Shown here: positions 1 through 64,000 of the stretch, in pieces | Position numbering within the stretch: position 1 is the stretch's first letter | How the letters are laid out: each line of letters opens with the position of its first letter | NCBI RefSeq assembly: GCF_009754915.1 | Contig: NZ_WPIK01000002.1 | Location: forward strand, 62,001-126,000 | Length of the DNA: 64,000 nt | Direction: 5' to 3' | Source of the DNA: Mucilaginibacter arboris | GTDB lineage: Bacteria > Bacteroidota > Bacteroidia > Sphingobacteriales > Sphingobacteriaceae | Notes under the pieces: generated by a model | Told to the model about the DNA's origin: nothing | Databases searched by the model: none | The model's input: only the letters and a program-made list of their open reading frames with translations | Program-made: the position numbers and the translations under genes

Positions 1-1013
1 ACTTTATCGGACCAAGTATTGATGTTCCGGCCCCTGACTATGGTTCTGGGGAACGCGAAATGGGCTGGATCGCTGATACGTATGCAACCATGAACCCCGG
101 ACAAGGAGACGCTTTAGGTTGCGTTACCGGAAAACCAATTGCTTTACACGGAATAGCCGGAAGGCGGGAAGCTACCGGCCGCGGTGTTGCTATTGCTACC
201 CGTGAATGTGTAAGCGTTGCAGAAGACATGAAAAAGATTGGCTTAATGCCAGGAATCTCAGGCAAACGCGTAATTGTACAGGGTTTAGGAAATGTTGGAT
301 TTTATTCAGCAAAGTTTTTAGCTGAGTTTGGTGCCTTAATTGTTGGTATCTGCGAGTTTGAAGGCGCAATTTACAATGAAGGTGGCCTCGATGTTAATAC
401 TGTTTTTGAGCATAGAAAAGCTACAGGTTCTATTTTGGGTTATCCTTTGGCTACTAAAGAGTTTAAAAACACTATGGAAGGCTTGGAGCAACCTTGTGAT
501 ATTTTAGTTCCTGCTGCTCTTGAAAACCAGATTACAGCTGATAATATTCATCGTATCCAGGCAAAAATCATTACAGAAGGTGCAAACGGACCAACTTCGC
601 CAGAGGCAGAAGCTGTTTTTACTGCCCGTGGCGGAATGATTATTCCGGATATGTATGCCAATGCCGGTGGTGTAACCGTTTCTTATTTTGAATGGTTGAA
701 GAACTTGTCGCACGTTTCTTTTGGCCGTATCAATCGTCGTTTTGAAGAAACAGCAAGTTTAAATTTAGTAAATATGGTAGAAGGGATTACCGGCGTGGCT
801 TTAACACCAATGCAACGTTCTACTATTGTAAAAGGGGCATCTGAACTGGAATTGGTAAACTCCGGTTTAGAAGATACCATGATTCGTTCTTACCATGAAA
901 TTCGCGAAACACTCGTTCAAAATCCTAAAATTGATACTTTGCGTACAGCCGCTTTTGTAGTTGCAATTAACAAGATTGCCGTTTCCTACAAAAACCTGGG
1001 TGTGTGGCCATAA
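1..1013 (+). CDS. gdhA: Glutamate dehydrogenase (Glu/Leu/Phe/Val family), 5' truncated by window edge
   Basis: Catalyses reversible oxidative deamination of glutamate to 2-oxoglutarate in the cytoplasm, linking nitrogen and carbon metabolism. The reading frame is open from base 3, so the true start lies outside the window; about 336 residues are visible. The first visible residues, DVPAPDYGSGEREMGWIADTY, match the conserved segment following the catalytic region of the family. The NAD(P)-binding Rossmann fold follows with the glycine motif GLGNVG, then the ICEFEGAI strand and the conserved AALENQIT and ANGPTSPEA segments. The C-terminal end appears complete. Whether it prefers NAD or NADP cannot be told from what is visible. 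No downstream partner gene is close. Confidence 0.93.
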   Translation, partial: FIGPSIDVPAPDYGSGEREMGWIADTYATMNPGQGDALGCVTGKPIALHGIAGRREATGRGVAIATRECVSVAEDMKKIGLMPGISGKRVIVQGLGNVGFYSAKFLAEFGALIVGICEFEGAIYNEGGLDVNTVFEHRKATGSILGYPLATKEFKNTMEGLEQPCDILVPAALENQITADNIHRIQAKIITEGANGPTSPEAEAVFTARGGMIIPDMYANAGGVTVSYFEWLKNLSHVSFGRINRRFEETASLNLVNMVEGITGVALTPMQRSTIVKGASELELVNSGLEDTMIRSYHEIRETLVQNPKIDTLRTAAFVVAINKIAVSYKNLGVWP

Positions 1014-1134
1014 GTAAATTTTTAGGCGATAAAAGAAGCATTTCTCTTAAATGTTAAACAATTATAGCTTTGATTGCTATTGAAATTAAACTTAATTTAG
1101 ATAATTATTTTTAAGACAGCTAAATAATATAATT

Positions 1135-1407
1135 ATGAAAAACATTGTTGAGAACAATACAGAGATCGAAAGTAAGATTTATGATGTCTTGAACGATAAT
1201 GAAAGTTTATGGCATAGTGTTAATGAGGTTGCATCAGTTACTGGCGTTACATCTAACGATATATTCAAAACGATTAATGAGTCGAATAAGTTTGTTTTAT
1301 CTACAAATGAAGAAAAGCAACCCATTATTACCACCAGAAACCGCTTTAGAAAAGAAGAGCCTTTTTTAAGGAAGTTAGTAGGTGCTTTTAAAAACCGGAT
1401 AGATTAA
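1135..1407 (+). CDS. Hypothetical protein, small, winged-helix-like
   Basis: I do not recognise this 90-residue protein. It starts with ATG after an AT-rich stretch. The N-terminal two thirds read like a small helical DNA-binding or winged-helix fold (an IESKIYDVLNDNESLWHSV helix, then a VASVTGVTSNDIFKTI helix-turn-helix-like segment, then a FVLSTNEEKQPIITTR hairpin). The C-terminal tail is basic (RKEEPFLRKLVGAFKNRID). No signal peptide or membrane segment. Its stop is directly followed by the ATG of the next gene, so the two are almost certainly co-transcribed and translationally coupled. The winged-helix suggestion is an inference from sequence pattern only. Confidence 0.6.
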   Translation: MKNIVENNTEIESKIYDVLNDNESLWHSVNEVASVTGVTSNDIFKTINESNKFVLSTNEEKQPIITTRNRFRKEEPFLRKLVGAFKNRID

Positions 1408-1713
1408 ATGAATTGGCAAGCCATTCTTTTATCGGTTTTTGGAAGTATTTGTGCTCAGCTTCTTAATTTGGCAGAATTAAGTAAAACACCAAAAAGTAGA
1501 AGGCCTGATTTTAAAGACTATGCCTATTGGTTGCCGTTCATTATATATCCTGTAATATCAGCTGTTATTGCCTATGCTTATTTTGATAGTAAAGCTGACG
1601 TAAATAAAATGTTAGCTATCCAAATCGGTGCTTCTTCCCCGTTGATAATTAAAAGTTTAGCTAATGCAGTCCCGAATGAAATAACATCAATTTCTGGTAA
1701 AAGAAAGATATAA
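1408..1713 (+). CDS. Hypothetical small membrane protein
   Basis: A 101-residue protein that I do not recognise. Hydrophobic stretches near residues 4-18, 44-60 and about 73-88 suggest two to three membrane segments separated by a charged loop (SKTPKSRRPDFKDY). It begins at the base after the stop codon of the preceding winged-helix-like gene, indicating a two-gene operon. The arrangement of a small soluble DNA-binding-like protein coupled to a small membrane protein recalls accessory cargo loci, but nothing in the sequence proves a function. A strong hairpin follows. Confidence 0.55.
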   Translation: MNWQAILLSVFGSICAQLLNLAELSKTPKSRRPDFKDYAYWLPFIIYPVISAVIAYAYFDSKADVNKMLAIQIGASSPLIIKSLANAVPNEITSISGKRKI

Positions 1714-1724
1714 GTTTTATCCGG

Positions 1725-1764
1725 TAAAAGAAGCATTTCTCTTTTTTGGGGAATGCTTCTTTTG
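1725..1764. terminator. Terminator built from an inverted pair of the dispersed word
   Basis: TAAAAGAAGCATT at 1725-1737 pairs with AATGCTTCTTTT at 1752-1763, with a loop that includes CTCTTTTTTGGGG. The hairpin ends in a T-rich tail and sits just after the small membrane gene and before the ccmE promoter. It is an example of two inverted copies of the 12-bp word forming a probable transcription terminator, the arrangement in which uptake sequences are often found in other bacteria. Confidence 0.6.
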
Positions 1765-1805
1765 TTTTAGAACGATTCTAAATAGAATATACTAATCCTA
1801 AAAAA

Positions 1806-1834
1806 TTGATTACGAACTTTGTTTTGTACTTTTG
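1806..1834 (+). promoter_or_regulatory. Bacteroidota-type promoter for ccmE
   Basis: TTG at 1806-1808, 18 bases, then TACTTTTG at 1827-1834 match the TTG/TAnnTTTG promoter pattern of Bacteroidota. Transcription would start about 1840, giving a leader of roughly 24 bases before the ATG at 1864. Confidence 0.55.
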
Positions 1835-1863
1835 TATCCTTAATTAAAACAAAGGATTATTCC

Positions 1864-2277
1864 ATGAAAAAAAGTTCGATTTTAGGTATTATAGTAATCG
1901 CGGTTGCTATCTGTATCATTATTAGTACTTATGCGGATACCAGCACTTACGGTTCTTTTAAAGAAGCCAAAACAACACACAGCGAACTTCACGTAGTTGG
2001 TCATCTCAATAAACAAAAACAACTGATTTACGACGCTAAAAAAGACGCAAATTATTTTTCGTTTTTTATGAAAGATAACAAAGGCGAGGAGTGTAAAATT
2101 GTTTTCGCTGGAACCAAGCCACAGGATTTTGAACGTTCCGAACAAATTGTTTTAACCGGACAAATGGTTGGCAACGAGTTTCATGCTTCTAAAATCCTGA
2201 TGAAATGCCCGTCTAAATACACACAAGACAAAATAGATGTTACAGAGGCAAAAGCAACCAAACAAGCCTCAATTTAA
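1864..2277 (+). CDS. ccmE: Cytochrome c maturation protein CcmE (CxxxY variant)
   Basis: Periplasmic heme chaperone that carries heme to the CcmF ligation complex. The start chosen is ATG 1864, which follows the promoter and begins a typical signal anchor (residues 6-22). The rest is the CcmE OB-fold (137 residues in all). The family attaches heme through His in an HxxxY motif; here the equivalent place is C115-P-S-K-Y119, i.e. a CxxxY motif, known as an alternative form of the family in some lineages. The gene lies 8 bases before ccmF, so heme delivery and ligation are encoded together. An in-frame TTG/ATG extension upstream (1819) overlaps the promoter and is not used. Confidence 0.9.
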   Translation: MKKSSILGIIVIAVAICIIISTYADTSTYGSFKEAKTTHSELHVVGHLNKQKQLIYDAKKDANYFSFFMKDNKGEECKIVFAGTKPQDFERSEQIVLTGQMVGNEFHASKILMKCPSKYTQDKIDVTEAKATKQASI

Positions 2278-2285
2278 TTTTTTTA

Positions 2286-4748
2286 ATGGATATTCAATTC
2301 AAAGGTGAGCACCTTTTGCCGGGACAACTCGGCCAGTTCTTTATTATTCTGGCATTTGGTTCGGCCCTGTTTTCTGCTATCAGCTATTATTTCGCTACTG
2401 TAAATAAAAATCAACTCGATCAGAGCTGGAAAAAAATGGCCCGGTACAGCTATTTTATCAATACACTTTCAGTAATAGGGATTGGTTCCTGCCTGTTCTA
2501 TATCATTTATACCAACTTATTCGAGTACCATTACGCCTGGGCGCACTCTTCTAAAACGTTGCCGGTTTACTACATCATTTCCAGTTACTGGGAAGGTCAG
2601 GAGGGCAGTTTCTGGCTTTGGGGTTTCTGGCAGGCTTTGTTAGGAAATATTCTAATCTGGAAAGCAAAATCATGGGAAAACCCGGTAATGGCAGTTGTAG
2701 CTTTATCGCAAGCTTTCATCGCTTCGATGTTGATTGGTGTAGAAATGTTTGGTACGCGCGTAGGAAGTTCACCCTTTATTCTTCTTAGGCAAGCCATTGA
2801 AGCACCAATTTTTAGCCGTCCTGATTATTTAAATTATGTAAAAGATGGTAACGGGTTAAATCCTTTGCTGCAAAATTATTGGATGGTAATTCATCCACCA
2901 ACTTTGTTCCTGGGTTTTGCTTCCATGGTTGTTCCTTTTGCTTACGCAATTGCCGGTTTATGGCAGCGGCGGTATAAAGAGTGGATCAAGCCGACAATTT
3001 CCTATTCCCTTTTTGCCGTAATGGTTTTGGGGACAGGCATTATTATGGGTTCTTTCTGGGCTTATGAATCTTTAAACTTTGGCGGTTTCTGGGCTTGGGA
3101 CCCGGTTGAAAATGCTTCTTTTATCCCATGGTTAACCTTAATTGGTGGTGTACACGTGCTGGTAGTTTATAAAAATACTGGTCACTCTTATTTTACGGCT
3201 GCTTTCTTGGTTATCATAAGCTTTATACTGGTTTTATATGCTTCTTTTTTAACCAGAAGCGGTATTTTAGGCAGCACTTCCGTACATGCTTTTACAGATT
3301 TGGGCATGAGCTGGCAACTGCTGGTTTTTTTGTTTGCCTTTATTGCAATTGCTGTGTGGATGCTTGTTTCCCGTTGGAAAGAATTACCGATCACCAAAAA
3401 AGATGAAGAAACTTATTCCCGCGAATTTTGGATGTTTGTTGGTGCCATCTTCCTGGCTTTATCCTGTTTACAACTAATTGTTGTAACTTCTATTCCGGTT
3501 TGGAATGCTATTTTCGGAACCAAAACTGCCCCGCCAACAGAACCTGTTAAGTTGTATAATATTATACAATCGTCGTTTGCTGTCGTAATTACACTGCTGA
3601 TGGGATTTGCCCAATTCTTGAAATACAAACGCTCTGATGCAACTACTTTCCTCATCCGGTCTGTTGTTTATTTGTTGTTTGCTGCTTTAATCAGTGGCCT
3701 GATTATTTGGGTATCTGGTCTTTATCATACACAACTGGTTTATATGCTGGTTATTTTTGGTTCAGTTTATGCCGTATTGGCCAATACCAAATATCTTGCT
3801 GATATTTTTAAAGGCAAAACAAAGCTGGTTGGTTCTGCTGTTGCGCACATTGGTTTTGCTTTATTGCTGATTGGCGCTGTTATTTCCTCCGGAACAAGTA
3901 AAGTAATTACTGTTAATGATAGCGGGATTGGTTTTGGAAGTGAGTTTGAAAAAGTAGGTAATTCCCGCGAAAACCTTCGTCTCGATTTTAATACACCAAC
4001 CAAAGTTGGCCCTTATACCGCAACTTATGTAGGCGATTCTTTAAATGGCCCAAACCATTATTTCAAGGTAAATTATAAGCTGATTGATAGCAAAAGCGGA
4101 AAAATAAGGGAAAATTTTACTTTGCTTCCAAATGCACAGGCTAACCGTAAAATGGGTTTGGTTTGTTCTCCCGATACTAAACATTATGTGTTTAAAGACA
4201 TGTATTCGTACGTAAGTATTGCCTGGCCGATGAAATTTCAGGAAGACCAGATCGCAGAAAAAGAAGGCCACGGAGAAAGTAATGACGATAAAGAATACGC
4301 CAAACCGGTTGCCCACGAAATAAATATCGGCGATACCATTCGTTACCGTGCAGGTTTGATTATTTTAAAAGCGCTGAATAAAGATGCAAAAGTGCGCGAT
4401 ATACCAATGGCTAAAAATGATGTTGCAGTTGGTGCGCAGTTGGAAGTACAAAGCAACGGCAAGGTATTTACAACGGAGCCAATTTTTATGATTAAAGGCG
4501 GAAGTAAATTTGATTTCAGCAAGAAAGTTGATAGTGCCGATCTGAAAGTGCGTTTTACCAATATTTTGCCCGAAAAAGGTAAAATGGAAATTACAACTTA
4601 CGTTAAACCAGAAGGCGAGAAGCCATATATCGTAATGAAAGCAATAGAATTTCCGTCGATTAATTTTTTCTGGTCAGGAACAATCATCATGGTAATTGGC
4701 TTTTTACTTTCTATCTTCCGCAGAAATAAAGAATTGAAAACTGTTTAA
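2286..4748 (+). CDS. ccmF: Cytochrome c heme lyase CcmF/CcsA family
   Basis: Integral membrane heme lyase subunit that attaches heme to apocytochrome c on the periplasmic side. The 820-residue protein has many membrane segments over residues 15-550. The tryptophan-rich WWD region is clear (WAWDPVENASFIPWL), as is the upstream WEGQEGSFWLWGFW segment, and HPP near residue 205 fits the conserved histidines. A large periplasmic region (about 550-790) precedes a final membrane helix (INFFWSGTIIMVIGFLLSIF). It follows ccmE by 8 bases and is in the same operon. The exact 12-bp dispersed word at 3112 falls in the conserved NASFI codons. Confidence 0.95.
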   Translation: MDIQFKGEHLLPGQLGQFFIILAFGSALFSAISYYFATVNKNQLDQSWKKMARYSYFINTLSVIGIGSCLFYIIYTNLFEYHYAWAHSSKTLPVYYIISSYWEGQEGSFWLWGFWQALLGNILIWKAKSWENPVMAVVALSQAFIASMLIGVEMFGTRVGSSPFILLRQAIEAPIFSRPDYLNYVKDGNGLNPLLQNYWMVIHPPTLFLGFASMVVPFAYAIAGLWQRRYKEWIKPTISYSLFAVMVLGTGIIMGSFWAYESLNFGGFWAWDPVENASFIPWLTLIGGVHVLVVYKNTGHSYFTAAFLVIISFILVLYASFLTRSGILGSTSVHAFTDLGMSWQLLVFLFAFIAIAVWMLVSRWKELPITKKDEETYSREFWMFVGAIFLALSCLQLIVVTSIPVWNAIFGTKTAPPTEPVKLYNIIQSSFAVVITLLMGFAQFLKYKRSDATTFLIRSVVYLLFAALISGLIIWVSGLYHTQLVYMLVIFGSVYAVLANTKYLADIFKGKTKLVGSAVAHIGFALLLIGAVISSGTSKVITVNDSGIGFGSEFEKVGNSRENLRLDFNTPTKVGPYTATYVGDSLNGPNHYFKVNYKLIDSKSGKIRENFTLLPNAQANRKMGLVCSPDTKHYVFKDMYSYVSIAWPMKFQEDQIAEKEGHGESNDDKEYAKPVAHEINIGDTIRYRAGLIILKALNKDAKVRDIPMAKNDVAVGAQLEVQSNGKVFTTEPIFMIKGGSKFDFSKKVDSADLKVRFTNILPEKGKMEITTYVKPEGEKPYIVMKAIEFPSINFFWSGTIIMVIGFLLSIFRRNKELKTV

Positions 4749-4769
4749 AAACCAGATACTTCTTTTACC

Positions 4770-5201
4770 ATGAAAAAAATAGCAGGCTTAATTTTAATGT
4801 TGATAACCACCATTACCATGACTGTAGAAGCGCAATCCAAAGAAGAAATACAGGTAGCCGAAGCCGTTCAAACGTTAACCAAAGCAATGATCGATGGCAA
4901 CAAAACAGCCTTGGAAAACATTGCTTCTGATGCTTTAAGTTATGGCCATTCGAGCGGAAAAATTCAGGATAAAGCTGCTTTTGTAGATGCAATTGTTAGC
5001 GGACAATCAGATTTTGTAACAATTGACCTAACAGAACAAACCATCATCGTAAAAGATCAAACTGCAATTGTTCGGCATAAACTATCGGCACAAACCAACG
5101 ATGGCGGAAAACCTGGAAACGTAAGTTTGGGAATTATGCTGGTTTGGGTAAAAGAAAAAGGTAACTGGAAGTTATTTGGTCGGCAGGCTTATAAACTTTA
5201 A
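4770..5201 (+). CDS. Secreted NTF2-like (DUF4440/SnoaL-type) protein
   Basis: A 143-residue protein with an N-terminal signal peptide (KKIAGLILMLITTITMTVEAQ, cleavage after about residue 21) and a single NTF2-like alpha+beta domain. The pattern is that of the DUF4440/nuclear transport factor 2 superfamily: N-terminal helices (VAEAVQTLTKAMIDGNKTALENI), then strands ending in GIMLVWVKEKGNWKLFGRQA, the typical W-K-L-x-x-R-Q ending. Such proteins bind small molecules or act as accessory domains; no catalytic residue can be assigned. It starts 21 bases after ccmF, with a one-mismatch copy of the dispersed word between them, and is probably in that operon. Confidence 0.8.
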   Translation: MKKIAGLILMLITTITMTVEAQSKEEIQVAEAVQTLTKAMIDGNKTALENIASDALSYGHSSGKIQDKAAFVDAIVSGQSDFVTIDLTEQTIIVKDQTAIVRHKLSAQTNDGGKPGNVSLGIMLVWVKEKGNWKLFGRQAYKL

Positions 5202-5211
5202 GCTGTCTAAA

Positions 5212-5228
5212 AAGCCTGTTTAAATTTA
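5212..5228 (+). repeat. Solitary MITE-like terminal repeat
   Basis: The bases AAGCCTGTTTAAATTTA match the terminal inverted repeat (GCCTGTTTAAATTT) of the 287-bp element at 47838-48124. No second end was found within the following few hundred bases, so this looks like a solo end or a remnant left by deletion of the rest. Confidence 0.5.
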
Positions 5229-5417
5229 TCTCAGATCCTTTCGGTATTCCCAGGACTGATACTGATGCTTCTTTTAGCACTATAAAATCCGCATTTAGTC
5301 CTGCTGCCTGTATTAATCAAAAGCAAATAACTTGCAGATTTTTAGGTGATAAAAGAAGCATAAGAAATAAATTGAACGAGGTTTAAGCAACCTCTCAAAT
5401 CCCTGATATTTATTGTA

Positions 5418-5458
5418 GGAAAAATTTCTGTTTTAGATGGAAAAATTTCTTATATTTG
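5418..5458 (+). promoter_or_regulatory. Promoter and candidate operator of the first xre-RES pair
   Basis: A 12-base direct repeat, GGAAAAATTTCT, occurs at 5418-5429 and 5439-5450, exactly 21 bases (two helical turns) apart. The second copy abuts TATATTTG at 5451-5458, a good -7 box of the Bacteroidota pattern. The antitoxin start codon is at 5478. Autoregulation by the antitoxin is usual for this TA family, so the repeat is a candidate operator; that is inference. Confidence 0.5.
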
Positions 5459-5477
5459 TTTTATACAATAAAGTATC

Positions 5478-5999
5478 ATGGCAAAAAAAGAAATATCATC
5501 CAAAAAGAGCGTAATTTCCGGCAGTGCCTCATCTAAAGGAAAAACTACTGCAACTTATGCAAAAAGTGGCGTTGGCAATAAAAATTTAGTTAACGAGCCC
5601 GCTGTTGCTTATCAACCTTTATACGCTAATCCCATCAGCCTGTTAAACAGCTCTAAAAAAGGATTAAATGCCAAAGCCGCTTTAGATTTTATTAACCTGT
5701 CTGGTTTTACGCAGGAACAATTTCAGGATACTTTTAAAACCACGATCAAAACAATCCAAAATTATGACCGTCAGGAGCTGAAACTGGATGCTTCTTTAAG
5801 TGAGAAATTACTTAAATCTTTTGCTCTGTTTGAAAAAGGGATCGAGTTGTTTGGTTCTGCTCAAGCCTTTCATGATTGGCTTCATGTATCAGCTTATGGC
5901 TTAGGAAACCAAGTTCCGGTTGAAATGATGGACACCATAACCGGCATTGGTTTGATTGAAGAAGAACTAATCCGGATAGCGTATGGTGATTTAGCTTAA
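5478..5999 (+). CDS. Xre/MbcA/ParS-type antitoxin of a RES toxin
   Basis: Antitoxin of a type II TA system that neutralises the RES-domain toxin encoded next to it. The 173-residue protein has a long basic, low-complexity N-terminal tail (about residues 1-45, rich in K, S, G and A), an Xre-like helix-turn-helix (GFTQEQFQDTFKTTIKTIQNY), and the C-terminal toxin-binding MbcA/ParS/Xre segment (ALFEKGIELFGSAQAFHDWL ... VPVEMMDTITGIGLIEEELIRI). The second xre gene of this window lacks so long a tail. The stop is 2 bases before the ATG of the RES gene. Confidence 0.88.
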   Translation: MAKKEISSKKSVISGSASSKGKTTATYAKSGVGNKNLVNEPAVAYQPLYANPISLLNSSKKGLNAKAALDFINLSGFTQEQFQDTFKTTIKTIQNYDRQELKLDASLSEKLLKSFALFEKGIELFGSAQAFHDWLHVSAYGLGNQVPVEMMDTITGIGLIEEELIRIAYGDLA

Positions 6000-6001
6000 A
6001 G

Positions 6002-6451
6002 ATGTTTGTTTACAGGATTACTTTAAGCGTTTATGCTGATGTATTGAAAGCATCTGGCAGGGCGGCAAGATGGAACCCCAATAAAACAGAGATGATCTAT
6101 ACGGCTTCTAATCGTTCTTTGGCTTGTTTGGAGAACGTGGTACACCGTGGCCAGTTAGGTTTGAGTCAGATTTTTAGCATCATGACCATCGAAATAGATG
6201 ATAAGATCAAAAAGGAAAAAGTACATTTAAGCGAGCTGCCGAAAGACTGGAAAGAATTTGATCAGATGCCGTTTACGCAAACGCTTGGAGAAAAATGGAT
6301 TACGGCAAACCGGACGGCAGTTCTGGAAGTTCCCTCTTCTATTATAGATGAGGAGGTGAACTATTTAATTAATCCTAACCATGCTGATTTTAAGTTGATC
6401 GAGATCATCAAAACAGATCCTTTTGTATTCGATCAACGGATTAAGCTGTAA
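6002..6451 (+). CDS. RES-domain toxin
   Basis: Toxin of the RES family, known to act on NAD+ and arrest growth. Over 149 residues the family landmarks are visible: VYRI at the start, an R-x-x-R-W segment (GRAARWN), IYTASNRSLACLE with the conserved Tyr and Glu, EVPSSIID with the serine, and YLINPNHADF near the end. It forms an operon with the upstream antitoxin and appears intact. A related pair, and a fragment of a third toxin, lie at 45.6-47.3 kb. Confidence 0.9.
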   Translation: MFVYRITLSVYADVLKASGRAARWNPNKTEMIYTASNRSLACLENVVHRGQLGLSQIFSIMTIEIDDKIKKEKVHLSELPKDWKEFDQMPFTQTLGEKWITANRTAVLEVPSSIIDEEVNYLINPNHADFKLIEIIKTDPFVFDQRIKL

Positions 6452-6466
6452 TTTTCTGTATTATGC

Positions 6467-6488
6467 ATGCTTCTTTTATCGACTAAAA
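6467..6488 (+). promoter_or_regulatory. Dispersed word between the RES toxin and the DUF2520 gene
   Basis: An exact ATGCTTCTTTTA copy at 6467-6478 followed by TCGAC and TAAAAA lies in the 37-base gap between the two genes; the last A of the A-tract is the A of the downstream start codon (6489). It is a full-length example of the extended form of the word. Confidence 0.6.
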
Positions 6489-7265
6489 ATGCGCATCACA
6501 CTTATTGGTTCGGGCAATGTTGCTACGCACTTAGGCGCGGCGCTTAAAAATGCCGGCCATCAAATTGTACAGGTTTGGAGCCGGAATTTGCAAAATGCGG
6601 CTTTGCTGGCATATCATGTAAAAGCTGAACCAATTGATCGGCTTGATGCTATTCATGCTGATACCGATCTCATTATTATCTCTGTAAAAGATGATGCCGT
6701 TGAAGACGTTGCTTCTTTTATCAACATAAAAAATGTATTGGTTGTGCATACAAGTGGCGCGGTAAGTATGCAAACTTTGGAAAAGCATTTTATCGATTGT
6801 GGCGTTTTTTATCCTTTACAAACATTTTCTAAAAGCCAGGAAATTGATTTCCGTTCTGTTCCGCTTTGTATAGAAAGTACCGATAAAAACAGCACTGAAA
6901 TTTTGTTTGAACTTGGAAGAACGATTAGTAATCAGGTAACTTATATCGATTCGGCACAAAGAAAAACGTTGCACCTTGCTGCGGTTTTTGCCTGTAATTT
7001 TCCTAATTATTTGTATTCGATAGCAACAAAACTGTTGCAGGAACAGCAAATGGATTTCAGCCTGATAAAACCTTTAATTTTAGAAACAGCTTTAAAAGTA
7101 CAGGAGTTTTTACCGGAAGAAGTACAAACCGGACCGGCAATTCGTGGGGATGAACAAACCATGGCTGCACACCTAAGTTTACTGGAACAAAACCCTGAAT
7201 TGCAGGAGATTTATCGAATGCTTAGTCAGGATATTATCAAAATGGCCAAATCACGTTCAGCCTGA
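6489..7265 (+). CDS. Rossmann-fold and DUF2520 domain protein
   Basis: Cytoplasmic oxidoreductase-like protein of unknown substrate. The ATG at 6489 is chosen because the glycine-rich nucleotide-binding motif follows at once (MRITLIGSGNVATHLGAAL); the frame is open upstream into the RES gene, but those codons are not conserved-looking. Residues 1-120 form the Rossmann domain related to the F420/NADP oxidoreductase superfamily, and residues 125-258 the helical DUF2520 domain (HLAAVFACNFPNYLYSIA, TGPAIRGDEQTMAAHL). The TGPAxRxD segment is characteristic. No membrane segments. Confidence 0.85.
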   Translation: MRITLIGSGNVATHLGAALKNAGHQIVQVWSRNLQNAALLAYHVKAEPIDRLDAIHADTDLIIISVKDDAVEDVASFINIKNVLVVHTSGAVSMQTLEKHFIDCGVFYPLQTFSKSQEIDFRSVPLCIESTDKNSTEILFELGRTISNQVTYIDSAQRKTLHLAAVFACNFPNYLYSIATKLLQEQQMDFSLIKPLILETALKVQEFLPEEVQTGPAIRGDEQTMAAHLSLLEQNPELQEIYRMLSQDIIKMAKSRSA

Positions 7266-7276
7266 ACTAAAATTAT

Positions 7277-7284
7277 TACTTTTG
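7277..7284 (+). promoter_or_regulatory. -7 box upstream of the ferredoxin gene
   Basis: TACTTTTG at 7277-7284 fits TAnnTTTG. The ferredoxin ATG at 7291 would be close to or at the transcription start, so the message may be nearly leaderless. No convincing -33 TTG was found. Confidence 0.35.
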
Positions 7285-7290
7285 CGTGTG

Positions 7291-7623
7291 ATGGAAATTT
7301 ATAACGTCAAGATTAACTTTGAAGAAGCAGGCGTGCAACCTGTTGAACTACCGATTGCCGAAGGAGAATCTGTATTGGATGTTTGCCTGGAAAATGGCAT
7401 TGAACTGCAACATAACTGTGGCGGTGTTTGCGGATGCAGTACCTGCCATATTTATGTGAACAAAGGCATGGACAATGTGCAGGAAATATCCGATAAAGAA
7501 GAGGATTTTATAGACCGTGCTGTTAATCCGCGCATTAACTCGCGTTTGGGTTGCCAGTGTGTAATGATAGACGGTAACATCGAAGTAACTATCCCCGACC
7601 AATCCCAATTCCTGGGCCATTAA
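7291..7623 (+). CDS. fdx: 2Fe-2S ferredoxin, adrenodoxin/Isc type
   Basis: Small electron carrier with one [2Fe-2S] cluster; in this family it serves iron-sulfur assembly or oxygenases. From ATG 7291 it has 110 residues. The cluster ligands are C43, C49 and C52 (C-x5-C-x2-C, in HNCGGVCGCSTCHIYV) and C88 in SRLGCQC; two extra cysteines, C47 and C90, are present. The gene lies 25 bases before iscX, which supports a role in iron-sulfur cluster biogenesis. A TTG at 7282 in the same frame is part of the promoter-like sequence and is not favoured as start. Confidence 0.9.
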   Translation: MEIYNVKINFEEAGVQPVELPIAEGESVLDVCLENGIELQHNCGGVCGCSTCHIYVNKGMDNVQEISDKEEDFIDRAVNPRINSRLGCQCVMIDGNIEVTIPDQSQFLGH

Positions 7624-7648
7624 AAAAACTCAAGTTTTACCTTATTTT

Positions 7649-7891
7649 ATGTTAAATAAAGATTTTGCCCTGCCCATTCACTGGAACGATCACGAAGATA
7701 TTGCCATGGGCTTATACGAGAAATTCGGTGATGATTTCGACGAATCCAAAATATACCGTATCCGCTTTACCGATTTATTGGAATGGGTTTTAACCCTTCC
7801 TGATTTTAAAGGCACTCGCGAAGAAGCCAACGAAGGGCACCTGGAGCAGATCCAATCAGCCTGGGTACACGAGTGGCGCGATAACCAGTAG
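7649..7891 (+). CDS. iscX: IscX-like iron-sulfur assembly protein
   Basis: An 80-residue acidic protein matching the IscX (YfhJ) family: PIHWNDHEDIAMGLYEKFGDDFDESKIYRIRFTDLLEWVLTL, then DFKG and NEGHLEQIQSAWVHEW. IscX binds the cysteine desulfurase IscS and iron and modulates cluster assembly. The neighbouring ferredoxin makes a two-gene unit of the kind seen in isc operons, though iscS/iscU are not in this window. Length fits the family. Confidence 0.85.
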   Translation: MLNKDFALPIHWNDHEDIAMGLYEKFGDDFDESKIYRIRFTDLLEWVLTLPDFKGTREEANEGHLEQIQSAWVHEWRDNQ

Positions 7892-7894
7892 TAT

Positions 7895-7967
7895 TCGGTT
7901 GCCGGTTATCAGTTGCCTGTTGCCGGTTTCTTTAGCAATGCTTAACAGGCAACCCGTAACCGGTAAC
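7895..7967. repeat. Imperfect palindrome after iscX
   Basis: AGTTGCCTGTT (7911-7921) pairs with AACAGGCAAC (7944-7953) and the outer CCGGTTA/TAACCGG words extend the stem. The left half is itself repetitive (GTTGCCGG twice). It belongs to a class of intergenic long imperfect palindromes seen repeatedly in this window directly after stop codons. Confidence 0.55.
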
Positions 7968-7987
7968 TTACAACTTCTCTTTTCTGC

Positions 7988-8503
7988 ATGTTCCTCGAAA
8001 AACTAAAAAATATCAAAGCATTTATTCTGGATGTTGACGGCGTTTTAACCAACGGCGATGTAACCGTTACAGAAAATGGCGACCAGATGCGGCATTTTAA
8101 CGTAAAAGATGGTTATGCTATTAACCACGCTGTTAAATCCGGTTATTATGTTGCCTGTATTTCCGGCGGGCGTTCGCAAGGTGTTCTATCGCGTTTAAGT
8201 GGTTTAGGCGTGAAAGATGTTTTTCTGGGAATCAGCCATAAATTAGAAGTTTACGAACGCGTAATAGCAGATATGAAGCTAAAACCGGAAGAAATTTTGT
8301 ACATGGGCGATGATATCCCTGATTTGGACATCATGAGAAAAGTAGGATTGCCAACCTGTCCGGCTGATGCGGTAGAAGAAATAAAAGCAGTGGCAGCATA
8401 CATTTCGCCAATTTTAGGCGGAAAAGGTTGTGTACGCGATGTGATTGAAAAAGTGCTGAAAATTCAGGATCAATGGATGAAGGAAAACGCAACGAGTTTT
8501 TAA
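7988..8503 (+). CDS. kdsC: 3-deoxy-D-manno-octulosonate 8-phosphate phosphatase (KdsC)
   Basis: HAD-family phosphatase producing KDO, a core sugar of lipopolysaccharide, in the cytoplasm. The 171-residue length is typical of the tetrameric, cap-less C0 subfamily. The nucleophile motif is D15-V-D17-G-V-L-T, motif II includes CISGGRS, and the last motif is YMGDDIPDLDIM. The end of the protein carries GGKGCVRDVIEKVL, typical of KdsC. It is separated from maf by a repetitive gap. Confidence 0.92.
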   Translation: MFLEKLKNIKAFILDVDGVLTNGDVTVTENGDQMRHFNVKDGYAINHAVKSGYYVACISGGRSQGVLSRLSGLGVKDVFLGISHKLEVYERVIADMKLKPEEILYMGDDIPDLDIMRKVGLPTCPADAVEEIKAVAAYISPILGGKGCVRDVIEKVLKIQDQWMKENATSF

Positions 8504-8631
8504 GGTTGAAAGCTGAAAGGCAAATAACGTTAAAGGTTAAAAGCTGAAAGGCAAAAGGTTAAAAAGTAAAACGGTATCCGCCATGCCTCCCTCTCCACCG
8601 GAGAGGGCCGGGGTGAGGCTAAAAAAGAATC
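8504..8631. repeat. Intergenic low-complexity repeats and hairpin
   Basis: Two near-identical words, AGGTTGAAAGCTGAAAGGCA and AGGTTAAAAGCTGAAAGGCA, follow each other after kdsC, then a short GC-rich hairpin CCCTCTCC-accGGAGAGGG. Similar fragments (AAGGCAGAAAGGTTAAAGGC) occur near 41120-41150 beside the tmRNA gene. No coding potential is seen. Confidence 0.5.
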
Positions 8632-9210
8632 ATGCAAAATTTCCCTCCCATCATTCTCGCTTCCAAATCTCCGCGTCGGCAGGAATTGTTAAGGTTGATG
8701 AATTTCAACTTTCGTATTGTTTTAAAAGAAGTGGACGAATCTTATCCTGAAAACCTGAAACCGGAAGAAATTGCTGTTTTTATCGCCCAAAAAAAAGCAG
8801 CAGCTTTTGATGAAATAGTAGATGATGAAATTGTAATTACCGCAGATACGATTGTTTCTATAGACGATCAAATCCTGGGAAAACCAGAAACACCAGAACA
8901 TGCCATAGCAATGTTGCAACTGCTTTCCGGCCGAAAACACCAGGTAATTACAGGCGTATGTTTGTTGTACAAGCATCAGCAGAATACTTTTTTTGATGTT
9001 TCGGAAGTGCTTTTTCGTCCATTATTGGATGAGGAAATCCGGTATTATGTAGAGAACTTTAACCCAATGGACAAAGCCGGTTCTTATGGTATCCAGGAAT
9101 GGATCGGTTTGATTGGCATCCAACGCATTGAAGGTTCTTATACCAATGTTGTTGGTTTGCCAACAGAGAAATTGTATCAGCAGCTTTTGGCTATTAGCAA
9201 TGAGGTGTGA
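8632..9210 (+). CDS. maf: Maf-family nucleotide pyrophosphatase
   Basis: House-cleaning nucleoside triphosphate pyrophosphatase of the Maf/YhdE group, hydrolysing dTTP, UTP or modified nucleotides. The 192-residue protein has the signature ILASKSPRRQELL near the N-terminus, the ITADTIVSIDDQILGKPETPEHA segment with the catalytic Asp, SGRKHQVITGV, and DKAGSYGIQEWIG. The last codons and stop lie in a palindrome shared with the convergent ppx gene. Confidence 0.93.
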   Translation: MQNFPPIILASKSPRRQELLRLMNFNFRIVLKEVDESYPENLKPEEIAVFIAQKKAAAFDEIVDDEIVITADTIVSIDDQILGKPETPEHAIAMLQLLSGRKHQVITGVCLLYKHQQNTFFDVSEVLFRPLLDEEIRYYVENFNPMDKAGSYGIQEWIGLIGIQRIEGSYTNVVGLPTEKLYQQLLAISNEV

Positions 9211-9282
9211 GGTACGAGGTATGCACCAACTTTAACTTTGCAGTTCATACCTCGCAGCTAATTGCTCATACCCTGCACCTCC
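9203..9282. repeat. Palindrome shared by the 3' ends of maf and ppx
   Basis: GAGGTGTGAGGTACGAGGTATG (read over 9204-9223) is nearly the reverse complement of the right half up to GCACCTC near 9282, with a central AT-rich spacer. The stop codons of both convergent genes lie within it, so the last few residues of each protein (SNEV; EVQGMSN) are encoded by the repeat. Likely functions as a bidirectional terminator-like structure. Confidence 0.55.
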
Positions 9283-10202
9283 ATCATCTCAGCTAAAACA
9301 CCTTCTTTCAGAGAATAAGTAGTCATGCTTAACTTTTGAATTTCTAATTTTTGCATGATAAAAGAAGTAATCAGTGAAGCAACCACAATCATATCAACCC
9401 GAAGCGGAATAATGCTTCTTTTAGCCAGCCTTTCTTGATGACTGGAATGCTGTAACCAGTTAGCAACTTCATTAAAATCATCAATTTTAAAATTATAGGT
9501 TTTGATATTTTTAATATTAAACTGATCCCCTTTTTCAACCTCGATCATTTCGGTATAAGTTTCAAACGATCCGGAAGAACCGATTAAATGTTGGACATCC
9601 TGTTTTTTTACTGATAAAAACAGCATCTGCAATTGCTCTTCCAGATATTGGTTTAGCTTGGTCACATTTTCTGCAGTCATTGGATCCACCTGATGGAAAA
9701 GTTGCCGTAAACGCTGCGCCCCAATTTCAAAGCTTTGTTTCCAGTAAATTTTCTGGTTATCGCACAAAATAAATTCTACGCTGCCTCCGCCAATATCCAA
9801 AATCATGGCTTTTTCTGCGGATAAAATACCCGAACTTTTGACGCCTTTGTAAATCAGTCCGGCTTCTTTTAAACCATCAATCACTTCAATTTCAATTCCT
9901 GCACGTTCCTTAACTTTTTGTATAAAATCGTTTCCGTTGGTAGTGCTCCGGATAGCGGAAGTAGCAACGGCACGAATTTCTGATGCTTCTTTTAGCCGTA
10001 TTTTTTCGGCAAAAAGTTCCATCGTTTTCAAGCCGCGTTCAAAAGCATCAGCTTTAATCAAACCATCTTTCATGCCGCCTTCGCCAAGTTTTACCGCTTC
10101 TGTTAGATGCAGTATTTCTTTAAAACCGTTTTCTGCTTTTTCTGCAATTAAAAGATGAAAAGTGTTGGTGCCGAGGTCCATCACGGCCATGCGTTTGTTC
10201 AT
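9258..10202 (-). CDS. ppx: Exopolyphosphatase/guanosine pentaphosphatase (Ppx/GppA)
   Basis: Hydrolyses polyphosphate or pppGpp; a cytoplasmic ASKHA-fold enzyme. The start is placed at 10202 because MNKRMAVMDLGTNTFHLLIAE is the family N-terminus; the 58 extra in-frame codons upstream read as non-conserved sequence running into a repeat element. The protein has 314 residues. Phosphate-binding motifs DLGTNTFHLL and DIGGGSVEF, and the EIGAQRL segment, are present. The shorter length without the HD-domain tail is common in Bacteroidota. Two copies of the 12-bp dispersed word and one of the second dialect fall inside it. Confidence 0.9.
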   Translation of the reverse strand: MNKRMAVMDLGTNTFHLLIAEKAENGFKEILHLTEAVKLGEGGMKDGLIKADAFERGLKTMELFAEKIRLKEASEIRAVATSAIRSTTNGNDFIQKVKERAGIEIEVIDGLKEAGLIYKGVKSSGILSAEKAMILDIGGGSVEFILCDNQKIYWKQSFEIGAQRLRQLFHQVDPMTAENVTKLNQYLEEQLQMLFLSVKKQDVQHLIGSSGSFETYTEMIEVEKGDQFNIKNIKTYNFKIDDFNEVANWLQHSSHQERLAKRSIIPLRVDMIVVASLITSFIMQKLEIQKLSMTTYSLKEGVLAEMMEVQGMSN

Positions 10203-10275
10203 GTCCCGAAAATGCAGAAATAATTTGTTTTTACTTCTTAGTCTTCCTGAGTTTGCCGAAGGATTCTCTTTGTCC

Positions 10276-10536
10276 GTTCTTTTTGCTTGAACAAAAAGAA
10301 CCAAAAATTCAAGAATCCCGAATCCCTCAGCCGGGCGGTCTTCAGGCCTCTGCCGGCCTGGGTAGATACCTTTCAAGCACCGATCTCTATATTCAGTCTA
10401 ACAACTTATCTTTCATTATGCGCTTTTAGGGCTACTTAAAAGGTCATCGCTTAGGTGCGGAAAGGGCCGACAAAACGTCCGGAGGAACCGGGTTTGTCTT
10501 GATTTCGTTGGTTCTTTTTCATCAAGGAAAAAGAAC
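10276..10536. mobile_element. MITE-like non-coding element with long terminal inverted repeats
   Basis: The 378-base gap between ppx and the ABC permease gene holds a non-coding element. Its left end (10276-10313, starting GTTCTTTTTGCTTGAACAAA) and right end (10498-10536 read in reverse, starting GTTCTTTTTCCTTGATGAAA) are close inverted copies about 38 bases long, and each contains a small TTCTTTTT/AAAAAGAA hairpin. The 184-base interior is GC-richer than its surroundings (GGCGGTCTTCAGGCC, CTGCCGGCCTGG) and has no open frame. I could not recognise a target duplication. It could be a miniature mobile element or a structured RNA. Confidence 0.55.
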
Positions 10537-10580
10537 GTTAAATACAATTTACCCATGCTTCTTTTATCCACCTAAAATCC

Positions 10581-11912
10581 TCACTCCTTATAAAAAAACC
10601 ATTTAGCCAACTCTTTATAGCTGGTTTTTTTGCCATACATCAACACGCCAACGCGATAAATGCGTGCGGCAACCCAGGTGGTGAACAGAAAACCGGCAAT
10701 CATCATCACCATGGATAAAGCCAGTTGCCAGTCGGGTACGCCAAACGGAACGCGGACCATCATGGCGATAGGCGCTGTAAACGGAATAATGGAAAGCCAG
10801 AATGCCAATGTGCTATCAGGATTATTGACTAAGAAAGCAAAGGATAAAATGTAGGTAAACAATAGTGGCAGTGTGATCGGGAACATAAATTGCTGTGTTT
10901 CCGTTTCGCTATCAACTGCAGAACCGACGGCAGCAAAAAGTGCGCTGTAAAGTAAATATCCCGACAGGAAATAAAAGATAAAGCAGCCCAGAATGTAAAC
11001 GTAATTAACGCCTTCCAGAGTTTTTAAGAAACTCATAACCGGATTACCAATTGGCATTTGAGCTTGTGCCGTGCTGTTTTTACCACCTTTTATTTGTGTT
11101 TGGTTACTGCTTTGCTCGGTAGTAGTTTCGTTTTTGGTAAAGGCTTTTTCGGCAATATTAGTAACCGTTGTTGAGAGGATAATCCAAAGTAAAAACTGCG
11201 TTAAGCCAACCAAACCAACGCCTAAAATTTTGCCTAACATCAATTGAAAAGGTTTAACGGAAGAAACGATCACTTCAATTACACGGTTAGTTTTCTCTTC
11301 AATCACGCCGCGCATCACCTGCGAACCGTAAATAAATAAGGAAATGTAGATTAATATAGCAGACGCAACACCAATACCATAAGCAGAAGCCAGGTTGCTG
11401 TCTTTTTCGCCGTCATCAGTTAATTGTTTGGTTTCTGCGGAGATATTACTTTTCAGCGTGCTTATTTTCATCACATCAATACCTGCCGCAGCCATATTAT
11501 TACTGGTTGCAATAGTATTCAACTGGTTTTCTACTTCGTTTACCAATGCAAAATTTGGTTTCTTTTCGGAGAAGATCTGAACATTGCCCTTGTTCGTAAA
11601 ATCCTTTCCAATAAACAGGATGAATAAATCCTCATTCTTTTTGGCCGATTTTTTTGCTTCCGGCAGTGATTGTTTAGCAGTAGTGAAATGAATATTTTTA
11701 TGATCTTTCAGTTTCCCTGCAAATACGCCGCTTTCGTCTATCACCTTAACCTGCCGCACTTTATTTAAACTGTCGCTGTTGGCGGCAATCAGGTAAATCA
11801 CGCCGTACATGGCCAAAATTAGTCCCGGAACCAGGAAAGTCATCAGGATAAAAGATTTCTTTTTTACCCGCGCCAGATATTCACGCTGAATGATAAGTAA
11901 AGTTTTGTTCAT
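10581..11912 (-). CDS. ABC-2 type transporter permease (NatB-like)
   Basis: Membrane subunit of an ABC exporter. The 443-residue protein begins with a typical KTLLIIQREYLARVKKKSF segment followed by a first membrane helix (residues about 22-44), a large extracytoplasmic region (about 50-185), and a cluster of five or six helices (about 190-425) including the RGVIEEKTNRVIEVIVSSVKPFQLMLGKILGVG motif of the NatB/YhaP group. It is encoded 4 bases downstream of its ATPase partner. Substrate unknown; sodium export is only a family-based possibility. Confidence 0.88.
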   Translation of the reverse strand: MNKTLLIIQREYLARVKKKSFILMTFLVPGLILAMYGVIYLIAANSDSLNKVRQVKVIDESGVFAGKLKDHKNIHFTTAKQSLPEAKKSAKKNEDLFILFIGKDFTNKGNVQIFSEKKPNFALVNEVENQLNTIATSNNMAAAGIDVMKISTLKSNISAETKQLTDDGEKDSNLASAYGIGVASAILIYISLFIYGSQVMRGVIEEKTNRVIEVIVSSVKPFQLMLGKILGVGLVGLTQFLLWIILSTTVTNIAEKAFTKNETTTEQSSNQTQIKGGKNSTAQAQMPIGNPVMSFLKTLEGVNYVYILGCFIFYFLSGYLLYSALFAAVGSAVDSETETQQFMFPITLPLLFTYILSFAFLVNNPDSTLAFWLSIIPFTAPIAMMVRVPFGVPDWQLALSMVMMIAGFLFTTWVAARIYRVGVLMYGKKTSYKELAKWFFYKE

Positions 11913-11916
11913 GTTT

Positions 11917-12819
11917 TTAGCGGTTTTGATTTACTTTCTGAATAAAAATTTCGTTCATAGTCGGAATCACTTCTTCCAGTTTGTTGATGCTTACTTTAGG
12001 AATGAGGTACTGCAATACTTCGTTTACCGTATAATTTTCTTTAAGTTTAATTTGGATCAGATCAGTTTCGGCACCAGGAATATGATGCAGCAGATCAAAT
12101 GGTTCTGTTCCATCGAAAACTAATTTCCCCGAAAATTCTATTTTGTAAGTATTGTTGCGGTAAGAATTGCGGATCTGTTTTACCGGCCCGTCCAATATTT
12201 TATGCGATAGATTGATCAAGGCAATAGAATCGCACAATTCCTCTACCGATTCCATCCGGTGCGTAGAAAAAATAATCGTAGCACCTTTTCGGTTAAGTTC
12301 GAGTATTTCATCTTTGATAATTTCTGCATTTACCGGATCAAAACCGCTGAAAGGTTCATCCAGAATAATCAGTTCCGGATCATGCAGAACCGTGCTTACA
12401 AACTGCACTTTTTGCTGCATGCCTTTAGAAAGTTCTTCAATCTTTTTGCCCCACCAGTCGCTCATGCCCAACTTTTCAAACCAGGTTTTAATACGTTTTT
12501 CCGCATCAGCTTTATCCAATCCTTTTAACCGCGCTAAATAAACCAACTGCTCGCCAATCTCCATTTTCTTGTATAAGCCGCGTTCTTCGGGCAAATAGCC
12601 GATGCGCTCGATGTGCGACTGGTTTAATTTTTCTCCGTTGAAATAAACTTCGCCCGAATCCGGTGCTGTAATCTGGTTAATAATGCGGATGAGAGAAGTT
12701 TTCCCGGCACCGTTTGGGCCGAGCAAACCAAATATCTTTCCTTTTTCAACTTCTAAACTTACATCATCCAGCGCCCGGTGGCCGGCGTATTGTTTTACAA
12801 TGTTGCGGATACTTAGCAT
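11917..12819 (-). CDS. ABC transporter ATP-binding protein (NatA-like)
   Basis: Energises the permease encoded just downstream. In 300 residues: Walker A G34-P-N-G-A-G-K40-T41, Q-loop region YLPEERGLYKKM, signature LSKGMQQKVQ, Walker B LIILDEPFSGFDPVN, and switch His in FSTHRME, then an extra C-terminal domain (about 215-300) usual for NatA-type proteins. The start ATG (12819-12817) is embedded in an exact copy of the dispersed word, GATAAAAGAAGCATG, so the word itself provides the start codon and a purine-rich stretch upstream. Confidence 0.92.
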   Translation of the reverse strand: MLSIRNIVKQYAGHRALDDVSLEVEKGKIFGLLGPNGAGKTSLIRIINQITAPDSGEVYFNGEKLNQSHIERIGYLPEERGLYKKMEIGEQLVYLARLKGLDKADAEKRIKTWFEKLGMSDWWGKKIEELSKGMQQKVQFVSTVLHDPELIILDEPFSGFDPVNAEIIKDEILELNRKGATIIFSTHRMESVEELCDSIALINLSHKILDGPVKQIRNSYRNNTYKIEFSGKLVFDGTEPFDLLHHIPGAETDLIQIKLKENYTVNEVLQYLIPKVSINKLEEVIPTMNEIFIQKVNQNR

Positions 12820-12992
12820 GCTTCTTTTATCGATGGTTTTTTGAGGTTAGAGGATAGTTGATTTTAAATGTTACAGATTTTAAATTAAAACTTTAAAAAG
12901 TAGAAACCATGACAAGATTTTTTAAATTAATTTTTCGTATTCTGCCTTCAGTTTGCGTCCGCCCTTTTCAGTATCCGTTATTTAATTTAGCT

Positions 12993-13000
12993 TATATTTG
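12993..13000 (+). promoter_or_regulatory. -7 box for the RelE-type TA pair
   Basis: TATATTTG at 12993-13000 matches TAnnTTTG; immediately downstream a small hairpin AAGCCCGGGCTTTTGCCCG occupies the leader before the antitoxin ATG at 13057. The rest of the 12830-13056 gap shows nothing recognisable. Confidence 0.45.
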
Positions 13001-13056
13001 TATAAGCCCGGGCTTTTGCCCGTATTAAATTTTAAATCCTTTTAAAAGTTAAAGCA

Positions 13057-13272
13057 ATGAAATTATTAGTTGATGTAAAAGATAATCAGGCGGCTGATTT
13101 TATTGAGATGCTAAAATCTTTAAGCCATATTAAAGCTCAGCCTATTTCTGCGCCAGATGCTGCGTTGTTAGCCGAAATAAAAGAAATTAAAAAAGCTTTT
13201 AAAAATGTTACTAAAATTAAAGCTGGCAAGTTAAAGGGCCGTTCTGCCCAAGAGTTGTTAAATGAGCTTTAA
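13057..13272 (+). CDS. Antitoxin of a RelE-type TA pair
   Basis: A 71-residue protein starting with a beta strand (MKLLVDVKDNQAADFIEMLKSL), then a helix-rich lysine-rich tail (EIKEIKKAFKNVTKIKAGKLKGRSAQELLNEL). This is the layout of DUF2683-like small antitoxins that accompany RelE/ParE toxins. The toxin reading frame opens at 13262, overlapping the last codons, as usual for TA operons. The toxin is frameshifted, so the antitoxin may be a surviving orphan. Confidence 0.65.
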   Translation: MKLLVDVKDNQAADFIEMLKSLSHIKAQPISAPDAALLAEIKEIKKAFKNVTKIKAGKLKGRSAQELLNEL

Positions 13273-13587
13273 TGTTCTCACAATTCTGCCGTTTGATAAA
13301 CAATTGAAACGGCTGGTTAAAAAGTTCCTTCCTTAAAAACAGAAATAGCGAGGTTAATAGCAGATTTACAGGAAAATCCTTCTACCGGAACAGCTTTAGG
13401 TAACGATTGTTATAAAATAAGGCTTGCAATTGCTTCTAAAGGAAAAGGAAAATCGGGAGGGGCAAGGATAATTACTTATTTAGCTGTTAATAATAATAAA
13501 GTATATCTTTTATCTATTTATGATAAAGCAGATCAATCGGATATTACTGATAACGAACTTTTAAGATTACTTGCTCTTGTGACTTGA
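13262..13587 (+). pseudogene. RelE/ParE-family toxin, frameshifted
   Basis: From ATG 13262 the frame encodes MSFNVLTILPFDKQLKRLVKKF and then stops at 13334-13336. In the -1 frame the toxin continues without interruption (SLKTEIASLIADLQENPSTG, then LGNDCYKIRLAIASKGKGKS, then GGARIITYLAVNNNKVYLLS, ending LLRLLALVT) to TGA at 13585-13587. Restoring one base near 13326 gives KKFPSLKTE, so a single-base deletion explains the break. The joined product of about 108 residues has the RelE/ParE fold signature (YKIRLA..GKSGGARIITY..VYLLSIYDKAD). A programmed -1 shift is possible in principle, but no canonical slippery heptamer is visible. Confidence 0.7.
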
Positions 13588-13596
13588 TTTCTCTCC

Positions 13597-13761
13597 CTAC
13601 TTCAACCAATAACCAATAATAATTCCAACCACACCAAATGCCCATTTTAATTTATCACTTTCAGAAGGCTCCGTAGCGATAATATAAATACAAAACACCA
13701 GCAAAACAGCGGTGATGCCAGTTTGTGCCTGAATTTTTAATTTAGAAGGAGTAGCAGCCAT
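13597..13761 (-). CDS. Small two-helix membrane protein
   Basis: A 54-residue protein with two hydrophobic segments (ITAVLLVFCIYIIA and WAFGVVGIIIGYWL) separated by a short charged loop ending SESDKLK. Its ATG overlaps the TGA of the upstream gene (TGATG), strong evidence that it is translated as the second gene of a two-gene operon. Function unknown. Confidence 0.6.
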   Translation of the reverse strand: MAATPSKLKIQAQTGITAVLLVFCIYIIATEPSESDKLKWAFGVVGIIIGYWLK

Positions 13762-13967
13762 CAGGATTTAAAAGCACGGATTGCCCTTTTGATATTTTCC
13801 CCAAAAAAAGATTCGTGGGTAACTTCATCTTCGTCCTGTTCTGGTTTTGGTGCAGCAGCAGTAACAGAATGAGTTTCATTTTGCGTTACTTCGCCACCAA
13901 TTTTTTGCACGTAAGACGCAACATCAGCTACTTTATTTTCTGGTATTTTAATGTTTAAGGTAGTCAT
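13761..13967 (-). CDS. Small DUF2683-like protein
   Basis: A 68-residue protein when started at the second in-frame Met (MTTLNIKIPENKVADVASYV); ten additional upstream codons are possible. A beta strand followed by a helix (NKVADVASYVQKIGG) is the same pattern as the antitoxin at 13057, then an acidic linker (KPEQDEDEVTHE) and a basic tail (FFGENIKRAIRAFKS). It may be a relative of DUF2683 antitoxins; no toxin follows, but a small membrane protein overlaps its stop. Confidence 0.55.
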   Translation of the reverse strand: MTTLNIKIPENKVADVASYVQKIGGEVTQNETHSVTAAAPKPEQDEDEVTHESFFGENIKRAIRAFKS

Positions 13968-14168
13968 ACTGGTATAAATTCTTTTAACCTGATGCAAATG
14001 CAGTTAATACTCTCAAAGCTACAAATTAATTTAACAACTTGTTTTACAAATAAATAATACAGGAAAATTAAGAAAAGTCCTGATCGTAATATTTTTCTTA
14101 CGATAAAAAAAGCATTCACTTCCCCAAAACCATTTCCCCCAAATACTTCTTTTATCAATAAAAAATTT

Positions 14169-14891
14169 ATGTCAGGTTTACAAAATTTCGTGCAGCTGCA
14201 GGTTGCTGATGGTACAACCATGCAGGCTTATACTTCTATTCCAACACAAGGCAAAAGTCCGTTTCCAGGTTTAATTCTATTTCAAGAAGCTTTCGGCGTA
14301 AACCACCACATCCGCAAATTAGCTGATCGTTTTGCTGATGAAGGTTATCTGGTTATCGCCCCGGAGCTTTTTCATCGTTCCGGCCCTCCGGGTGTTACTA
14401 TTGATTATACCGATTTTCCTTCGGCTGCGCCGCACATGAAAGCGCTTACCACAGAAGGGCTGGAAACAGATATTCAAGCTGCATGGAGTTGGCTGCAAAA
14501 TAACAACCAAGTTACTCATGAACATATTGTAGCAACTGGATATTGCCTTGGTGGCCGCGTCAGTTTTCTGGCAAACACTATGTTTCCGTTTAAAGCGGTA
14601 GCTTCTTATTACGGCGGCGGTATTGCCCCCGAACTGATCAAGCGGGTTCCTTCTTTAAATGCACCGCATTTATTTTTTTGGGGAGGAAAAGACCAGCACA
14701 TTCCGAAAGAACAGATTGAAACCATTAAAACAGAATTAACAAATGCCCAAAAGAAATTTATTAACGTAGAGATCTCTGATGCCGATCATGGTTTCTTTTG
14801 CGATGAACGCGCCAGCTTTAACGCTGATGCTGCAGAACTGGCCTGGGGATTAACGCTGGAATTTTTTATCAATAAGATGAAACAGGTATGA
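14169..14891 (+). CDS. Dienelactone hydrolase family protein
   Basis: Alpha/beta hydrolase predicted to cleave a lactone or ester. The 240-residue protein has the catalytic triad of the family: C126 in GYCLGGR, D175 in GGKDQHIP and H207 in ADHGFFCD. The N-terminal strand order and FQEAFGVNHHIRKLADRFADEGY segment (residues 38-60) are typical. No signal peptide, so cytoplasmic. A one-mismatch dispersed word with its A-tract directly precedes the start codon. The 3' end runs into a palindromic repeat. Confidence 0.9.
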   Translation: MSGLQNFVQLQVADGTTMQAYTSIPTQGKSPFPGLILFQEAFGVNHHIRKLADRFADEGYLVIAPELFHRSGPPGVTIDYTDFPSAAPHMKALTTEGLETDIQAAWSWLQNNNQVTHEHIVATGYCLGGRVSFLANTMFPFKAVASYYGGGIAPELIKRVPSLNAPHLFFWGGKDQHIPKEQIETIKTELTNAQKKFINVEISDADHGFFCDERASFNADAAELAWGLTLEFFINKMKQV

Positions 14892-14958
14892 GGTGCGAGG
14901 TTTGAGGTACCTGCTACAGACCTTGAACCTCATAACTCTCACCTCTTACTTCACACTT
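14885..14958. repeat. Imperfect palindrome between DLH and CREST-like genes
   Basis: GTATGAGGTGCGAGGTTTGAGG at the end of the DLH gene faces CCTTGAACCTCATAACTCTC and ACCTCTTAC further on. It contains the DLH stop and resembles the elements after maf, after YyaL, and inside aroA in its GAGGT words. Confidence 0.5.
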
Positions 14959-14964
14959 AAAGCG

Positions 14965-15636
14965 ATGCAACATCCTGCCGATGGTGGAATGATCTATACG
15001 GAAACCAACCTCAACCATAGTTTCCCCGAACCGTTAAACACCATCACCTCCTGCTTCTTTTTCCTGTTGGCCCTTTACTGGATTTTCCGGTTAAAGGGCT
15101 TTTCTAAACAATATGTTTTTCTCAGCATTGCTTCCTGGATTTTACTGATTGGAAGTATCGGCGGAACACTTTACCACGGTTTGCGGCGCTATCCAATATA
15201 TATCATGATGGACTGGCTGCCTATTTCTATTTTGTGTTTACTCGCCAGTGTTTACTTCTGGATCAAATTTTCGGGCAAATGGTTTATAGGCGTTATCGCA
15301 CTGATAGCTTTTATTTTCATTGAAATTCAAATAAGGAAACTGATGCACGGCAACAGTTTACAATTAGGCATCAGCTTAAATTATGCAACTATGGTGTTAA
15401 TGGTTCTGCTGCCTTTAGTTTTACTGCTGCTCAAAATGAAAGGGCACAACTGGCAGTTTATTGTTGCAGCTTTAATTTCTTTTGGCATTGCTTTGTTTTT
15501 TCGCGTTGCGGATGGCTGGGCATTGCTTACTGTGGGAACACATTTTTTATGGCATACTTTCGGCGCCATTGCAACGGCATTGATGTTTGTGTTTTTAAAA
15601 CGGATAGCAGAAGATAAGTTGGTAAAAGTTGATTGA
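14965..15636 (+). CDS. CREST-like (ceramidase-like) membrane protein
   Basis: A 223-residue protein with about seven hydrophobic segments. Start ATG 14965 is chosen because the 24 in-frame codons upstream fall in the palindromic repeat. The conserved features of the CREST superfamily of membrane metal-dependent hydrolases are visible: N-terminal PEPLNTITSCF with serine, H71 in GTLYHGLRR, D83 in MMDWLP, and an HxxxH pair (THFLWHTFGA) in the last segment. That superfamily includes alkaline ceramidases and PAQR receptors, so an amidase acting on lipids is plausible; substrate unknown. The stop codon TGA runs straight into a dispersed word (TGATGCTTC). Confidence 0.65.
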   Translation: MQHPADGGMIYTETNLNHSFPEPLNTITSCFFFLLALYWIFRLKGFSKQYVFLSIASWILLIGSIGGTLYHGLRRYPIYIMMDWLPISILCLLASVYFWIKFSGKWFIGVIALIAFIFIEIQIRKLMHGNSLQLGISLNYATMVLMVLLPLVLLLLKMKGHNWQFIVAALISFGIALFFRVADGWALLTVGTHFLWHTFGAIATALMFVFLKRIAEDKLVKVD

Positions 15637-15767
15637 TGCTTCTTTTACCGGTTGTTTTTTAGAGTAGCCCAAAAACAAGTATTAAACCTTAACCCGTACT
15701 TTACGTTAAACTGGTAAGGTATTTGTTTATCCTGTTTTCATTATTAAAAACTATCAACCTAAAATTC

Positions 15768-16109
15768 ATGAAAAACCTGATTTTAATTTTTGCTGTATTT
15801 TTTACTTTATCTGCTGTTAACGCCGCATTTGTACAGGCACAGACTACAAAACATACTTATTACAAAAATGGCAAAAAGTATGTTTACACAACCAAAACCC
15901 GCCATGGCATGTCTAAACGTGCTAAAGGTGCATTAATTGGCGGCGGCGCGGGTGCTGTTGGCGGCGCTTTAATTGGCCATGGCGTTAAAGGTGCCTTAAT
16001 TGGCGGCGCGTTAGGTGCAGGCGCAGGTTACGTGGTTGGAAATGAAACTGACAAAGGAAAATCCCGCGCCGGAACCCATACGGTTTATAAACGTAAAGTA
16101 GTTCATTAA
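15768..16109 (+). CDS. Secreted glycine-zipper protein
   Basis: A 113-residue exported protein: signal peptide (KNLILIFAVFFTLSAVNAAFVQAQ), a basic segment (KHTYYKNGKKYVYTTKTRHG), then alanine/glycine zipper helices (RAKGALIGGGAGAVGGALIG, VKGALIGGALGAGAGYVVG) and a basic tail. Such zippers insert in or associate with membranes. ATG 15768 is preferred over an ATG at 15723 because the signal peptide starts there. A perfect 22-bp hairpin follows. Confidence 0.75.
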   Translation: MKNLILIFAVFFTLSAVNAAFVQAQTTKHTYYKNGKKYVYTTKTRHGMSKRAKGALIGGGAGAVGGALIGHGVKGALIGGALGAGAGYVVGNETDKGKSRAGTHTVYKRKVVH

Positions 16110-16121
16110 TCCAATTTTTAC

Positions 16122-16171
16122 TTCATAAAAAAAGCATGTCAAAAAACTGACATGCTTTTTTTATGAAGTAT
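16122..16171. terminator. Bidirectional terminator
   Basis: ACTTCATAAAAAAAGCATGT pairs with its reverse complement downstream (ACATGCTTTTTTTATGAAGT) around a short AAAAAC-containing loop. With T-runs on both strands, it ends transcription of the glycine-zipper gene and of the convergent alcohol dehydrogenase gene. Confidence 0.85.
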
Positions 16172-16180
16172 TTTTCCTGA

Positions 16181-17227
16181 TTAATTTAAAGAAGCCATAT
16201 CAATTACAAAACGATAATGCACGTCGCCTTTTAAAGTACGCTCGTACGCTTCGTTTATTTGGTCAATATTAATCATTTCCACATCAGAAGTAATGCCATG
16301 TTCTGCACAGTAATCCAGCATTTCCTGTGTTTCTTTAATTCCTCCAACCAGAGAACCAACCAGGCTGCGGCGGCCCATGATTAAAGGAAAAGCAGGTACT
16401 TGAGATGGCTTTGGCGGGGCGCCCAACAAGATCATCACACCATCGGTACGCAATAAATTTAAATACTCATTGTAATCGTGTTCGGCAGAAACAGTATCCA
16501 CAATAAAATCAAAAGTATTAGCCAGTTTCTGCATGTTTTCAGGTTGGGTAGTCAACTCAAAATGATGGGCGCCTAATTCCTGCGCATCTTTTTCTTTAGA
16601 AGGAGAACGGCTCAGCATCGTAACTTCAGCTCCCATAGAAGCAGCCAGTTTAACCGCCATGTGGCCTAATCCGCCTAAACCAACAACGGCAACTTTATCG
16701 CCTGCTTTAACGCCCCAATGTTTTAAGGGAGAATAAGTAGTGATACCGGCACATAATAAAGGCGCAACTTTTTCTAAGGGTAACTTATCGGAAACGTTTA
16801 ACACAAAATGTTGCTTAACAACAATATGCGAAGAATAACCACCTTGCGTAATTGTTTTTTTATCCTGTGAAAGTGAATTATAAGTCTGTGTGTGTCCGTT
16901 CTCGCAGTACTGCTCCAGGTCTTCCTTGCAATTATTGCAATGGCCGCAGCTATCCACAAAACAGCCAACGCCAACGGTGTCCCCTGCTTTAAAACGGGTA
17001 ACATTTTCGCCAACTCGGGTAACTTTTCCTACAATTTCGTGTCCGGGAACAATCGGGTATTGTGTTCCGCCCCATTCGTTACGGGCCGTATGGATATCAG
17101 AGTGGCAAACACCACAATATAAAATCTTTATTTCTACATCATCAGCGCCGGGTTCCCGCCGGTCAATCTGATGTGGTGCTAATGGTTTATCGGCTTCGTG
17201 CGCCGCGTAGGCATGTACTGAATTCAT
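16181..17227 (-). CDS. Zinc-dependent alcohol dehydrogenase (YahK/cinnamyl-alcohol type)
   Basis: NAD(P)-dependent medium-chain dehydrogenase reducing aldehydes or oxidising alcohols. The catalytic zinc site is visible as CGVCHSDIH and GHEIVGKV, and the structural zinc as four cysteines in SCGHCNNCKEDLEQYC. The nucleotide-binding VAVVGLGGLGHMAVKLAASMG motif follows and the 348-residue length fits. Stand-alone gene, convergent with the glycine-zipper gene. Exact substrate cannot be inferred. Confidence 0.93.
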   Translation of the reverse strand: MNSVHAYAAHEADKPLAPHQIDRREPGADDVEIKILYCGVCHSDIHTARNEWGGTQYPIVPGHEIVGKVTRVGENVTRFKAGDTVGVGCFVDSCGHCNNCKEDLEQYCENGHTQTYNSLSQDKKTITQGGYSSHIVVKQHFVLNVSDKLPLEKVAPLLCAGITTYSPLKHWGVKAGDKVAVVGLGGLGHMAVKLAASMGAEVTMLSRSPSKEKDAQELGAHHFELTTQPENMQKLANTFDFIVDTVSAEHDYNEYLNLLRTDGVMILLGAPPKPSQVPAFPLIMGRRSLVGSLVGGIKETQEMLDYCAEHGITSDVEMINIDQINEAYERTLKGDVHYRFVIDMASLN

Positions 17228-17427
17228 TGTTTTGATTTTGATGTTACAACAAGTATCAAGCTTTTATTGTTTGAGAAATATCAAGAGCCCAACGTAAATT
17301 CTTCTAAAATGGAGAGCGAATGAAAAGTTAGTTGCGTTGTCTCCTTCTCACCAGGAGAGGCTCAAACTAAATCCAAATTTTCTGGTAGTGTTTATAACAC
17401 CAATTTTACATCGATAAAAACAGCATC

Positions 17428-19422
17428 ATGTCAAACCGATTGATTAATTCTACCTCGCCCTATTTACAGCAGCACGCCAATAACCCGGTGGATTGGTTTC
17501 CCTGGGGAGAAGAAGCGCTGCAAAAAGCAAAGGCCGAAAATAAATTATTGCTCATCAGTATTGGCTATTCTGCCTGCCACTGGTGCCATGTAATGGAACA
17601 TGAAAGTTTTGAAAATGAACAGGTTGCAGAAGTAATGAACCGGTTTTTTGTGTGCATAAAAGTGGACCGGGAAGAACGGCCGGATGTAGATCAGATTTAT
17701 ATGAGCGCTGTACAATTAATGACCAACCGCGGCGGCTGGCCGCTCAACTGCATTTGCTTGCCCGATCAGCGCCCGGTTTACGGCGGAACATATTTCCCTA
17801 AAAAAGACTGGCTAAACTTACTGGTAAACCTTGCCGAATTCTGGAAAGAAAAGTCGGCAGAAGCAGAAGATTACGCCGTTCGGTTAACAGAAGGCATCCA
17901 CAAATACGAACAATTTGAGTTTGTAAAAGAGCAAAAAGAATATTCAAAAACCGATCTGGAAGCTATTGTAACGCCCTGGAAACGCCATTTTGATATGGTA
18001 GAAGGCGGATTAAACCGAGCGCCAAAATTCCCAATGCCCAACAACTGGCAGTTTTTAATGCGTTATTCACATTTGATGAAAGATGAAGCGGTACAAATGA
18101 GCGTACGCATCACTTTAGAAAAAATGGCTTTCGGTGGGATTTACGATCAGATTGGCGGCGGTTTTGCACGTTATTCAGTTGATGGAAAATGGCACGTTCC
18201 TCACTTTGAAAAAATGCTGTACGATAATGCGCAGCTGGTGAGTTTGTATGCAGAAGCTTTTACCTGGGCGGTTGATCCTTTGTATCCGAAAATTATTGCC
18301 GAAACTTTAACTTTTATCGAACGCGAACTCACTTCTCCCGAAGGAGGATTTTATGCTGCTTTGGATGCGGATAGCGAAGGTGTGGAAGGAAAGTTTTACA
18401 CCTTTACCAAAGCAGAAGTAGAAGAGGTTTTAGGTGAAGATGCCGAGCTTTTCTGCACTTATTTTCATGTAACCGAAGATGGAAACTGGGAAGAGGAGCA
18501 AACCAATATTTTTTTCCGAAAAGATGATACAGATGAATTGGACGAAAAGTTCGGATTATCGCCAGATGAATTGCAAGCAAAAATCAATCAGTCACGACAA
18601 AAAATACTCGATAAAAGAAGCATGCGTGTTCGTCCGGGATTAGATCATAAAATCCTGGCAAGCTGGAACGGTTTAATGTTAAAAGGTTATTGCGATGCTT
18701 ACCGCGCGCTGGACGAACCGCAATATCTGGAAACGGCAATCCGCAATGCTTCTTTTATCCAGCAAAATCTGTCGGACGGAAACGGCAAACTGAACCGCGT
18801 TTACCAAAATGATTCGCCTGCTTTTCTGGATGATTATGCTTCGGTTGCCGATGCTTTGATCAGTTTATACGAAGTTACTTTTGATGAAAAATGGTTGCAG
18901 GAAGCACGAAAAATTAACGATTATGCCATCGATCATTTTTACGACCTGGCAACCGGCATGTTCTTTTACACTTCGGATGAAGATGCACAATTGATTGCCC
19001 GAAAAACGGAAGTGATGGATAACGTAATTCCTTCTTCCAATTCGGTCATGGCCCGAAATCTGAAGAAGTTAGGTTTGTTTTTTGATCACGAAGAATATCA
19101 TCAGTTAGCGGAACAATTACTTAGAAATGTAGAAAAAACGATGGCGCCTTATGGTTCGTCATTTTCCAACTGGGCAATGCTTCTTTTAGACGAAGTTTTT
19201 AGCGTTTACGAAATCGTGGTCACCGGCAATCAATCCGAAGAAAAAAGAAAAGAATTCGAGAAAAAATATCTTCCTAATAAAATTATCTTGGGCGGAACAA
19301 AAGGAAGTTTACCTTTGTTGCAGGATAAATTCGGTGGTAAAAACAGCATTTTTGTTTGTAAAGACAAAACCTGCCAACTGCCGGTTAACGAAGTATCTGA
19401 AGCATTTAAACAAATTGAATAA
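17428..19422 (+). CDS. YyaL/DUF255 thioredoxin-domain protein
   Basis: A 664-residue protein of the YyaL/spermatogenesis-associated 20 family: an N-terminal thioredoxin-like DUF255 domain (residues 1-165; [19 protein letters not shown], then the redox motif C-H-W-C in [16 protein letters not shown]) followed by an (alpha/alpha)-barrel resembling glycoside hydrolases and N-acylglucosamine epimerases (about 180-560). Function of the family is not established. The ATG at 17428 lies two bases after a copy of the second-dialect word. Three further word copies of the main dialect lie inside the gene (18612, 18746, 19177) in different frames and orientations, and one of the second dialect at 19338. 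Confidence 0.9.
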
Positions 19423-19427
19423 GTAAA

Positions 19428-19498
19428 AAGAGCGGAGAGCGGAGTTAAAAGACATGTATATCTTTAATCCCCCGCTCCTCGCTCTTCTTAAAAAGAAA
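19428..19498. repeat. Imperfect palindrome between YyaL-like and slyD genes
   Basis: AGAGCGGAGAGCGGAG on the left and CCCGCTCCTCGCTCTTCT on the right pair imperfectly around an AT-rich centre (AAAGACATGTATATCTTTAA, itself palindromic). Same GAGCG vocabulary as the insert in aroA. Confidence 0.55.
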
Positions 19499-19503
19499 AA
19501 AGA

Positions 19504-20004
19504 ATGAAAATTGAACCACAGCACGTAGTATCATTAACTTATGATCTATACGTAAACCAGGAAAATGGCGAAGAAGGTTTGGTAGAAAGTGCCACGCAAG
19601 AGCAGCCATTAACATTTATATACGGCGCCGGTCAGATGCTGCCCAAATTTGAAGAACATTTAAGTACTTTAAGTGCTGGCGACCAATATGAATTTCGCTT
19701 GACAGCCGAAGATGCTTACGGCGAGTACGATAATGAAGCGGTAGCCAGCTTGCCGAAAGAAATGTTCGGAACAGAAGAAATCCCTCCGGTTGGGTCGATG
19801 CTGCCTTTGCAGGATAACCAGGGAAACCGTTTACAAGGACAAGTAGTTTCGATTGCTGAAGATGCCGTAATTGTTGACTTAAACCACCCAATGGCTGGAC
19901 AAGCTTTACATTTTAAAGGAGAAATTTTAAATGTACGCCCGGCAAATGAAGAAGAATTATCACACGGCCATGCACATGGCGCTGATGGACATTCTGGCCA
20001 TTAA
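19504..20004 (+). CDS. slyD: FKBP-type peptidyl-prolyl isomerase SlyD
   Basis: Prolyl isomerase and chaperone with metal-binding tail, cytoplasmic. The 166 residues contain the FKBP half (VVSLTYDLYVNQENGE, LTFIYGAGQMLPKFEEHL), the inserted IF chaperone domain (AEDAYGEYDNEAVASLPKEMF ... VVDLNHPMAGQAL), and a histidine-rich tail (SHGHAHGADGHSGH) as in SlyD metallochaperones. In E. coli SlyD helps hydrogenase nickel insertion; no such genes lie nearby. A dispersed word and terminator follow. Confidence 0.92.
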   Translation: MKIEPQHVVSLTYDLYVNQENGEEGLVESATQEQPLTFIYGAGQMLPKFEEHLSTLSAGDQYEFRLTAEDAYGEYDNEAVASLPKEMFGTEEIPPVGSMLPLQDNQGNRLQGQVVSIAEDAVIVDLNHPMAGQALHFKGEILNVRPANEEELSHGHAHGADGHSGH

Positions 20005-20041
20005 GCTTGATGCTTCTTTTATCGAATAAAAATTTGTAAAC

Positions 20042-20077
20042 AAAAAATCCCGGTCAGGTTTTGATCGGGATTTTTTT
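20042..20077 (+). terminator. Rho-independent terminator after slyD
   Basis: AAAAAATCCCGGTCA pairs with TGATCGGGATTTTTT around a short AGGTTT-type loop, followed by a T-run. An extended copy of the dispersed word (20010, followed by TCGAATAAAAA) lies just before it. Confidence 0.85.
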
Positions 20078-20147
20078 GTTCATGGATAAAATTTAAAATT
20101 GCTTGGTAATTCAACTTATTAAGCAAGAATAACAATTTTCATTATTA

Positions 20148-21920
20148 TCAATTCAACTTCTCTTTTTTTGGTACAGCCACAGTATCCGGGCCGTTGTAAT
20201 TTTTAAGCATTTGCTTCTCGTATTTCTTCCATTCCGGGCTTTGGTAATATTTGAGCATTTCCTTTTCGTATTTCTTCCATTCCGGACTGTTGTAATATTT
20301 TGTTATTTCTGCAAACTGTTTGTTCATTTCTTCAAGAAGATCTTTTCTTTTCACTCTAAGTTCTTCCGTCTGCTTTTTAAACTTTTGGCTATTAAGCTGC
20401 AACCATGCTTTTTCAAGAAGATCTTTTCTTTTCGTTCGAAGTTCTTCCATCTGTTTTTTAAATTCCGGGCTGTTCTCACGCATCTCTTCCATCTTTTTTA
20501 TTTCGTCCGCTTGTCTCTTCAAATCTTGTAAATCATAAAATTTACTGTGATAAGAGTATTTAGTAGAATCAGGATGTTTATAAGTGAAAGTAACATTTGT
20601 GAACTTGTTATCAAACTTTCCATTCTCCTTCAAAAACTCTTTTTGGGCATCAGCAGGTAATTCTGCTACAGAATTGTATTCTTTTTTATTTCCAAGTGAA
20701 TCTTCTAATACAATTTTGAACTTGTTTTTTGATCTGATTGCTGTATCTGCAAAAAAGTTAACTGGATGCTGTTTCTCCGTTAATTTATTTTTTCGGGGAG
20801 ATTTAGAAACAGGATAATAAACAGTCTTACTTATAAATTGCTCAGCCTTAATTGAATCTGATGCTTCTTTTATCACCTTAAAATGCTGATCAACTAAACG
20901 TTTCAATGCTTTTTTTGCAGGTGCATTCCAAGCGACCGACAGGCCAATTACTGTAAAGGCCAATAGCATTACAACAAATTTATTTTGAGGCGAAGGACTT
21001 GTCGTTTTCATATTCGTGATTCTTTTAATCCGGTTAAGGAGCGTATATTTTTTTCCGTTTGCAGCTAATGCCAGGTTTAATTGTGTGCTTCTGTATTCTT
21101 CAATTGCTAAAAGTGCTTGTGCATAAATCAATTTATCAGCTGAATTTTCAATTACCAAATCATCACAGCATTGCTCGCGGTATTTATCAATTTCACGATT
21201 CATCAACCAAACAGCCGGATTAAAAAATAAGAATGACTGGATGATGTTAAGCAAAATATTCAGGAGGTAATCCGCACGTTTGATATGCGCCAGTTCATGC
21301 AGTAAAATTGCTTCCGTTTGCTCTACTGATAGTTGGTTAATTAAAGCTATCGGAAACACAATTACCGGCTTAAAAAAACCAATGGTTAAAGGCACTTGTA
21401 TTTTATCGGACAGAAAAAGCGATACTGTTTTTACCAGGTTAAAATGTTTGCTTAACTTGTTTACCTGCTCGCTCCAGTAATTGTTTTGCTGCGAGTTTCC
21501 GTTGTTTTTAACCCAATTGATGTTAACTATTCCGATCGCTAACCTTAACGCACAAAAAATCAAACCGGTTAAATATAAACCGGTAATGGTGTAAGCATAG
21601 CGGCTCGTCCAATAACTAATTTCCGTCCAAATTGCTGGTTTTGAAATAACCACTGCCGAATCTTTAGTGATAAAACCAGGCAAATTACTGCTTGTTAATG
21701 CACTTGCCTGTGCTTCCTGATAATGGTTAAACAAGGTAAACAGGAAACCAGCAAACAGCAGCACATTGGCGGCATAATACAAGTTAAAACGCTGAGCCGA
21801 AGAAGCAGTATTTTTAAAAACAGCGAACGCAACACGTAGCGCAAGATAAATTACAACGCCTTGCAGAAATGATTCGGGCAACGTTTTACTTAAAGCAGAT
21901 ATGAAAAGGCTGGTTTCCAT
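20148..21920 (-). CDS. BlaR1-type M56 membrane metallopeptidase
   Basis: Membrane zinc protease of the BlaR1/MecR1 family, which on sensing a signal leads to destruction of the BlaI-type repressor encoded just upstream. The N-terminal half has four membrane segments and the HExxH motif at H208-E-L-A-H212 (LLHELAHIKRADYLLN). A fifth hydrophobic segment lies at about 310-330 (FVVMLLAFTVIGLSVAW). Unlike classical BlaR1 there is no C-terminal penicillin-binding sensor; instead a charged region (about 350-590) with internal repeats, including SPEWKKYEKEMLKYYQ twice in tandem and KKQMEELRTKRKDLLE twice. Signal unknown. Confidence 0.85.
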   Translation of the reverse strand: METSLFISALSKTLPESFLQGVVIYLALRVAFAVFKNTASSAQRFNLYYAANVLLFAGFLFTLFNHYQEAQASALTSSNLPGFITKDSAVVISKPAIWTEISYWTSRYAYTITGLYLTGLIFCALRLAIGIVNINWVKNNGNSQQNNYWSEQVNKLSKHFNLVKTVSLFLSDKIQVPLTIGFFKPVIVFPIALINQLSVEQTEAILLHELAHIKRADYLLNILLNIIQSFLFFNPAVWLMNREIDKYREQCCDDLVIENSADKLIYAQALLAIEEYRSTQLNLALAANGKKYTLLNRIKRITNMKTTSPSPQNKFVVMLLAFTVIGLSVAWNAPAKKALKRLVDQHFKVIKEASDSIKAEQFISKTVYYPVSKSPRKNKLTEKQHPVNFFADTAIRSKNKFKIVLEDSLGNKKEYNSVAELPADAQKEFLKENGKFDNKFTNVTFTYKHPDSTKYSYHSKFYDLQDLKRQADEIKKMEEMRENSPEFKKQMEELRTKRKDLLEKAWLQLNSQKFKKQTEELRVKRKDLLEEMNKQFAEITKYYNSPEWKKYEKEMLKYYQSPEWKKYEKQMLKNYNGPDTVAVPKKEKLN

Positions 21921-21925
21921 AGTTT

Positions 21926-22303
21926 TTATTTTTGGTTGAGTTGTTCCAGGTATTTTTTAATTGCTTCCAATTCCTGCGGAGAAGTTTGATGATTACTTAA
22001 AGCCTGCATTACCAATTGTGAGGCAGAACCGTTAAAAGCACTATCAATCAGTTTATTCACTAAGTTTTTCTGTGTTTTTTGTTGATTGAGTAACGCTTTG
22101 TAAACATGTGTACGGTTACTGGCATCACGTTCTACCAAACCTTTTTCGTGCATTAACTGCATTAGTTTGAGCGTAGTAGTGTAACCAATTTCGGTTTGTT
22201 TGATTTTGCTTAATTCCTCGTTCACTTCACGAACAGTACCTGCGCCTTTCTGCCACAAGATCTGTAAAATTTCGAGTTCGCTTTCCGTTGGTTTAATGCT
22301 CAT
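21926..22303 (-). CDS. BlaI/MecI/CopY-family transcriptional repressor
   Basis: A 125-residue winged-helix repressor: PTESELEILQILWQKGAGTV, VREVNEELSKIK, then the recognition region GYTTTLKLMQLMHEKGLVERD, and a C-terminal dimerisation helix set with the LVNKLIDSAFNGSASQLVMQAL pattern typical of the family. It is encoded 5 bases upstream of the BlaR1-type protease, forming a sensor-repressor unit, and probably represses its own operon through the dyads at 22312-22352. Confidence 0.92.
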   Translation of the reverse strand: MSIKPTESELEILQILWQKGAGTVREVNEELSKIKQTEIGYTTTLKLMQLMHEKGLVERDASNRTHVYKALLNQQKTQKNLVNKLIDSAFNGSASQLVMQALSNHQTSPQELEAIKKYLEQLNQK

Positions 22304-22311
22304 TATTTTAT

Positions 22312-22352
22312 TACGAATATTTTCGTATTACTAATGTACGAAGGGTTTCGTA
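22312..22352 (-). promoter_or_regulatory. Two-dyad operator of the BlaI/BlaR1-like operon
   Basis: TACGAA-N4-TTCGTA occurs twice, at 22312-22327 and 22337-22352, 25 bases apart. Each is a perfect 6+6 dyad. They sit just upstream of the repressor start (22303). BlaI/MecI repressors bind paired short dyads in the same position, so this is very likely the self-regulatory operator. Confidence 0.75.
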
Positions 22353-22463
22353 TAAAACAAATATTTTTAAAAAATAATTTATAGACACCTCTTTTTAAGT
22401 GAAGAACTGTTCCAAATATCAAATTGAATAAAAATGAACGTTAGTTTTTTTAGAAATGAACTA

Positions 22464-22502
22464 TAAAAAAAGCGGAGAACAAAAGCTTGTTTCCGCTATT
22501 TT
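22464..22502 (-). terminator. Terminator of the neprosin-family gene
   Basis: AAAATAGCGGAAACAA/TTGTTCTCCGCTTTTTTT on the minus strand form a hairpin around AGCTT, with a T-run, 22 bases after the stop. The rest of the 22353-22524 gap shows no feature. Confidence 0.75.
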
Positions 22503-22524
22503 CATTTTTACAGATTTTAAACAT

Positions 22525-23805
22525 CTAACATCCGGAACCGCCAGGGCCGCCAAAATAGAAGTACGGATTCCAGCTACCACCTGATAGAACGCTAATTTTA
22601 TAACAGGCCGGTGATGGCTGCGATGCGGTAAGTGAAGAATTTAAACCTCCGCCTGTTGTTGGAAAATAATAAATATTTCTTTGATAGGCAGCTTTTCCAA
22701 AACCCTCAGCAGGAAAATGTCCGCTGCCCATTCCAGGCCATGAAGTTGTGCCAACCGTTTCGCCGCCATAATCTATTTCTTGTGCATATCTGGATAGTTG
22801 CCCACCTTTAAATAAAGAAGTAGGATAATAACCTATCGCTTCTTTATAAGATGTTCCTTTAAGATACAGCCACCAGTTTCCTTGATATAAATAATAGGCA
22901 AACTCCAATTCCCATTGTCCGCCATTATAAGTGCTGACAGGACTTAATGAACCGCCAAGTGTCCAGGCAGAATTGGTTTGTACAAAAGCTTTACTATCCA
23001 AATTATAATTGCCCGTATGGTTATAACCATCTGCAGTCCAGTAAATAAACAAGCAAGGTTTGCTGTTGCCGTATTTGCCCGGATACACCTGCCAGCCGCA
23101 TTCTACCGTTTGCAAATTTGCGCCAGAACCACCGGCATACCAATGCTGCGACAAAGAAAAGATTTGATTGGAACCTATTCCAGGTTGCCATACGTTTAAA
23201 AAACTATGTCCGCCCAGGTTGTTCACATTCTGGTAGGCATGTGCATATTTATGGGTAGCAGCTACTCCGGCAATTTTATCTAAGTCCTCTACCTTATCGT
23301 GCCCATGCCTTGGATGGCCTTTTTGGGTTAAAAAAGGACCTTTATGAAAGAAACGGTCAAGCGATTCAAATCTCGACATTTCTTCCAATGTAACGCGTCG
23401 GATAGGAATGGTACCATCCGGACAATACATTGCATTTCCTAAATGATCTTTACGGTCTGGCATTAACTGAGCCTGAAGGGTTAATGTTTCTTCTTTTGCA
23501 GCCGTAGCAGAATGGTTTCCGTCGTTTACAGGCACCTTGTCTGGCGGTGGTGCTGCTGCTTTTTTTCCGCTGCCTTTTAAGGATGGTTGCTGATCAATAG
23601 GTACACAATCGTAAACCTGCCCGTCTTCGTCCATAAAACTATGCGGTACAGTTATACCGCTGTAATGGTCTGCAAGGTAAGAACGCATCTCGTCAAAGTT
23701 AGCAGTACTGCTAACTTTGGTAGCAGGATCTTCCCTGAATGCTGCAAGGTTTGTTTGTTTAAGCGAATTTACAAATTCGCCAAACGGAATTAGTTTTTTT
23801 GGCAT
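22525..23805 (-). CDS. Neprosin-family (DUF239) putative prolyl endopeptidase
   Basis: A 426-residue protein. The C-terminal 230 residues match the neprosin (DUF239) domain best known from plants: GHSFLNVWQP, QHWYAGG, VECGWQVYPGKYGNSKPCLFIYWTADGY, CGY-equivalent and GGQWELEFAYYLYQGNWWLYL. The upstream half has an N-terminal LIPFGEFVNSLKQTN segment, a hydrophilic alanine/proline linker (KKAAAPPPDKVPVNDG) and the MYCPDGTIPIRRVTLEE activation-like segment also typical of the family. No classical signal peptide is seen at the N-terminus, and the protein ends GGPGGSGC. Plant neprosin is a glutamic prolyl endopeptidase; activity here is inferred. Confidence 0.8.
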   Translation of the reverse strand: MPKKLIPFGEFVNSLKQTNLAAFREDPATKVSSTANFDEMRSYLADHYSGITVPHSFMDEDGQVYDCVPIDQQPSLKGSGKKAAAPPPDKVPVNDGNHSATAAKEETLTLQAQLMPDRKDHLGNAMYCPDGTIPIRRVTLEEMSRFESLDRFFHKGPFLTQKGHPRHGHDKVEDLDKIAGVAATHKYAHAYQNVNNLGGHSFLNVWQPGIGSNQIFSLSQHWYAGGSGANLQTVECGWQVYPGKYGNSKPCLFIYWTADGYNHTGNYNLDSKAFVQTNSAWTLGGSLSPVSTYNGGQWELEFAYYLYQGNWWLYLKGTSYKEAIGYYPTSLFKGGQLSRYAQEIDYGGETVGTTSWPGMGSGHFPAEGFGKAAYQRNIYYFPTTGGGLNSSLTASQPSPACYKISVLSGGSWNPYFYFGGPGGSGC

Positions 23806-23867
23806 AACAACAAAAATTTAAAGGCCTACTCTTTGATCCCGTTTTCGGCTTACCGGTAGATATGGAT

Positions 23868-23875
23868 CAAAGATA
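23868..23875 (-). promoter_or_regulatory. -7 box of the neprosin-family gene
   Basis: On the minus strand TATCTTTG (23875-23868) fits TAnnTTTG, about 60 bases before the start codon. Remaining gap sequence (23876-24026) is featureless. Confidence 0.4.
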
Positions 23876-24026
23876 TTGGCTAAAAAAAGTTATAATACCA
23901 GTGCTGACACCCGACTTCGCACGTAGAAACACTATAAAATTGTCTAAGAACAAACAGGGAAAACTACGTAAACAGCAGTTGTTTTTTTGTAAAATAAGGT
24001 GAGAAGAATTTAGGAATACTAACCCC

Positions 24027-24055
24027 AAAATCCCTGCTTATCAAGCAAGGATTTT
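24027..24055 (-). terminator. Terminator of the SpoIIAA-like gene
   Basis: AAAATCCCTGCTT at 24027-24039 pairs with AAGCAAGGATTTT at 24043-24055; short loop, 30 bases past the stop codon of the minus-strand gene. Confidence 0.6.
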
Positions 24056-24085
24056 AGTATAAAGAGATGCTTTTTAAAACGGCAG

Positions 24086-24451
24086 TTATCCCTCAGAAAC
24101 CCATTTTTTTGCTTCTTCCAGTTCTGCAAGTTCAAAACCTTTGCTTTCTCCCGGCAAAGCAAAGCTGGCCAGATCAGAGAACTTTTCTAATCCTTTCTGA
24201 TCGGTAACAATTGCCATCCGGTGCCATTTTGTAAAATGTTTAACACCTTCTTTCAGGTCTGCCGCCACAGCTCCCAAGCTGTAATTGCCCACATCTGTTT
24301 TTAGTACCAGGAGAAAGTTAATTTCACCATTTTTAGATACATGTTTATTAAGTTCCGGAACGACAGTTTGATCATAATCTGTTTTTTCAACTTTTCCGGT
24401 GGCCCTGAAACCAACTACGTTGGCAGGAACGTCTGTCATCACTTCAATCAT
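24086..24451 (-). CDS. SpoIIAA/STAS-like protein
   Basis: A 121-residue protein of the SpoIIAA-like (DUF3478) family: VVGFRATGKVEKTDYDQTVVPELNK, then INFLLVLKTDVGNYSLGAVAADLKEGVKHFTKWHRMAIVTDQKGLEKF, ending EAKKWVSEG. These single-domain STAS-like proteins are of unknown role and may bind lipophilic ligands. ATG 24451 is chosen because conserved sequence begins there; the extra in-frame residues upstream overlap the gap after the methyltransferase gene. Likely co-transcribed with that gene, 75 bases upstream. Confidence 0.8.
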   Translation of the reverse strand: MIEVMTDVPANVVGFRATGKVEKTDYDQTVVPELNKHVSKNGEINFLLVLKTDVGNYSLGAVAADLKEGVKHFTKWHRMAIVTDQKGLEKFSDLASFALPGESKGFELAELEEAKKWVSEG

Positions 24452-24526
24452 AGTAATAGTTTTTATGATAAACAGCTTATAAAAGCGTTTGTTTACATGT
24501 AAAAACAGCAGGTTAACTGGCAGCAA

Positions 24527-25213
24527 TTAAGCTAAGGTCAGCCTGGCCAGGTACAAATCCATCTCGTCTTCATATAAAACCTCACAGTTCCAGCCATTTT
24601 TTAATGCTGTTTTTAGCAATGTTTTTTGGTCGATGTAGAGCCAGTTAAACCAATCGCTTTTCTGGTTTTTGTATTGATACTGGTAACTGATTTCGCCATA
24701 ATAGCTGTTTTTGGGCAGCGGCACATCTTCGTATAGATAAGCAATGTCTGAAGAATCAAAAATTAACTGTCCGCCGGGAAGCAGCAATTGTTTGGTGTGG
24801 TGCAAAAAGCGGCCTAATCCTGCTAAAGTTTGCGTTAAGCCAATACCATTCATCAGCAAAAGCAGCGTATCAAACTTTTCGGTTTTGTATTGATAAATAT
24901 CCTGCTGCACTACTCTTTTTACGCCTCTTTTTTGCATCACTGCGGTTGCGCCGGCCGAGATTTCTAAAGCGGCAACATCAAAACCTTGTTGTTGTAAAAT
25001 TAAAGCATGGCTTCCGGCTCCTGCGCCAATATCCAGCACTTTTCCGCGGCAAAGTTGCAGGGCTAATAATTCGGCTTCCGGCATTTCCTCTTCTCCCCTA
25101 AAAAAAACTTCAATTGGCATTTCTTCCGGTCCGCCGTAAGTATTGTGCAGCCATAATTTTTCTTCGGGCTGCCGGTTGTAAAAATCCAGTAAAGCCTGGC
25201 CGTAAATATCCAT
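24527..25213 (-). CDS. Class I SAM-dependent methyltransferase
   Basis: A 228-residue methyltransferase with the SAM-binding motif VLDIGAGAGSHAL and the acidic loop ALEISAGATAVM, then QQDIYQYKTEKFDTLLLLMNGIGL. The N-terminal DIYGQALLDFYN segment and the C-terminal WLYIDQKTLLKTALKNGW are typical of a small-molecule methyltransferase group in this phylum. Start 25213 fits the family better than the in-frame ATG at 25255 which lies in an A-rich gap next to a dispersed-word copy. Confidence 0.85.
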   Translation of the reverse strand: MDIYGQALLDFYNRQPEEKLWLHNTYGGPEEMPIEVFFRGEEEMPEAELLALQLCRGKVLDIGAGAGSHALILQQQGFDVAALEISAGATAVMQKRGVKRVVQQDIYQYKTEKFDTLLLLMNGIGLTQTLAGLGRFLHHTKQLLLPGGQLIFDSSDIAYLYEDVPLPKNSYYGEISYQYQYKNQKSDWFNWLYIDQKTLLKTALKNGWNCEVLYEDEMDLYLARLTLA

Positions 25214-25239
25214 AGGCACAAAATAAAAAATAAATATGG

Positions 25240-25283
25240 ATGCTGTTTTTATCACACAAAAAAATAGGTGGTAAAAGAAGCAT
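25240..25283. repeat. Inverted pair of dispersed words in a divergent promoter region
   Basis: ATGCTGTTTTTA (25240-25251, second dialect) faces TAAAAGAAGCAT (25272-25283, main dialect) between the divergent methyltransferase and DUF2130 genes. The spacer contains an A-rich tract. Confidence 0.6.
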
Positions 25284-25376
25284 CAGCCGGAACACACGTT
25301 TTTAAAATGTAAAATGAAAAACCAATGTTTTTAGGTTTCTAAAGGATTAGCTATCTTTCAGCCAAATATTTTAGCA

Positions 25377-26627
25377 ATGGCAACAGAAGTTAAGTGTCCG
25401 GGTTGCGGTTATGCTTTCCCGATTGAGGAAGTGATGGCCGAGGAATATAAGAAGGAGCTTCGGCAAAAAATGCAGGTTTTTACCAAGCAAAAGGAAGATG
25501 AGTTCCGCAAAAAACAGGAAGAATTTTTAGCAAAAGAAAAACAGCAGGAATTAGGTTTTGAACAGCGTTTAGCGTCCGAAAAAAAACAATTACAGCAACA
25601 ATTAGAAGAAACGCTGCGCAAAAACATTGCTTCGGATTTTGAAAATCAATTGGTGATGCTGCAAAACGCCAATCAAGAATCTGAAGAAAAACTGAAACTT
25701 TCCCGCCAAAAAGAAATGGAATTTTTGCAGCGGGAACAGCAGTTAAAGAATAAAGAAGCCGAAATGGAACTCGCTTTGCAGCGCAAATTGCAGGAACAGC
25801 GCGGCGAGCTGACGGAACAGATCCGCAGGCAGGAAGCAGAAAAAAATAACCTCAAAGAAACCGAACATCAGCTGCGCGTTAAAGAACTCGAAAAACAGTT
25901 GGACGACCAGAAAAAGCTGGCCGAAGAAATGAAACGCAAAGCCGAGCAGGGCAGCATGCAGCTGCAGGGCGAAGCGCAGGAACTGATCCTGGAAGAATTG
26001 CTGCGGCAGAGCTTTCCGTTTGATGTGATAACTGAAGTTGGAAAAGGCGTGCGCGGCGCGGATTGCGTGCAAACGGTGCGCAACCAGTTCGGACAGGAAT
26101 GCGGCCGGATTATTTATGAAAGTAAACGCACCAAAGATTTTGGCGGCGACTGGATTGAAAAGTTAAAAAAAGATATGCGCAGTCAGGCGGTGGATGTTGC
26201 CGTAATTGTATCGCAGTGTTACCCGAAAGGAATGAATTGCTTTGGAGAAAAAGATGGCGTTTGGATCTGTTCTTTTGAAGAAGCAAAAGCCGTGGCAAGC
26301 GTTTTGCGCGATGGCGTGATAAGGCTTTCCAACGTGTTGAAATCGCAGGAAAACCGGGGCGATAAAATGCACTTGTTATACAATTATTTAACCAGCAGCG
26401 AGTTTTCTGAACAATGGAAGGCCATACAGGAAGGTTATTTAAGCATGCGCACTTCTATTATCCAGGAGCGGACGGCGATGGAAAAAATGTGGAAAGTGCG
26501 CGAAAAGCAATTGGATAAAGTGTTGTTAAACGCAACGGGGATCCGTGGTTCGATTGAAGGAATTGCCGGTAGCGATACGATCAAACTAAGCCTTACCAGC
26601 GAAGAAGACAATTTGCTGCTGGAGTGA
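25377..26627 (+). CDS. DUF2130 domain protein with long coiled coil
   Basis: A 416-residue protein. It starts with a CPGCGYAF zinc-ribbon-like motif (one CxxC pair), then a coiled coil from about residue 30 to 200 (K/E/Q-rich), then the DUF2130 domain (ELILEELLRQSFPFDVITEVGKGVRGADCVQTV, IIYESKRTKDFGGDWIEKLK, DVAVIVSQCYPKGMN). The ESKRTK element in a beta-strand setting recalls restriction-endonuclease-like folds, a family-level suggestion. Function unknown. The stop TGA overlaps a dispersed word. Confidence 0.85.
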   Translation: MATEVKCPGCGYAFPIEEVMAEEYKKELRQKMQVFTKQKEDEFRKKQEEFLAKEKQQELGFEQRLASEKKQLQQQLEETLRKNIASDFENQLVMLQNANQESEEKLKLSRQKEMEFLQREQQLKNKEAEMELALQRKLQEQRGELTEQIRRQEAEKNNLKETEHQLRVKELEKQLDDQKKLAEEMKRKAEQGSMQLQGEAQELILEELLRQSFPFDVITEVGKGVRGADCVQTVRNQFGQECGRIIYESKRTKDFGGDWIEKLKKDMRSQAVDVAVIVSQCYPKGMNCFGEKDGVWICSFEEAKAVASVLRDGVIRLSNVLKSQENRGDKMHLLYNYLTSSEFSEQWKAIQEGYLSMRTSIIQERTAMEKMWKVREKQLDKVLLNATGIRGSIEGIAGSDTIKLSLTSEEDNLLLE

Positions 26628-26654
26628 TGCTTCTTTTATCGACTAAAAATAAAA

Positions 26655-26689
26655 GCCTTGCTATTCTAACAAGAACGGCAAGGCTTTAA
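26655..26689 (+). terminator. Terminator after the DUF2130 gene
   Basis: AAAGCCTTGC and GCAAGGCTTT form a perfect 10-bp stem around TATTCTAACAAGAACG, between convergent genes. It follows an extended dispersed word (26627). Confidence 0.8.
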
Positions 26690-26749
26690 ACTAAAACTGC
26701 TAAAAAGAAAACTAAGAAAAAAAGGCTTTTATCAATTTAAAAATCAAAC

Positions 26750-27358
26750 TTAACGTGCATTTTTGGTAGCGTTGATAATTTCTTCCACCGGAAAAGAACC
26801 GTTAAAAGCAGTATCGATATGGTCGTAAACAATTTGTCCGGCTGGCGATAAAACATAAGTAGCCAGCAAAGGCGCGTTTACATCAATCCCCGAAAACTTG
26901 TTCCAGATCGGGTCTTCCTCAGAAAATACATTAAATTTCCGGGCAATTTCGTGGTTTACATCATGGTAAAAACTAAGGTTAAAGTGGTGTTTCCAGTTCA
27001 CTTCTGCTTGCGCAAACGGCCCTTCGGCAGTAACAATCAGTAAATTTCCTCCCGCTGCTAAAATTTCATTTTGTATTGCGTTCAGCTTTTTCAAAATATG
27101 GATGCCTTTACGGTTCCAGGCTTCGGCATAAAAACTAATTACCAGCGGTTTGCTTAACAGTTGGTACGTAAATACAGTGCCTTCGTAATTCCTGATCTTA
27201 GAATTTAACCAGGTGCCGTTTTTGTTGATCAGTTTAATATCCGGCGTTAATTGTCCGGCTTGCAAAGGTTTCAGCGGCTGGTATTTTTTGCTGATAACTG
27301 GTTCGTGCACTAATTCAGTAAAATCGAAAACAGGAAATTGATAGGTAACAGGTAACAT
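26750..27358 (-). CDS. Peroxiredoxin/redoxin-like protein lacking catalytic cysteine
   Basis: A 202-residue AhpC/TSA-like thioredoxin-fold protein: LQAGQLTPDIKLINKNGTWLN, YEGTVFTYQLLSKPLVISFYAEAWNRKGIHILKKLNAIQNE, LLIVTAEGPFAQAEV, FNVFSEEDPIWN, TYVLSPAGQIVYDHID. The place of the peroxidatic or CxxC cysteine (after FYAEAW) reads NRKG, and no cysteine is present anywhere in the protein, so classic redox catalysis is not possible. Homologous redoxins in this phylum sometimes vary here. It lies 168 bases downstream of a polycysteine leader ORF. Confidence 0.75.
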   Translation of the reverse strand: MLPVTYQFPVFDFTELVHEPVISKKYQPLKPLQAGQLTPDIKLINKNGTWLNSKIRNYEGTVFTYQLLSKPLVISFYAEAWNRKGIHILKKLNAIQNEILAAGGNLLIVTAEGPFAQAEVNWKHHFNLSFYHDVNHEIARKFNVFSEEDPIWNKFSGIDVNAPLLATYVLSPAGQIVYDHIDTAFNGSFPVEEIINATKNAR

Positions 27359-27525
27359 AAAAATATTTTTAAATTGTTTTACAATAGGTTATGATGAGCA
27401 AGGGTTTTGAAATCCTGCAAACTGTACTTAGATATTTTTGGTGAAAGATTTTTTATGCTGATAAAGTAATCTTCAAAATAAATTAAGGGAAATGGACACC
27501 ATAAAAAAGGTGCATAAAAGAAGCA

Positions 27526-27621
27526 TTAACAACAGCAACGCATACACATTCGCATGATCGTTTTTCTGAATTTTTGATCAGTTGCTACCAGGATTGCGCG
27601 GAGAATTAAGTGCTGTGACAT
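27526..27621 (-). CDS. Polycysteine leader peptide (uORF)
   Basis: A 31-codon ORF starting at 27621 and ending TAA at 27526. It begins MSQHLILRAILVATDQKF and ends MRMCMRCCC, with four of the last six residues cysteine (codons TGT, TGC, TGT, TGT) just before the stop. A good -7 box lies 22 bases upstream and the redoxin-like gene 168 bases downstream. A leader ORF with a run of codons for one amino acid is the usual mark of attenuation; polycysteine uORFs that respond to cysteine are known in mycobacteria. A strong intrinsic terminator is not evident in the leader, so the mechanism would have to be another. Confidence 0.6.
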   Translation of the reverse strand: MSQHLILRAILVATDQKFRKTIMRMCMRCCC

Positions 27622-27642
27622 CTTGTTTTTTAATAGACAAAT

Positions 27643-27650
27643 CAAAAGTA
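27643..27650 (-). promoter_or_regulatory. -7 box upstream of the polycysteine leader
   Basis: TACTTTTG (27650-27643, minus strand) fits TAnnTTTG; predicted start about 27637, so the leader ORF lies at the 5' end of a leader of about 280 bases before the redoxin-like gene. No clear -33 TTG at the ideal spacing. The remaining gap (27651-27889) is AT-rich with nothing recognisable beyond the promoter region of the next gene. Confidence 0.45.
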
Positions 27651-27889
27651 TATATAATCTACAAATTTTATAGAGTAATTTTTAAATTATTTTAAATTGT
27701 TTGATTATCAATGAGAAAAATTTACTATGGGCGTATATCCCCTTTAAATACTTAGGCAAAGGGTTCTTTTATGTAAAATAGGCACTACATCCGTAATAGT
27801 TAAAATAAGCTGAATATATTTATGCACCTGTTAATATTTCTGTTAAAAGAAAAATTAAGTTTAGGTTTTATTGTAAAGAATTATCGCGT

Positions 27890-30631
27890 ATGTATCTATA
27901 TCGTTTCTGTTTTATATTTTCCTGGCTGGTTACAGTGTGCTTTTTAACGAGTTGTAACTTCTTTTATCACCCTAAAAACCAGTCAGGGCAGGAAAAATTA
28001 AACCATCATTCAGCTTATGATGACAGCACTTTAACTAACCGCGTGCTTCCGGTAATGATGCCTTATAACCGTTTAATTGATCCGGCAGGCAAAGTAATTG
28101 TTTTTGGAAGCCTGGAATTGGAAAATCATAGTCTGGACGTACAACCTATTCCAAATACCGCACTTTTAGCTGTTGAAGACCGTTACGGCATCGCCATAAT
28201 CGATCATCAAAGCAATGAAGTTATTGCCAGATGGACTTACAACAGTGAAGACCGTTACAAAGGTTTGATGAGCACGTATTCGGGCATCCAGGTCTTAAAC
28301 GAAAACGGTTCAACACAACTATTCTGGAGTGCTGCTAACGATGCTAACCACCAGTCGTACGTTTTTCAGGCTGTTTTTAATCAGGAAAAAATAGCGGTAA
28401 AAGAAGCATTTGCCTTTAAACCTGAAAGCCCTTCGCCGTTAGCACTGCCAAATGAAGTTGCAATCAACAAAGAAAACGGAAAGAACTATTTGTATGTGGT
28501 TTTAAACGGCAATAACCAGTTGGTAAAAATCGATCTGGATACAAAGAAAACCGTTTGGACTGCTCCAACCGGCGTTGCGCCTTACGGTTTAACCATTGCT
28601 GGCGATAAAGCTTATGTAAGCAATTGGGGCGGAACAATCGCAGTAAATAACGATGGGAAAGAAACAGCAGGCGTACCTTTCGGAAGCGCTTATACAGATC
28701 CGAAAACTGGTGCAACAGCAGCAGGGACCGTTTCTGTTTTTGGATTGAAGGATGGAAACCTGATCAAAGAAATACCGGTTGGCCTGCATCCCAATGATCT
28801 GATTTCAAGTAAGGATAACAGGTACGTTTATGTTGCCAACGGAAATAGTGATGCTATTTCGGTCATCAGTACACAAAGTTTAAAAACGGTTGAAACTATT
28901 TCGGTACAAATTAATCCGGGTAAAAAAGGCTTTATCGGCGATACGCCGAATGCTTTGATTTTAAGTGAAGATGGTACGCATTTGTATGTAGCCAACGGAA
29001 TGGATAACGCGGTTGCGGTTGTAAAACTGGGTGCAGCAGCATCATCAAAAAGTACCGGTAAAAACAGTATCAAAGGTTTTATCCCAACGGAAGCTTATCC
29101 CGGAGGACTGGCTTTACAAGGAAAAAAATTATTTGTAACCAACCTGGAAGGCGAAGGCGCACGGGTAAACAGTAAAGAAATCCGTAAGGAAGATAAAGCA
29201 ATTGACCGTGATGTGCCGGATATAGAAGGCGGTTCGTACAATTCGCATCACCAAAAAGCCACTGTTTCTGTAATTGATTTGCCAAATCCGGCACAATTAG
29301 CAGCTTACACCAAAAAAGTAAAAACACTTAGTTTAAATTTCAGAACTGAGCTGGCGCGTTTAGCTCCGCGAAAAAACCAGCCCGCGCGGCCAATTCCCGA
29401 ACGGATTGGCGAACCTTCTGTTTTTAAACATGTGCTTTATATTATCAAAGAAAACCGCACTTACGACCAGGTTTTGGGCGATATGGCCGAAGGAAAAGGC
29501 ATGAAAAATTTGTGCATTTACGGCGATAGCATCACACTCAACCAGCACCAGTTGGCCAGGGATTTTTTGTTGCTGGATAATTATTATGCTTCCGGGAAAT
29601 GTTCTGCCGAAGGCCACCAGTGGACGGATGCAGCAATGGTAAACGATTACGTGGAGAAAAACGTGCGCGCCTGGTTCCGCAGTTATCCGCACGTACAAAC
29701 TGATGCCATGGTTGTGAACCAAAAAGGTTTTATCTGGAATAATGCGGCAGATCATGGCAAAACCGTCAGGATTTATGGTGAAGCCTGCATTCCGCAATTT
29801 GATAATAAACTGAGCTGGACAGATATTTACGAAAATTATAAAGCCGGTAAACCTTTCAGTTTTACCAATAAAACAACTATTTCGAGGGTAAAACCGATGC
29901 TTGCTGCCGGTTATCCGGGTTTTGATAATTTCAAGATCAGCGATCAGGTCCGGGCAGAAGCTTTTATCAAAGAATTAAAAGAATTTGAAAACAAGCCAGG
30001 CGATCAGCTTCCTGAACTAATGGTAATGGCTTTGCCAACAGATCATACAGGAGGTTCAAGGCCGGGTTTGCCAACACCGCGGGCGATGGTAGCCGATAAT
30101 GATCTGGCTTTAGGCCGGATTATCGAAGCATTAACAAAAAGCCGTTTCTGGAAAAATACCGTTGTTTTTGTTACGGAAGATGATTCTCAGGCGGGTTGGG
30201 ACCATATTTCTGCTTACCGGACTACAGGTTTTGTAATCAGTCCATACAGCAGGTTGCAAAAAACAGTTTCTACCAATTACAATCAAACTTCTATCGTTCG
30301 TTCTATCGAGCAAATCCTCGGAATTCCGCCCATGAATTTACTGGATGCAAGCGCATTGCCCATGTTTAATTGTTTTGCCGGCCGGCCTGATGCTTCTTTT
30401 ACCTATCAAAAATTAGCAAACCGGGTTCCGCTCAATGAAATGAACCCGAAGCTTTCTATGTTAAAAGGAAAAGCTTTGTTTTATGCCAGGCAATCCTCCA
30501 AACCTGAGTATGACCATGTGGATGGCGGAAATGATGATTTGTTAAATCGTATTTTATGGTTTAACCGGAAAGGGAATAGCGCTTATCCGGCTAAACTGGC
30601 CGGAAAGAATATGGATGACGAAGATGATTAA
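27890..30631 (+). CDS. YncE-like beta-propeller/phosphoesterase lipoprotein
   Basis: A 913-residue lipoprotein: signal peptide with lipobox LTSC (Cys about residue 23). Residues about 60-420 form YncE-like beta-propeller repeats (YVANGNSDAISVISTQSLKT, LYVANGMDNAVAVV), and residues about 500-800 a phosphoesterase domain of the alkaline phosphatase/phospholipase C superfamily (HVLYIIKENRTYDQVLGDM, GHQWTDAAMVNDYVEKN, ALPTDHTGGSRPG, VFVTEDDSQAGWDHISAYRT). The metal-binding pattern ENRTYD ... DDSQ is present. Likely anchored in the outer membrane; phosphate scavenging from esters is a reasonable role. Dispersed words at 28398, 29059 and 30390 are inside. Confidence 0.88.
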   Translation: MYLYRFCFIFSWLVTVCFLTSCNFFYHPKNQSGQEKLNHHSAYDDSTLTNRVLPVMMPYNRLIDPAGKVIVFGSLELENHSLDVQPIPNTALLAVEDRYGIAIIDHQSNEVIARWTYNSEDRYKGLMSTYSGIQVLNENGSTQLFWSAANDANHQSYVFQAVFNQEKIAVKEAFAFKPESPSPLALPNEVAINKENGKNYLYVVLNGNNQLVKIDLDTKKTVWTAPTGVAPYGLTIAGDKAYVSNWGGTIAVNNDGKETAGVPFGSAYTDPKTGATAAGTVSVFGLKDGNLIKEIPVGLHPNDLISSKDNRYVYVANGNSDAISVISTQSLKTVETISVQINPGKKGFIGDTPNALILSEDGTHLYVANGMDNAVAVVKLGAAASSKSTGKNSIKGFIPTEAYPGGLALQGKKLFVTNLEGEGARVNSKEIRKEDKAIDRDVPDIEGGSYNSHHQKATVSVIDLPNPAQLAAYTKKVKTLSLNFRTELARLAPRKNQPARPIPERIGEPSVFKHVLYIIKENRTYDQVLGDMAEGKGMKNLCIYGDSITLNQHQLARDFLLLDNYYASGKCSAEGHQWTDAAMVNDYVEKNVRAWFRSYPHVQTDAMVVNQKGFIWNNAADHGKTVRIYGEACIPQFDNKLSWTDIYENYKAGKPFSFTNKTTISRVKPMLAAGYPGFDNFKISDQVRAEAFIKELKEFENKPGDQLPELMVMALPTDHTGGSRPGLPTPRAMVADNDLALGRIIEALTKSRFWKNTVVFVTEDDSQAGWDHISAYRTTGFVISPYSRLQKTVSTNYNQTSIVRSIEQILGIPPMNLLDASALPMFNCFAGRPDASFTYQKLANRVPLNEMNPKLSMLKGKALFYARQSSKPEYDHVDGGNDDLLNRILWFNRKGNSAYPAKLAGKNMDDEDD

Positions 30632-30669
30632 TCAGGTATTAACAACATCATTTAGACTGTTAAAATTTG

Positions 30670-30677
30670 TATTTTTG
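30670..30677 (+). promoter_or_regulatory. -7 box of the antitoxin/PIN operon
   Basis: TATTTTTG at 30670-30677 fits TAnnTTTG; antitoxin ATG at 30695. Confidence 0.4.
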
Positions 30678-30694
30678 TTAAAAGGATATTTTCT

Positions 30695-30892
30695 ATGCAA
30701 AGTCAAAAATTAAATTCTTTACAATTGGAGCTGTTAAAAGTGTATTCTTTTGAACCTAAAGAAGAAGATTTATTGGCAATAAAAAAATTACTTGCGGATT
30801 ATTTCTCTTTGAAACTTCAAAAAAATATTCAAAAGGCTGTAAGTGAAAAAAATATTACCGAAGATGACTTGGATAGTTGGATAAATGAATAA
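30695..30892 (+). CDS. Antitoxin of a PIN-family TA pair (orphaned)
   Basis: A 65-residue helical protein with an LLKVYSFEPKEEDLLAIKKLLADYFSLKLQ pattern and an acidic end (NITEDDLDSWINE), like small antitoxins paired with COG1569 PIN proteins. The overlapping downstream toxin gene is deleted internally, so this antitoxin may be functionless or kept to counter toxins elsewhere. Confidence 0.65.
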   Translation: MQSQKLNSLQLELLKVYSFEPKEEDLLAIKKLLADYFSLKLQKNIQKAVSEKNITEDDLDSWINE

Positions 30893-31148
30893 ACCACGCC
30901 TTATTCTCGATACGAATATATTTCTGGTTTCTCTTGCTCCGAAATACAAGTATAATTGGATATATCAATCATTAATAAAAGTCAATCTGATTTTATCGTT
31001 AGTAATGATCGGCACCTACATCAGCTAAAAAGTAATAAGTTTCCTCTGGTTACTGTTCTTTATTATAATGAGTTTGAGGAAAGATACAAAGCTTCTTTTA
31101 TCCGATAAAAACCTTCCTGCAAAAAATTAATGCAAGAAGGCTTTTCTA
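30885..31148 (+). pseudogene. PIN-domain toxin remnant, internally deleted
   Basis: ATG 30885 overlaps the antitoxin stop. The first 33 residues ([32 protein letters not shown]) are the N-terminus of a COG1569 PIN toxin with its first acidic residue (LDTN). The frame stops at 31026-31028, but from 30986 the -1 frame gives [20 protein letters not shown] and [15 protein letters not shown], the C-terminal PIN motif (D-x-I-V-S-x-D-x-H-L). About 60 residues of the middle are missing. The tail overlaps a one-mismatch dispersed word and a hairpin at 31107-31145. Confidence 0.7.
31107..31145. terminator. Terminator between the PIN remnant and aldo/keto reductase
   Basis: AAAACCTTCCTGCA pairs with TGCAAGAAGGCTTTT around AAAAATTAA, suitable for both convergent directions. 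Confidence 0.65.
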
Positions 31149-31155
31149 AATCCAA

Positions 31156-32193
31156 TTAATAAAACTTAGGCAATGGGTTCAGCTTTAAATTTTGCCGCTG
31201 GTGCCAGTAAGGATAAATAGGAGGGATTTCGCTTGCAGTGTCCAGTTTTTTAACCTGATCTTTGGTTAAATTCCAGCCAACTGCTTCCAGGTTTTGTTTT
31301 AATTGTTCTTCGTTTCTTGCACCAATAACCAACGTAGAAATAGTCGGACGTTGTAAAAGCCAGTTTAAAGAAATCTGTGCTACTGTTTTGCCGGTTTCTT
31401 CTGCTACCTCATCCAATGCATCCATAATCTTATAAAAAGTTTCTTCTGCAATGGCCGATTCCGGTACCGGACTTCCGCCTTGCGCTATCCGGCTATCAGC
31501 AGGAAAAGGTTGGTTACGCCTATATTTTCCGCCTAAACGTCCCGCTGCTAACGGACTCCAGACAATGCCGCCAACTTTCTGGTCTAAACCCAAAGGCATC
31601 AGTTCCCATTCGTATTCCCGGTTGATTAGCGAATAATAAACCTGATGTGCGATGTATTTGTTCCAGCCATATCGATCAGCAATTGCCTGAGATTTCATCA
31701 AATGCCAGCCCGAAAAATTGGAGCAGGCAATGTAACGCACTTTGCCGCTTTCAACCAAATCCTCTAAAGTACGCAGCGTTTCTTCAACTGGTGTAACACC
31801 ATCAAAACCGTGCATGTGGTAAATATCGATATAGTCCGTATTTAAACGTTTCAAGCTGGCTTCACATGCTTTGATGAGATGGAAGCGGGAAGAACCCTGC
31901 TCGTTCGGCCCTTTTCCCATCGGGAAAGTAGCTTTGGTAGAGATAATTACTTTATCGCGCAAGCCAGTTAAACTTTTGCCCAGGATTTCTTCCGATAAAC
32001 CATCCGAATAAATATCTGCCGTATCAAATAAATTTACGCCGGCATCTAAACAAAGGTTAACCAAACGCGTGGCTTCTTCTACCTGCGTACTTCCCCAGGC
32101 TTTAAAAAACTCGCCGCTGCCGCCAAAAGTAGCTGTGCCAAAACTTAAAACCGGAACATGTAAACCGGATGCGCCTAATTGTCTGAATTCCAT
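31156..32193 (-). CDS. Aldo/keto reductase
   Basis: NADPH-dependent oxidoreductase with TIM-barrel fold, 345 residues from ATG 32193 (MEFRQLGASGLHVPVLSFG; the ATG at 32226 would add 11 poorly conserved residues). Catalytic tetrad: Asp in NLFDTADIYSDG, Tyr of that segment, Lys in VIISTKATFP, His in DYIDIYHMHGFD. NADPH-binding end TLVIGARNEEQLKQNLEAVGW. Closest type is the YghZ/potassium-channel-beta-like group of AKRs. Stand-alone gene. Confidence 0.92.
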   Translation of the reverse strand: MEFRQLGASGLHVPVLSFGTATFGGSGEFFKAWGSTQVEEATRLVNLCLDAGVNLFDTADIYSDGLSEEILGKSLTGLRDKVIISTKATFPMGKGPNEQGSSRFHLIKACEASLKRLNTDYIDIYHMHGFDGVTPVEETLRTLEDLVESGKVRYIACSNFSGWHLMKSQAIADRYGWNKYIAHQVYYSLINREYEWELMPLGLDQKVGGIVWSPLAAGRLGGKYRRNQPFPADSRIAQGGSPVPESAIAEETFYKIMDALDEVAEETGKTVAQISLNWLLQRPTISTLVIGARNEEQLKQNLEAVGWNLTKDQVKKLDTASEIPPIYPYWHQRQNLKLNPLPKFY

Positions 32194-32394
32194 AATTGCT
32201 TTGTTTGTGTTGAAGTAGAAAGGCAAATCTGCTTAATATGTTTAATGACAATGCTTTTTTTACCCTATAAAAACAAGTGCCAAACTGATTACGGTTTTAT
32301 GCTGATAAAAGAAGCATGGCAAATAAGTTCCCCCCAATAAATTGTAGGTATAACCTGATAAACTTTGTAAATTTATATCACCAATTATACAATT

Positions 32395-32844
32395 ATGAAA
32401 ATGTTCGCTAAAATTCAAAATTGGGGTGATAGCCATCATCCTAAATGGCTCGACTTTTTTAGGATTACTTTAGGTTTGGTCCTTTTTTGGAAAGGTATTG
32501 CATTTATACTAAACCTAAATGCGTTAACTGCTTATTTAATTGAAAGCAGAATAGACGATACGTTTGGTATGTCTCTTTCTATGAGTTTATTAGCTCATCT
32601 TATTATTACCTTACACCTACTCGGCGGTTTTTGTATTGCATTCGGCATAAATACACGTTTATTTTGCCTGTTAAACTTGCCTGTACTTATTGTTGCGGTT
32701 TTCTTTGTCAATATGCAGGAAGTTGTATTCAGGCCTTATGCCGAATTATGGTTATCTGTATTTGTGCTTCTTTTATTAATTTGTTTTCTGGTAGAAGGCA
32801 ACGGCGTATTATTTGTTGGGCAAGGAAAAGAAAAAGCTGTATAA
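32395..32844 (+). CDS. DoxX-family membrane protein
   Basis: A 149-residue protein with four membrane segments (about 22-40, 62-82, 88-106, 118-137) in the DoxX pattern: FFRITLGLVLFWKGIAFIL, LLAHLIITLHLLGGFCIAFGINTRL, and LWLSVFVLLLLICFLVEGNG. DoxX proteins are small quinol-oxidase-related or redox-associated membrane proteins with unclear role. The region upstream is AT-rich with an exact dispersed word at 32306. Confidence 0.85.
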   Translation: MKMFAKIQNWGDSHHPKWLDFFRITLGLVLFWKGIAFILNLNALTAYLIESRIDDTFGMSLSMSLLAHLIITLHLLGGFCIAFGINTRLFCLLNLPVLIVAVFFVNMQEVVFRPYAELWLSVFVLLLLICFLVEGNGVLFVGQGKEKAV

Positions 32845-32997
32845 AGGATAAGGGAGTTTTTGATTTAAAAATTTAGAAGTGATGAGGGAAAAAATGAGGG
32901 CAAATGGCTGTTCTGAATTTATGGTGATAAAAGAAGCATTGCCGGCCAAAATTCTTTTTTTGCTTAAAGATGTTTAAATTGCTTCTTTAAAAGCTGT

Positions 32998-33699
32998 ATG
33001 GAAAACTCAAGACCTGCAATTGTAGAAGAAGTAAAAAAGGAGTTTCAATTAGAAAGGATGATCCTTTTTAGCGATGCTGTTTTTGCGATCGTTATTACTT
33101 TAATGGCTATCGAAATCAGAATTCCTGATACAGAGGGTTATAAGTTAACATCAGGGCAGTTCAATCATTACCTGCTGCATCTTTTACCGGTATTTTTGGC
33201 TTATGCCTTTAGTTTCTTTTTTATCGGCAGAACGTGGTATGCACATTTACAGCTTTTTGGTTTCATTAAGAAGTATAACGGCGGGTTGGTTTTTTGCAAC
33301 CTCTTGCTGCTGTTTAGCATTGGTTTGTTTCCTTTTGCAGCTTCTGTGTTGGTGCATATTGTAAAATCTTATCTCAATTTTATCATTTACTTCGGAATTT
33401 TGGGCTTATGCATTGCCTCACAGCTTTACTTAAGATATTATGTTTTGATCAAACATCCCGAGTTAAGAAATAACAGGCCGGTAGCTGCAGAAATATTAAC
33501 ATATAAAAGCCAGCGAAATGTGCTGTTTGTTTTAGGTACCGGACTAATGCTCATTGCCATAACAAACTGGCTGATTACAGATCCTGCAAGCAAAGAACTT
33601 GCTATTGTTTGGGTAATACCGGTAGCTATAATAGTGAGGCTGATCAGGGCAAAATTGAATAAAGCCAAACGTGAGATGTTGAAAACATCGCTTGTTTAA
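32998..33699 (+). CDS. TMEM175-family putative potassium channel
   Basis: A 233-residue protein with six membrane segments. The channel signature FSDAVFAIVITLMAIEIRIP occupies residues about 24-43, preceded by the conserved RM. This is the hallmark of prokaryotic TMEM175 (DUF1211) potassium channels, where the phenylalanine-serine-aspartate stretch lines the pore. Only one repeat unit is present, as usual in bacteria. Stand-alone gene; dispersed word at 32928 upstream. Confidence 0.88.
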   Translation: MENSRPAIVEEVKKEFQLERMILFSDAVFAIVITLMAIEIRIPDTEGYKLTSGQFNHYLLHLLPVFLAYAFSFFFIGRTWYAHLQLFGFIKKYNGGLVFCNLLLLFSIGLFPFAASVLVHIVKSYLNFIIYFGILGLCIASQLYLRYYVLIKHPELRNNRPVAAEILTYKSQRNVLFVLGTGLMLIAITNWLITDPASKELAIVWVIPVAIIVRLIRAKLNKAKREMLKTSLV

Positions 33700-33956
33700 G
33701 TTGAGGGAAATTTTCGAAGTGGATTAATTTTTTGTTGCATATCAAAACGTGGACTTCTGTTAATAAAAGTATAAAGGCGGTTTTGCCTGATTGAAATTTT
33801 AGCAGGTTAACAAATGATAGAATTCGAAGGACCGGGATTTTTAGTTGGTAAAAACAGTATCAATAGAAAACGCCGGTTAGTATCCTTATTTTCTTTTTCT
33901 GGAAAATGCAGAACTAACAGGCGTTTATAGGAGCGATATAATTTTAGGGGCTTATT

Positions 33957-35201
33957 CTATTTAATCTTTCTAAAAACCACAATTGCATTATGCCCGCCAA
34001 AACCAAAAGTATTACTCATGGCTACGTTTACTTCTTTTGCTAAAGGATGATCGTAAACGATCTTTAGGTCAGCAGGAATTGCGGCGTCCGGTTCGGTAAC
34101 GTTAATGGTTGGCGGAATGATACTGTTTTTAATGGCTAAAATACTGGCAATCGCTTCTACCGCTCCGGCGGCGCCAAGTAAATGCCCTGTCATGGATTTG
34201 GTGGCGCTCACATGTAAATTTGAGTAATCACCTTGTAATAAACTAGTAATGGCTTTGATCTCGCTTAAATCGCCAACCGGTGTCGATGTTGCATGTGCGT
34301 TCAGGTAATCTACATCTGCTGGTGTTAAACCTGCCTCTTCCAAAGCTAATTGCATCGCTTTAAGTGCGCCGCTTCCTTCCGGGTGTGTAGAAGTCATGTG
34401 GTAAGCGTCGGCTGTCATTGCTGCGCCGGCAACTTCAGCATAAATCGTTGCATTCCGCGCTTTTGCATGTTCATATTCTTCTAATATCAAAGCGCCCGCA
34501 CCTTCGCCCATTAAAAAACCATCACGATTGGAGTCAAAAGGCCGACAAGCGGTTTCGGGACTGTCATTATGCGTTGTCATGGCTTTCATTGCTGCAAAGC
34601 CTCCAACAGAAGCCTCGGTAATGGGCGCTTCCGATCCGCCGGTTACAATCACTTTAGCTTTTCCCCATTTAATATAGTTAAAAGCATCCATAATGGCGGT
34701 GTTGGATGTAGCGCATGCAGAAACAGTTGTATAATTAATGCCCATTAAACCGTATTTGATCGAGATCATACCCGAAGACAAATTAGGAATCAGTTTCGGA
34801 ACAAAAAACGGACTGAAACGCGGATGAAACCCGTTTTGGGTATATTCTTTTACCTGCTCTTCAAAAACCGTCATGCCTCCTTGTCCGGTTCCCCAGATCA
34901 CGCCGATATCGTAAGGGTCCATTGTAGAAACATCCAGTCCGGAATCCTTCATCGCTTGTCCGGCTGCTGTTAAAGCATATTGAGTAAACGGATCAGTACG
35001 TTTAATTTCATTTCTATCTAAATATTTAGCAGGGTCAAAATCTTTTAATTCGGCTGCCACTTGCGTGCGAAATAAGGAAGGATCAAACCGGGTGATCCTC
35101 GTAGCGCCGCTTTTTCCGGCAATTAAATTATTCCAGAAAGTTTCTACATCATTACCAATTGGCGTAAGTGCGCCTAAGCCTGTTACAACAACTCTTTTCA
35201 T
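33957..35201 (-). CDS. fabF: 3-oxoacyl-ACP synthase II (FabF)
   Basis: Condensing enzyme of fatty-acid elongation. The 414 residues include the catalytic C163 (VSACATSNTA), H303 (NAHATSTPVGD) and H340 (SMTGHLLGAAG), and the MGEGAGALILEE segment, all at usual spacing. No acpP or fabG is adjacent, so this may be a stand-alone paralog. The start ATG lies in a one-mismatch copy of the dispersed word (GGTAAAAAAAGCATG). The 33700-33956 gap downstream contains only a second-dialect word at 33849. Confidence 0.93.
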   Translation of the reverse strand: MKRVVVTGLGALTPIGNDVETFWNNLIAGKSGATRITRFDPSLFRTQVAAELKDFDPAKYLDRNEIKRTDPFTQYALTAAGQAMKDSGLDVSTMDPYDIGVIWGTGQGGMTVFEEQVKEYTQNGFHPRFSPFFVPKLIPNLSSGMISIKYGLMGINYTTVSACATSNTAIMDAFNYIKWGKAKVIVTGGSEAPITEASVGGFAAMKAMTTHNDSPETACRPFDSNRDGFLMGEGAGALILEEYEHAKARNATIYAEVAGAAMTADAYHMTSTHPEGSGALKAMQLALEEAGLTPADVDYLNAHATSTPVGDLSEIKAITSLLQGDYSNLHVSATKSMTGHLLGAAGAVEAIASILAIKNSIIPPTINVTEPDAAIPADLKIVYDHPLAKEVNVAMSNTFGFGGHNAIVVFRKIK

Positions 35202-35232
35202 GCTTTTTTTACCGCTTGTTTTTTTACAAGGG

Positions 35233-35267
35233 TTGCAAATATATTTAAAACCACTTTATATTTGCAA
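35233..35267. promoter_or_regulatory. Symmetric divergent promoters of fabF and the HxlR-type gene
   Basis: TTGCAAATATA (35233-35243) is the exact reverse complement of TATATTTGCAA (35257-35267). TATATTTG at 35257-35264 is the -7 box for the rightward gene, with its TTG at 35233-35235 (21-base spacing). On the minus strand TATATTTG (35243-35236) is the -7 box for fabF with its TTG at 35267-35265 (21 bases). Thus each arm of one 11-bp inverted repeat supplies the -7 box of one promoter and the -33 box of the other. It is also a possible operator for a dimeric regulator. Confidence 0.65.
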
Positions 35268-35284
35268 GCAGAAAAATTAAAAGT

Positions 35285-35698
35285 ATGCGATCTAATTGTC
35301 CGCTCAATTTTGGACTGGAAATTTTTGGAGATAAATGGACTTTGTTAATTATCCGCGACCTGATGTTTTTCGGAAAACGGCATTATAACGAGTTTTTAGC
35401 TTCTGCCGAAGGTATTTCTACCAATATACTGGCAGATCGCTTGGCTTTGCTGGAGCAAGAAAACTTCATCAAAAAAAGCAAAGACGGAGCGCATAAGCAA
35501 AAAATAATTTACAGTTTAACCGAAAAAGGGATTGACCTATTGCCCATCATTCTGGAAATTGGTCTATGGTCTGATAAATATGCCGGCTCGTTTTTAAACG
35601 AAAAAAAAGAAATTATCCTGGGCGAAGTAAAAAAAGATGGGGTAAAAGGAGTATTGGCCATGAAAGAAAGGCTTTACCAAACGCATATTAAAGGTTAA
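35285..35698 (+). CDS. HxlR-family transcriptional regulator
   Basis: A 137-residue winged-helix regulator: CPLNFGLEIFGDKWTLLIIRDLMFFGKRHYNEFLAS, then GISTNILADRLALLEQENFI and IYSLTEKGIDLLPIILEIGLW. The single cysteine C5 occupies the position usual in redox- or aldehyde-sensing HxlR proteins. Encoded divergently from fabF with overlapping promoters, so it may regulate fabF; that is inferred from position only. Confidence 0.9.
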   Translation: MRSNCPLNFGLEIFGDKWTLLIIRDLMFFGKRHYNEFLASAEGISTNILADRLALLEQENFIKKSKDGAHKQKIIYSLTEKGIDLLPIILEIGLWSDKYAGSFLNEKKEIILGEVKKDGVKGVLAMKERLYQTHIKG

Positions 35699-36105
35699 AC
35701 ACCAACTTCTGGAACCTCAATTTTAAAAATCCACAAATTGTGGATATGAACGAAGTTATTCTTCCCCGAAATTCCCCAGATAAAAATTGCTTTGGTTTTG
35801 GTTCGATAAATAGGGTACTGTTGCCAAATTTATTTCCCTTTTGGAGTGATTGATTTTTCTCGCCCAATGTTTCCTCCTCGGAAATAAACTTGACTTTTGG
35901 TTTGACTTATTTTCTTTTTAAAACGGTTTTGTCTGCTGCTGTTTCCTTTGGTGAAATAGTTTTTATTCCTGCTATTAACATCCTGCTGACTTTTGCCTGG
36001 TAAAAGAAGCATGAAGTTTTGCTGTTCCTTCCCCTGGCATTTTTATTGGCTATCCCTCTGCGGGATCAATCAATAAAAAGTTTAAAAAATTAAAAAAACA
36101 CCGTC
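35699..36105. other. Gap of about 400 bases without a gene
   Basis: AT-rich sequence holding one exact dispersed word at 36001-36012. A 60-codon open frame on the minus strand is lysine/asparagine-rich with no recognisable pattern and is not called. No promoter matching the TTG/TAnnTTTG pattern was found with confidence. Confidence 0.5.
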
Positions 36106-36687
36106 ATGAAAAAAGTATTACTCTTCGCCCTTTCTGCCCCGGCATTCGTTTCCTGCAAAAAAGACAAAGGCACTACCCCTCCAACTTCCCTTCCGGTTAC
36201 CGGAACTTATGCTGCCCTGAACATCAAAACTACCGGCCAGGTTGTTAAAATGTCTGTTACGGCTAATATGCTAAACCTTATTTATAACGAAGACGTGACG
36301 CTGCTTTTGGATTCGGACAAACTGGGGCAAAGCTGGGCGGTACACTTAAAAGAAGATTTTTCTGGCACACAGCTTTCGAATTTCGATTACCACTCGATGA
36401 CAAAATATGGTGTGAACGCCACCAATTGGGTCGATGATAACCTGAACAATATAGTAATCCACAGCAGCAAGGACACGCTGATCAACAACAAAATATTTGT
36501 GAAAAAACGCATCACCCGTTCTTTCATCTACCAAAAATTATACAAATCCTCAGCAGATGCAACAATGGTATTGAACCAGATGCTGAAACAAACCGACATC
36601 CTTACCTTCAGCTCTTACTATGCACCAACAGACCCTGAAACTGCTGCTGCCGTAAATACCGCCAAGCTTACTTATGTAAAAATGTAA
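36106..36687 (+). CDS. Hypothetical lipoprotein
   Basis: A 193-residue protein with a short lipoprotein signal (MKKVLLFALSAPAFVSCKKD; lipid-attachment Cys about residue 17) and a threonine/proline-rich linker, then a domain I do not recognise (YAALNIKTTGQVVKMSVTAN, FSGTQLSNFDYHSMTKYGVNATNWVDDNL). Probably surface or periplasmic. No partner gene is obvious; the next gene starts 58 bases later. Confidence 0.65.
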   Translation: MKKVLLFALSAPAFVSCKKDKGTTPPTSLPVTGTYAALNIKTTGQVVKMSVTANMLNLIYNEDVTLLLDSDKLGQSWAVHLKEDFSGTQLSNFDYHSMTKYGVNATNWVDDNLNNIVIHSSKDTLINNKIFVKKRITRSFIYQKLYKSSADATMVLNQMLKQTDILTFSSYYAPTDPETAAAVNTAKLTYVKM

Positions 36688-36745
36688 TCCGGGAGAAAGA
36701 AGAAACTTATTAAAATCGATCATATATAATCTATCCAAGCAAGCC

Positions 36746-37114
36746 ATGTTTTTTAAACCAAGCCCTTTGCGCCATCAGATCATTCGGTTAATGATGGAAA
36801 ACCCGGTTCCTTACCGCAATACAGACATCAGGGGTTTTTATTTGATCTTGTGTACCACGTTGTTCTTCAAAAAATATAAATCAGTAATATTGAACGAGTT
36901 GTACTACAAAGGGCTGATTGAACTGCGCGGCGATATTAACCTTTTTATACGGGCAAAAACAGTATCCGATATCAAATGCCTGAATATTTCTGCTTCGCTT
37001 ACTGCTAAAGGAATGGCCTATTACAGGTTGTACATTCAGGAAGCCGGGCCAGAATTAGAACTGTCTTTACCTTTAGAAACACAACAGAAACCTAAACTAA
37101 GCATCTTACGATAA
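36746..37114 (+). CDS. Hypothetical protein
   Basis: A 122-residue protein of unknown function, basic, with a helical N-terminal part (SPLRHQIIRLMMENPVPYRN), a hydrophobic stretch (IRGFYLILCTTLFFKKYKSVILN), and a winged-helix-like LYYKGLIELRGDINLFIRAK segment. It contains a one-mismatch second-dialect word at 36953. Co-transcription with the upstream lipoprotein gene is possible. Confidence 0.5.
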   Translation: MFFKPSPLRHQIIRLMMENPVPYRNTDIRGFYLILCTTLFFKKYKSVILNELYYKGLIELRGDINLFIRAKTVSDIKCLNISASLTAKGMAYYRLYIQEAGPELELSLPLETQQKPKLSILR

Positions 37115-37337
37115 AACAATTTCTACTAAACCTTTCACAATTTATTTAACCGTAAAACCAATAGCTTCATTATAAAAACCAGACAGTGTTAATTTTTTAA
37201 ACGATTCCAGAAGGGGGCAGCAGTTCTGCCTCCTTTATTAAAAATCCGAATTGTTTACTGTTTGCAGAAAGCTTAGAAAAACTTAAAAAGAAGGTTCAAA
37301 ATATATTTATAGTAGTTTTAGGTTAGATTTCAACCTA

Positions 37338-37386
37338 AACATAAAATGCCTCCGATACTTATTTAATCGGAGGCATTTTATGTTTG
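37338..37386. terminator. Terminator between convergent genes
   Basis: AACATAAAATGCCTCCGAT pairs with ATCGGAGGCATTTTATGTT, a perfect stem of about 19 bases with a loop of ACTTATTTA. The rest of the 37115-37450 gap holds only AT-rich sequence and a weak GGGGGCAGCAGTTCTGCCTCC hairpin. Confidence 0.85.
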
Positions 37387-37450
37387 CGAAGTAGTTTTTG
37401 AGTTCTCTTCCAAATAAACCTTTTTGCAATAGGAAGAGAAAAAGTTGGAT

Positions 37451-37900
37451 TTATTGCGCCGCAACTAATTTACTCGTGCTTCTATAAACATAAGCGTTAA
37501 AAATATGCCTTCTGGCAAACCTCCCGGGCGAATCTGCATTAACCAACTTTACGTAAACAGCTTTTGGCACATCAAAATATTCGTAATTGCTTCCATCGGA
37601 GAAACTTACGGTTAACACTTGCGATTTATATTCAAAATCCGTCAGACCGGAAGTTGTTATGGTATTGGTATAGTCGGCAAATGTTTGGTTGCGGGTTTCG
37701 GGAGCAATGCTTATTAAAAAGTGATAAGCTTCGATAATGGTCTTACTTTTTTCTTCGGCCGCCAGTTTATCCTCATGGCTGTCCTGAAACTTGTCCGGGT
37801 GCCAGGTTTTCATTAAATTTCTGTAAACCGATTTCAACTCCTGCAATTCGGCATCATTGTTTACACCCAATAATTTCCTGTAATCGACAATTTTTTTCAT
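37451..37900 (-). CDS. DnaJ-domain and KTSC-domain protein
   Basis: A 149-residue protein with an N-terminal J domain (HPD at residues 34-36, in MKTWHPDKFQD) that would stimulate an Hsp70, followed by a C-terminal KTSC domain (YKSQVLTVSFSDGSNYEYFDVPKAVYVKLVNADSPGRFA). This combination occurs in Bacteroidota; KTSC domains are often linked to tail-fibre or processing functions, but a precise role is unknown. Cytoplasmic. Confidence 0.85.
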   Translation of the reverse strand: MKKIVDYRKLLGVNNDAELQELKSVYRNLMKTWHPDKFQDSHEDKLAAEEKSKTIIEAYHFLISIAPETRNQTFADYTNTITTSGLTDFEYKSQVLTVSFSDGSNYEYFDVPKAVYVKLVNADSPGRFARRHIFNAYVYRSTSKLVAAQ

Positions 37901-38145
37901 AGCATTAATTCATTTTTGTTATTGTCGTCGAAATAAAGGATGAAGCCGTTCTCTCAAGAAAATAATTTTGCAAAGGTACATCTTCTGTCTAACAAAATTG
38001 TTCTTCAAAAGCGATTAGAACTGTGACAGCAGAACTAAGAAATTAATTGGTTAGGTTTTCTTTAATGATAAAAGGCGCAGAAAGATAAAGCAATTAACAG
38101 CAGCGTGTTATTTAGCTTAACTTTGGCCTCAAGCAAATACTTAAA

Positions 38146-39447
38146 ATGATCCGGCAAGCCCTTCAAAACTTAAAAATAACTGCCCTAAACGAAATGCAGG
38201 AAGCAGCAATAAGTGCTGCTAAAAAAAGCGATGTGATACTCCTTTCTCCAACAGGATCAGGCAAAACACTTGGATTTTTATTGCCTTTGCTCGGGATGCT
38301 CCAATCTGATATTACTACCGTGCAGGTATTGATCCTGGTGCCTTCCCGGGAACTGGCCTTGCAGATTGAACAGGTTTTCAGGACAATTGGCAGTGGTTTT
38401 AAGGTGAATTGCTGTTATGGCGGCCATCCTGTAAAAATTGAGATGAACAATTTATCGAAACCACCTGCAGTTTTAATTGGTACGCCCGGCCGGATTGCCC
38501 ATCATTTGCGCAGGGAAAGTTTTAGTACGGCTACTATTTATACTTTGATTTTGGATGAATTTGACAAAGCGCTCGAATTTGGTTTTCAGGATGATATGGC
38601 TTTTATTATCAAACAACTTCCAAATGTAAAAAGGCGAATGCTTACTTCAGCTACAAAAATGCAGGAAATCCCGTCTTTTACTGGCATGGTAAAACCTGTA
38701 ACGCTTAATTATCTTGGCAATACAGCTTCTACACCAGATTTAAAGCAAAAAGTTGTGCTATCAGAATCCGCAGATAAACTGGATGCTTTATTTGCCCTTA
38801 TTTGTAAAATAGGAGATGAAGCAACACTTGTTTTTTGCAATCACCGCGAAGCAGTGGAACGGATTAGTGATTTGTTATGGGAAAAAGGGTTGCCAAATGA
38901 TATTTTTCATGGAGGAATGGAACAGGAAGACCGCGAGCGGGCTTTATTAAAGTTCAGGAACGGCAGTCACCGTATTTTAATTACAACTGACCTGGCTTCG
39001 CGTGGCCTGGATATTCCGGAAATAGAGCATGTGGTGCATTATCAGCTACCGCATAATGAAGAGGCGTTTTTGCACCGCAACGGCCGTACCGCAAGAATGC
39101 ACGCCAAAGGTACATCTTACCTTATTTTAACGCCCGATGAAAAGCCCGCTTATCTAAAGGAATTGCCAGAAATCGAGGCTTTGCCCGAAAAGCTCGTTGT
39201 TCCTAAACCATCGCACTGGACCACATTGTATATTGCCGCCGGTAAAAAAGATAAGGTAAACAACGTAGATATTGTTGGTTTGCTGCTTCAAAAAGGAGGG
39301 CTGGCCAAAGAAGAACTTGGGTTGATAGAAGTATTAGACCATTCCTCTTACGCTGCGGTAAAACGAAACGTAATTGATCGTGCCGTACAGCTTATCAAAA
39401 CCGAAAAGTTAAAAAACAAGAAAGTTAAAATAGAAATTTCAAGGTAA
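38146..39447 (+). CDS. DEAD-box RNA helicase
   Basis: A 433-residue RNA helicase. Motif I SPTGSGKT (34-41), Ia PSRELALQ, Ib TPGRI, motif II DEFD (replacing DEAD), motif III SAT (SATK), IV VFCN, V TTDLASRGLDIPEIEHVVHYQLP and VI HRNGRTAR are all present. The C-terminal extension (WTTLYIAAGKKDKVNNVDIVGLLLQ ... LGLIEVLDHSSYAAVKR) is a DbpA-like RNA-binding domain, which suggests activity on 23S rRNA during ribosome assembly. The next gene follows by 19 bases. Confidence 0.93.
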   Translation: MIRQALQNLKITALNEMQEAAISAAKKSDVILLSPTGSGKTLGFLLPLLGMLQSDITTVQVLILVPSRELALQIEQVFRTIGSGFKVNCCYGGHPVKIEMNNLSKPPAVLIGTPGRIAHHLRRESFSTATIYTLILDEFDKALEFGFQDDMAFIIKQLPNVKRRMLTSATKMQEIPSFTGMVKPVTLNYLGNTASTPDLKQKVVLSESADKLDALFALICKIGDEATLVFCNHREAVERISDLLWEKGLPNDIFHGGMEQEDRERALLKFRNGSHRILITTDLASRGLDIPEIEHVVHYQLPHNEEAFLHRNGRTARMHAKGTSYLILTPDEKPAYLKELPEIEALPEKLVVPKPSHWTTLYIAAGKKDKVNNVDIVGLLLQKGGLAKEELGLIEVLDHSSYAAVKRNVIDRAVQLIKTEKLKNKKVKIEISR

Positions 39448-39466
39448 ATTAATAAAATACAATAGC

Positions 39467-39688
39467 ATGAGCAATAATGATATCATGAAAAAGCTGCGTG
39501 TAGCTTTAGAATTTACAGATGATGATATTATAAAAGTTTTGGAGCTGGCTAATTTCAGGATCACCAAAACAGAGATTGGTGCCATATTCCGTAAAGAAGA
39601 CCATCCAAATTTTAAACCCTGCGGCGACCAGATACTGCGCAACTTTTTAAATGGGTTGATTATTTATAAACGCGGGCCAAAAACATAA
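39467..39688 (+). CDS. DUF1456 (YehS-like) small protein
   Basis: A 73-residue protein with one DUF1456 repeat: NDIMKKLRVALEFTDDDIIKVLELANF, KTEIGAIFRKEDHPNFKPCGDQILRNFLNGL. E. coli YehS has two such repeats, so this is the half-length form. Role unknown. It lies 19 bases after the helicase and is likely co-transcribed. A full-length extended dispersed word follows the stop. Confidence 0.8.
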   Translation: MSNNDIMKKLRVALEFTDDDIIKVLELANFRITKTEIGAIFRKEDHPNFKPCGDQILRNFLNGLIIYKRGPKT

Positions 39689-39862
39689 GCGCAATGCTTC
39701 TTTTATCGCCTAAAAATTAGCACTGCTTTAATTTTACTCAAAGCAAAAAATACAGGCATAAGAGAAGCATTATCAATCATACAGACATAAATTAAACTGC
39801 TTCTCGGTTTCGTATTTTTATAAATAAGGATATAGAATTAATAGCATAAAAACAGTATTTGA

Positions 39863-40696
39863 ATGAAGGTAAAACTGATTTGTACAGATGTTGACGGAAC
39901 ACTTTTAAACAAAAACAGGGCAATAGATGATTATACCGTAAAAGTAGTTGGGCAACTGGACAAAAACATCCAGTTTGTGCTGGCATCTTCGAGGATGCCG
40001 AAAGCACTCTGGCATATTCAAAAAACGTTAAATATGGAACACATGCCGTTGATTTGTTATAATGGTGGTTTGATATTATCTCAGGGCAAAATGTTTGATT
40101 CCGGAAAGGTACTTTCCTCCATTACCATTCCTGCAAAAAATGTTTATGCTATAATTAACCTGGCACGTTTTCATGCTGTTCATATCAGTATTTATCAGAA
40201 TAATACCTGGTTAGCATCTGCTATGGATTTTTATGCTGAAAGAGAAATCAGCAATACACGTGTTCATCCTGATGGTTTATTAGGCGATTTTTCGGAGGAG
40301 GAATTAAATAATTTTATCAAAAACGGCGCCCATAAAATGATGTTGATGGGCAAGCCGGATTTAATTGATTTGATCGAAAAGAATTTAAGTTCAGATCCTG
40401 CAGTTGCAATATGGCGGTCAAAGGATATTTATCTGGAAATAACGCCTCCAACAAATAAAAGTGAAGGATTAAAAACACTCTTAAAAAAATTTCCGCCATA
40501 CGCAAATATCACTTTAGAAGAAGTAATGAGTTTCGGAGATAATTATAACGATATGGAGCTAATACAAGACGTAAAGTTTGGTGTAGCAGTTGGTAACGGC
40601 GTGCAGGCGATTAAAGAAATTGCTTATGCCGTTACAAAACCGAATGTTGAACATGGCGTAGCAACTTATCTGGATAATTTTTTTGATAAAGCCTAA
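39863..40696 (+). CDS. Cof-type HAD-IIB phosphatase
   Basis: A 277-residue HAD hydrolase with motif I DVDGTLL, motif II VLASSR, a cap domain (about 85-190) and the final motif SFGDNYNDMELIQ. Members dephosphorylate sugar phosphates or flavin/pyridoxal phosphates; specificity cannot be inferred. A second-dialect word ends 4 bases before the start codon. Stand-alone gene ending at a shared terminator with ssrA. Confidence 0.9.
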   Translation: MKVKLICTDVDGTLLNKNRAIDDYTVKVVGQLDKNIQFVLASSRMPKALWHIQKTLNMEHMPLICYNGGLILSQGKMFDSGKVLSSITIPAKNVYAIINLARFHAVHISIYQNNTWLASAMDFYAEREISNTRVHPDGLLGDFSEEELNNFIKNGAHKMMLMGKPDLIDLIEKNLSSDPAVAIWRSKDIYLEITPPTNKSEGLKTLLKKFPPYANITLEEVMSFGDNYNDMELIQDVKFGVAVGNGVQAIKEIAYAVTKPNVEHGVATYLDNFFDKA

Positions 40697-40713
40697 TACG
40701 AAAAGCGTAAATT

Positions 40714-40747
40714 AAAAAAGGCGTTTCTGCTTCAGAAACGCCTTTTT
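40714..40747. terminator. Bidirectional terminator between the Cof phosphatase and tmRNA
   Basis: AAAAAGGCGTTTCTG and CAGAAACGCCTTTTT form a perfect 15-bp stem around CTT. Confidence 0.9.
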
Positions 40748-40748
40748 G

Positions 40749-41114
40749 TGGACCCGGAGAGATTCGAACTCTCGTCCAAACATGGTATAAGGTAAGCCTT
40801 CTACATGCTTAGCTACTGTTTAATTGTCGGGAAAGGGAAGGTCAGCCGCGTACCTGTACCGTTTTCCGTAGGTGCTTTATCTCGTTCGCTTATCACACCC
40901 TAAGCAAACCAGTTTCTTATTTCGACGCTCCTGGTGATGATCCTAAGAAACCGCAGACCACCGGAGCGAAAGCTATGCTAATTCTAAATTAGGCAGCTAA
41001 GGCGTAGTTATTTTCGCCATTTGAAAGTTTGAGCGTTCAGATTAAAGCGCTAATTCACCCAACGCGCTGCATGCTTACTTACTTATCTCCATCCTGTCAA
41101 TTCCGGTCGGGCCC
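40749..41114 (-). ncRNA. ssrA: tmRNA (ssrA)
   Basis: The gene rescues stalled ribosomes. The 3' end on the minus strand has the T arm GAGAGTTCGAATCTCTC and the acceptor strand CGGGTCC, which pairs with GGGCCCG at the 5' end (41114-41108); CCA is not encoded. The tag-coding frame reads NGENNYALAA and then TAA (40989-40991), with a serine codon just upstream. The overall length of about 366 bases fits. Neighbouring gap 41115-41304 contains repeat fragments and an imperfect palindrome. Confidence 0.95.
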
Positions 41115-41194
41115 TTTTAAGGCAGAAAGGTTAAAGGCAAAAGGTTTTAAGTGGATGCAAAAATACTGTTTTTATCAATAAAAAAAGAAAAAAT

Positions 41195-41303
41195 TTATAG
41201 TTGATGGGTTATGGTTAATAGTTAATGGAAAAACAAACAGCAGTTCAAATGTCTATAATTTTAGTGCAGTTATACCATGAACTATTAACCACAAACTATC
41301 AAC
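41195..41303. repeat. Imperfect palindrome between tmRNA and the aminotransferase gene
   Basis: ATAGTTGATGGGTTATGGTT followed by AATAGTTAATGG is matched by the reverse complement of CCATGAACTATTAACCACAA and ACTATCAACC, about 32 bases per arm around a 45-base AT-rich centre. Same class of element as those at 7895, 9203, 14885 and 19428, though with other words. Confidence 0.55.
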
Positions 41304-41304
41304 C

Positions 41305-42504
41305 TTATTCAACCCTGCCCGGATAAACTTTCAATCCTTCTTCCAAACAAACCATTGCTTTTTCCAGATCATCAGCATTTAAAACATATGCTAAACGCAC
41401 TTCATTTAAACCTCCGCTTGGTGTACTGTAAAAGCCGGTTGCCGGTGCCATCATAACCGTTTGGTTTTCATAACTGAATGTTTCTAACATCCATTGGCAA
41501 AAGGCATCGGTGTCATCAATCGGGAATTTAGCAACAACATAAAATGCGCCGCCGGGATTCGGACAAAAAACGCCTTCTATCTTATTCAGTGATTGTACTA
41601 AAATATCACGTCGCTTAGTGTATTCATTTTTTACGTTGATAAAATAAGCATCCGGTGTATCTACCGCTGCTGCTCCTGCAATTTGTTCTACCATTCCAGG
41701 GCTTAACCTTGCCTGTGCAAACTTTAAAGCTGCTGCCAGCACTGCTTTATTTTTAGTGATGATACAACCCAAACGCGCACCGCAAGCACTGTATCTTTTA
41801 GAAACGGTATCGAGTACCATCACATTCTCTTCCAAACCTTCCAGGTGCATTGGCGAAATAAATTCCCGTCCGTCATAACAAAACTCGCGGTAAGCTTCAT
41901 CCGAAAACAAATACAGATCGTACTTTAAAGCCAGTTGCTTTAACGCTTCCATTTCTTCTTTTGAATACAAATAACCTGTTGGGTTATTCGGATTACAGAT
42001 CATGATGGCTTTGGTCTTTTCAGTAATTAACTTTTCAAAATCACTTATTGGAGGTAAGGCAAAGCCATTTTCAATATAAGAAAGAATGGGTTTAACCACT
42101 ACGCCGGTTTGGTGCGCAAAGCCGTTGTAATTAGCATAAAAAGGTTCTGGGATAATTACTTCATCTCCGGCATCTAAGCAAGACATCATTGAAATTGTGA
42201 TCGCTTCCGAACCTCCGGTAGTAACCAAAATATGTTCCGGCTTGATGTTGTATCCTAACTTATTGTAATACTCGGTAAGTTTGCTACGATAAGCCAACGT
42301 GCCTTCTGATGCGGTATAAGCCCAAACTTTAAAATCAATATTCTTAACCGCATTCAGCATCACCTCCGGTGTTTCAATATCCGGCTGCCCAATGTTCAAG
42401 TGATATACTTTTTTGCCATCCAATTTTGCCTTGTCTGCAAACGGCGTTAATTTTCTAATGGGCGAAGCTGGCATTTGCTGGCCTTTTTGAGAGATTTTTG
42501 GCAT
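41305..42504 (-). CDS. Pyridoxal-phosphate-dependent aminotransferase, class I
   Basis: Aspartate/methionine-type aminotransferase of 399 residues from ATG 42504; the ATG at 42519 adds only MYFCC. Family hallmarks: HLNIGQPDIETPEVM near the N-terminus, ICNPNNPTGYLYSKEE, FSDEAYREFCYD, and the PLP lysine in TVSKRYSACGARLGC. Cytoplasmic. Not linked to a biosynthetic operon here, so the amino acid cannot be fixed. Confidence 0.9.
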   Translation of the reverse strand: MPKISQKGQQMPASPIRKLTPFADKAKLDGKKVYHLNIGQPDIETPEVMLNAVKNIDFKVWAYTASEGTLAYRSKLTEYYNKLGYNIKPEHILVTTGGSEAITISMMSCLDAGDEVIIPEPFYANYNGFAHQTGVVVKPILSYIENGFALPPISDFEKLITEKTKAIMICNPNNPTGYLYSKEEMEALKQLALKYDLYLFSDEAYREFCYDGREFISPMHLEGLEENVMVLDTVSKRYSACGARLGCIITKNKAVLAAALKFAQARLSPGMVEQIAGAAAVDTPDAYFINVKNEYTKRRDILVQSLNKIEGVFCPNPGGAFYVVAKFPIDDTDAFCQWMLETFSYENQTVMMAPATGFYSTPSGGLNEVRLAYVLNADDLEKAMVCLEEGLKVYPGRVE

Positions 42505-42576
42505 GCAACAAAAGTACAAAAAGTTGCATGGGATGCAGTTGCAGGTTTCCGTTAAATCAGATTAATAATTCTGCAA

Positions 42577-42651
42577 ATGCTTCTTTTATGGCATAAAAAA
42601 ACTTCGCCCCTTTTTACAAAGGCGAAGTTTTTTAGGTGGTAAAAACAGTAT
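42577..42651. repeat. Terminator flanked by an inverted pair of dispersed words
   Basis: ATGCTTCTTTTA (42577-42588) and TAAAAACAGTAT (42640-42651), one word of each dialect in inverted orientation, surround a strong hairpin, AAAACTTCGCC/GGCGAAGTTTT (about 42597-42632), downstream of the DUF1573 gene on the minus strand. The whole is a nested, near-symmetric structure of 75 bases. Confidence 0.75.
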
Positions 42652-42654
42652 TGC

Positions 42655-43056
42655 TTATCGGGTGGTAGGCGTAGCAGCTTTTACTACTTCGCCCACAATT
42701 ACCAGATATTTTGTCGGCGTTTTAGCGTTAGAAGTTACCACAATGGTTTTGTTAAAAGGCGCTTCAACAGCAGCATTGTAAGTAATTTTGATACTTCCTT
42801 TTTCGCCTTTTTTAACCGGTGTTTTGGTATAATCGGCAATAGTACAGCCGCAAGTAGGTTTTACTTCTGTTAAAATCAAAGGTTCTTCACCAATATTAGT
42901 ATAAACGAAATCGGTAGTAACAGGTTTCCCTTGCGGTACTTTGCCAAAATCATGTTTTTCTTCAACAAATTTAAATTCGGCTTTGTTGTCAGTTTGTGCC
43001 GATGCGTTAATGGCAAATCCTACAACCATTGCGCAAATCATCATTAGTTTTTTCAT
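42655..43056 (-). CDS. Secreted DUF1573 protein
   Basis: A 133-residue exported protein with a signal peptide (MKKLMMICAMVVGFAINASAQ) and one Ig-like DUF1573 domain (FKFVEEKHDFGKVPQGKPVTTDFVYTNIGEEPLILTEVKPTCGCTIADYTKTPVKKGEKGSIKITYNA). The CGC cysteines are conserved in the family. Abundant in Bacteroidota; role unknown. Confidence 0.9.
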   Translation of the reverse strand: MKKLMMICAMVVGFAINASAQTDNKAEFKFVEEKHDFGKVPQGKPVTTDFVYTNIGEEPLILTEVKPTCGCTIADYTKTPVKKGEKGSIKITYNAAVEAPFNKTIVVTSNAKTPTKYLVIVGEVVKAATPTTR

Positions 43057-43173
43057 AGCTTTTTATCAGACTGTTAAAACAAATATAAGTCAATTTTAAT
43101 AAATAAAATTATTGATACGGCAAATTCATCCTTTGGTTATCCTTTTCTAAAAAAAACATTCCGCAGGAAATAG

Positions 43174-43181
43174 TATTTTTG
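43174..43181 (+). promoter_or_regulatory. -7 box of the E1 dehydrogenase gene
   Basis: TATTTTTG at 43174-43181 fits TAnnTTTG, 19 bases before the start codon chosen at 43200. The in-frame TTG at 43179 overlaps this box and is not used. Confidence 0.4.
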
Positions 43182-43199
43182 CTGGTACAGAAACCAGAA

Positions 43200-45635
43200 A
43201 TGCAAGAATTAGAACTCTCAAGTGCCATAGCTCAGCCGGATAAACCTGAATTAAGTTTTGATGACTTTAAGCAGATCGTTATCAACGATTACCGCGTTGC
43301 TGTAGAAAGCCGGCAAACCAGTATTTTGGGCCGTAAAGAAGCATTAACTGGCCGGGCTAAGTTTGGCATTTTTGGTGATGGAAAAGAAGTAGCCCAATTG
43401 GCTATGGCAAAGGCTTTTAAAAAAGGCGATTGGCGTGCCGGTTATTACCGTGATCAAACCTTTGCTTTTGCTACCGGGATTTCTAACGTAATCGAATTCT
43501 TTGCACAATTATACGCCCATTCGGATATTAAGCAGGAGCCTTCATCTGGCGGCAGGCAAATGAACAGTCATTTTGCCACGCGTTCGATGAATGAAGACGG
43601 AACCTGGAAGAACCAGGTGGAAATGAAGAATTCTTCTCCAGATATTTCGACCACCGGCGGACAAATGGCGCGTTTAATTGGTTTGGCCTGGGCTTCAAAA
43701 CTATATCGCGAAAACAAAGAATTAGCTGATATGGGTTCGTTTTCTGTTAACGGAAACGAAGTTGCTTTCGGCACAATCGGCAATGGTTCTACTTCCGAAG
43801 GTATTTTCTTTGAAGTAATTAACGCTGCTGGTGTAATGCAGGTGCCGATGGCTGTTTCGGTCTGGGATGATGGTTATGCCATTTCTGTTCCGTCTAAATA
43901 CCAAACGACTAAAGAAGATATTTCCGAAATACTGAAAGGCTTTCAGCGCGATGAAACAGCAGAAGGTTTTGAAATATTTAAAGTTCCGGGATGGGATTAT
44001 CCAGGTTTGTGCGAAACGTATGAAAAAGCAGCGGAATTTTGTCGTACAGAACATGTTCCGGTGCTCATCCATGTTACGGAACTAACACAGCCTTTAGGAC
44101 ATTCTACTTCCGGCTCGCACGAACGTTATAAAACTAAAGACCGGCTGCAATGGGAGCAAGAACATGATTGCTTGTTGCGGATGCGTTCCTGGATGATTGA
44201 TTCTGCCATTGCAACTGTCGAAGAACTGGATGAACTGGAAGGTCAGGCCAAAAAATATGTGCGCGATTGCCAGCGGGAAGCCTGGAACAACCTGCAAAAG
44301 GAATATATTGCAGAACGAGATGAAACAATTGAAGTGATCCAGGATTTAATTGCTGTTTCTGCTGTTGGTAAGCAACTGGAAGTACTTGTACAGCAGCTAA
44401 CTAATTCGATTGACCTGGGACGAAAAGACATTATTTCTACTGTAAGAAAAGTGATGCTGTTTACAGCAAAGGAAAATACGCCAGAACGCGCAAAGCTGAT
44501 GGAGTTTTTCCACCAGGAAAGCGAAAAAAATAATGTTCGTTATCATTCCCGTCAATTCAGCAATACACCAGAATCACCTTTAAATATTGTCATTCAGCCT
44601 CCGGTTTATGATGCTGATGCTAAAATGATAGATGGCCGTGAAATATTGAATGCTTGTTTTAGCGCCAATTTTATCCGCGACCCGCGCATTATTGCTTTTG
44701 GGGAAGATGTAGGCGCCATAGGCGATGTAAACCAGGGATTTGCCGGTTTGCAGGAAAAGTTTGGTGTATTGCGGGTAACAGATACCGGCATACGCGAAAG
44801 TACCATTATTGGCCAGGGCATTGGTTTATCCCTGCGGGGATTAAGGCCGATTGCAGAAATACAATATATTGATTACCTGCCTTACGCTATGAATGTACTG
44901 ATGGACGATTTGACCACGATGAGTTACCGTACTTTTGGCGGACAAATTTCTCCGGTTATTGTTCGTACACGAGGGCACAGGCTGGAAGGCATCTGGCATT
45001 CCGGTTCGCCGATGGGAACAATTGTAAATGCACTGCGTGGAATGCACATTTGTGTTCCAAGAAACATGACGCAGGCTGCCGGGATGTACAATACGTTACT
45101 CCGTGGAGATGAACCTGCTTTAGTAATTGAATGCCTGAATGGTTACCGTTTAAAAGAAAAACTACCGGCAAATGTAGGCGATTTCACTGTTCCGTTAGGT
45201 AAAGCTGAAGTGATTAGAGAAGGAAAGGACTTAACCATTGTTACTTATGGTTCTGCTTTGCAGTTCGTACAACATGCAGCTGCAGAACTGGAACAAATGG
45301 GCATTTCTGTAGAAATTATCGATCCGCAAACACTTTATCCTTTTGATCTGGACCAGCTTTGTGCAGCTTCCGTTAAAAAAACAAATAAACTGTTGGTAGT
45401 TGATGAAGATGTTCCGGGTGGCGCTTCGGCTTATATTTTACAGCAGATTGTGGAAAAGCAAAATGCTTACTATTATCTGGATAGCCAGCCACGCACCTTA
45501 ACTGCAAAAGATCATCGTCCGCCTTACGGTTCTGATGGTGATTATTTTAGCAAACCTTCTGTTGATGATATTATTGAGATGGTTTATGAGATGATGGGCG
45601 AGAGTAAGCCGGATTTGTTTCCAAAGATTTATTGA
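43200..45635 (+). CDS. Fused E1 alpha/beta 2-oxo acid dehydrogenase
   Basis: Thiamine-diphosphate-dependent E1 component, alpha and beta subunits in one chain (811 residues). The alpha half (about 20-385) contains SGGRQMNSHF, TTGGQMARLIGLAWASKLY and the ThDP motif GNGSTSEGIFFEVINAAGVMQVPMAVSVWDDGYAISVPSKYQT; the beta half (about 470-805) has IIAFGEDVGAIGDVNQGFAGLQEKFGVLRVTDTGIRESTIIGQGIGLSL and the C-terminal VDEDVPGGASAYILQQI. The chain resembles the branched-chain or 2-oxoisovalerate group found in Bacteroidota. E2 and E3 are not in the window. Stop TGA abuts a dispersed word. Confidence 0.9.
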   Translation: MQELELSSAIAQPDKPELSFDDFKQIVINDYRVAVESRQTSILGRKEALTGRAKFGIFGDGKEVAQLAMAKAFKKGDWRAGYYRDQTFAFATGISNVIEFFAQLYAHSDIKQEPSSGGRQMNSHFATRSMNEDGTWKNQVEMKNSSPDISTTGGQMARLIGLAWASKLYRENKELADMGSFSVNGNEVAFGTIGNGSTSEGIFFEVINAAGVMQVPMAVSVWDDGYAISVPSKYQTTKEDISEILKGFQRDETAEGFEIFKVPGWDYPGLCETYEKAAEFCRTEHVPVLIHVTELTQPLGHSTSGSHERYKTKDRLQWEQEHDCLLRMRSWMIDSAIATVEELDELEGQAKKYVRDCQREAWNNLQKEYIAERDETIEVIQDLIAVSAVGKQLEVLVQQLTNSIDLGRKDIISTVRKVMLFTAKENTPERAKLMEFFHQESEKNNVRYHSRQFSNTPESPLNIVIQPPVYDADAKMIDGREILNACFSANFIRDPRIIAFGEDVGAIGDVNQGFAGLQEKFGVLRVTDTGIRESTIIGQGIGLSLRGLRPIAEIQYIDYLPYAMNVLMDDLTTMSYRTFGGQISPVIVRTRGHRLEGIWHSGSPMGTIVNALRGMHICVPRNMTQAAGMYNTLLRGDEPALVIECLNGYRLKEKLPANVGDFTVPLGKAEVIREGKDLTIVTYGSALQFVQHAAAELEQMGISVEIIDPQTLYPFDLDQLCAASVKKTNKLLVVDEDVPGGASAYILQQIVEKQNAYYYLDSQPRTLTAKDHRPPYGSDGDYFSKPSVDDIIEMVYEMMGESKPDLFPKIY

Positions 45636-45656
45636 TGCTTCTTTTATCAGCATAAA

Positions 45657-45785
45657 ATTGTTGCTGCCATTATTGATTTGGAATATAATTATCTGCTCAA
45701 TTCAAACCATGCTTCTTTTACCGGTATAAAAATAGTAAAGGTTGATCTGTTTACTTTTGATGCAAGGTTGAAAGGGAATTTGTAG
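45657..45785 (+). pseudogene. 3' fragment of a RES toxin gene
   Basis: The frame ending TAG 45783-45785 encodes the last 43 residues of a RES toxin (AAIIDLEYNYLLNSNHASF, then TGIKIVKVDLFTFDARLKGNL), nearly the same as the end of the toxin at 46875 (AIIDLEYNYLINPNHASF, RFDDRLKGNL). No 5' part precedes it; the E1 gene ends just before. It is followed 11 bases later by a lipoprotein gene in reverse, as the intact copy is, so it is the worn left half of a tandem duplication. Confidence 0.8.
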
Positions 45786-45796
45786 AATGACGATCT

Positions 45797-46234
45797 TTAT
45801 TTAAGATGTATTGTAACAGCATTATAAGTATCAGTAAAGTAACGTTCTCCAGGCTCAATCCAATAATCGTTAGTATTCTTAAAATCTAAATTACCTATTT
45901 TCAATACAGTTTTAACACTATCATAACCTACAGAAGAAACAATATGAAATGACTCTATTTTTCTATTGTTAGGATTGAAATAAATTAATAGTGATTGTCC
46001 CTCTTTGTCATAATTATTTTCAAAAAGTCTTTTCTGGGGTTTTGAAGGACCAGGAGGATTTTCTAAAGGTCTGCCTAAAACTATCCTTACTTCATCAATA
46101 TTCTTTCCAATTAAAGCAGGAATATCAAATGTAACTTGAGGTGGTTTTGGTTCTTTACAACTGGCACAAATCAAAAGTAAAATGTACAGGAAATTTTTAA
46201 CTGGTTTCAAGCTGTTAAATTCAACATTCATCAT
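45797..46234 (-). CDS. Duplicated hypothetical lipoprotein, copy 1
   Basis: A 145-residue protein with a short lipoprotein signal (FLYILLLICASCKE; Cys about residue 26), then PPQVTFDIPALIGKNIDEVRIVLGRP and a PASTA- or SmpA-like strand-helix core. About 60 percent like the copy at 47353 and identical over many stretches such as FDIPALIGKNIDEVR. It faces the RES fragment. Role unknown; perhaps a surface lipoprotein carried along with the TA gene. Confidence 0.7.
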   Translation of the reverse strand: MMNVEFNSLKPVKNFLYILLLICASCKEPKPPQVTFDIPALIGKNIDEVRIVLGRPLENPPGPSKPQKRLFENNYDKEGQSLLIYFNPNNRKIESFHIVSSVGYDSVKTVLKIGNLDFKNTNDYWIEPGERYFTDTYNAVTIHLK

Positions 46235-46390
46235 ATTTCTGTTTTGTGGATTTGTAATTCCATTCTTTATACGGAGAATATTAACTATTGAATTTGTAAA
46301 TTTAGAAAAAAAGCAAATGCTTCTTTTATCGGCATAAAAATAGTATCCGTAAAGATTTTCTATTTAAAAAGAAAATAATTACTTTTGTTT

Positions 46391-46867
46391 ATGAAAGCAA
46401 GCAAGGAATATCAAACCATAGAAATTAAACCTTCCCTTTTATCAGAAAGGACGCAGGAAGCTTTAACCTTAATCAAACCTTACGAAAAGCTTTTCACTTC
46501 GCCGAAGGCAAAGCATGATGCCATTAAAAAAGGTTTGGAACCGAAAGCCATTCAGGATTGGATTGAAATAGCAGGCGTTACGCAAACGGATGCCGCGCAC
46601 ATCCTGGATTTAACCGAACCAACGTTAAGAAAATACATCAAAGCAGGAAAAGAACTGAACACCGGTTTAAGTGAACACCTCATTCAGCTTTTTGAGTTGT
46701 TTGATAAAGGCATGGATACTTTCGGCTCGCTGGAAGAATTTAAGAACTGGCTTCCGCACCATAACATTGGCATCGATGCTGTTCCGATGGATTTGTTGGA
46801 TACGCTTACCGGGATCAATATCATCAAAAGCGAACTCATCCGTATTGATTATGGTGTAACTGCTTAA
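46391..46867 (+). CDS. Xre/MbcA/ParS-type antitoxin, second copy
   Basis: Antitoxin for the RES toxin that follows by 7 bases. ATG 46391 is preferred over the TTG at 46385, which lies in a TACTTTTG -7-like box (46380-46387). The 158 residues include a helix-turn-helix (GVTQTDAAHILDLTEPTLRKYI) and the C-terminal toxin-binding part (LFELFDKGMDTFGSLEEFKNWL, VPMDLLDTLTGINIIKSELIRI). Less like the first pair at the N-terminus. Preceded by an inverted pair of words at 46317-46346. Confidence 0.87.
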   Translation: MKASKEYQTIEIKPSLLSERTQEALTLIKPYEKLFTSPKAKHDAIKKGLEPKAIQDWIEIAGVTQTDAAHILDLTEPTLRKYIKAGKELNTGLSEHLIQLFELFDKGMDTFGSLEEFKNWLPHHNIGIDAVPMDLLDTLTGINIIKSELIRIDYGVTA

Positions 46868-46874
46868 TTTTCTG

Positions 46875-47342
46875 ATGCTTTTATACAGGATTAGTCAGAC
46901 TAAATATGCCAATAGTTTAACCGCTTCCGGGATTGACGGCAGATGGAACAGTTTGAATCAAAAAATGATTTACACGGCTGGTTCTGTTGCTTTGGCTTGT
47001 TTAGAAAATCTGGCTCACAAAAGTGGTGCTTCTTTGGCTGCCGGAAATTTTTCTTTAGCGATTATTGAGGTGGAAGATGATTTAAAGATCGAGGAGGTAA
47101 GGAGCGAGGACTTAGCAAGCGCTCATTTAAATTGGAATTCCGTAGATCAATATCCTTTAACCCAAAAGCTTGGCGATGATTGGTTGAATGCCAATACTGC
47201 TGCAATTTTAAAAGTTCCTTCTGCTATTATTGATCTGGAATATAATTATTTGATTAATCCAAACCATGCTTCTTTTACCGGTATAAAAATAGTAAAGGTT
47301 GATCGGTTTAGATTTGATGATAGGTTGAAAGGGAATTTGTAG
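46875..47342 (+). CDS. RES-domain toxin, second copy
   Basis: A 155-residue RES toxin paired with the antitoxin just upstream: YRISQTKYANSLTASGIDGRWN, MIYTAGSVALACLENLAHKSG, ILKVPSAIIDLEYNYLINPNHASF, RFDDRLKGNL. The catalytic Y and E in IYTA..LACLE and the serine in VPSAIID are kept. Its codons for NHASF contain an exact dispersed word (47276). The last 43 codons have a near copy at 45657-45785. Confidence 0.9.
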   Translation: MLLYRISQTKYANSLTASGIDGRWNSLNQKMIYTAGSVALACLENLAHKSGASLAAGNFSLAIIEVEDDLKIEEVRSEDLASAHLNWNSVDQYPLTQKLGDDWLNANTAAILKVPSAIIDLEYNYLINPNHASFTGIKIVKVDRFRFDDRLKGNL

Positions 47343-47352
47343 TTTTTACTAT

Positions 47353-47787
47353 TCACCTTATGATTACTTCAATGCCGCTATAAGACCTCAAAAAACTATA
47401 CCTTGGCTCTGTTCTATAGTTCATTGTTTCAATAGAATCTAAATTTCCTACTTTCATTACATCTTCAAGATTATCATAAGGTACATCTGGATGAATATAA
47501 AAGCGAGTTATTTTGCGGGTACGAGGATCAAAATCTATTAGTAATTCTTGCCCGTTTTTGTGATACCAATTCGTATAACCTTTTACACTAGAATCAGAAG
47601 GATCAGGAGAAGTATCATCAGATTTACCTAAAACTTTCCTTACTTCATCAATATTCTTTCCAATTAAAGCAGGAATATCAAATGTAACTTGAGGTGGTTT
47701 TGGTTCTGTACAACTTGCACAAAACACAAGCAAAATGTACAAGAAATACTTAATTGGTTTTAAGTTGTTAAGTTCAATATTCATCAT
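47353..47787 (-). CDS. Duplicated hypothetical lipoprotein, copy 2
   Basis: A 144-residue lipoprotein like the one at 45797 (FLYILLVFCASCTEPKPPQV, FDIPALIGKNIDEVRKVLGK), with a different C-terminal half, reading toward the RES toxin gene and ending 10 bases from its stop. The upstream region is also duplicated up to about 47834, where a 287-bp element interrupts it. Function unknown. Confidence 0.7.
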   Translation of the reverse strand: MMNIELNNLKPIKYFLYILLVFCASCTEPKPPQVTFDIPALIGKNIDEVRKVLGKSDDTSPDPSDSSVKGYTNWYHKNGQELLIDFDPRTRKITRFYIHPDVPYDNLEDVMKVGNLDSIETMNYRTEPRYSFLRSYSGIEVIIR

Positions 47788-47837
47788 ATTTCTATTAGTT
47801 GGATTTGTAATTCCATTCTTTATATGGAGAATATTAA

Positions 47838-48124
47838 GAGCCTGTTTAAATTTTGTCCTTCCTGGTTTTCATGCTTCTTTTATTCCATCAAACATTTTAC
47901 AGCTTGTATTTTTGGCTAAAGCCAATTCTTGTTCCCTTTATCCACGGCCTGAAGGCCGTGGCAATTATATAAGTATGTTATGCTGTGGGTTCTGTTATTA
48001 GGTGTAAAGGAAAGGTATTTGGAAAACAAAGATAACTAAATTGCCATGGCCTTTAGGCCGTGGAATTTGTAAAATCAGGTTTGGCTTTAGCCAAAAAATC
48101 ATAGAATGAAATTTAAACAGGCCC
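47838..48124. mobile_element. MITE with terminal inverted repeats, TAA target duplication and preserved empty site
   Basis: A 287-base element with ends GAGCCTGTTTAAATTTTGTC and (reverse complement of the right end) GGGCCTGTTTAAATTTCATTC. Inside are nested inverted repeats: TTGGCTAAAGCCAA/TTGGCTTTAGCCAA and two CCACGGCC...GGCCGTGG hairpins (about 47942-47961 and 48042-48062). It has no gene. It is flanked by TAA on both sides, and the paralogous sequence upstream of the first lipoprotein gene (GAGAATATTAACTATTGAATT, near 46276) has one TAA and no element. A 3-base TNA target and GRGCCTGTTTAAA-type ends suggest a nonautonomous relative of IS5-group elements. One exact dispersed word (47871) lies inside. 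Confidence 0.75.
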
Positions 48125-48391
48125 TAAATATTGAATTACAATAAGGAAAAAATAAAATGATTTTTATGGTCCCAATTTTTATCCTATAAAAGAAGCATCA
48201 AGCTAAAATTTAAAAGCATAAAAAAACGCTTTAAAGCTGATAATGTGGTACGTCGTAGTATAAAATCTAAGTTGCGTATTCGCACGAAATGGACACAGCC
48301 TTAAAGCGTAGTACAAATTTGGTTACTTTGAACTATAAAACAGATGCTTCTTTTAGCACACTAATTTTTATCTGATAAAAGAAGCATTAAA
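48125..48391. repeat. Gap with words and an 87-base inverted repeat
   Basis: The gap holds dispersed words at 48187 and an inverted pair at 48344/48376. Between them, ACGCTTTAAAGCTG (48226-48239) pairs with CAGCCTTAAAGCGT (48296-48309). The enclosed sequence has GTACGTCGTAGTATA and TGCGTATTCGCA dyads. A structured RNA or another small palindromic element is possible; not recognised. Confidence 0.4.
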
Positions 48392-49483
48392 CTACAACTT
48401 TGCACCAAAATTCCGCAACCACAAATCCGCCAAAACTAACGCCGCCATCGCTTCAACAATCGGCACCGCACGCGGAACAACACAAGGATCATGACGCCCT
48501 TTGCCTTTTATTTCGGCTGCATTTCCTTCGGCATCAACCGTTTCCTGATTTTGCATAATGGTGGCAACCGGTTTAAAAGCAACTTTAAAAGTAATTGGCA
48601 TTCCGTTGCTGATGCCACCCTGAATGCCGCCGGAATTATTGGTTAACGTTTGAATATTTCCTTTTTCATCTTTCCTAAAAATATCATTATGCTCCGAACC
48701 CAGCATTTCACTTCCGGCAAAACCAGAACCATATTCAAAACCATGAACGGCATTGATGGAAAGCATGGCTTTGCCCAGATCAGCATGTAATTTATCAAAA
48801 ACAGGTTCGCCTAAACCAACCGGACAATTTAAAATGGTACAACTTATTTTCCCGCCAACGGTATCGCCTTTTTTGCGGATGTCATCAATATAATCAATCA
48901 TTTTAGCTGCCGTTTCCGGCTCGGCACAACGGACTATATTTTCTTCCCGGATACGTAAAAAATCTTTCGCGTTTTCAATTTTTACTTCCGGCGCATTCAT
49001 TTTGCCAACGCTGGTTACAGAAGCTAAAATCTCAATTCCTTGTGCTTGAAGCAGCAATTTTGCTACTGCTCCGGCTGCTACGCGTGCTGCAGTTTCCCGT
49101 GCAGAAGAACGGCCGCCGCCACGATGATCACGGATGCCATACTTCGTTTGATAGGTGAAATCTGCGTGAGAAGGGCGGAAAGTATTTTCATTGTGGGAAT
49201 AATCTTTCGATCGCTGATCTTCATTCGGGATCAGCATCGCGATTGGCGTTCCGGTTGACCTTCCTTCAAAAATGCCTGAAAGGATTTGTACGGTATCGCT
49301 TTCTTTGCGTTGCGTGGTAATTTTGGATTGTCCGGGTTTGCGTTTGTCTAATTCGGATTGAATAAAATCCGGATCAATTTCTAATCCTGCCGGACAACCA
49401 TCAATAATAACACCGATTGCCGCGCCGTGCGATTCGCCGAATGTTGTAATGCGGAACGCTTGTCCGAAAGTATTGCCTGCCAT
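48392..49483 (-). CDS. aroC: Chorismate synthase
   Basis: Last step of the common shikimate pathway, forming chorismate from EPSP with reduced FMN. From ATG 49483 the enzyme has 363 residues; an in-frame ATG 72 bases upstream would add unrelated sequence. Signatures: [84 protein letters not shown]. It is the last gene of the pheA-aroG/CM-aroA-aroC operon. Confidence 0.97.
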
Positions 49484-49607
49484 TTGAGGTATGAGGTTTG
49501 AGGTATCAGGTTTTCTGTCATCCCGACGATAGGAGGGATCTTCATCGAACAACAAATTAGTTCGCTTTGATGAAGATTTCTCCCTTTGGTCGAAATAACA
49601 ATGCGTT

Positions 49608-50900
49608 TTAATAAGTTACTTTAAATCCAGCTTTTTTCAAATCATCCCAAAATCCCGGATATGATTTTTCCACCACATTAAAATCTTCAATCTCCACTTC
49701 AGGAATAATCAAAGCCAGCGGCGCAAAAGCCATAGCCATGCGGTGGTCTTCGTAAGTGTTGATGAAAACCTTTTCGGGAATGCTTCTTTTAGCACAGTTT
49801 AATTTGTAAACCTGGCCTTTTTCTACCAGTTCCACGCCAATTTTTGCAAGTTCTGTTTGCAGCGCTTTTACGCGATCTGTTTCTTTGATTTTTAAAGTTT
49901 CCAGGCCGGTAAAAGAAGCATCGTGGCCTAAAGCTGCACAAACTACAATTACAGTTTGCGCCAAATCAGGGCAGGTTTTAAAATCAAAAATCTTGCGGAC
50001 AACCACTTTTGGTTCTTTTCTTAGCCACACACCACCGTCTTTAAATTGAGAAGTGATACCGAAATTAGCCATAATCTCCGTAATTGTACTATCGCCCTGC
50101 AAACTGTAAAGCGTTAATCCCGGAAGAAAAATTTCTGCTTCATCACACAAAGCAGCAATGGCATACCAGTAAGAAGCAGCGCTCCAATCTGGTTCCACAT
50201 AAATGGTTGCGGGTTGAAAAGGTTGATTTTTGATGGAGATAACATTCCCGTTCCATTGATGCCGGATGCCGCATTGCTGCAACATGGATAAAGTCATTTC
50301 TACATAAGGCCGGGAAGTTAATTCGCCTTCAATATGCAAATTTAAACCTAGCGGCAATTGTGAAGCAACCAACAATAAAGCCGTTATATACTGACTGCTG
50401 ATATCGCCTTTAATATTAATTTCAGCCGTTTTTTGCTCAAATCCTCCGGTAATTTTAATTGGCGGAAAACCTTCCTTTTCTTCGTAAGAAATTTCAGCGC
50501 CTAAAGTTCGCAAAGCATCAACCAAAATTCCAATTGGCCGCTGCTTCATCCGTTCCGTTCCAGTTAAAATAACCTGATGCTGTTTTTGCAAGGTAAAAAA
50601 TGCTGTTAAAAAACGCATGGCTGTACCGGCAGGGCCGATGTTTATTTCGGGTGCGAGGTGCGGGGTAAGAGGTACGGGCTCTTGGCCTGATCCTCGCTCT
50701 CCGCTCCCTGATCTTCCCTCCAAAACCCCCGCCAACGTAATCGTATCTGCCGCTTCTGATAAGTTTTCAACCTTAACTTTTCTTTCGCTTAAAGCTGCAA
50801 TAACCAGGGCGCGGTTGCATTCGCTTTTAGAACCGGTAAGCCTGATCTCGGTCTTAATGGCTTTTTCAGGCTTACTTAAAATCAAATTCCCGGCTTCCAT
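49608..50900 (-). CDS. aroA: EPSP synthase with an inserted repeat-derived segment
   Basis: 3-phosphoshikimate 1-carboxyvinyltransferase, 430 residues. [59 protein letters not shown] and [13 protein letters not shown] are conserved, so the enzyme looks complete. Residues about 61-85 ([18 protein letters not shown], then LTPHLAPE) interrupt a normally short loop; the DNA there (50645-50720) carries the same GGAGCGGAGAGCGAGG and CACCTCGC words as intergenic palindromes of this window. Its start overlaps the stop of the aroG/CM gene (TAATG). Dispersed words at 49780 and 49910. Confidence 0.94.
50645..50720. repeat. Palindromic repeat inserted within aroA
   Basis: The segment reads GGGTGCGAGGTGCGGGGTAA ... 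CTCGCTCTCCGCTCCCTG on the plus strand. Its halves are imperfect inverted copies, and it matches in style and words the intergenic repeats at 14885 (GGTGCGAGGTTTGAGG) and 19428 (AGCGGAGAGCGGAG). In frame, and therefore tolerated. Confidence 0.55.
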
Positions 50901-52006
50901 TACGCTTCGGCAACAGTGGAATTATTCATGATCTCTGTTTGCTTACGGATAGATTCGTGGTGCATCAGTTCCAGCAATTTCTCAGTAAAATCGGTGCTTA
51001 ATTTTAATGCTTTGGCGTAAGAAGTGCGTTTGTGCAAAATCTCGTCCCAACGGGTTACTTGTAAAATGGTTACATTATTATCTCTTTTATAAGCACCTAT
51101 TTTTTCTACAACGGCCATTCTTTCTGCCATTTTAGAAATGATCTGATCATCGATCTTGTCAATTTCCTTGCGCAGTTCGGCCATTTTATCCTTTACTTCT
51201 GCATTTTTCACTTCCGGTTTGCGCTGTGTTAAATGGTCCATCAACTCACTTAAAGCAGAAGGTGTAAGTTGTTGTTTGGCATCCGTCCAGGCAACAGAAG
51301 GGTCAATGTGCGATTCGATCATTAAGCCCTGCATATCCATATCCAACGCTTTTTGTGCGATGTATGGGATCAGTTCGCGGTTACCGCAAATATGACTTGG
51401 ATCGTTAATCATTGGCAATTCCGGCGCTAAAGTTTTTAAGCTGATCGCTAAATCCCAATGTGGTTCATTTCGAAAAGCAGATTTTTCGAAAGAAGAAAAT
51501 CCGCGATGGATAGCAGCCAGTTTGGTAATTCCGGCAGCATTAATCCGTTCCAAAGCACCAATCCATAAAGAAAGATCAGGGTTTACCGGGTTTTTGACCA
51601 TTACCGGCACATCAACACCTTTTAAAGCATCCGCAATTTCCTGCACCGTAAACGGATTAACGGTTGAACGTGCACCGATCCATAAAATATCAACGCCAGC
51701 ATTTAAAGCTTCTTCTACGTGTTTCGCATTGGCTACTTCAACAGCAGTTGGCAGGCCAGTTTCTGCTTTGGCGCGTTTTAACCATTCTAAACCAATGCTT
51801 CCGATGCCTTCAAATTCGCCCGGACGCGTACGCGGTTTCCAGATTCCGGCGCGTAGAACGCTTACTTTTCCTGTTTTAGCTAATAAATGTGCAGTTGCAA
51901 GTAATTGTTCTTCGGTTTCTGCGCTGCAAGGGCCGGCAATCAGCAAAGGCTCGTGGTTGATCTTCATCCAGGAGTTTAGCGGTTGTATTTTAAGATCGAG
52001 TTTCAT
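50900..52006 (-). CDS. aroG: DAHP synthase fused to chorismate mutase
   Basis: Bifunctional enzyme. Residues about 1-265 are a type I-beta DAHP synthase (LLIAGPCSAETEEQL, VLRAGIWKPRTRPGEFEG, VMVKNPVNPD, INDPSHICGNRELI), residues about 278-368 a type II chorismate mutase (MAELRKEIDKIDDQIISKMAERMAVVEKIGAYKRDNN, then RWDEIL and LMHHESIRKQ). Fusion of the first step to the chorismate branch point is common in this phylum and allows feedback. The stop overlaps the aroA start by one base, and the gene is 56 bases after pheA. Confidence 0.95.
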   Translation of the reverse strand: MKLDLKIQPLNSWMKINHEPLLIAGPCSAETEEQLLATAHLLAKTGKVSVLRAGIWKPRTRPGEFEGIGSIGLEWLKRAKAETGLPTAVEVANAKHVEEALNAGVDILWIGARSTVNPFTVQEIADALKGVDVPVMVKNPVNPDLSLWIGALERINAAGITKLAAIHRGFSSFEKSAFRNEPHWDLAISLKTLAPELPMINDPSHICGNRELIPYIAQKALDMDMQGLMIESHIDPSVAWTDAKQQLTPSALSELMDHLTQRKPEVKNAEVKDKMAELRKEIDKIDDQIISKMAERMAVVEKIGAYKRDNNVTILQVTRWDEILHKRTSYAKALKLSTDFTEKLLELMHHESIRKQTEIMNNSTVAEA

Positions 52007-52062
52007 AATGATGGAGTTTTATTTTGTAGGATTGTAGATTTTTATCGGGTAAAAGAAGTATG

Positions 52063-52893
52063 TTAGATTTTGTCGTTTTTACGGTATTCGCCTAAAATGT
52101 TAAAGTTATGGGTGTATTTTAAAGCTTGTTTAATAGCAGCATCGTATTGCTTTGGCTCCTGCCATTCCACATCTGCATAAAAATTATATTCGTTTGGTTT
52201 TCCTAAAACCGGCATAGATTGAATTTTGCTGAGATTAATTTCGTTTTCTGCAAAGATATTAAGCACTTTGGCTAAAGATCCAACCTCATTTCCAGCCTGA
52301 AAGCAAAGTGAAGCTTTATTCGGATCAGCAATTGTACCGTTATGTTTATCAGCCATAATCAAAAAGCGTGTATAATTCTTTTTATTGGATTCTATGCGTT
52401 TCTCCAAAGCATTTAACTCGTATAATTCGGCAGCCATCGTATTGGCAATGGCAACTGTGTCCATCAGCTTTTCATCATGTACACGTTTCGCGCAAGCCGC
52501 GGTGTCACTGCTTTCTATTACTTTGATTTGCGGATATTCTTCCATAAAATCAACACATTGCCGCAAAGCGATCGGGTGGGAGATGGCATATTTTACATCT
52601 TCAAACTTAACGCCCGGATAAGCCAGCAAATGTAATTGGATACGCAGGGAAACTTCGCCCACAACCGGGAAATTGTAATTCATCATCAGCGAATAGTTGG
52701 GCAATAAGCTGCCGGCAATGCTGTTTTCTATCGCCATCACCACGTAATCAGCTTCTTTGCGGCTTAATGCTTCAAATGTTTGCTTAAAAGAAGTACATTC
52801 TACCAATTCAATATCTTCTCCAAAAAACTTAACTGCCGCTTCCTGATGAAAAGAAGCTTTGATTCCTTGTATGGCAACCCGTGGTTTGTTCAT
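52063..52893 (-). CDS. pheA: Prephenate dehydratase with ACT domain
   Basis: Makes phenylpyruvate for phenylalanine synthesis. The first 180 residues form the catalytic domain (VAIQGIKASFHQEAAVKFF, VMAIENSIAGSL, AISHPIALRQCVDF, SSDTAACAKRV, NYTRFLIM) and the rest an ACT domain for phenylalanine feedback (FQAGNEVGSLAKVLNIFAENEINLSKIQSMPV). It is the first structural gene of the aromatic operon and is directly preceded by an attenuator. Monofunctional: no mutase, which lies in the next gene. Confidence 0.96.
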   Translation of the reverse strand: MNKPRVAIQGIKASFHQEAAVKFFGEDIELVECTSFKQTFEALSRKEADYVVMAIENSIAGSLLPNYSLMMNYNFPVVGEVSLRIQLHLLAYPGVKFEDVKYAISHPIALRQCVDFMEEYPQIKVIESSDTAACAKRVHDEKLMDTVAIANTMAAELYELNALEKRIESNKKNYTRFLIMADKHNGTIADPNKASLCFQAGNEVGSLAKVLNIFAENEINLSKIQSMPVLGKPNEYNFYADVEWQEPKQYDAAIKQALKYTHNFNILGEYRKNDKI

Positions 52894-52909
52894 GATGCTT
52901 GTAAATGCA

Positions 52910-52942
52910 AAAAAGTCCCGGCTGTTGGGCCCGGGACTTTTT
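52910..52942 (-). terminator. pheA attenuator terminator
   Basis: AAAAAGTCCCGG (52910-52921) and CCGGGACTTTTT (52931-52942) form a perfect 12-bp stem with a 9-base loop, followed on the minus strand by a T-run, 16 bases before the pheA start. The leader segment GGGCCGGGTC (about 52979-52990, minus strand) is complementary to the GACCCGG/GGGCCC part of the stem and could form the antiterminator. Confidence 0.85.
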
Positions 52943-52975
52943 GATGTTTTATTTCTTTATTTCAGATTTAACATA

Positions 52976-53044
52976 TCAGACCCGGCCCTTACCACTAAAG
53001 TAAAAGTAAAAGAAACCGAAGAAAAATGTGTTGTTGATAGTCAT
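52976..53044 (-). CDS. pheA leader peptide (attenuator)
   Basis: A 22-codon ORF from ATG 53044 to TGA 52976. The peptide begins MTINNT and then reads FFFGFFYFYF, seven phenylalanines and two tyrosines in ten residues, before SGKGRV. The terminator follows 33 bases downstream and pheA shortly after. This is the classical layout of translation-coupled attenuation, like the E. coli pheL leader. Shortage of charged phenylalanyl-tRNA would stall the ribosome on the run and favour readthrough into the operon. Confidence 0.88.
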   Translation of the reverse strand: MTINNTFFFGFFYFYFSGKGRV

Positions 53045-53060
53045 TGTTGTATTGCGTTTT

Positions 53061-53090
53061 CAAATGTACATGGAAAAATGAGAATGTCAA
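53061..53090 (-). promoter_or_regulatory. Promoter of the aromatic amino acid operon
   Basis: On the minus strand TTG (53090-53088), 19 bases, TACATTTG (53068-53061). This fits the Bacteroidota consensus well and places the start about 53055, 11 bases before the leader ATG. Confidence 0.7.
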
Positions 53091-53187
53091 GAGGAAAGTT
53101 GAAATATTTTCTGAATTAAGGAACTGATAACGTAGGGTATGCTTGCGGATTATTGTATATTTAGTAATAAAATTACATCAATTTATT

Positions 53188-53493
53188 ATGGATAACTCAA
53201 ATACGATAGGCATAAAATACAGAGCTTTACTTGTTGAAACTATAAATAAACTTGAAGATTTTAATAGTAGCACCTATAATTCAATTCTGAATTTAAGTAT
53301 GCAAGGCGAATTAAAAGATATTGATGATTTATTTGAAAATGGTGAAGTTGTAAATTTTAAACTTGCTGATTTTAGAAATCTATCTGATCAAAACGTACAA
53401 CATTTGATTGAAATAATGGATTTTATTAGTGAAAAGTATCAAATTTTAAAAAACATTAATACGATTAGTGATGATGATCTTTTACCATTTTAA
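53188..53493 (+). CDS. Hypothetical protein
   Basis: A 101-residue protein (from MDNSNTIG at 53188; 15 upstream in-frame codons are poorly supported). Acidic and helical: YRALLVETINKLEDFNSSTYNSILNLSM and FRNLSDQNVQHLIEIMDFISEKYQILKN, like a small regulatory or coiled-coil protein. The gene ends 4 bases inside the convergent PD-(D/E)XK gene. Unknown function. Confidence 0.5.
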   Translation: MDNSNTIGIKYRALLVETINKLEDFNSSTYNSILNLSMQGELKDIDDLFENGEVVNFKLADFRNLSDQNVQHLIEIMDFISEKYQILKNINTISDDDLLPF

Positions 53494-54476
53494 TTTTCTA
53501 TCGTTCTGTCAAGAATGTCAGTATATGATTTTTTAATTAAGAATTTTATATCATTATTAAAGTCTTCGTCTTTTTTAAGTTCTACAAAATATTGATTAGG
53601 GTATTGTTTATAATGAGGTTTGACATTAGCAAAATTCGGAGAAGCACCTAAATGTGTAAAATAAATTTTTAGTGAAGATTGACTCAAAGTGCAATAAGCA
53701 AAAACTTTTACTCTTTTACCGTTTGGGTTATTAAGAGAAAAATCTCGGATTGTATATTTAATATCTTTATCAGCCAAATCTAACTCATACTTAAAATAAT
53801 TATGTACATCCTTTGCTATAAATAATATTTTATCAGGTATCCCATTGCTTCTTTGTTGTTTTTCATATTCATCCCAAGAAGGAAAGCGAACCCGATTAAA
53901 AGAAGATGCTTTTTTAGCAAAAGTTTCTGAAATTATATAACTCTCATTTATATCTTTTGCGACAAATCTGCTTAAAGTCATTCCGAAAGTTTCTACATCA
54001 TCAATAATTGTATTTCCTGCTAAAAATTTAGCTTTAAGATCAGAATCAATATCGCTACCAATTAAAATTCCTATCAATTTTTTACTTAAATATTTCTCAT
54101 CAACATTGTTTACTCTGAAAATTTCTTTTTTCTTTTCAAAACTATTTAGTGACCTTAAATAATCATGCAATTGCGATAGATGTGCTTCTTCAAGTTTCCC
54201 TTTCTTCAATTCAACAACTGCTAAAAATTCATCATCAGGTTTGTCTCCTTTAATATAAATAAGCATATCTAACCTGCCATCACCATTAGAATCATTTCTT
54301 GCTCCTTTAATATGTATTTGAGTTTGTATGACTTCGACTTTTGAATTAATATCGCTAATACTTAAAATATCAGGATTTTCAATTAGAAAAGCTTCCATAT
54401 GCAATTCGGTTAAGAACATTTTTGGTTCTAAATCAATTTGGGTTGCATAAGCTTGTTTAAATAATTTTATACTCAT
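53490..54476 (-). CDS. Putative PD-(D/E)XK nuclease with DUF5655-like C-terminus
   Basis: A 328-residue protein. Residues 1-115 carry HMEAFLIENPDIL, DGRLDMLIYI and FLAVVELKKGKLEEAHLSQLHDYLRSL, with D then ELK after about 17 residues, the D-x(n)-E-x-K core of a NucS/DUF91-type nuclease. The last 110 residues (DKILFIAKDVHNYFKY, VKVFAYCTLSQSSLKIYFTH, YFVELKKDEDFNNDIKFLIKKSY) resemble DUF5655. This combination is seen in defence-related or repair loci. AT-rich compared with neighbours, consistent with recent gain. Function not proven. Confidence 0.6.
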   Translation of the reverse strand: MSIKLFKQAYATQIDLEPKMFLTELHMEAFLIENPDILSISDINSKVEVIQTQIHIKGARNDSNGDGRLDMLIYIKGDKPDDEFLAVVELKKGKLEEAHLSQLHDYLRSLNSFEKKKEIFRVNNVDEKYLSKKLIGILIGSDIDSDLKAKFLAGNTIIDDVETFGMTLSRFVAKDINESYIISETFAKKASSFNRVRFPSWDEYEKQQRSNGIPDKILFIAKDVHNYFKYELDLADKDIKYTIRDFSLNNPNGKRVKVFAYCTLSQSSLKIYFTHLGASPNFANVKPHYKQYPNQYFVELKKDEDFNNDIKFLIKKSYTDILDRTIEN

Positions 54477-54538
54477 AAAAGGTTAATTTCGCGCAAAGTA
54501 GTAATTTCATTAATTTAGAGAAAATATCACATGAAAAG

Positions 54539-54742
54539 ATGCTAATAGAAAGAACAAATAAAGAAGTAATTATTCGACTTCCGGCTTCGGTTGATACAAC
54601 TGAATTGCAGCGGTTGGTTGATTACCTGACCTATAAAGAAGCAACGGCAAATTCAAAAGCCAGCCAGGAACAAGTAGATGAACTTGCCAAAGAAGTTAAA
54701 AAGGGCTGGTGGAAAGCGAACCGGGACCGTTTGATTAAATGA
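54539..54742 (+). CDS. Antitoxin of the intact PIN TA pair
   Basis: A 67-residue protein: VIIRLPASVDTTELQRLVDYLTYKEATANSKASQEQVDELAKEV, an RHH-like strand then helices, with an acidic-basic C-terminus (KKGWWKANRDRLIK). The stop overlaps the ATG of the PIN gene by 4 bases (ATGA), typical for TA operons. Confidence 0.75.
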   Translation: MLIERTNKEVIIRLPASVDTTELQRLVDYLTYKEATANSKASQEQVDELAKEVKKGWWKANRDRLIK

Positions 54743-55185
54743 AGAAGATTATTGTTGACACTAACATTATCTTCAGTACACTTTTAAATTCAAACGGAAC
54801 AACTGGCGATTTAATTTTTAACTCCAACGGATTCTTTGAATTTTACAGTTGTGATTACATGCGCTTTGAAATTCGCAAACACTGGTCTAAACTTATCAAA
54901 ATATCAAAATTGACTGATGAAGAAATGCACGATGCGTATGAAAAGGTGCTAACTAAAATTAATTTTATAAATGAAGCTATTATTTCACCTGCAACATGGA
55001 TAAAAGCCGAACAAATAGTTCGAGATATAGACCCTGACGATGTTGATTTTGTTGCGCTTACAAATCATCTAAAAGGTTGTTTATGGACAGGCGATAAAGA
55101 ATTATATAGTGGATTGAAAGAAAAGAAATTCCGTTGTGTTTACAGTACTGCTGATATTGTTAAAAAGCGGTACAAACAAACCTAA
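54739..55185 (+). CDS. PIN-domain toxin (VapC-like)
   Basis: A 148-residue PIN ribonuclease toxin. Acidic residues: VDTNIIFSTLL (first D), VTD-equivalent region EEMHDAYEKVL, DPDDVDFVALTNHLKGCLWTGDKEL (two more acidic residues) and the KEKKF/VYSTADIV end, in the COG1569 or PhoH-associated style. It is translationally coupled to the upstream antitoxin. Intact, unlike the PIN locus at 30.9 kb, which belongs to a different subgroup. Confidence 0.85.
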   Translation: MKKIIVDTNIIFSTLLNSNGTTGDLIFNSNGFFEFYSCDYMRFEIRKHWSKLIKISKLTDEEMHDAYEKVLTKINFINEAIISPATWIKAEQIVRDIDPDDVDFVALTNHLKGCLWTGDKELYSGLKEKKFRCVYSTADIVKKRYKQT

Positions 55186-55218
55186 TAAAAACGGCTGCGA
55201 TGGATTTGTCCATAATAG

Positions 55219-56127
55219 TTAATGTGATAGTTTCTGTTTATCCAACCCCGCATAATACTCCTTTTGCATCACCTTAGCAACCTGCGTACTGCCATCATGG
55301 CTCCAGCCGGGAGGCATTACCAAATATTTAACTTTATCTGCAAAAGTTGGTGCTTTTTTTACATCAGTTAGCAAAGCTTTCCACTCATGGAAAATGATGT
55401 TTACAGCACCCATATCTTCTGGTTGTGTAGTTAAGCCGTATTTAATTGGTTCCGGCAGATCTTCCTGAAAAGTACCAAATAACCGGTCCCAAATAATTAA
55501 CAACATGCCCATATTTTTATCTAAATAAGGAACATTGGAAGCATGATGAATGCGATGATGCGCAGGCGTAACAAAAATAAAACTATACCATTTCGGGAAG
55601 TGGATTTCTGCCTGAGTATGCACTAAGTTGCCATACAATTGTGTTAGCAAATAAGCGTACAAAATATCCATAGCCGAAAAACCCATCAAGGCAAGCGGCA
55701 AATAGAAGAAAACACGATAAAGTGGTTCAAAAACAGTAGAACGAAAACCGGTAGTTAAATTAAAATGTTCAGAGGAATGGTGCGTAACGTGCATCGCCCA
55801 AAACATGCGACAATAATGGCCAACGTAATGCAAAACCCAATATAAAAAATCTTGCACCACAACCAGCACAAACCAGTACAAAAACACGTTTTTAATCTCG
55901 AACAAACGGAATTGATAGAAATAGTTCAGCACAAAAAACGTAGCGCCTTTAACCGTTAAGTTGATGAAAAACGTTAAAGTGGTAAGGTAAATATTCGTCC
56001 AGGTATCACGTTTTTCGTAGTATTTCCGGTCTTCGCGGTAGCTGAAATACATCTCCACCAGCGTGAGGATGATCAGCAGGGCAAACAAGCCGGCGGCAGC
56101 TTCATTTTTATGGTCTAAACCAAACAT
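55219..56127 (-). CDS. Sterol desaturase/fatty acid hydroxylase family protein
   Basis: Membrane di-iron hydroxylase/desaturase. Histidine clusters HYVGH, HVTHHSSEH, HTQAEIHFPKWY and HHRIHHA are present in the usual order, over four or more membrane helices. The start is set at 56127, one base after the aroB stop (TAA C ATG); in-frame ATGs further up (56169, 56190) would overlap aroB but would give an extra hydrophobic start and cannot be excluded. Likely acts on a membrane lipid; substrate unknown. Confidence 0.85.
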   Translation of the reverse strand: MFGLDHKNEAAAGLFALLIILTLVEMYFSYREDRKYYEKRDTWTNIYLTTLTFFINLTVKGATFFVLNYFYQFRLFEIKNVFLYWFVLVVVQDFLYWVLHYVGHYCRMFWAMHVTHHSSEHFNLTTGFRSTVFEPLYRVFFYLPLALMGFSAMDILYAYLLTQLYGNLVHTQAEIHFPKWYSFIFVTPAHHRIHHASNVPYLDKNMGMLLIIWDRLFGTFQEDLPEPIKYGLTTQPEDMGAVNIIFHEWKALLTDVKKAPTFADKVKYLVMPPGWSHDGSTQVAKVMQKEYYAGLDKQKLSH

Positions 56128-56128
56128 G

Positions 56129-57184
56129 TTAATAATTAAGGTAGAAAAGTAAACTTGCACAAAGTTCATCTTCCGTGCAGAAACTATCAATAGTGCATTG
56201 TCCGATCTGCGTCAATAACGAGCAGTTGATCCTGGCCGAAGCATTCTTTTTATCGCTTTTCATAATCTCGATCAAAGCCGGGATTGATGCTTCTTTTATC
56301 GGGTATTTTCCGTAGAAACGGCGCAGCGTTTGTACAATTTCTGTTAGTTCATCTTGTGGTAAACCGGTTTTTTGGACAGATAAAAATGCTTCGCAAACCA
56401 TGCCGATCGCAACTGCTTCGCCATGCAACAACGGGTTTTTACCACTTTGCAAAGAAAAACTTTCAACCGCGTGGCCAATCGTATGGCCGAAATTCAGGAT
56501 CTTGCGTAAACCTTTTTCTTCCGGGTCTTGCAATACAATATTGTTTTTTATTTCTACAGAATGGCGGATCAGTTCAGGGTCAATTTTTTCCGGCGATGCT
56601 TCTTTTAGCAGGTAAAAATAGTCGCGGTCTGCAATTAAACCATGTTTCAGCATTTCGGCAAAGCCCGAAACTAATTGCCTTTCGGGTAAAGTTTTCAGGA
56701 AATTTGTATCGATAAAAACAGCTTTCGGTTGTGTAAAAGTACCGATGATATTTTTAAGGTGATCCATATCGATGCCGGTTTTGCCGCCAACAGAAGCATC
56801 TACCTGCGAAAGTAAAGTAGTTGGTATTTGCACAAAATCAATCCCTCTTTTAAAAGTTGATGCTGCAAAACCGCCCATATCCGTAATCACGCCCCCGCCA
56901 ACGTTGATGAGCAGGCTGTTTCTATCGGCACCAAAATCAATCAGCATTTTCCAGATGCCAATGCAAAAATCAATCGTTTTATTTTCTTCGCCGGAGGTAA
57001 CCTCAATCAGGTCATAATCTGTTATTTTCAGGTGCTCGATCAAAAAAGGCAGGCAATGTTTTTCGGTTTGCTCGTCTATCAAAAAAAACACTTTCGTATA
57101 GTTGCCTTCTTGTAAAAACTGGTTTAATCCGGTAAAATTATCATTAAAAATAACCGGGTAAGAAATACTTTGTATCGTTTCCAT
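56129..57184 (-). CDS. aroB: 3-dehydroquinate synthase
   Basis: Second step of the shikimate pathway. The 351 residues contain VFFLIDEQTEKHCLPF, DFGADRNSLLINVGGGVITDMGGFAASTFKRGIDFVQIPTTLLSQVDASVGGKTGID, HGLIAD and GHTIGHAVE with the zinc ligands. Located in a separate operon (S4-protein, aroB, desaturase) from the other aro genes of the window. The start codon lies in a GGTAAAATAAGCATG sequence, a one-mismatch word; two exact dispersed words are inside (56287, 56596). Confidence 0.95.
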   Translation of the reverse strand: METIQSISYPVIFNDNFTGLNQFLQEGNYTKVFFLIDEQTEKHCLPFLIEHLKITDYDLIEVTSGEENKTIDFCIGIWKMLIDFGADRNSLLINVGGGVITDMGGFAASTFKRGIDFVQIPTTLLSQVDASVGGKTGIDMDHLKNIIGTFTQPKAVFIDTNFLKTLPERQLVSGFAEMLKHGLIADRDYFYLLKEASPEKIDPELIRHSVEIKNNIVLQDPEEKGLRKILNFGHTIGHAVESFSLQSGKNPLLHGEAVAIGMVCEAFLSVQKTGLPQDELTEIVQTLRRFYGKYPIKEASIPALIEIMKSDKKNASARINCSLLTQIGQCTIDSFCTEDELCASLLFYLNY

Positions 57185-57186
57185 GC

Positions 57187-57393
57187 TTATTTTACCCTTA
57201 TTTTTTTGCCGTCAAATTCAACTATATCGCCTGCTTTTACCTTTAATCTTTTGCGAAAATCAACTTCGCCATTGTATTTAACCCGGCCTTCGGTTACCAC
57301 AATTTGTGCTTCGCCACCGGTTTGTACTAAGTTGGTGGCTTTTAATAACTGGATCAGCGGGATAAACCCGCCTTCTAATTTAAATTCGATCAT
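57187..57393 (-). CDS. S4-domain RNA-binding protein
   Basis: A 68-residue single S4 domain: FIPLIQLLKATNLVQTGGEAQIVVTEGRVKYNGEVDFRKRLKVKAGDIVEFDGKKIRV. It resembles YbcJ/YaaA-like RNA-binding proteins. It is 2 bases upstream of aroB and probably co-transcribed. Role likely RNA-related, in the cytoplasm. Confidence 0.85.
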   Translation of the reverse strand: MIEFKLEGGFIPLIQLLKATNLVQTGGEAQIVVTEGRVKYNGEVDFRKRLKVKAGDIVEFDGKKIRVK

Positions 57394-57449
57394 GCGGGTA
57401 CAAAAATATAAAATTGCCTTTATCGGGCGTTATTCTATTGTTCAATAGC

Positions 57450-57457
57450 TAATTTTG
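57450..57457 (+). promoter_or_regulatory. -7 box of the proline dehydrogenase gene
   Basis: TAATTTTG at 57450-57457 fits TAnnTTTG. With the ATG at 57462, transcription would start at or next to the initiation codon, so the mRNA may be leaderless. No -33 TTG at usual spacing was seen. Confidence 0.4.
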
Positions 57458-57461
57458 TAAA

Positions 57462-58667
57462 ATGGAAATCAGGGAGCCGAATCAAATAACTACTAAAAGT
57501 ACGCCTTTATCTTTTGAAAACACAGAAATAGCTTTTCGGCATGAAAGTAACGCTGATTTAAAACGTGCTTACTGGTTGTTTAAAATCATCAACCTAAATT
57601 TTCTGGTTAAAATTGGCCCGCCTATAACCAACTTTGCTTTTAAAATCGGTTTGCCCATTAAACCAATCATAAAAGCAACTGTTTTTAATCATTTCTGCGG
57701 AGGGGAAACCATTGCCGAGTGCGGACCAACGATCCGTAACTTACAAACGGGAAAAGTAGGAACGATACTGGATTACTCGGTAGAAGGCGAAAACGAGGAA
57801 GCTGTTTTTGATGAAACACGGGACCAAATAATTGCGACGATAAAAAGGGCAAAAGGCGATACAGCCATTCCGTTAACAGTTTTTAAAGTTACCGGCGTAG
57901 GCAGTTTTGAGGTACTGGAGCAAGCAGATGCCGGGATACCGTTTACAAGTGAAGAAGAAATAGCCTGGCAAAAAATATTTGACCGGGTTGATTTGATTTG
58001 CCATACTGCTTTTGAACTCGGTGTACCTGTGATGATTGATGCGGAAGAAACGTGGATACAACGTACCATTGATTTATTGGCTCTAAATATGATGCGGCAG
58101 TACAATCAAAAAAAGGTGATTGTTTATAACACGTACCAGCTTTACCGGCGCGATAAATTAGCGTCATTAAAAGAAGATCACAAAGCTGCTGTAGAGGAAG
58201 GTTTTTTGTTAGGAGCGAAATTAGTGCGTGGCGCCTATATGGAAAAGGAAAACAAAAGGGCTGCCGAAAAAGGTTATCCGACGTTAATCCAACCGGATAA
58301 AAAAGCTACCGACCGTGATTATGATCTGGCCATTCGTTTTTGTGCGGAACATTTAGACCAGATTGCTTTTGTAGCAGGCACGCACAACGAGCAAAGTTGT
58401 AAGCTGTTGGCAGATTTATTGAACGAACAACAAATTGAACATAATCATCCGCATGTTTACTTTTCGCAATTGCTGGGCATGAGTGATAATTTAAGTTTTA
58501 ACCTGGCAAATGCGGGTTACAATGTAGCCAAATATGTGCCTTTTGGGCCGGTAAAAGCTGTATTGCCTTATCTTTTTAGAAGGGCGCAGGAAAATACGGC
58601 TATTGCGGGGCAAACCAGCCGGGAGTTAGGGTTGATCAGCAAAGAAAAAAACAGGAGAAGGATTTAA
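57462..58667 (+). CDS. putA: Proline dehydrogenase
   Basis: FAD-dependent oxidation of proline to pyrroline-5-carboxylate at the membrane. The 401-residue TIM-barrel protein includes FNHFCGGETIAECGPTIRNL, ILDYSVEGEN, VPVMIDAEETWIQ, YNTYQLYRRD, EEGFLLGAKLVRGAYMEKE, AGTHNE, FSQLLGMSDNL and VPFGPVKAVLPYLFRRAQEN, all family signatures. Monofunctional (no P5C dehydrogenase domain). The symbol is by convention. Confidence 0.94.
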   Translation: MEIREPNQITTKSTPLSFENTEIAFRHESNADLKRAYWLFKIINLNFLVKIGPPITNFAFKIGLPIKPIIKATVFNHFCGGETIAECGPTIRNLQTGKVGTILDYSVEGENEEAVFDETRDQIIATIKRAKGDTAIPLTVFKVTGVGSFEVLEQADAGIPFTSEEEIAWQKIFDRVDLICHTAFELGVPVMIDAEETWIQRTIDLLALNMMRQYNQKKVIVYNTYQLYRRDKLASLKEDHKAAVEEGFLLGAKLVRGAYMEKENKRAAEKGYPTLIQPDKKATDRDYDLAIRFCAEHLDQIAFVAGTHNEQSCKLLADLLNEQQIEHNHPHVYFSQLLGMSDNLSFNLANAGYNVAKYVPFGPVKAVLPYLFRRAQENTAIAGQTSRELGLISKEKNRRRI

Positions 58668-58731
58668 CCTGTTCAGGCTGATACTGTTTTTATCGCCTAA
58701 AAAATGTTAACCCTAAATAATTACCTTTGCA

Positions 58732-58739
58732 ACTCATGA
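58732..58739 (+). promoter_or_regulatory. -7 box of the GT39 gene
   Basis: TACCTTTG at 58732-58739 fits TAnnTTTG, 15 bases before the start codon at 58754; an extended second-dialect word (58681) lies upstream. Confidence 0.35.
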
Positions 58740-58753
58740 TCATCGGGTAATAC

Positions 58754-60469
58754 ATGGCTGAATTAATAGCTCAGCAGAAAGCTTCATCAGATAAAGCAGT
58801 AAAGTATTTTCTGCTGGCCTGGGGCCTGGTCAATTTCCTGCAAAGTTATTTTACAGAACTCCATCCGGACGAGGCTTATTACTGGCTTTACTCGCGTTTT
58901 TTAGATTGGGGCTACTTTGACCATCCGCCAATGGTGGCTTTATTTATCAGTGCAGGCAGTTCTTTGTTTCATAACGAGTTGAGTTTGCGCCTGCTTACTG
59001 TTTTTAGCAGCACTTTTTCGTGGTGGGTTTTGTGGCAGGTCCTGAAAAAATACCAGGTGGAAGCCAAGTGGTTTGTACTTGTTGTTACTTCCATTTCCAT
59101 CTTTCACATTTTCGGTTTTACCACCACGCCGGATGCGCCGCTTTTCTTTTTCAGTACGTTGTTCTACTTCTTTTACCAGCAATATTTAGAGAAAGACACG
59201 CCGGCAATTGCTGTTCTGTTTAGTTTAGCTTTGGCTGGCGCTTTATACAGTAAATATCACGCTGTATTGCTGGTTGTTTTTACGCTGATGGCAAACCCCA
59301 AATTATTTGGCCGGAAATCTTTCTGGCTGGTTGCCGTACTTACGCTGATACTGTTTTTACCGCATGTTTTTTGGCAATACAATCACGGTTTTCCTTCGGT
59401 GAAGTATCATTTAGTTGAACGGGAAGCAGACCATTACGAGTTCCAGTTTACTTATTTATTTCTGTTAGGGCAGTTGTTTATGGCTGGGCCATTGGTAAGC
59501 TGGTTCTGGTTTTACAGTATCAGCCGTTTTCGTGCTACAGATATTTTTACCAAAACTCTGCTGTTTAATTTTGTAGGCACCATATTGTTTTTCCTGGCGA
59601 ATACCTTAAAAGTAGCCGTGCAGCCTCATTGGACACTGATCGGCTTTTTGCCGCTGGTTATGCTGGTATCCATCTCACTTCAACATAAACCCATGCCACA
59701 ATGGCTGCAACCGCTTTTATACATTAATATTTTGCTTTTATTGCTGATGCGGCTTGGGCTGATGGTGAAAAATCCGATCAGCATGAAATTTGGCGTGATC
59801 AAAAGTTATTTTGGCAACCCGAAGTGGGCAAATTTAATTAAACAAAAAGCGGGAAACGCTTATGTGATCTTTCCGGATCAATTCCAGGATCCGTCCTGGT
59901 ACAGTTATTACACCAACTCTTTAAAAGGTGTTGCTTACGATTCGCGCTTTTACCGCCGTACGCAATTTGATATTTGGCCTTTGGAGGACAGCTTGCAGCA
60001 AAAGCGCATTTATTTTGTTACCGAAGGGCCGATTAAAGGGATTAGCAGCGATATTTTAAATACACCGAAAGGGATTTTTTATGGCGGCTGGATTGATAGC
60101 TTGCGTACTTATCAGAAAATTTTGGTAGAAGCAGATTCTGCACAAATCAATGCCTCACCCGGAAAAACTGTTCATCTCAACCTTAAAATTACCAATCCTT
60201 ATCCTAAAATAATTGATTTTAGTAACGTTCATCGGGCACATATTGTGGTTTTAAGAGCTTATGTGATGCAGGAAGATTCTATAATCAGCAATCAATTAGC
60301 TTCTGCAAATTTTAATCAGCTAAAATTTAAACCCGGAGAAACCCGTATTTTTCCTTTCGATTTAAAAATACCTTTGCAAAAAGGAAATTATACACTTTTG
60401 TTTTCTGTAAAAACAGCGCCGTTTGCGGGCCCGCGCAGCAGCAGGACCTTCAACCTTACTATTCAATAA
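58754..60469 (+). CDS. GT39/ArnT-like membrane glycosyltransferase
   Basis: A 571-residue polyprenyl-phosphate-dependent glycosyltransferase of the PMT_2/ArnT group. The first loop has the catalytic-region ELHPDEAYYWLYSRFLDWGYFDHPPMVALFI, followed by eight or more membrane helices (about 75-350) and a soluble C-terminal part (about 375-571) with an Ig-like end (RTYQKILVEADSAQINASPGKTVHLNLKI). It probably adds a sugar to a lipid or protein in the envelope. It is 3 bases before the next gene, so both form an operon. Confidence 0.85.
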   Translation: MAELIAQQKASSDKAVKYFLLAWGLVNFLQSYFTELHPDEAYYWLYSRFLDWGYFDHPPMVALFISAGSSLFHNELSLRLLTVFSSTFSWWVLWQVLKKYQVEAKWFVLVVTSISIFHIFGFTTTPDAPLFFFSTLFYFFYQQYLEKDTPAIAVLFSLALAGALYSKYHAVLLVVFTLMANPKLFGRKSFWLVAVLTLILFLPHVFWQYNHGFPSVKYHLVEREADHYEFQFTYLFLLGQLFMAGPLVSWFWFYSISRFRATDIFTKTLLFNFVGTILFFLANTLKVAVQPHWTLIGFLPLVMLVSISLQHKPMPQWLQPLLYINILLLLLMRLGLMVKNPISMKFGVIKSYFGNPKWANLIKQKAGNAYVIFPDQFQDPSWYSYYTNSLKGVAYDSRFYRRTQFDIWPLEDSLQQKRIYFVTEGPIKGISSDILNTPKGIFYGGWIDSLRTYQKILVEADSAQINASPGKTVHLNLKITNPYPKIIDFSNVHRAHIVVLRAYVMQEDSIISNQLASANFNQLKFKPGETRIFPFDLKIPLQKGNYTLLFSVKTAPFAGPRSSRTFNLTIQ

Positions 60470-60472
60470 ACT

Positions 60473-61510
60473 ATGAAATATACTTTACGCACCTGTTGCT
60501 TTTTAGCCCTGATGCTTCTTTTATCCACTAAAAATAGCATTGCCCAAAATCTGGATATTCATTTTAATGGTTTTGGTTTTATGGATAACCGCGAATACCG
60601 CGCATTTGAAGAACGTTCGCATACCTATTCCGGTGCACGTGCCGAACTGGACCTGGGTGTTAATTTAGATTCTGTTAACCATTTTCGTTTTGGGGTGAAC
60701 GGGATCCATGAGTTTGGCGCCAATCCGTTTTTCCTGAAAGCCGATCCGGTTATTTACTATAGTTTTACCGGTAAAAAAGGCTGGCTGTTTGATATTGGTT
60801 CTTTTCCGAGGCAAGATTTACTAACCGATTATCCTATTGCTTTATTAAATGATACGTTGCTTTATTATCGGCCAAACGTACAGGGTTTGTTAACCAGTTA
60901 CCAAAGCCCGTGGGGCAAGGAAACGATTTGGATTGATTGGGTAAGCAGGCAAACAGCAACAGACCGGGAACAATTTATTTTTGGTGCGGCCGGAAAATAT
61001 CTGCCTAATCCTTATGGCCCCTTCTTTTTATCACATTATTTTATGCTGCTGCACGATGCCGGCGCAGCAATTTTGCTTCCTAATGATTACATCCGCGATA
61101 ATGGCGGCGGTCAGGTTCGTGTTGGTTTAGATTTCAGTCATAAAACCTTTTTAGATTCCTTAACCATTGAAGCCGGCGGAATGCTTTCGTTGGAAAGGGT
61201 ACGAGGTTTGGATGGTTTCCAGATACCAAAAGGTTTTGTTGCCGAGATTAATATCAATCATAAACATTTTGGGCTGAAAGACAACTTTTACGCCGGCCAA
61301 GGCCATCATATTACTTATGGCGATGCTTTTTACGAAAAGAAAATGTATAACCGATTAGACCTGATTTATACACCATTTATTTATGGACAGGTTAAAGGAA
61401 GCTTTATTTTGAGTTTACACCAATCGCCCGGGAATTTGGGCGATAGCCAGCAAGCGTTCAGGTTAACGTATGATATCGGGCGGAAGAATTTGGTGCGGTT
61501 TAAGGATTAG
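60473..61510 (+). CDS. Putative outer-membrane beta-barrel protein
   Basis: A 345-residue exported protein; signal peptide RTCCFLALMLLLSTKNSIAQ, then alternating aromatic strands (LDIHFNGFGFMDNREYRAF, HFRFGVNGIHEFGANPF, GQVRVGLDF, AEININHKHFGLKDNFYAGQGHHITYG, FIYGQVKGSFILSLHQSPGNL) consistent with a barrel. No named family. Operon partner of the GT39 gene (3-base gap), so perhaps part of envelope sugar assembly. The signal-peptide codons hold an inverted word pair (60512-60540). Confidence 0.65.
   Translation: MKYTLRTCCFLALMLLLSTKNSIAQNLDIHFNGFGFMDNREYRAFEERSHTYSGARAELDLGVNLDSVNHFRFGVNGIHEFGANPFFLKADPVIYYSFTGKKGWLFDIGSFPRQDLLTDYPIALLNDTLLYYRPNVQGLLTSYQSPWGKETIWIDWVSRQTATDREQFIFGAAGKYLPNPYGPFFLSHYFMLLHDAGAAILLPNDYIRDNGGGQVRVGLDFSHKTFLDSLTIEAGGMLSLERVRGLDGFQIPKGFVAEININHKHFGLKDNFYAGQGHHITYGDAFYEKKMYNRLDLIYTPFIYGQVKGSFILSLHQSPGNLGDSQQAFRLTYDIGRKNLVRFKD
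60512..60540 (+). repeat. Near-perfect hairpin form of the dispersed word inside a gene
   Basis: ATGCTTCTTTTA (60512-60523), TCCAC loop, TAAAAATAGCAT (60529-60540): a dyad with two mismatches out of twelve, lying inside the signal-peptide codons of the outer-membrane protein. Shows that the A-tract side of the word can be a degenerate second half-site. Confidence 0.7.
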
Positions 61511-61915
61511 TAAAAGATAATTTTACTTTAGATTGCATTTACTGCATTGCTTAAATATTTTCAAACCTCAAGCGGTCTAAAATTTGTTCTTCGGAATAAG
61601 GAAGTAAAGCCATGTTTTTCTTATTTTAACACAAATCTATTAAATAAGATCAACATATGTACCTTATTAGTAGGTTATAAATTTAATAAGAAAAAAAGCG
61701 CCTTTTGTAGTTCTTGTTTTTTGATCGAAAATCTAAGCTTATCTACTTAACTTTTAGCTGCTAAAAACAGTATTACTTATGATTCTAAATATCATCAACC
61801 ACATGTTACTTTTACCACTATCCCATAGGTAAGTGCTAACTTTTAGAAATCAAATATAAATACTTTTGTAACTGAAAATATTTCCAGAAAAGTTAATCTT
61901 TCTTACACTAATAAA
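61511..61915. other. Gap of about 400 bases without a gene
   Basis: AT-rich. It holds one second-dialect word at 61762-61773, a TACTTTTG -7 box at 61861-61868 for the FMN reductase gene (48 bases before its ATG), and a 67-codon open frame (61547) of unlikely composition that is not called. Nothing else recognisable. Confidence 0.5.
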
Positions 61916-62491
61916 ATGTACAAACTTAAAATCATTTCATCTACAGTCCGGCCTGGAAGAAAAGGCTCTATTATTTCTCACTGGATTACAAACCTTGCTC
62001 AAGAAAAAGGAAATTTTGAAGTCGAATTGCTTGATCTTGGGGAGATTAATTTACCGTTGATGAACGAACCCGTTCACCCTATGATGAGGCAATATGAGCA
62101 TGAGCATACCAAACAATGGAGCGCTAAAATAGAAGAAGCAGATGCTTTTATTTTTGTTACGGCAGAATATGATTACAGTTATCCGGCCTCTCTTAAAAAT
62201 GCTTTAGAATATCTTGTTCATGAATGGGCTTATAAACCAGCCGGAATAGTAAGTTATTCTATCGGCCCGTTTGCCGGTGTTAGGGCAGCATCCAGCTTAA
62301 AAGGAGATTTGCTTTCGTTAAGAACTATATCATTAGCAGAAGCCGTAAATATCCCGGCAGTAAATCAATTTATTGGCGAAGACGGCTTATTTACCCCAAA
62401 TGAACAATTAACTAAAGCAGCAACCGTAATGTTGACACAATTGCTTAGATGGACAAAAGGCTTAAAAGCGATAAAGGAAGATAATCTATAA
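61916..62491 (+). CDS. NADPH-dependent FMN reductase family protein
   Basis: A 191-residue flavodoxin-like oxidoreductase: IISSTVRPGRKGSIISHWI (phosphate-binding loop), LLDLGEINLPLMNEP, FIFVTAEYDYSYPASLKNALEYL, and GPFAGVRAASSLKGDLLSL. The family reduces FMN, quinones or chromate with NAD(P)H. Stand-alone gene with its own promoter. Confidence 0.9.
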   Translation: MYKLKIISSTVRPGRKGSIISHWITNLAQEKGNFEVELLDLGEINLPLMNEPVHPMMRQYEHEHTKQWSAKIEEADAFIFVTAEYDYSYPASLKNALEYLVHEWAYKPAGIVSYSIGPFAGVRAASSLKGDLLSLRTISLAEAVNIPAVNQFIGEDGLFTPNEQLTKAATVMLTQLLRWTKGLKAIKEDNL

Positions 62492-62493
62492 TT

Positions 62494-62547
62494 AGAAATT
62501 TTAGCAGTGGAGTTGTGATAAATATATCTTCACTGCTAAATATTTCT
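62494..62547. terminator. Terminator between convergent genes
   Basis: GAAATTTTAGCAGTG pairs with CACTGCTAAATATTTC around a 20-base AT-rich loop, between the FMN reductase and head-GIN genes. Confidence 0.7.
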
Positions 62548-62596
62548 TATTTAAAGTGTTTTAAGGACTTTGGTCTTTAATCTAATTCATACTTCT

Positions 62597-63337
62597 TTAA
62601 GAACCGGAAATATCACCGGAACCATGTGCTACTTTAGAAACGCTTTTTGGATGGCCACTATAATGAATATCGCCGGAACCTGAAACAGAAGCATCAAGCC
62701 TTTCACTGGCATAAATATTGGCATCGCCAGAACCGGAAACCCGGATTGCTGTAGATTTAGTCATCAGGTTACCGGCATCAAAATCACCGGAACCCGAAAT
62801 AGAAACAGTGGATTCATCTGCTCTTCCACCGATATTGAAATCTCCGGAACCGGAAATAGCAGCTTCCAGTGTTTTTACATTTACTTTGCCCCGAAAATCT
62901 CCGGAACCACTTAAACGCAATTGCAAACTATTCGTATTAAATTCATTATCAATTTTCAAATCACCGGAACCACTCAAACCAATACTGTTTAAATCTTTAG
63001 CAACTATATAAATCACCGTTTTGCGATTGTTCCAGAAGTTGCCCGAATTCCAACCATGATTATTTTTAGAATGGATCATCAGTACGCCGTTTCTAACTTC
63101 GGTCACAATCTCATTAATTACATCTGCATCTGCTTCCACTTTTACAGATTCAGGGCCGCCTTGTCGCAATACTACATCAAACGAGCCGGATGAAGCAATG
63201 GCATGAAAGCCGGAAAGCCTTCGGTCCTGTATCTCTATTCTGCTTTTAGTTGAAAAATGAGCCGAAGCCGCAAAAGAAATTTTGCCTGTTGCCAAAAGTA
63301 AAAGCGCAATAACGAAGGTTGTAATAGGTAATTTCAT
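62597..63337 (-). CDS. Head-GIN domain (DUF2807) exported protein
   Basis: A 246-residue protein with signal peptide (TTFVIALLLLATGKISFAASA) and a right-handed beta-helix/GIN repeat domain with many GSGD repeats (IASSGSFDVVLRQGGPESVKVEADADV, GLSGSGDLKIDN, RLSGSGDFRG, SGSGDFNIGG, SGSGDFDAGN, VSGSGDANIY, SGSGDIHYSG). Such head-GIN proteins are abundant in Bacteroidota and bind carbohydrate or act in the periplasm; exact role unknown. Repeat codons are enriched in CCGGAACC on the plus strand. Confidence 0.88.
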   Translation of the reverse strand: MKLPITTFVIALLLLATGKISFAASAHFSTKSRIEIQDRRLSGFHAIASSGSFDVVLRQGGPESVKVEADADVINEIVTEVRNGVLMIHSKNNHGWNSGNFWNNRKTVIYIVAKDLNSIGLSGSGDLKIDNEFNTNSLQLRLSGSGDFRGKVNVKTLEAAISGSGDFNIGGRADESTVSISGSGDFDAGNLMTKSTAIRVSGSGDANIYASERLDASVSGSGDIHYSGHPKSVSKVAHGSGDISGS

Positions 63338-63396
63338 GGTTAAAGTTTTATATAAGATGCTGTTTAATGCCCAATGGTTACAGCAAAATCAAAAAA

Positions 63397-64000
63397 TTAA
63401 TCAATTAAAACACCAATATAATAGTTAAAAGTATCTGTTTCGATATTTTCTTTAGTGGCCGATGGCAAATTTATAGGGGTAAAAGAAGTACTTAAATTAA
63501 AAAATTGATATTCTCCGCCTTTTGTCCTGATTCTTACCGGCATCGTAAACCCGTTTACATCAGCTATCCATCTTGCTAAAAGTTGTTTATCTTGAAACTG
63601 AAACTCTAACGTAGGAATGTTTTTATAACGAAGATACTGATCGAAAATGCTGGTGAAGTTTAAGCCGGATTGTTGATTAATATAACCAACAATAGCTGCT
63701 GTGGTAACGGTTTGATGATAAAAAGTTTGGTTTAACCCGCGCAAAATCCCCCGCCATTTTGCATCATTATTGATAATGGTCCGGACCATGTTCAGCATAT
63801 TGCCGCCTTTATAATACATATCTCCCGAACCTTCTTTATTAACATTGTAAGGAGCGATAATGGGTTCATCATTTTGTATCGCTCTTCGTGTTCCGTGTAC
63901 ATATTCCTGACCGGCCTGCTTGCCATATTGCTGCTCTACATATAATGATTCCGAGTAATTCGTAAAACTTTCATGTATCCACATATCAGCTTCATCTTTC
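63397..64000 (-). CDS. M1-family aminopeptidase-like protein, N-terminal part outside window
   Basis: Visible portion is the C-terminal 200 residues; the frame remains open to the window edge (KDEADMWIHESFTNYSESLYVEQQYG). The visible HESFTNYSE carries the downstream glutamate of the M1 zinc site; the HExxH itself is outside the window. MYYKGGNMLNMVRTIINND holds the conserved tyrosine segment, and the FTSIFDQYLRYKNIPTLEFQFQ part the C-terminal barrel. Probably secreted or outer-membrane associated peptidase. Confidence 0.82.
   Translation of the reverse strand, partial: KDEADMWIHESFTNYSESLYVEQQYGKQAGQEYVHGTRRAIQNDEPIIAPYNVNKEGSGDMYYKGGNMLNMVRTIINNDAKWRGILRGLNQTFYHQTVTTAAIVGYINQQSGLNFTSIFDQYLRYKNIPTLEFQFQDKQLLARWIADVNGFTMPVRIRTKGGEYQFFNLSTSFTPINLPSATKENIETDTFNYYIGVLID

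Follow-up and report, generated by a model that had tools for sequence, protein, structure and literature searches.

A predicted ribosome-mediated attenuator with phenylalanine and tyrosine codons upstream of the pheA-aroG/CM-aroA-aroC operon of Mucilaginibacter arboris and its relatives

Analysis of a 64,000-nt stretch of the M. arboris genome (the window) identified a leader element on the minus strand, directly upstream of the operon pheA-aroG/CM-aroA-aroC. Our sequence comparisons indicate, with a probability of roughly 0.9, that this element is a classical ribosome-mediated transcription attenuator; we infer that the leader is transcribed, that transcription can terminate within it and that ribosome stalling on its codons would report the supply of the amino acids sensed. 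An earlier interpretation, made from the letters and their open reading frames (the sequence-only reading), had placed such an attenuator at 52910-53090. That extent is essentially right, with the end shifting slightly to give an element of ~53090-52909 (Table 1).

Table 1. Features assigned to the leader element and the operon that follows it (positions in the window).
Feature	Position	Strand	Basis or remark
Promoter upstream element TTGACA	53085..53090	-	sequence; TTG-box spacing in relatives
Promoter -7 box TACATTTG (TAnnTTTG type)	53061..53068	-	conservation and reported sigma-A box
Leader peptide ORF, 22 codons, MTINNTFFFGFFYFYFSGKGRV	52976..53044	-	coding test and conservation
Regulatory codons, 7 Phe and 2 Tyr in codons 7-16, also region 1	52997..53026	-	
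Region 1, 5' arm of pause hairpin (CTTTTACT)	52999..53006	-	RNAalifold, pair counts
3' arm of pause hairpin, overlapping region 2	52986..52993	-	RNAalifold, pair counts
Region 2 (AGGGCCGGGTC), predicted antiterminator arm, within the last leader codons	52979..52989	-	duplex, masking, pair counts
Region 3, terminator 5' arm and loop, partner of region 2	52922..52942	-	RNAalifold, pair counts, duplex
Region 4, terminator 3' arm and end of T-run	52909..52921	-	RNAalifold, pair counts
pheA, prephenate dehydratase with ACT domain	52063..52893	-	
aroG/CM, DAHP synthase I fused to type II chorismate mutase	50900..52006	-	
aroA, EPSP synthase	49608..50900	-	
aroC, chorismate synthase	48392..49555	-	true start likely ~34 codons further in

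The leader ORF, which the sequence-only reading had described as 22 codons containing FFFGFFYFYF, is present at 53044-52976 (minus strand). When the 249-base region was shuffled 5000 times with its dinucleotide composition kept, no shuffle gave an ATG-started ORF with nine aromatic residues in ten codons; the best reached seven. Across 43 distinct upstream sequences from Sphingobacteriaceae, codons 7-15 encode on average 83% F/Y/W in the leader frame versus 17% and 14% in the other two, and stops inside these codons are found in 0, 0 and 22 of the 43 leaders for the three frames. The start codon is ATG in 42 cases and GTG in one. A conserved hairpin behind an unconserved frame was the outcome that the sequence-only reading had named as speaking against it; the frame and the aromatic run—that is, a run of codons for an end product of the operon—are kept in 43/43, together with the antiterminator segment and the hairpin. 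Taken with the frame test, these patterns suggest that the ORF is translated.

Within the aromatic run, codons interchange among TTT/TTC, TAT/TAC and TGG, and it is therefore the aromatic character that is kept, not one residue. The 43 leaders hold 176 Tyr, 155 Phe and 17 Trp codons; Phe and Tyr codons both occur in every leader, and Trp codons in 16. By sequence, the leader is therefore not a sensor of phenylalanine only: the original label of a phenylalanine leader was sound as regards attenuation and too narrow as regards the amino acid, and the tyrosine codons to which the same reading had drawn attention (two in codons 7-16 of the window's leader) prove to be a constant feature. In nine of the 43 leaders, the ORF stops at codon 16, ahead of the antiterminator segment, which is present behind the stop (AGCCGGGAC in six leaders, altered in the other three) and is thus kept as RNA rather than as peptide.

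These data bear on a reading without regulatory coupling, in which the hairpin terminates transcription in the usual way and the ORF either arose by chance in T-rich sequence or encodes a small peptide with a function of its own. T-rich sequence is indeed common in the region (the GC content of the leader region is 0.35), yet the frame-specific aromatic codons in all 43 leaders and the shuffling result stand against this explanation, as does the retention of the antiterminator segment behind the stop. Moreover, the hairpin sits between promoter and pheA, a position that makes sense only if termination is conditional. We regard the uncoupled reading as scarcely credible; a chance origin of the leader is rejected by the shuffles together with the conservation.

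The terminator hairpin (52942-52910) pairs AAAAAGTCCCGG with CCGGGACTTTTT in 12 perfect pairs around the loop GCCCAACAG, and is followed by six T at 52914-52909, the hairpin and T-run ending 15-16 nt before the pheA start (52893). Both this hairpin and the complementary segment GGGCCGGGTC (52988-52979, minus strand), lying over the last leader codons, had been reported in the sequence-only reading and are present. The hairpin is absent from the output of a simple terminator scan of the window, which admits loops of up to 8 (the loop here is 9); our first hairpin finder missed six of the 43 Sphingobacteriaceae terminators that are visible in the alignment, the window's among them. Folding of the leader region gave a z-score of -2.34, with 5 of 200 shuffles folding equally well.

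Applied unprompted to 39 aligned leaders, RNAalifold returned two helices, namely the 3:4 terminator and a 1:2 hairpin—the conserved pause hairpin, absent from the sequence-only description—with the aromatic codons CTTTTACT as its 5' arm. An intrinsic terminator and a pause hairpin containing the regulatory codons were thus both found. (Four of the 43 leaders, L018, L027, L029 and L041, were left out of alignments A1 and A2 as divergent or having a long spacer; covariance model R1 later matched the first three.) Pair counts for 1:2, which take in outer and middle stem parts named by hand beyond the RNAalifold helices, give together with 3:4 a paired fraction of 95.3% of cells. Two-sided changes were seen in 41 cells and 10 pairs, as opposed to 11.9 and 5.2 in shuffles (0/500 for both measures, kinship ignored), and further pair types numbered 27 versus 24.1 (15/500); controls in which the helices were slid gave 2-7 pairs with two-sided changes, in 4-16 cells. 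One double change, shared by nine sequences, couples a synonymous Tyr substitution (TAC to TAT) with AGT to AAT on the opposite arm. The outer 1:2 stem is 91.3% paired; in the window's genus, a change from Tyr to Phe leaves a mismatch there. On these counts, pause hairpin and terminator covary.

The short distance between the hairpin and the pheA start could also be taken to mean that alternative hairpins expose or hide that start, i.e., that the ribosome on the leader controls translation rather than termination. We consider this very unlikely: the GC-rich covarying stem, followed by at least four T that are invariant in 39/39 aligned leaders, has the shape of an intrinsic terminator, and the pheA start itself lies outside the stem.

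The alternative 2:3 pairing is supported by complementarity. In the antiterminator register 85.3% of cells are paired, as against at most 51.7% when the register is slid, so that an antiterminator excluding the terminator can be drawn, without covariation in excess of shuffles within Sphingobacteriaceae (its score was reached by 81/500 shuffles and its number of double-change pairs by 320/500). Each leader's own partner was nevertheless better than permuted partners: 0 of 10000 permutations were as good, both over the set of 60 leaders and over the 23 divergent ones (kinship ignored), and the 2:3 energy was better than the mean of swaps in 53/60 and 21/23 leaders, respectively. In L018 and L027, regions 2, 3 and 4 have all changed together, from CCGGG/CCCGG/CCGGG to TCGGG/CCCGA/TCGGG.

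We also folded the leaders with a ribosome masking part of the RNA. For transcripts ending before region 4, the mean p(2:3) was 0.87 with the A site on codons 7-12 and 0.01 with the ribosome at the stop, a contrast that holds in 40 of 41 leaders (kinship ignored; L033 and L034, missed by a second hairpin finder, fell outside both the duplex and the masking tests). In the window's leader, p(2:3) is 0.59 at F16 and drops just beyond the aromatic run, to 0.21 at S17 and 0.00 at G18. Once the full terminator is transcribed, equilibrium folding favours it even for a ribosome stalled on the aromatic codons (p(3:4) of 0.77-0.95 in the window's leader), and therefore the order of synthesis must decide. 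When the ribosome is absent, 2:3 is readily formed ahead of region 4 (mean 0.77), and an untranslated leader may therefore read through.

According to the mechanism that we propose, RNA polymerase would start near 53056, with a ribosome following on the leader ORF. When charged Phe- and Tyr-tRNA are ample, the ribosome would reach the stop codon and cover region 2, leaving region 3 to pair with region 4; the terminator would form and transcription would end near 52909. When either tRNA is short, the ribosome would be expected to stall in the aromatic run and open the 1:2 hairpin, whereupon region 2, now free, could pair with region 3 ahead of the synthesis of region 4, and the polymerase would continue into pheA-aroG/CM-aroA-aroC.

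The promoter before the leader is of the Bacteroidota type and matches what the sequence-only reading had set out (TTG-N19-TACATTTG, the spacing being 19 nt); it predicts a transcription start near 53056. A TAnnTTTG box lies 12-45 nt before the leader start in 39 of 43 Sphingobacteriaceae leaders compared with 157 of 6842 control windows, and a TTG is found 17-21 nt before the box in 35 of the 43. A simple promoter scan ranks this promoter first (10/12 matches), such sites being common (23 found, 16.1 expected). PMC9723704 gives TAnnTTTG, at -12 to -5, as the box of sigma-A in Flavobacterium psychrophilum and likewise mentions "strong clues" that leader peptides attenuate operons for amino-acid biosynthesis in this species. 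That organism belongs to the same phylum and shares the promoter box of the pheA leader; the passages compared give no operon names.

Ribosome-mediated attenuation is textbook biology of enteric bacteria, in which pheA is the first gene after a Phe-rich leader ORF, a terminator before pheA and competing hairpins. The leader described here is alike in all four respects to the enteric one (Rfam Phe_leader, RF01859) and probably works like the enteric pheA and trp attenuators; it differs in that Tyr codons occur throughout and Trp codons in some leaders, and in that the operon adds aroG/CM, aroA and aroC. The leader falls outside RF01859 (22.9 bits versus a gathering score of 55, E 0.11) and outside Bacteroid-trp (RF01692), which is absent from the 18 matches obtained up to E 10 over 52850-53150 and has no match in the window's genome at E 0.001. 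At gathering level, a tmRNA is the sole Rfam match in the whole window, and no Rfam family recognises the pheA leader; at a permissive level, the leader weakly resembles three peptide leaders (Phe, Thr and His; 21.7-22.9 bits).

The lack of a match at gathering level leaves room for an unfamiliar RNA class that responds to some metabolite or protein instead, with the ORF being incidental. This seems extremely improbable to us, since no structure was found beyond two simple hairpins and a conserved ORF lies between promoter and terminator, and since sister leaders, as described below, switch codons with the downstream gene.

Returning to attenuation by the ribosome, precedents within the phylum exist. 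PMC2864571 lists Bacteroid-trp among the cis-regulatory motifs of Bacteroidetes. Relatives hold two matches to it, one above and one below cut-off, both on WWW leaders with a hairpin and T-run behind them; leader attenuation is therefore known in kind in the phylum, with Trp codons there as opposed to Phe/Tyr in the pheA leader. Small ORFs reminiscent of leader peptides are described for Bacteroides thetaiotaomicron (PMC7366714), and the earlier scope of attenuation is covered in PMC2965389, PMC1262725 and PMC4833913. A pheA attenuator from Bacteroidota was not found in the open literature searched; older attenuation papers may contain one. Of the complete case in Bacteroidota that the sequence-only reading called notable, all stated parts are present; leader attenuation as such has precedent in Bacteroid-trp and F. 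psychrophilum. The proposed mechanism is ordinary; as far as these searches show, what is new for the phylum is the gene, the breadth and the codon mix.

Turning to the genes themselves, domain and family calls agree for all four, bearing out the operon content first proposed. The mechanical aroC start (49555, TTG) is probably ~34 codons too early, because the family match begins at residue 34-35. Among named records, the closest PheA (94%) belongs to a metagenome-assembled genome of Mucilaginibacter and the next (91%) to one from Sphingobacteriaceae; relatives in Mucilaginibacter and Pedobacter come after these. The order pheA, aroG/CM, aroA, aroC recurs in 34 of 36 Sphingobacteriaceae loci examined, some of them from the same genomes, the two exceptions being short contigs that end within aroA. 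Upstream of the leader by ~3 kb, on the same strand, lies aroB (3-dehydroquinate synthase, 56129-57184, minus strand), with a fatty-acid-hydroxylase-like gene and one gene without assignment in between; a 328-aa ORF at 53490-54476 (minus strand) has a single weak match, to a PD-(D/E)XK nuclease, below cut-off.

The leader is widespread in the family. A pheA match was obtained in 32 of 37 sampled Sphingobacteriaceae genomes, the window's own included, and conservation in sister genomes, for which the sequence-only reading had asked, is complete among these: reading located a leader before pheA in 32/32. Covariance model R1 matches 233 of 251 Sphingobacteriaceae genomes, a slight overcount because the match in G006, a genome without a pheA match, is a spurious terminator match (G081, of the same genus and with a similar score, is unread). 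Two genomes missed by R1 (G008 and G032) have leaders by reading, and among the other 16 without an R1 match, four have no pheA match and 12 lie outside the pheA check. Duplicates (L031, L032 and L040) and the non-family loci L047-L053 stand outside the family counts; L047 has too little upstream sequence, and in the other six (L048-L053; labelled Prolixibacteraceae, related genera or Lachnospiraceae) such a leader was not seen before pheA.

In a search across the class Bacteroidia, R1 matched 47 of 345 genomes and a wider model, R2, built after removal of six weak antisense matches, 90 of 395 (E 0.01). We read 73 of the places found (33 + 40), the weaker R2 places in part. Thirty-three (15 + 18) lie before pheA, checked by BLAST of PheA, in 13 families beyond Sphingobacteriaceae; four, the Phe/Tyr leaders L194, L196, L209 and L221 of family f15 (one of those 13), stand directly before aroG/CM, identified by domains, and not before pheA; eight are the Thr/Ile (six), trpE (one) and hydroxylase (one) leaders described below; and 28 (11/33 + 17/40), lacking the expected genes, are taken as chance terminator matches.

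We also examined the tyrosine route. A strong TyrA match (E < 1e-27) occurs in just 11 of 37 Sphingobacteriaceae genomes and a Phe hydroxylase match in 17 of 37. In G000-G002 (G000 being the window's genome) Phe hydroxylase gave no match, and the weak TyrA matches, at 21.6-28.5 bits around the cut-off of 26.5 and mostly in ~420-aa frames, are unlikely to be true TyrA. The mean number of Tyr codons per leader, for 30 of the 32 leaders (G004 and G017 left out) and with kinship ignored, is 2.7 with strong TyrA (n=9), 4.8 with the hydroxylase only (n=11) and 4.2 with neither (n=10); in the last group, the counts are 2, 2 and 3 in the window's genus and 4-6 in the other seven. A dependence of Tyr codon number on how tyrosine is made is thus borne out in part only, and we do not claim it as such.

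Finally, we found sister leaders whose codon content fits the gene downstream: Thr/Ile before thrA, Trp before trpE and Tyr before a hydroxylase. The window's genome itself holds a candidate Trp leader, MMNQNHNNNWQSLPKRKAGWCF (L168), just before trpE, with a GC-rich hairpin and T-run behind it and no match to Bacteroid-trp, and a candidate Thr/Ile leader, MLSNQSIIITIITTTGNISEEG (L227), before thrA, also followed by a hairpin and T-run. In Sphingobacteriaceae genus g13, six Thr/Ile leaders (MNFNTSIITTIIITTGINQRG; L139-L143 and L193) with a terminator precede aspartokinase-homoserine dehydrogenase (two of the genes were checked by Pfam and the rest by BLAST against one of the two). These thrA leaders are Thr/Ile-rich like the Thr operon leader of Rfam (Thr_leader, RF00506), to which L139 scores 32.9 bits (gathering cut-off 55). 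L139 also has a match to the Flavo-1 RNA, at 324-451 on the upstream side of its Thr/Ile leader, which falls slightly short of the gathering score (39.7 of 42 bits). Elsewhere, L133 is a leader with YWW before trpE, and L131 a Tyr-rich one (MLFANAYYYHYYHATPARNGSFMF, YYYHYYH, ~802-933) before a short biopterin-dependent aromatic amino acid hydroxylase (PF00351; 958-1689), an arrangement suggesting a Tyr-regulated route from Phe to Tyr.

Combining these observations, we tentatively put forward, at somewhat short of even odds, a class-wide aromatic attenuator of Bacteroidia, found in at least 14 families before pheA or aroG/CM. It would sense Phe and Tyr, with Trp in some cases, and in Sphingobacteriaceae would gate DAHP synthase, EPSP synthase and chorismate synthase along with pheA. 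Its Tyr codons would track the tyrosine route—fewer with TyrA, more without, and shifted towards Phe in the window's genus, itself without strong TyrA or Phe hydroxylase—and it would be re-coded elsewhere for Thr/Ile, Trp or Tyr.

If ribosome-mediated attenuation is true across Sphingobacteriaceae and 13 more families, transcription and translation would be closely coupled in this phylum too. The conserved pheA leaders provide material for a new Rfam family, and they offer a defined, testable switch for a large part of the aromatic pathway.
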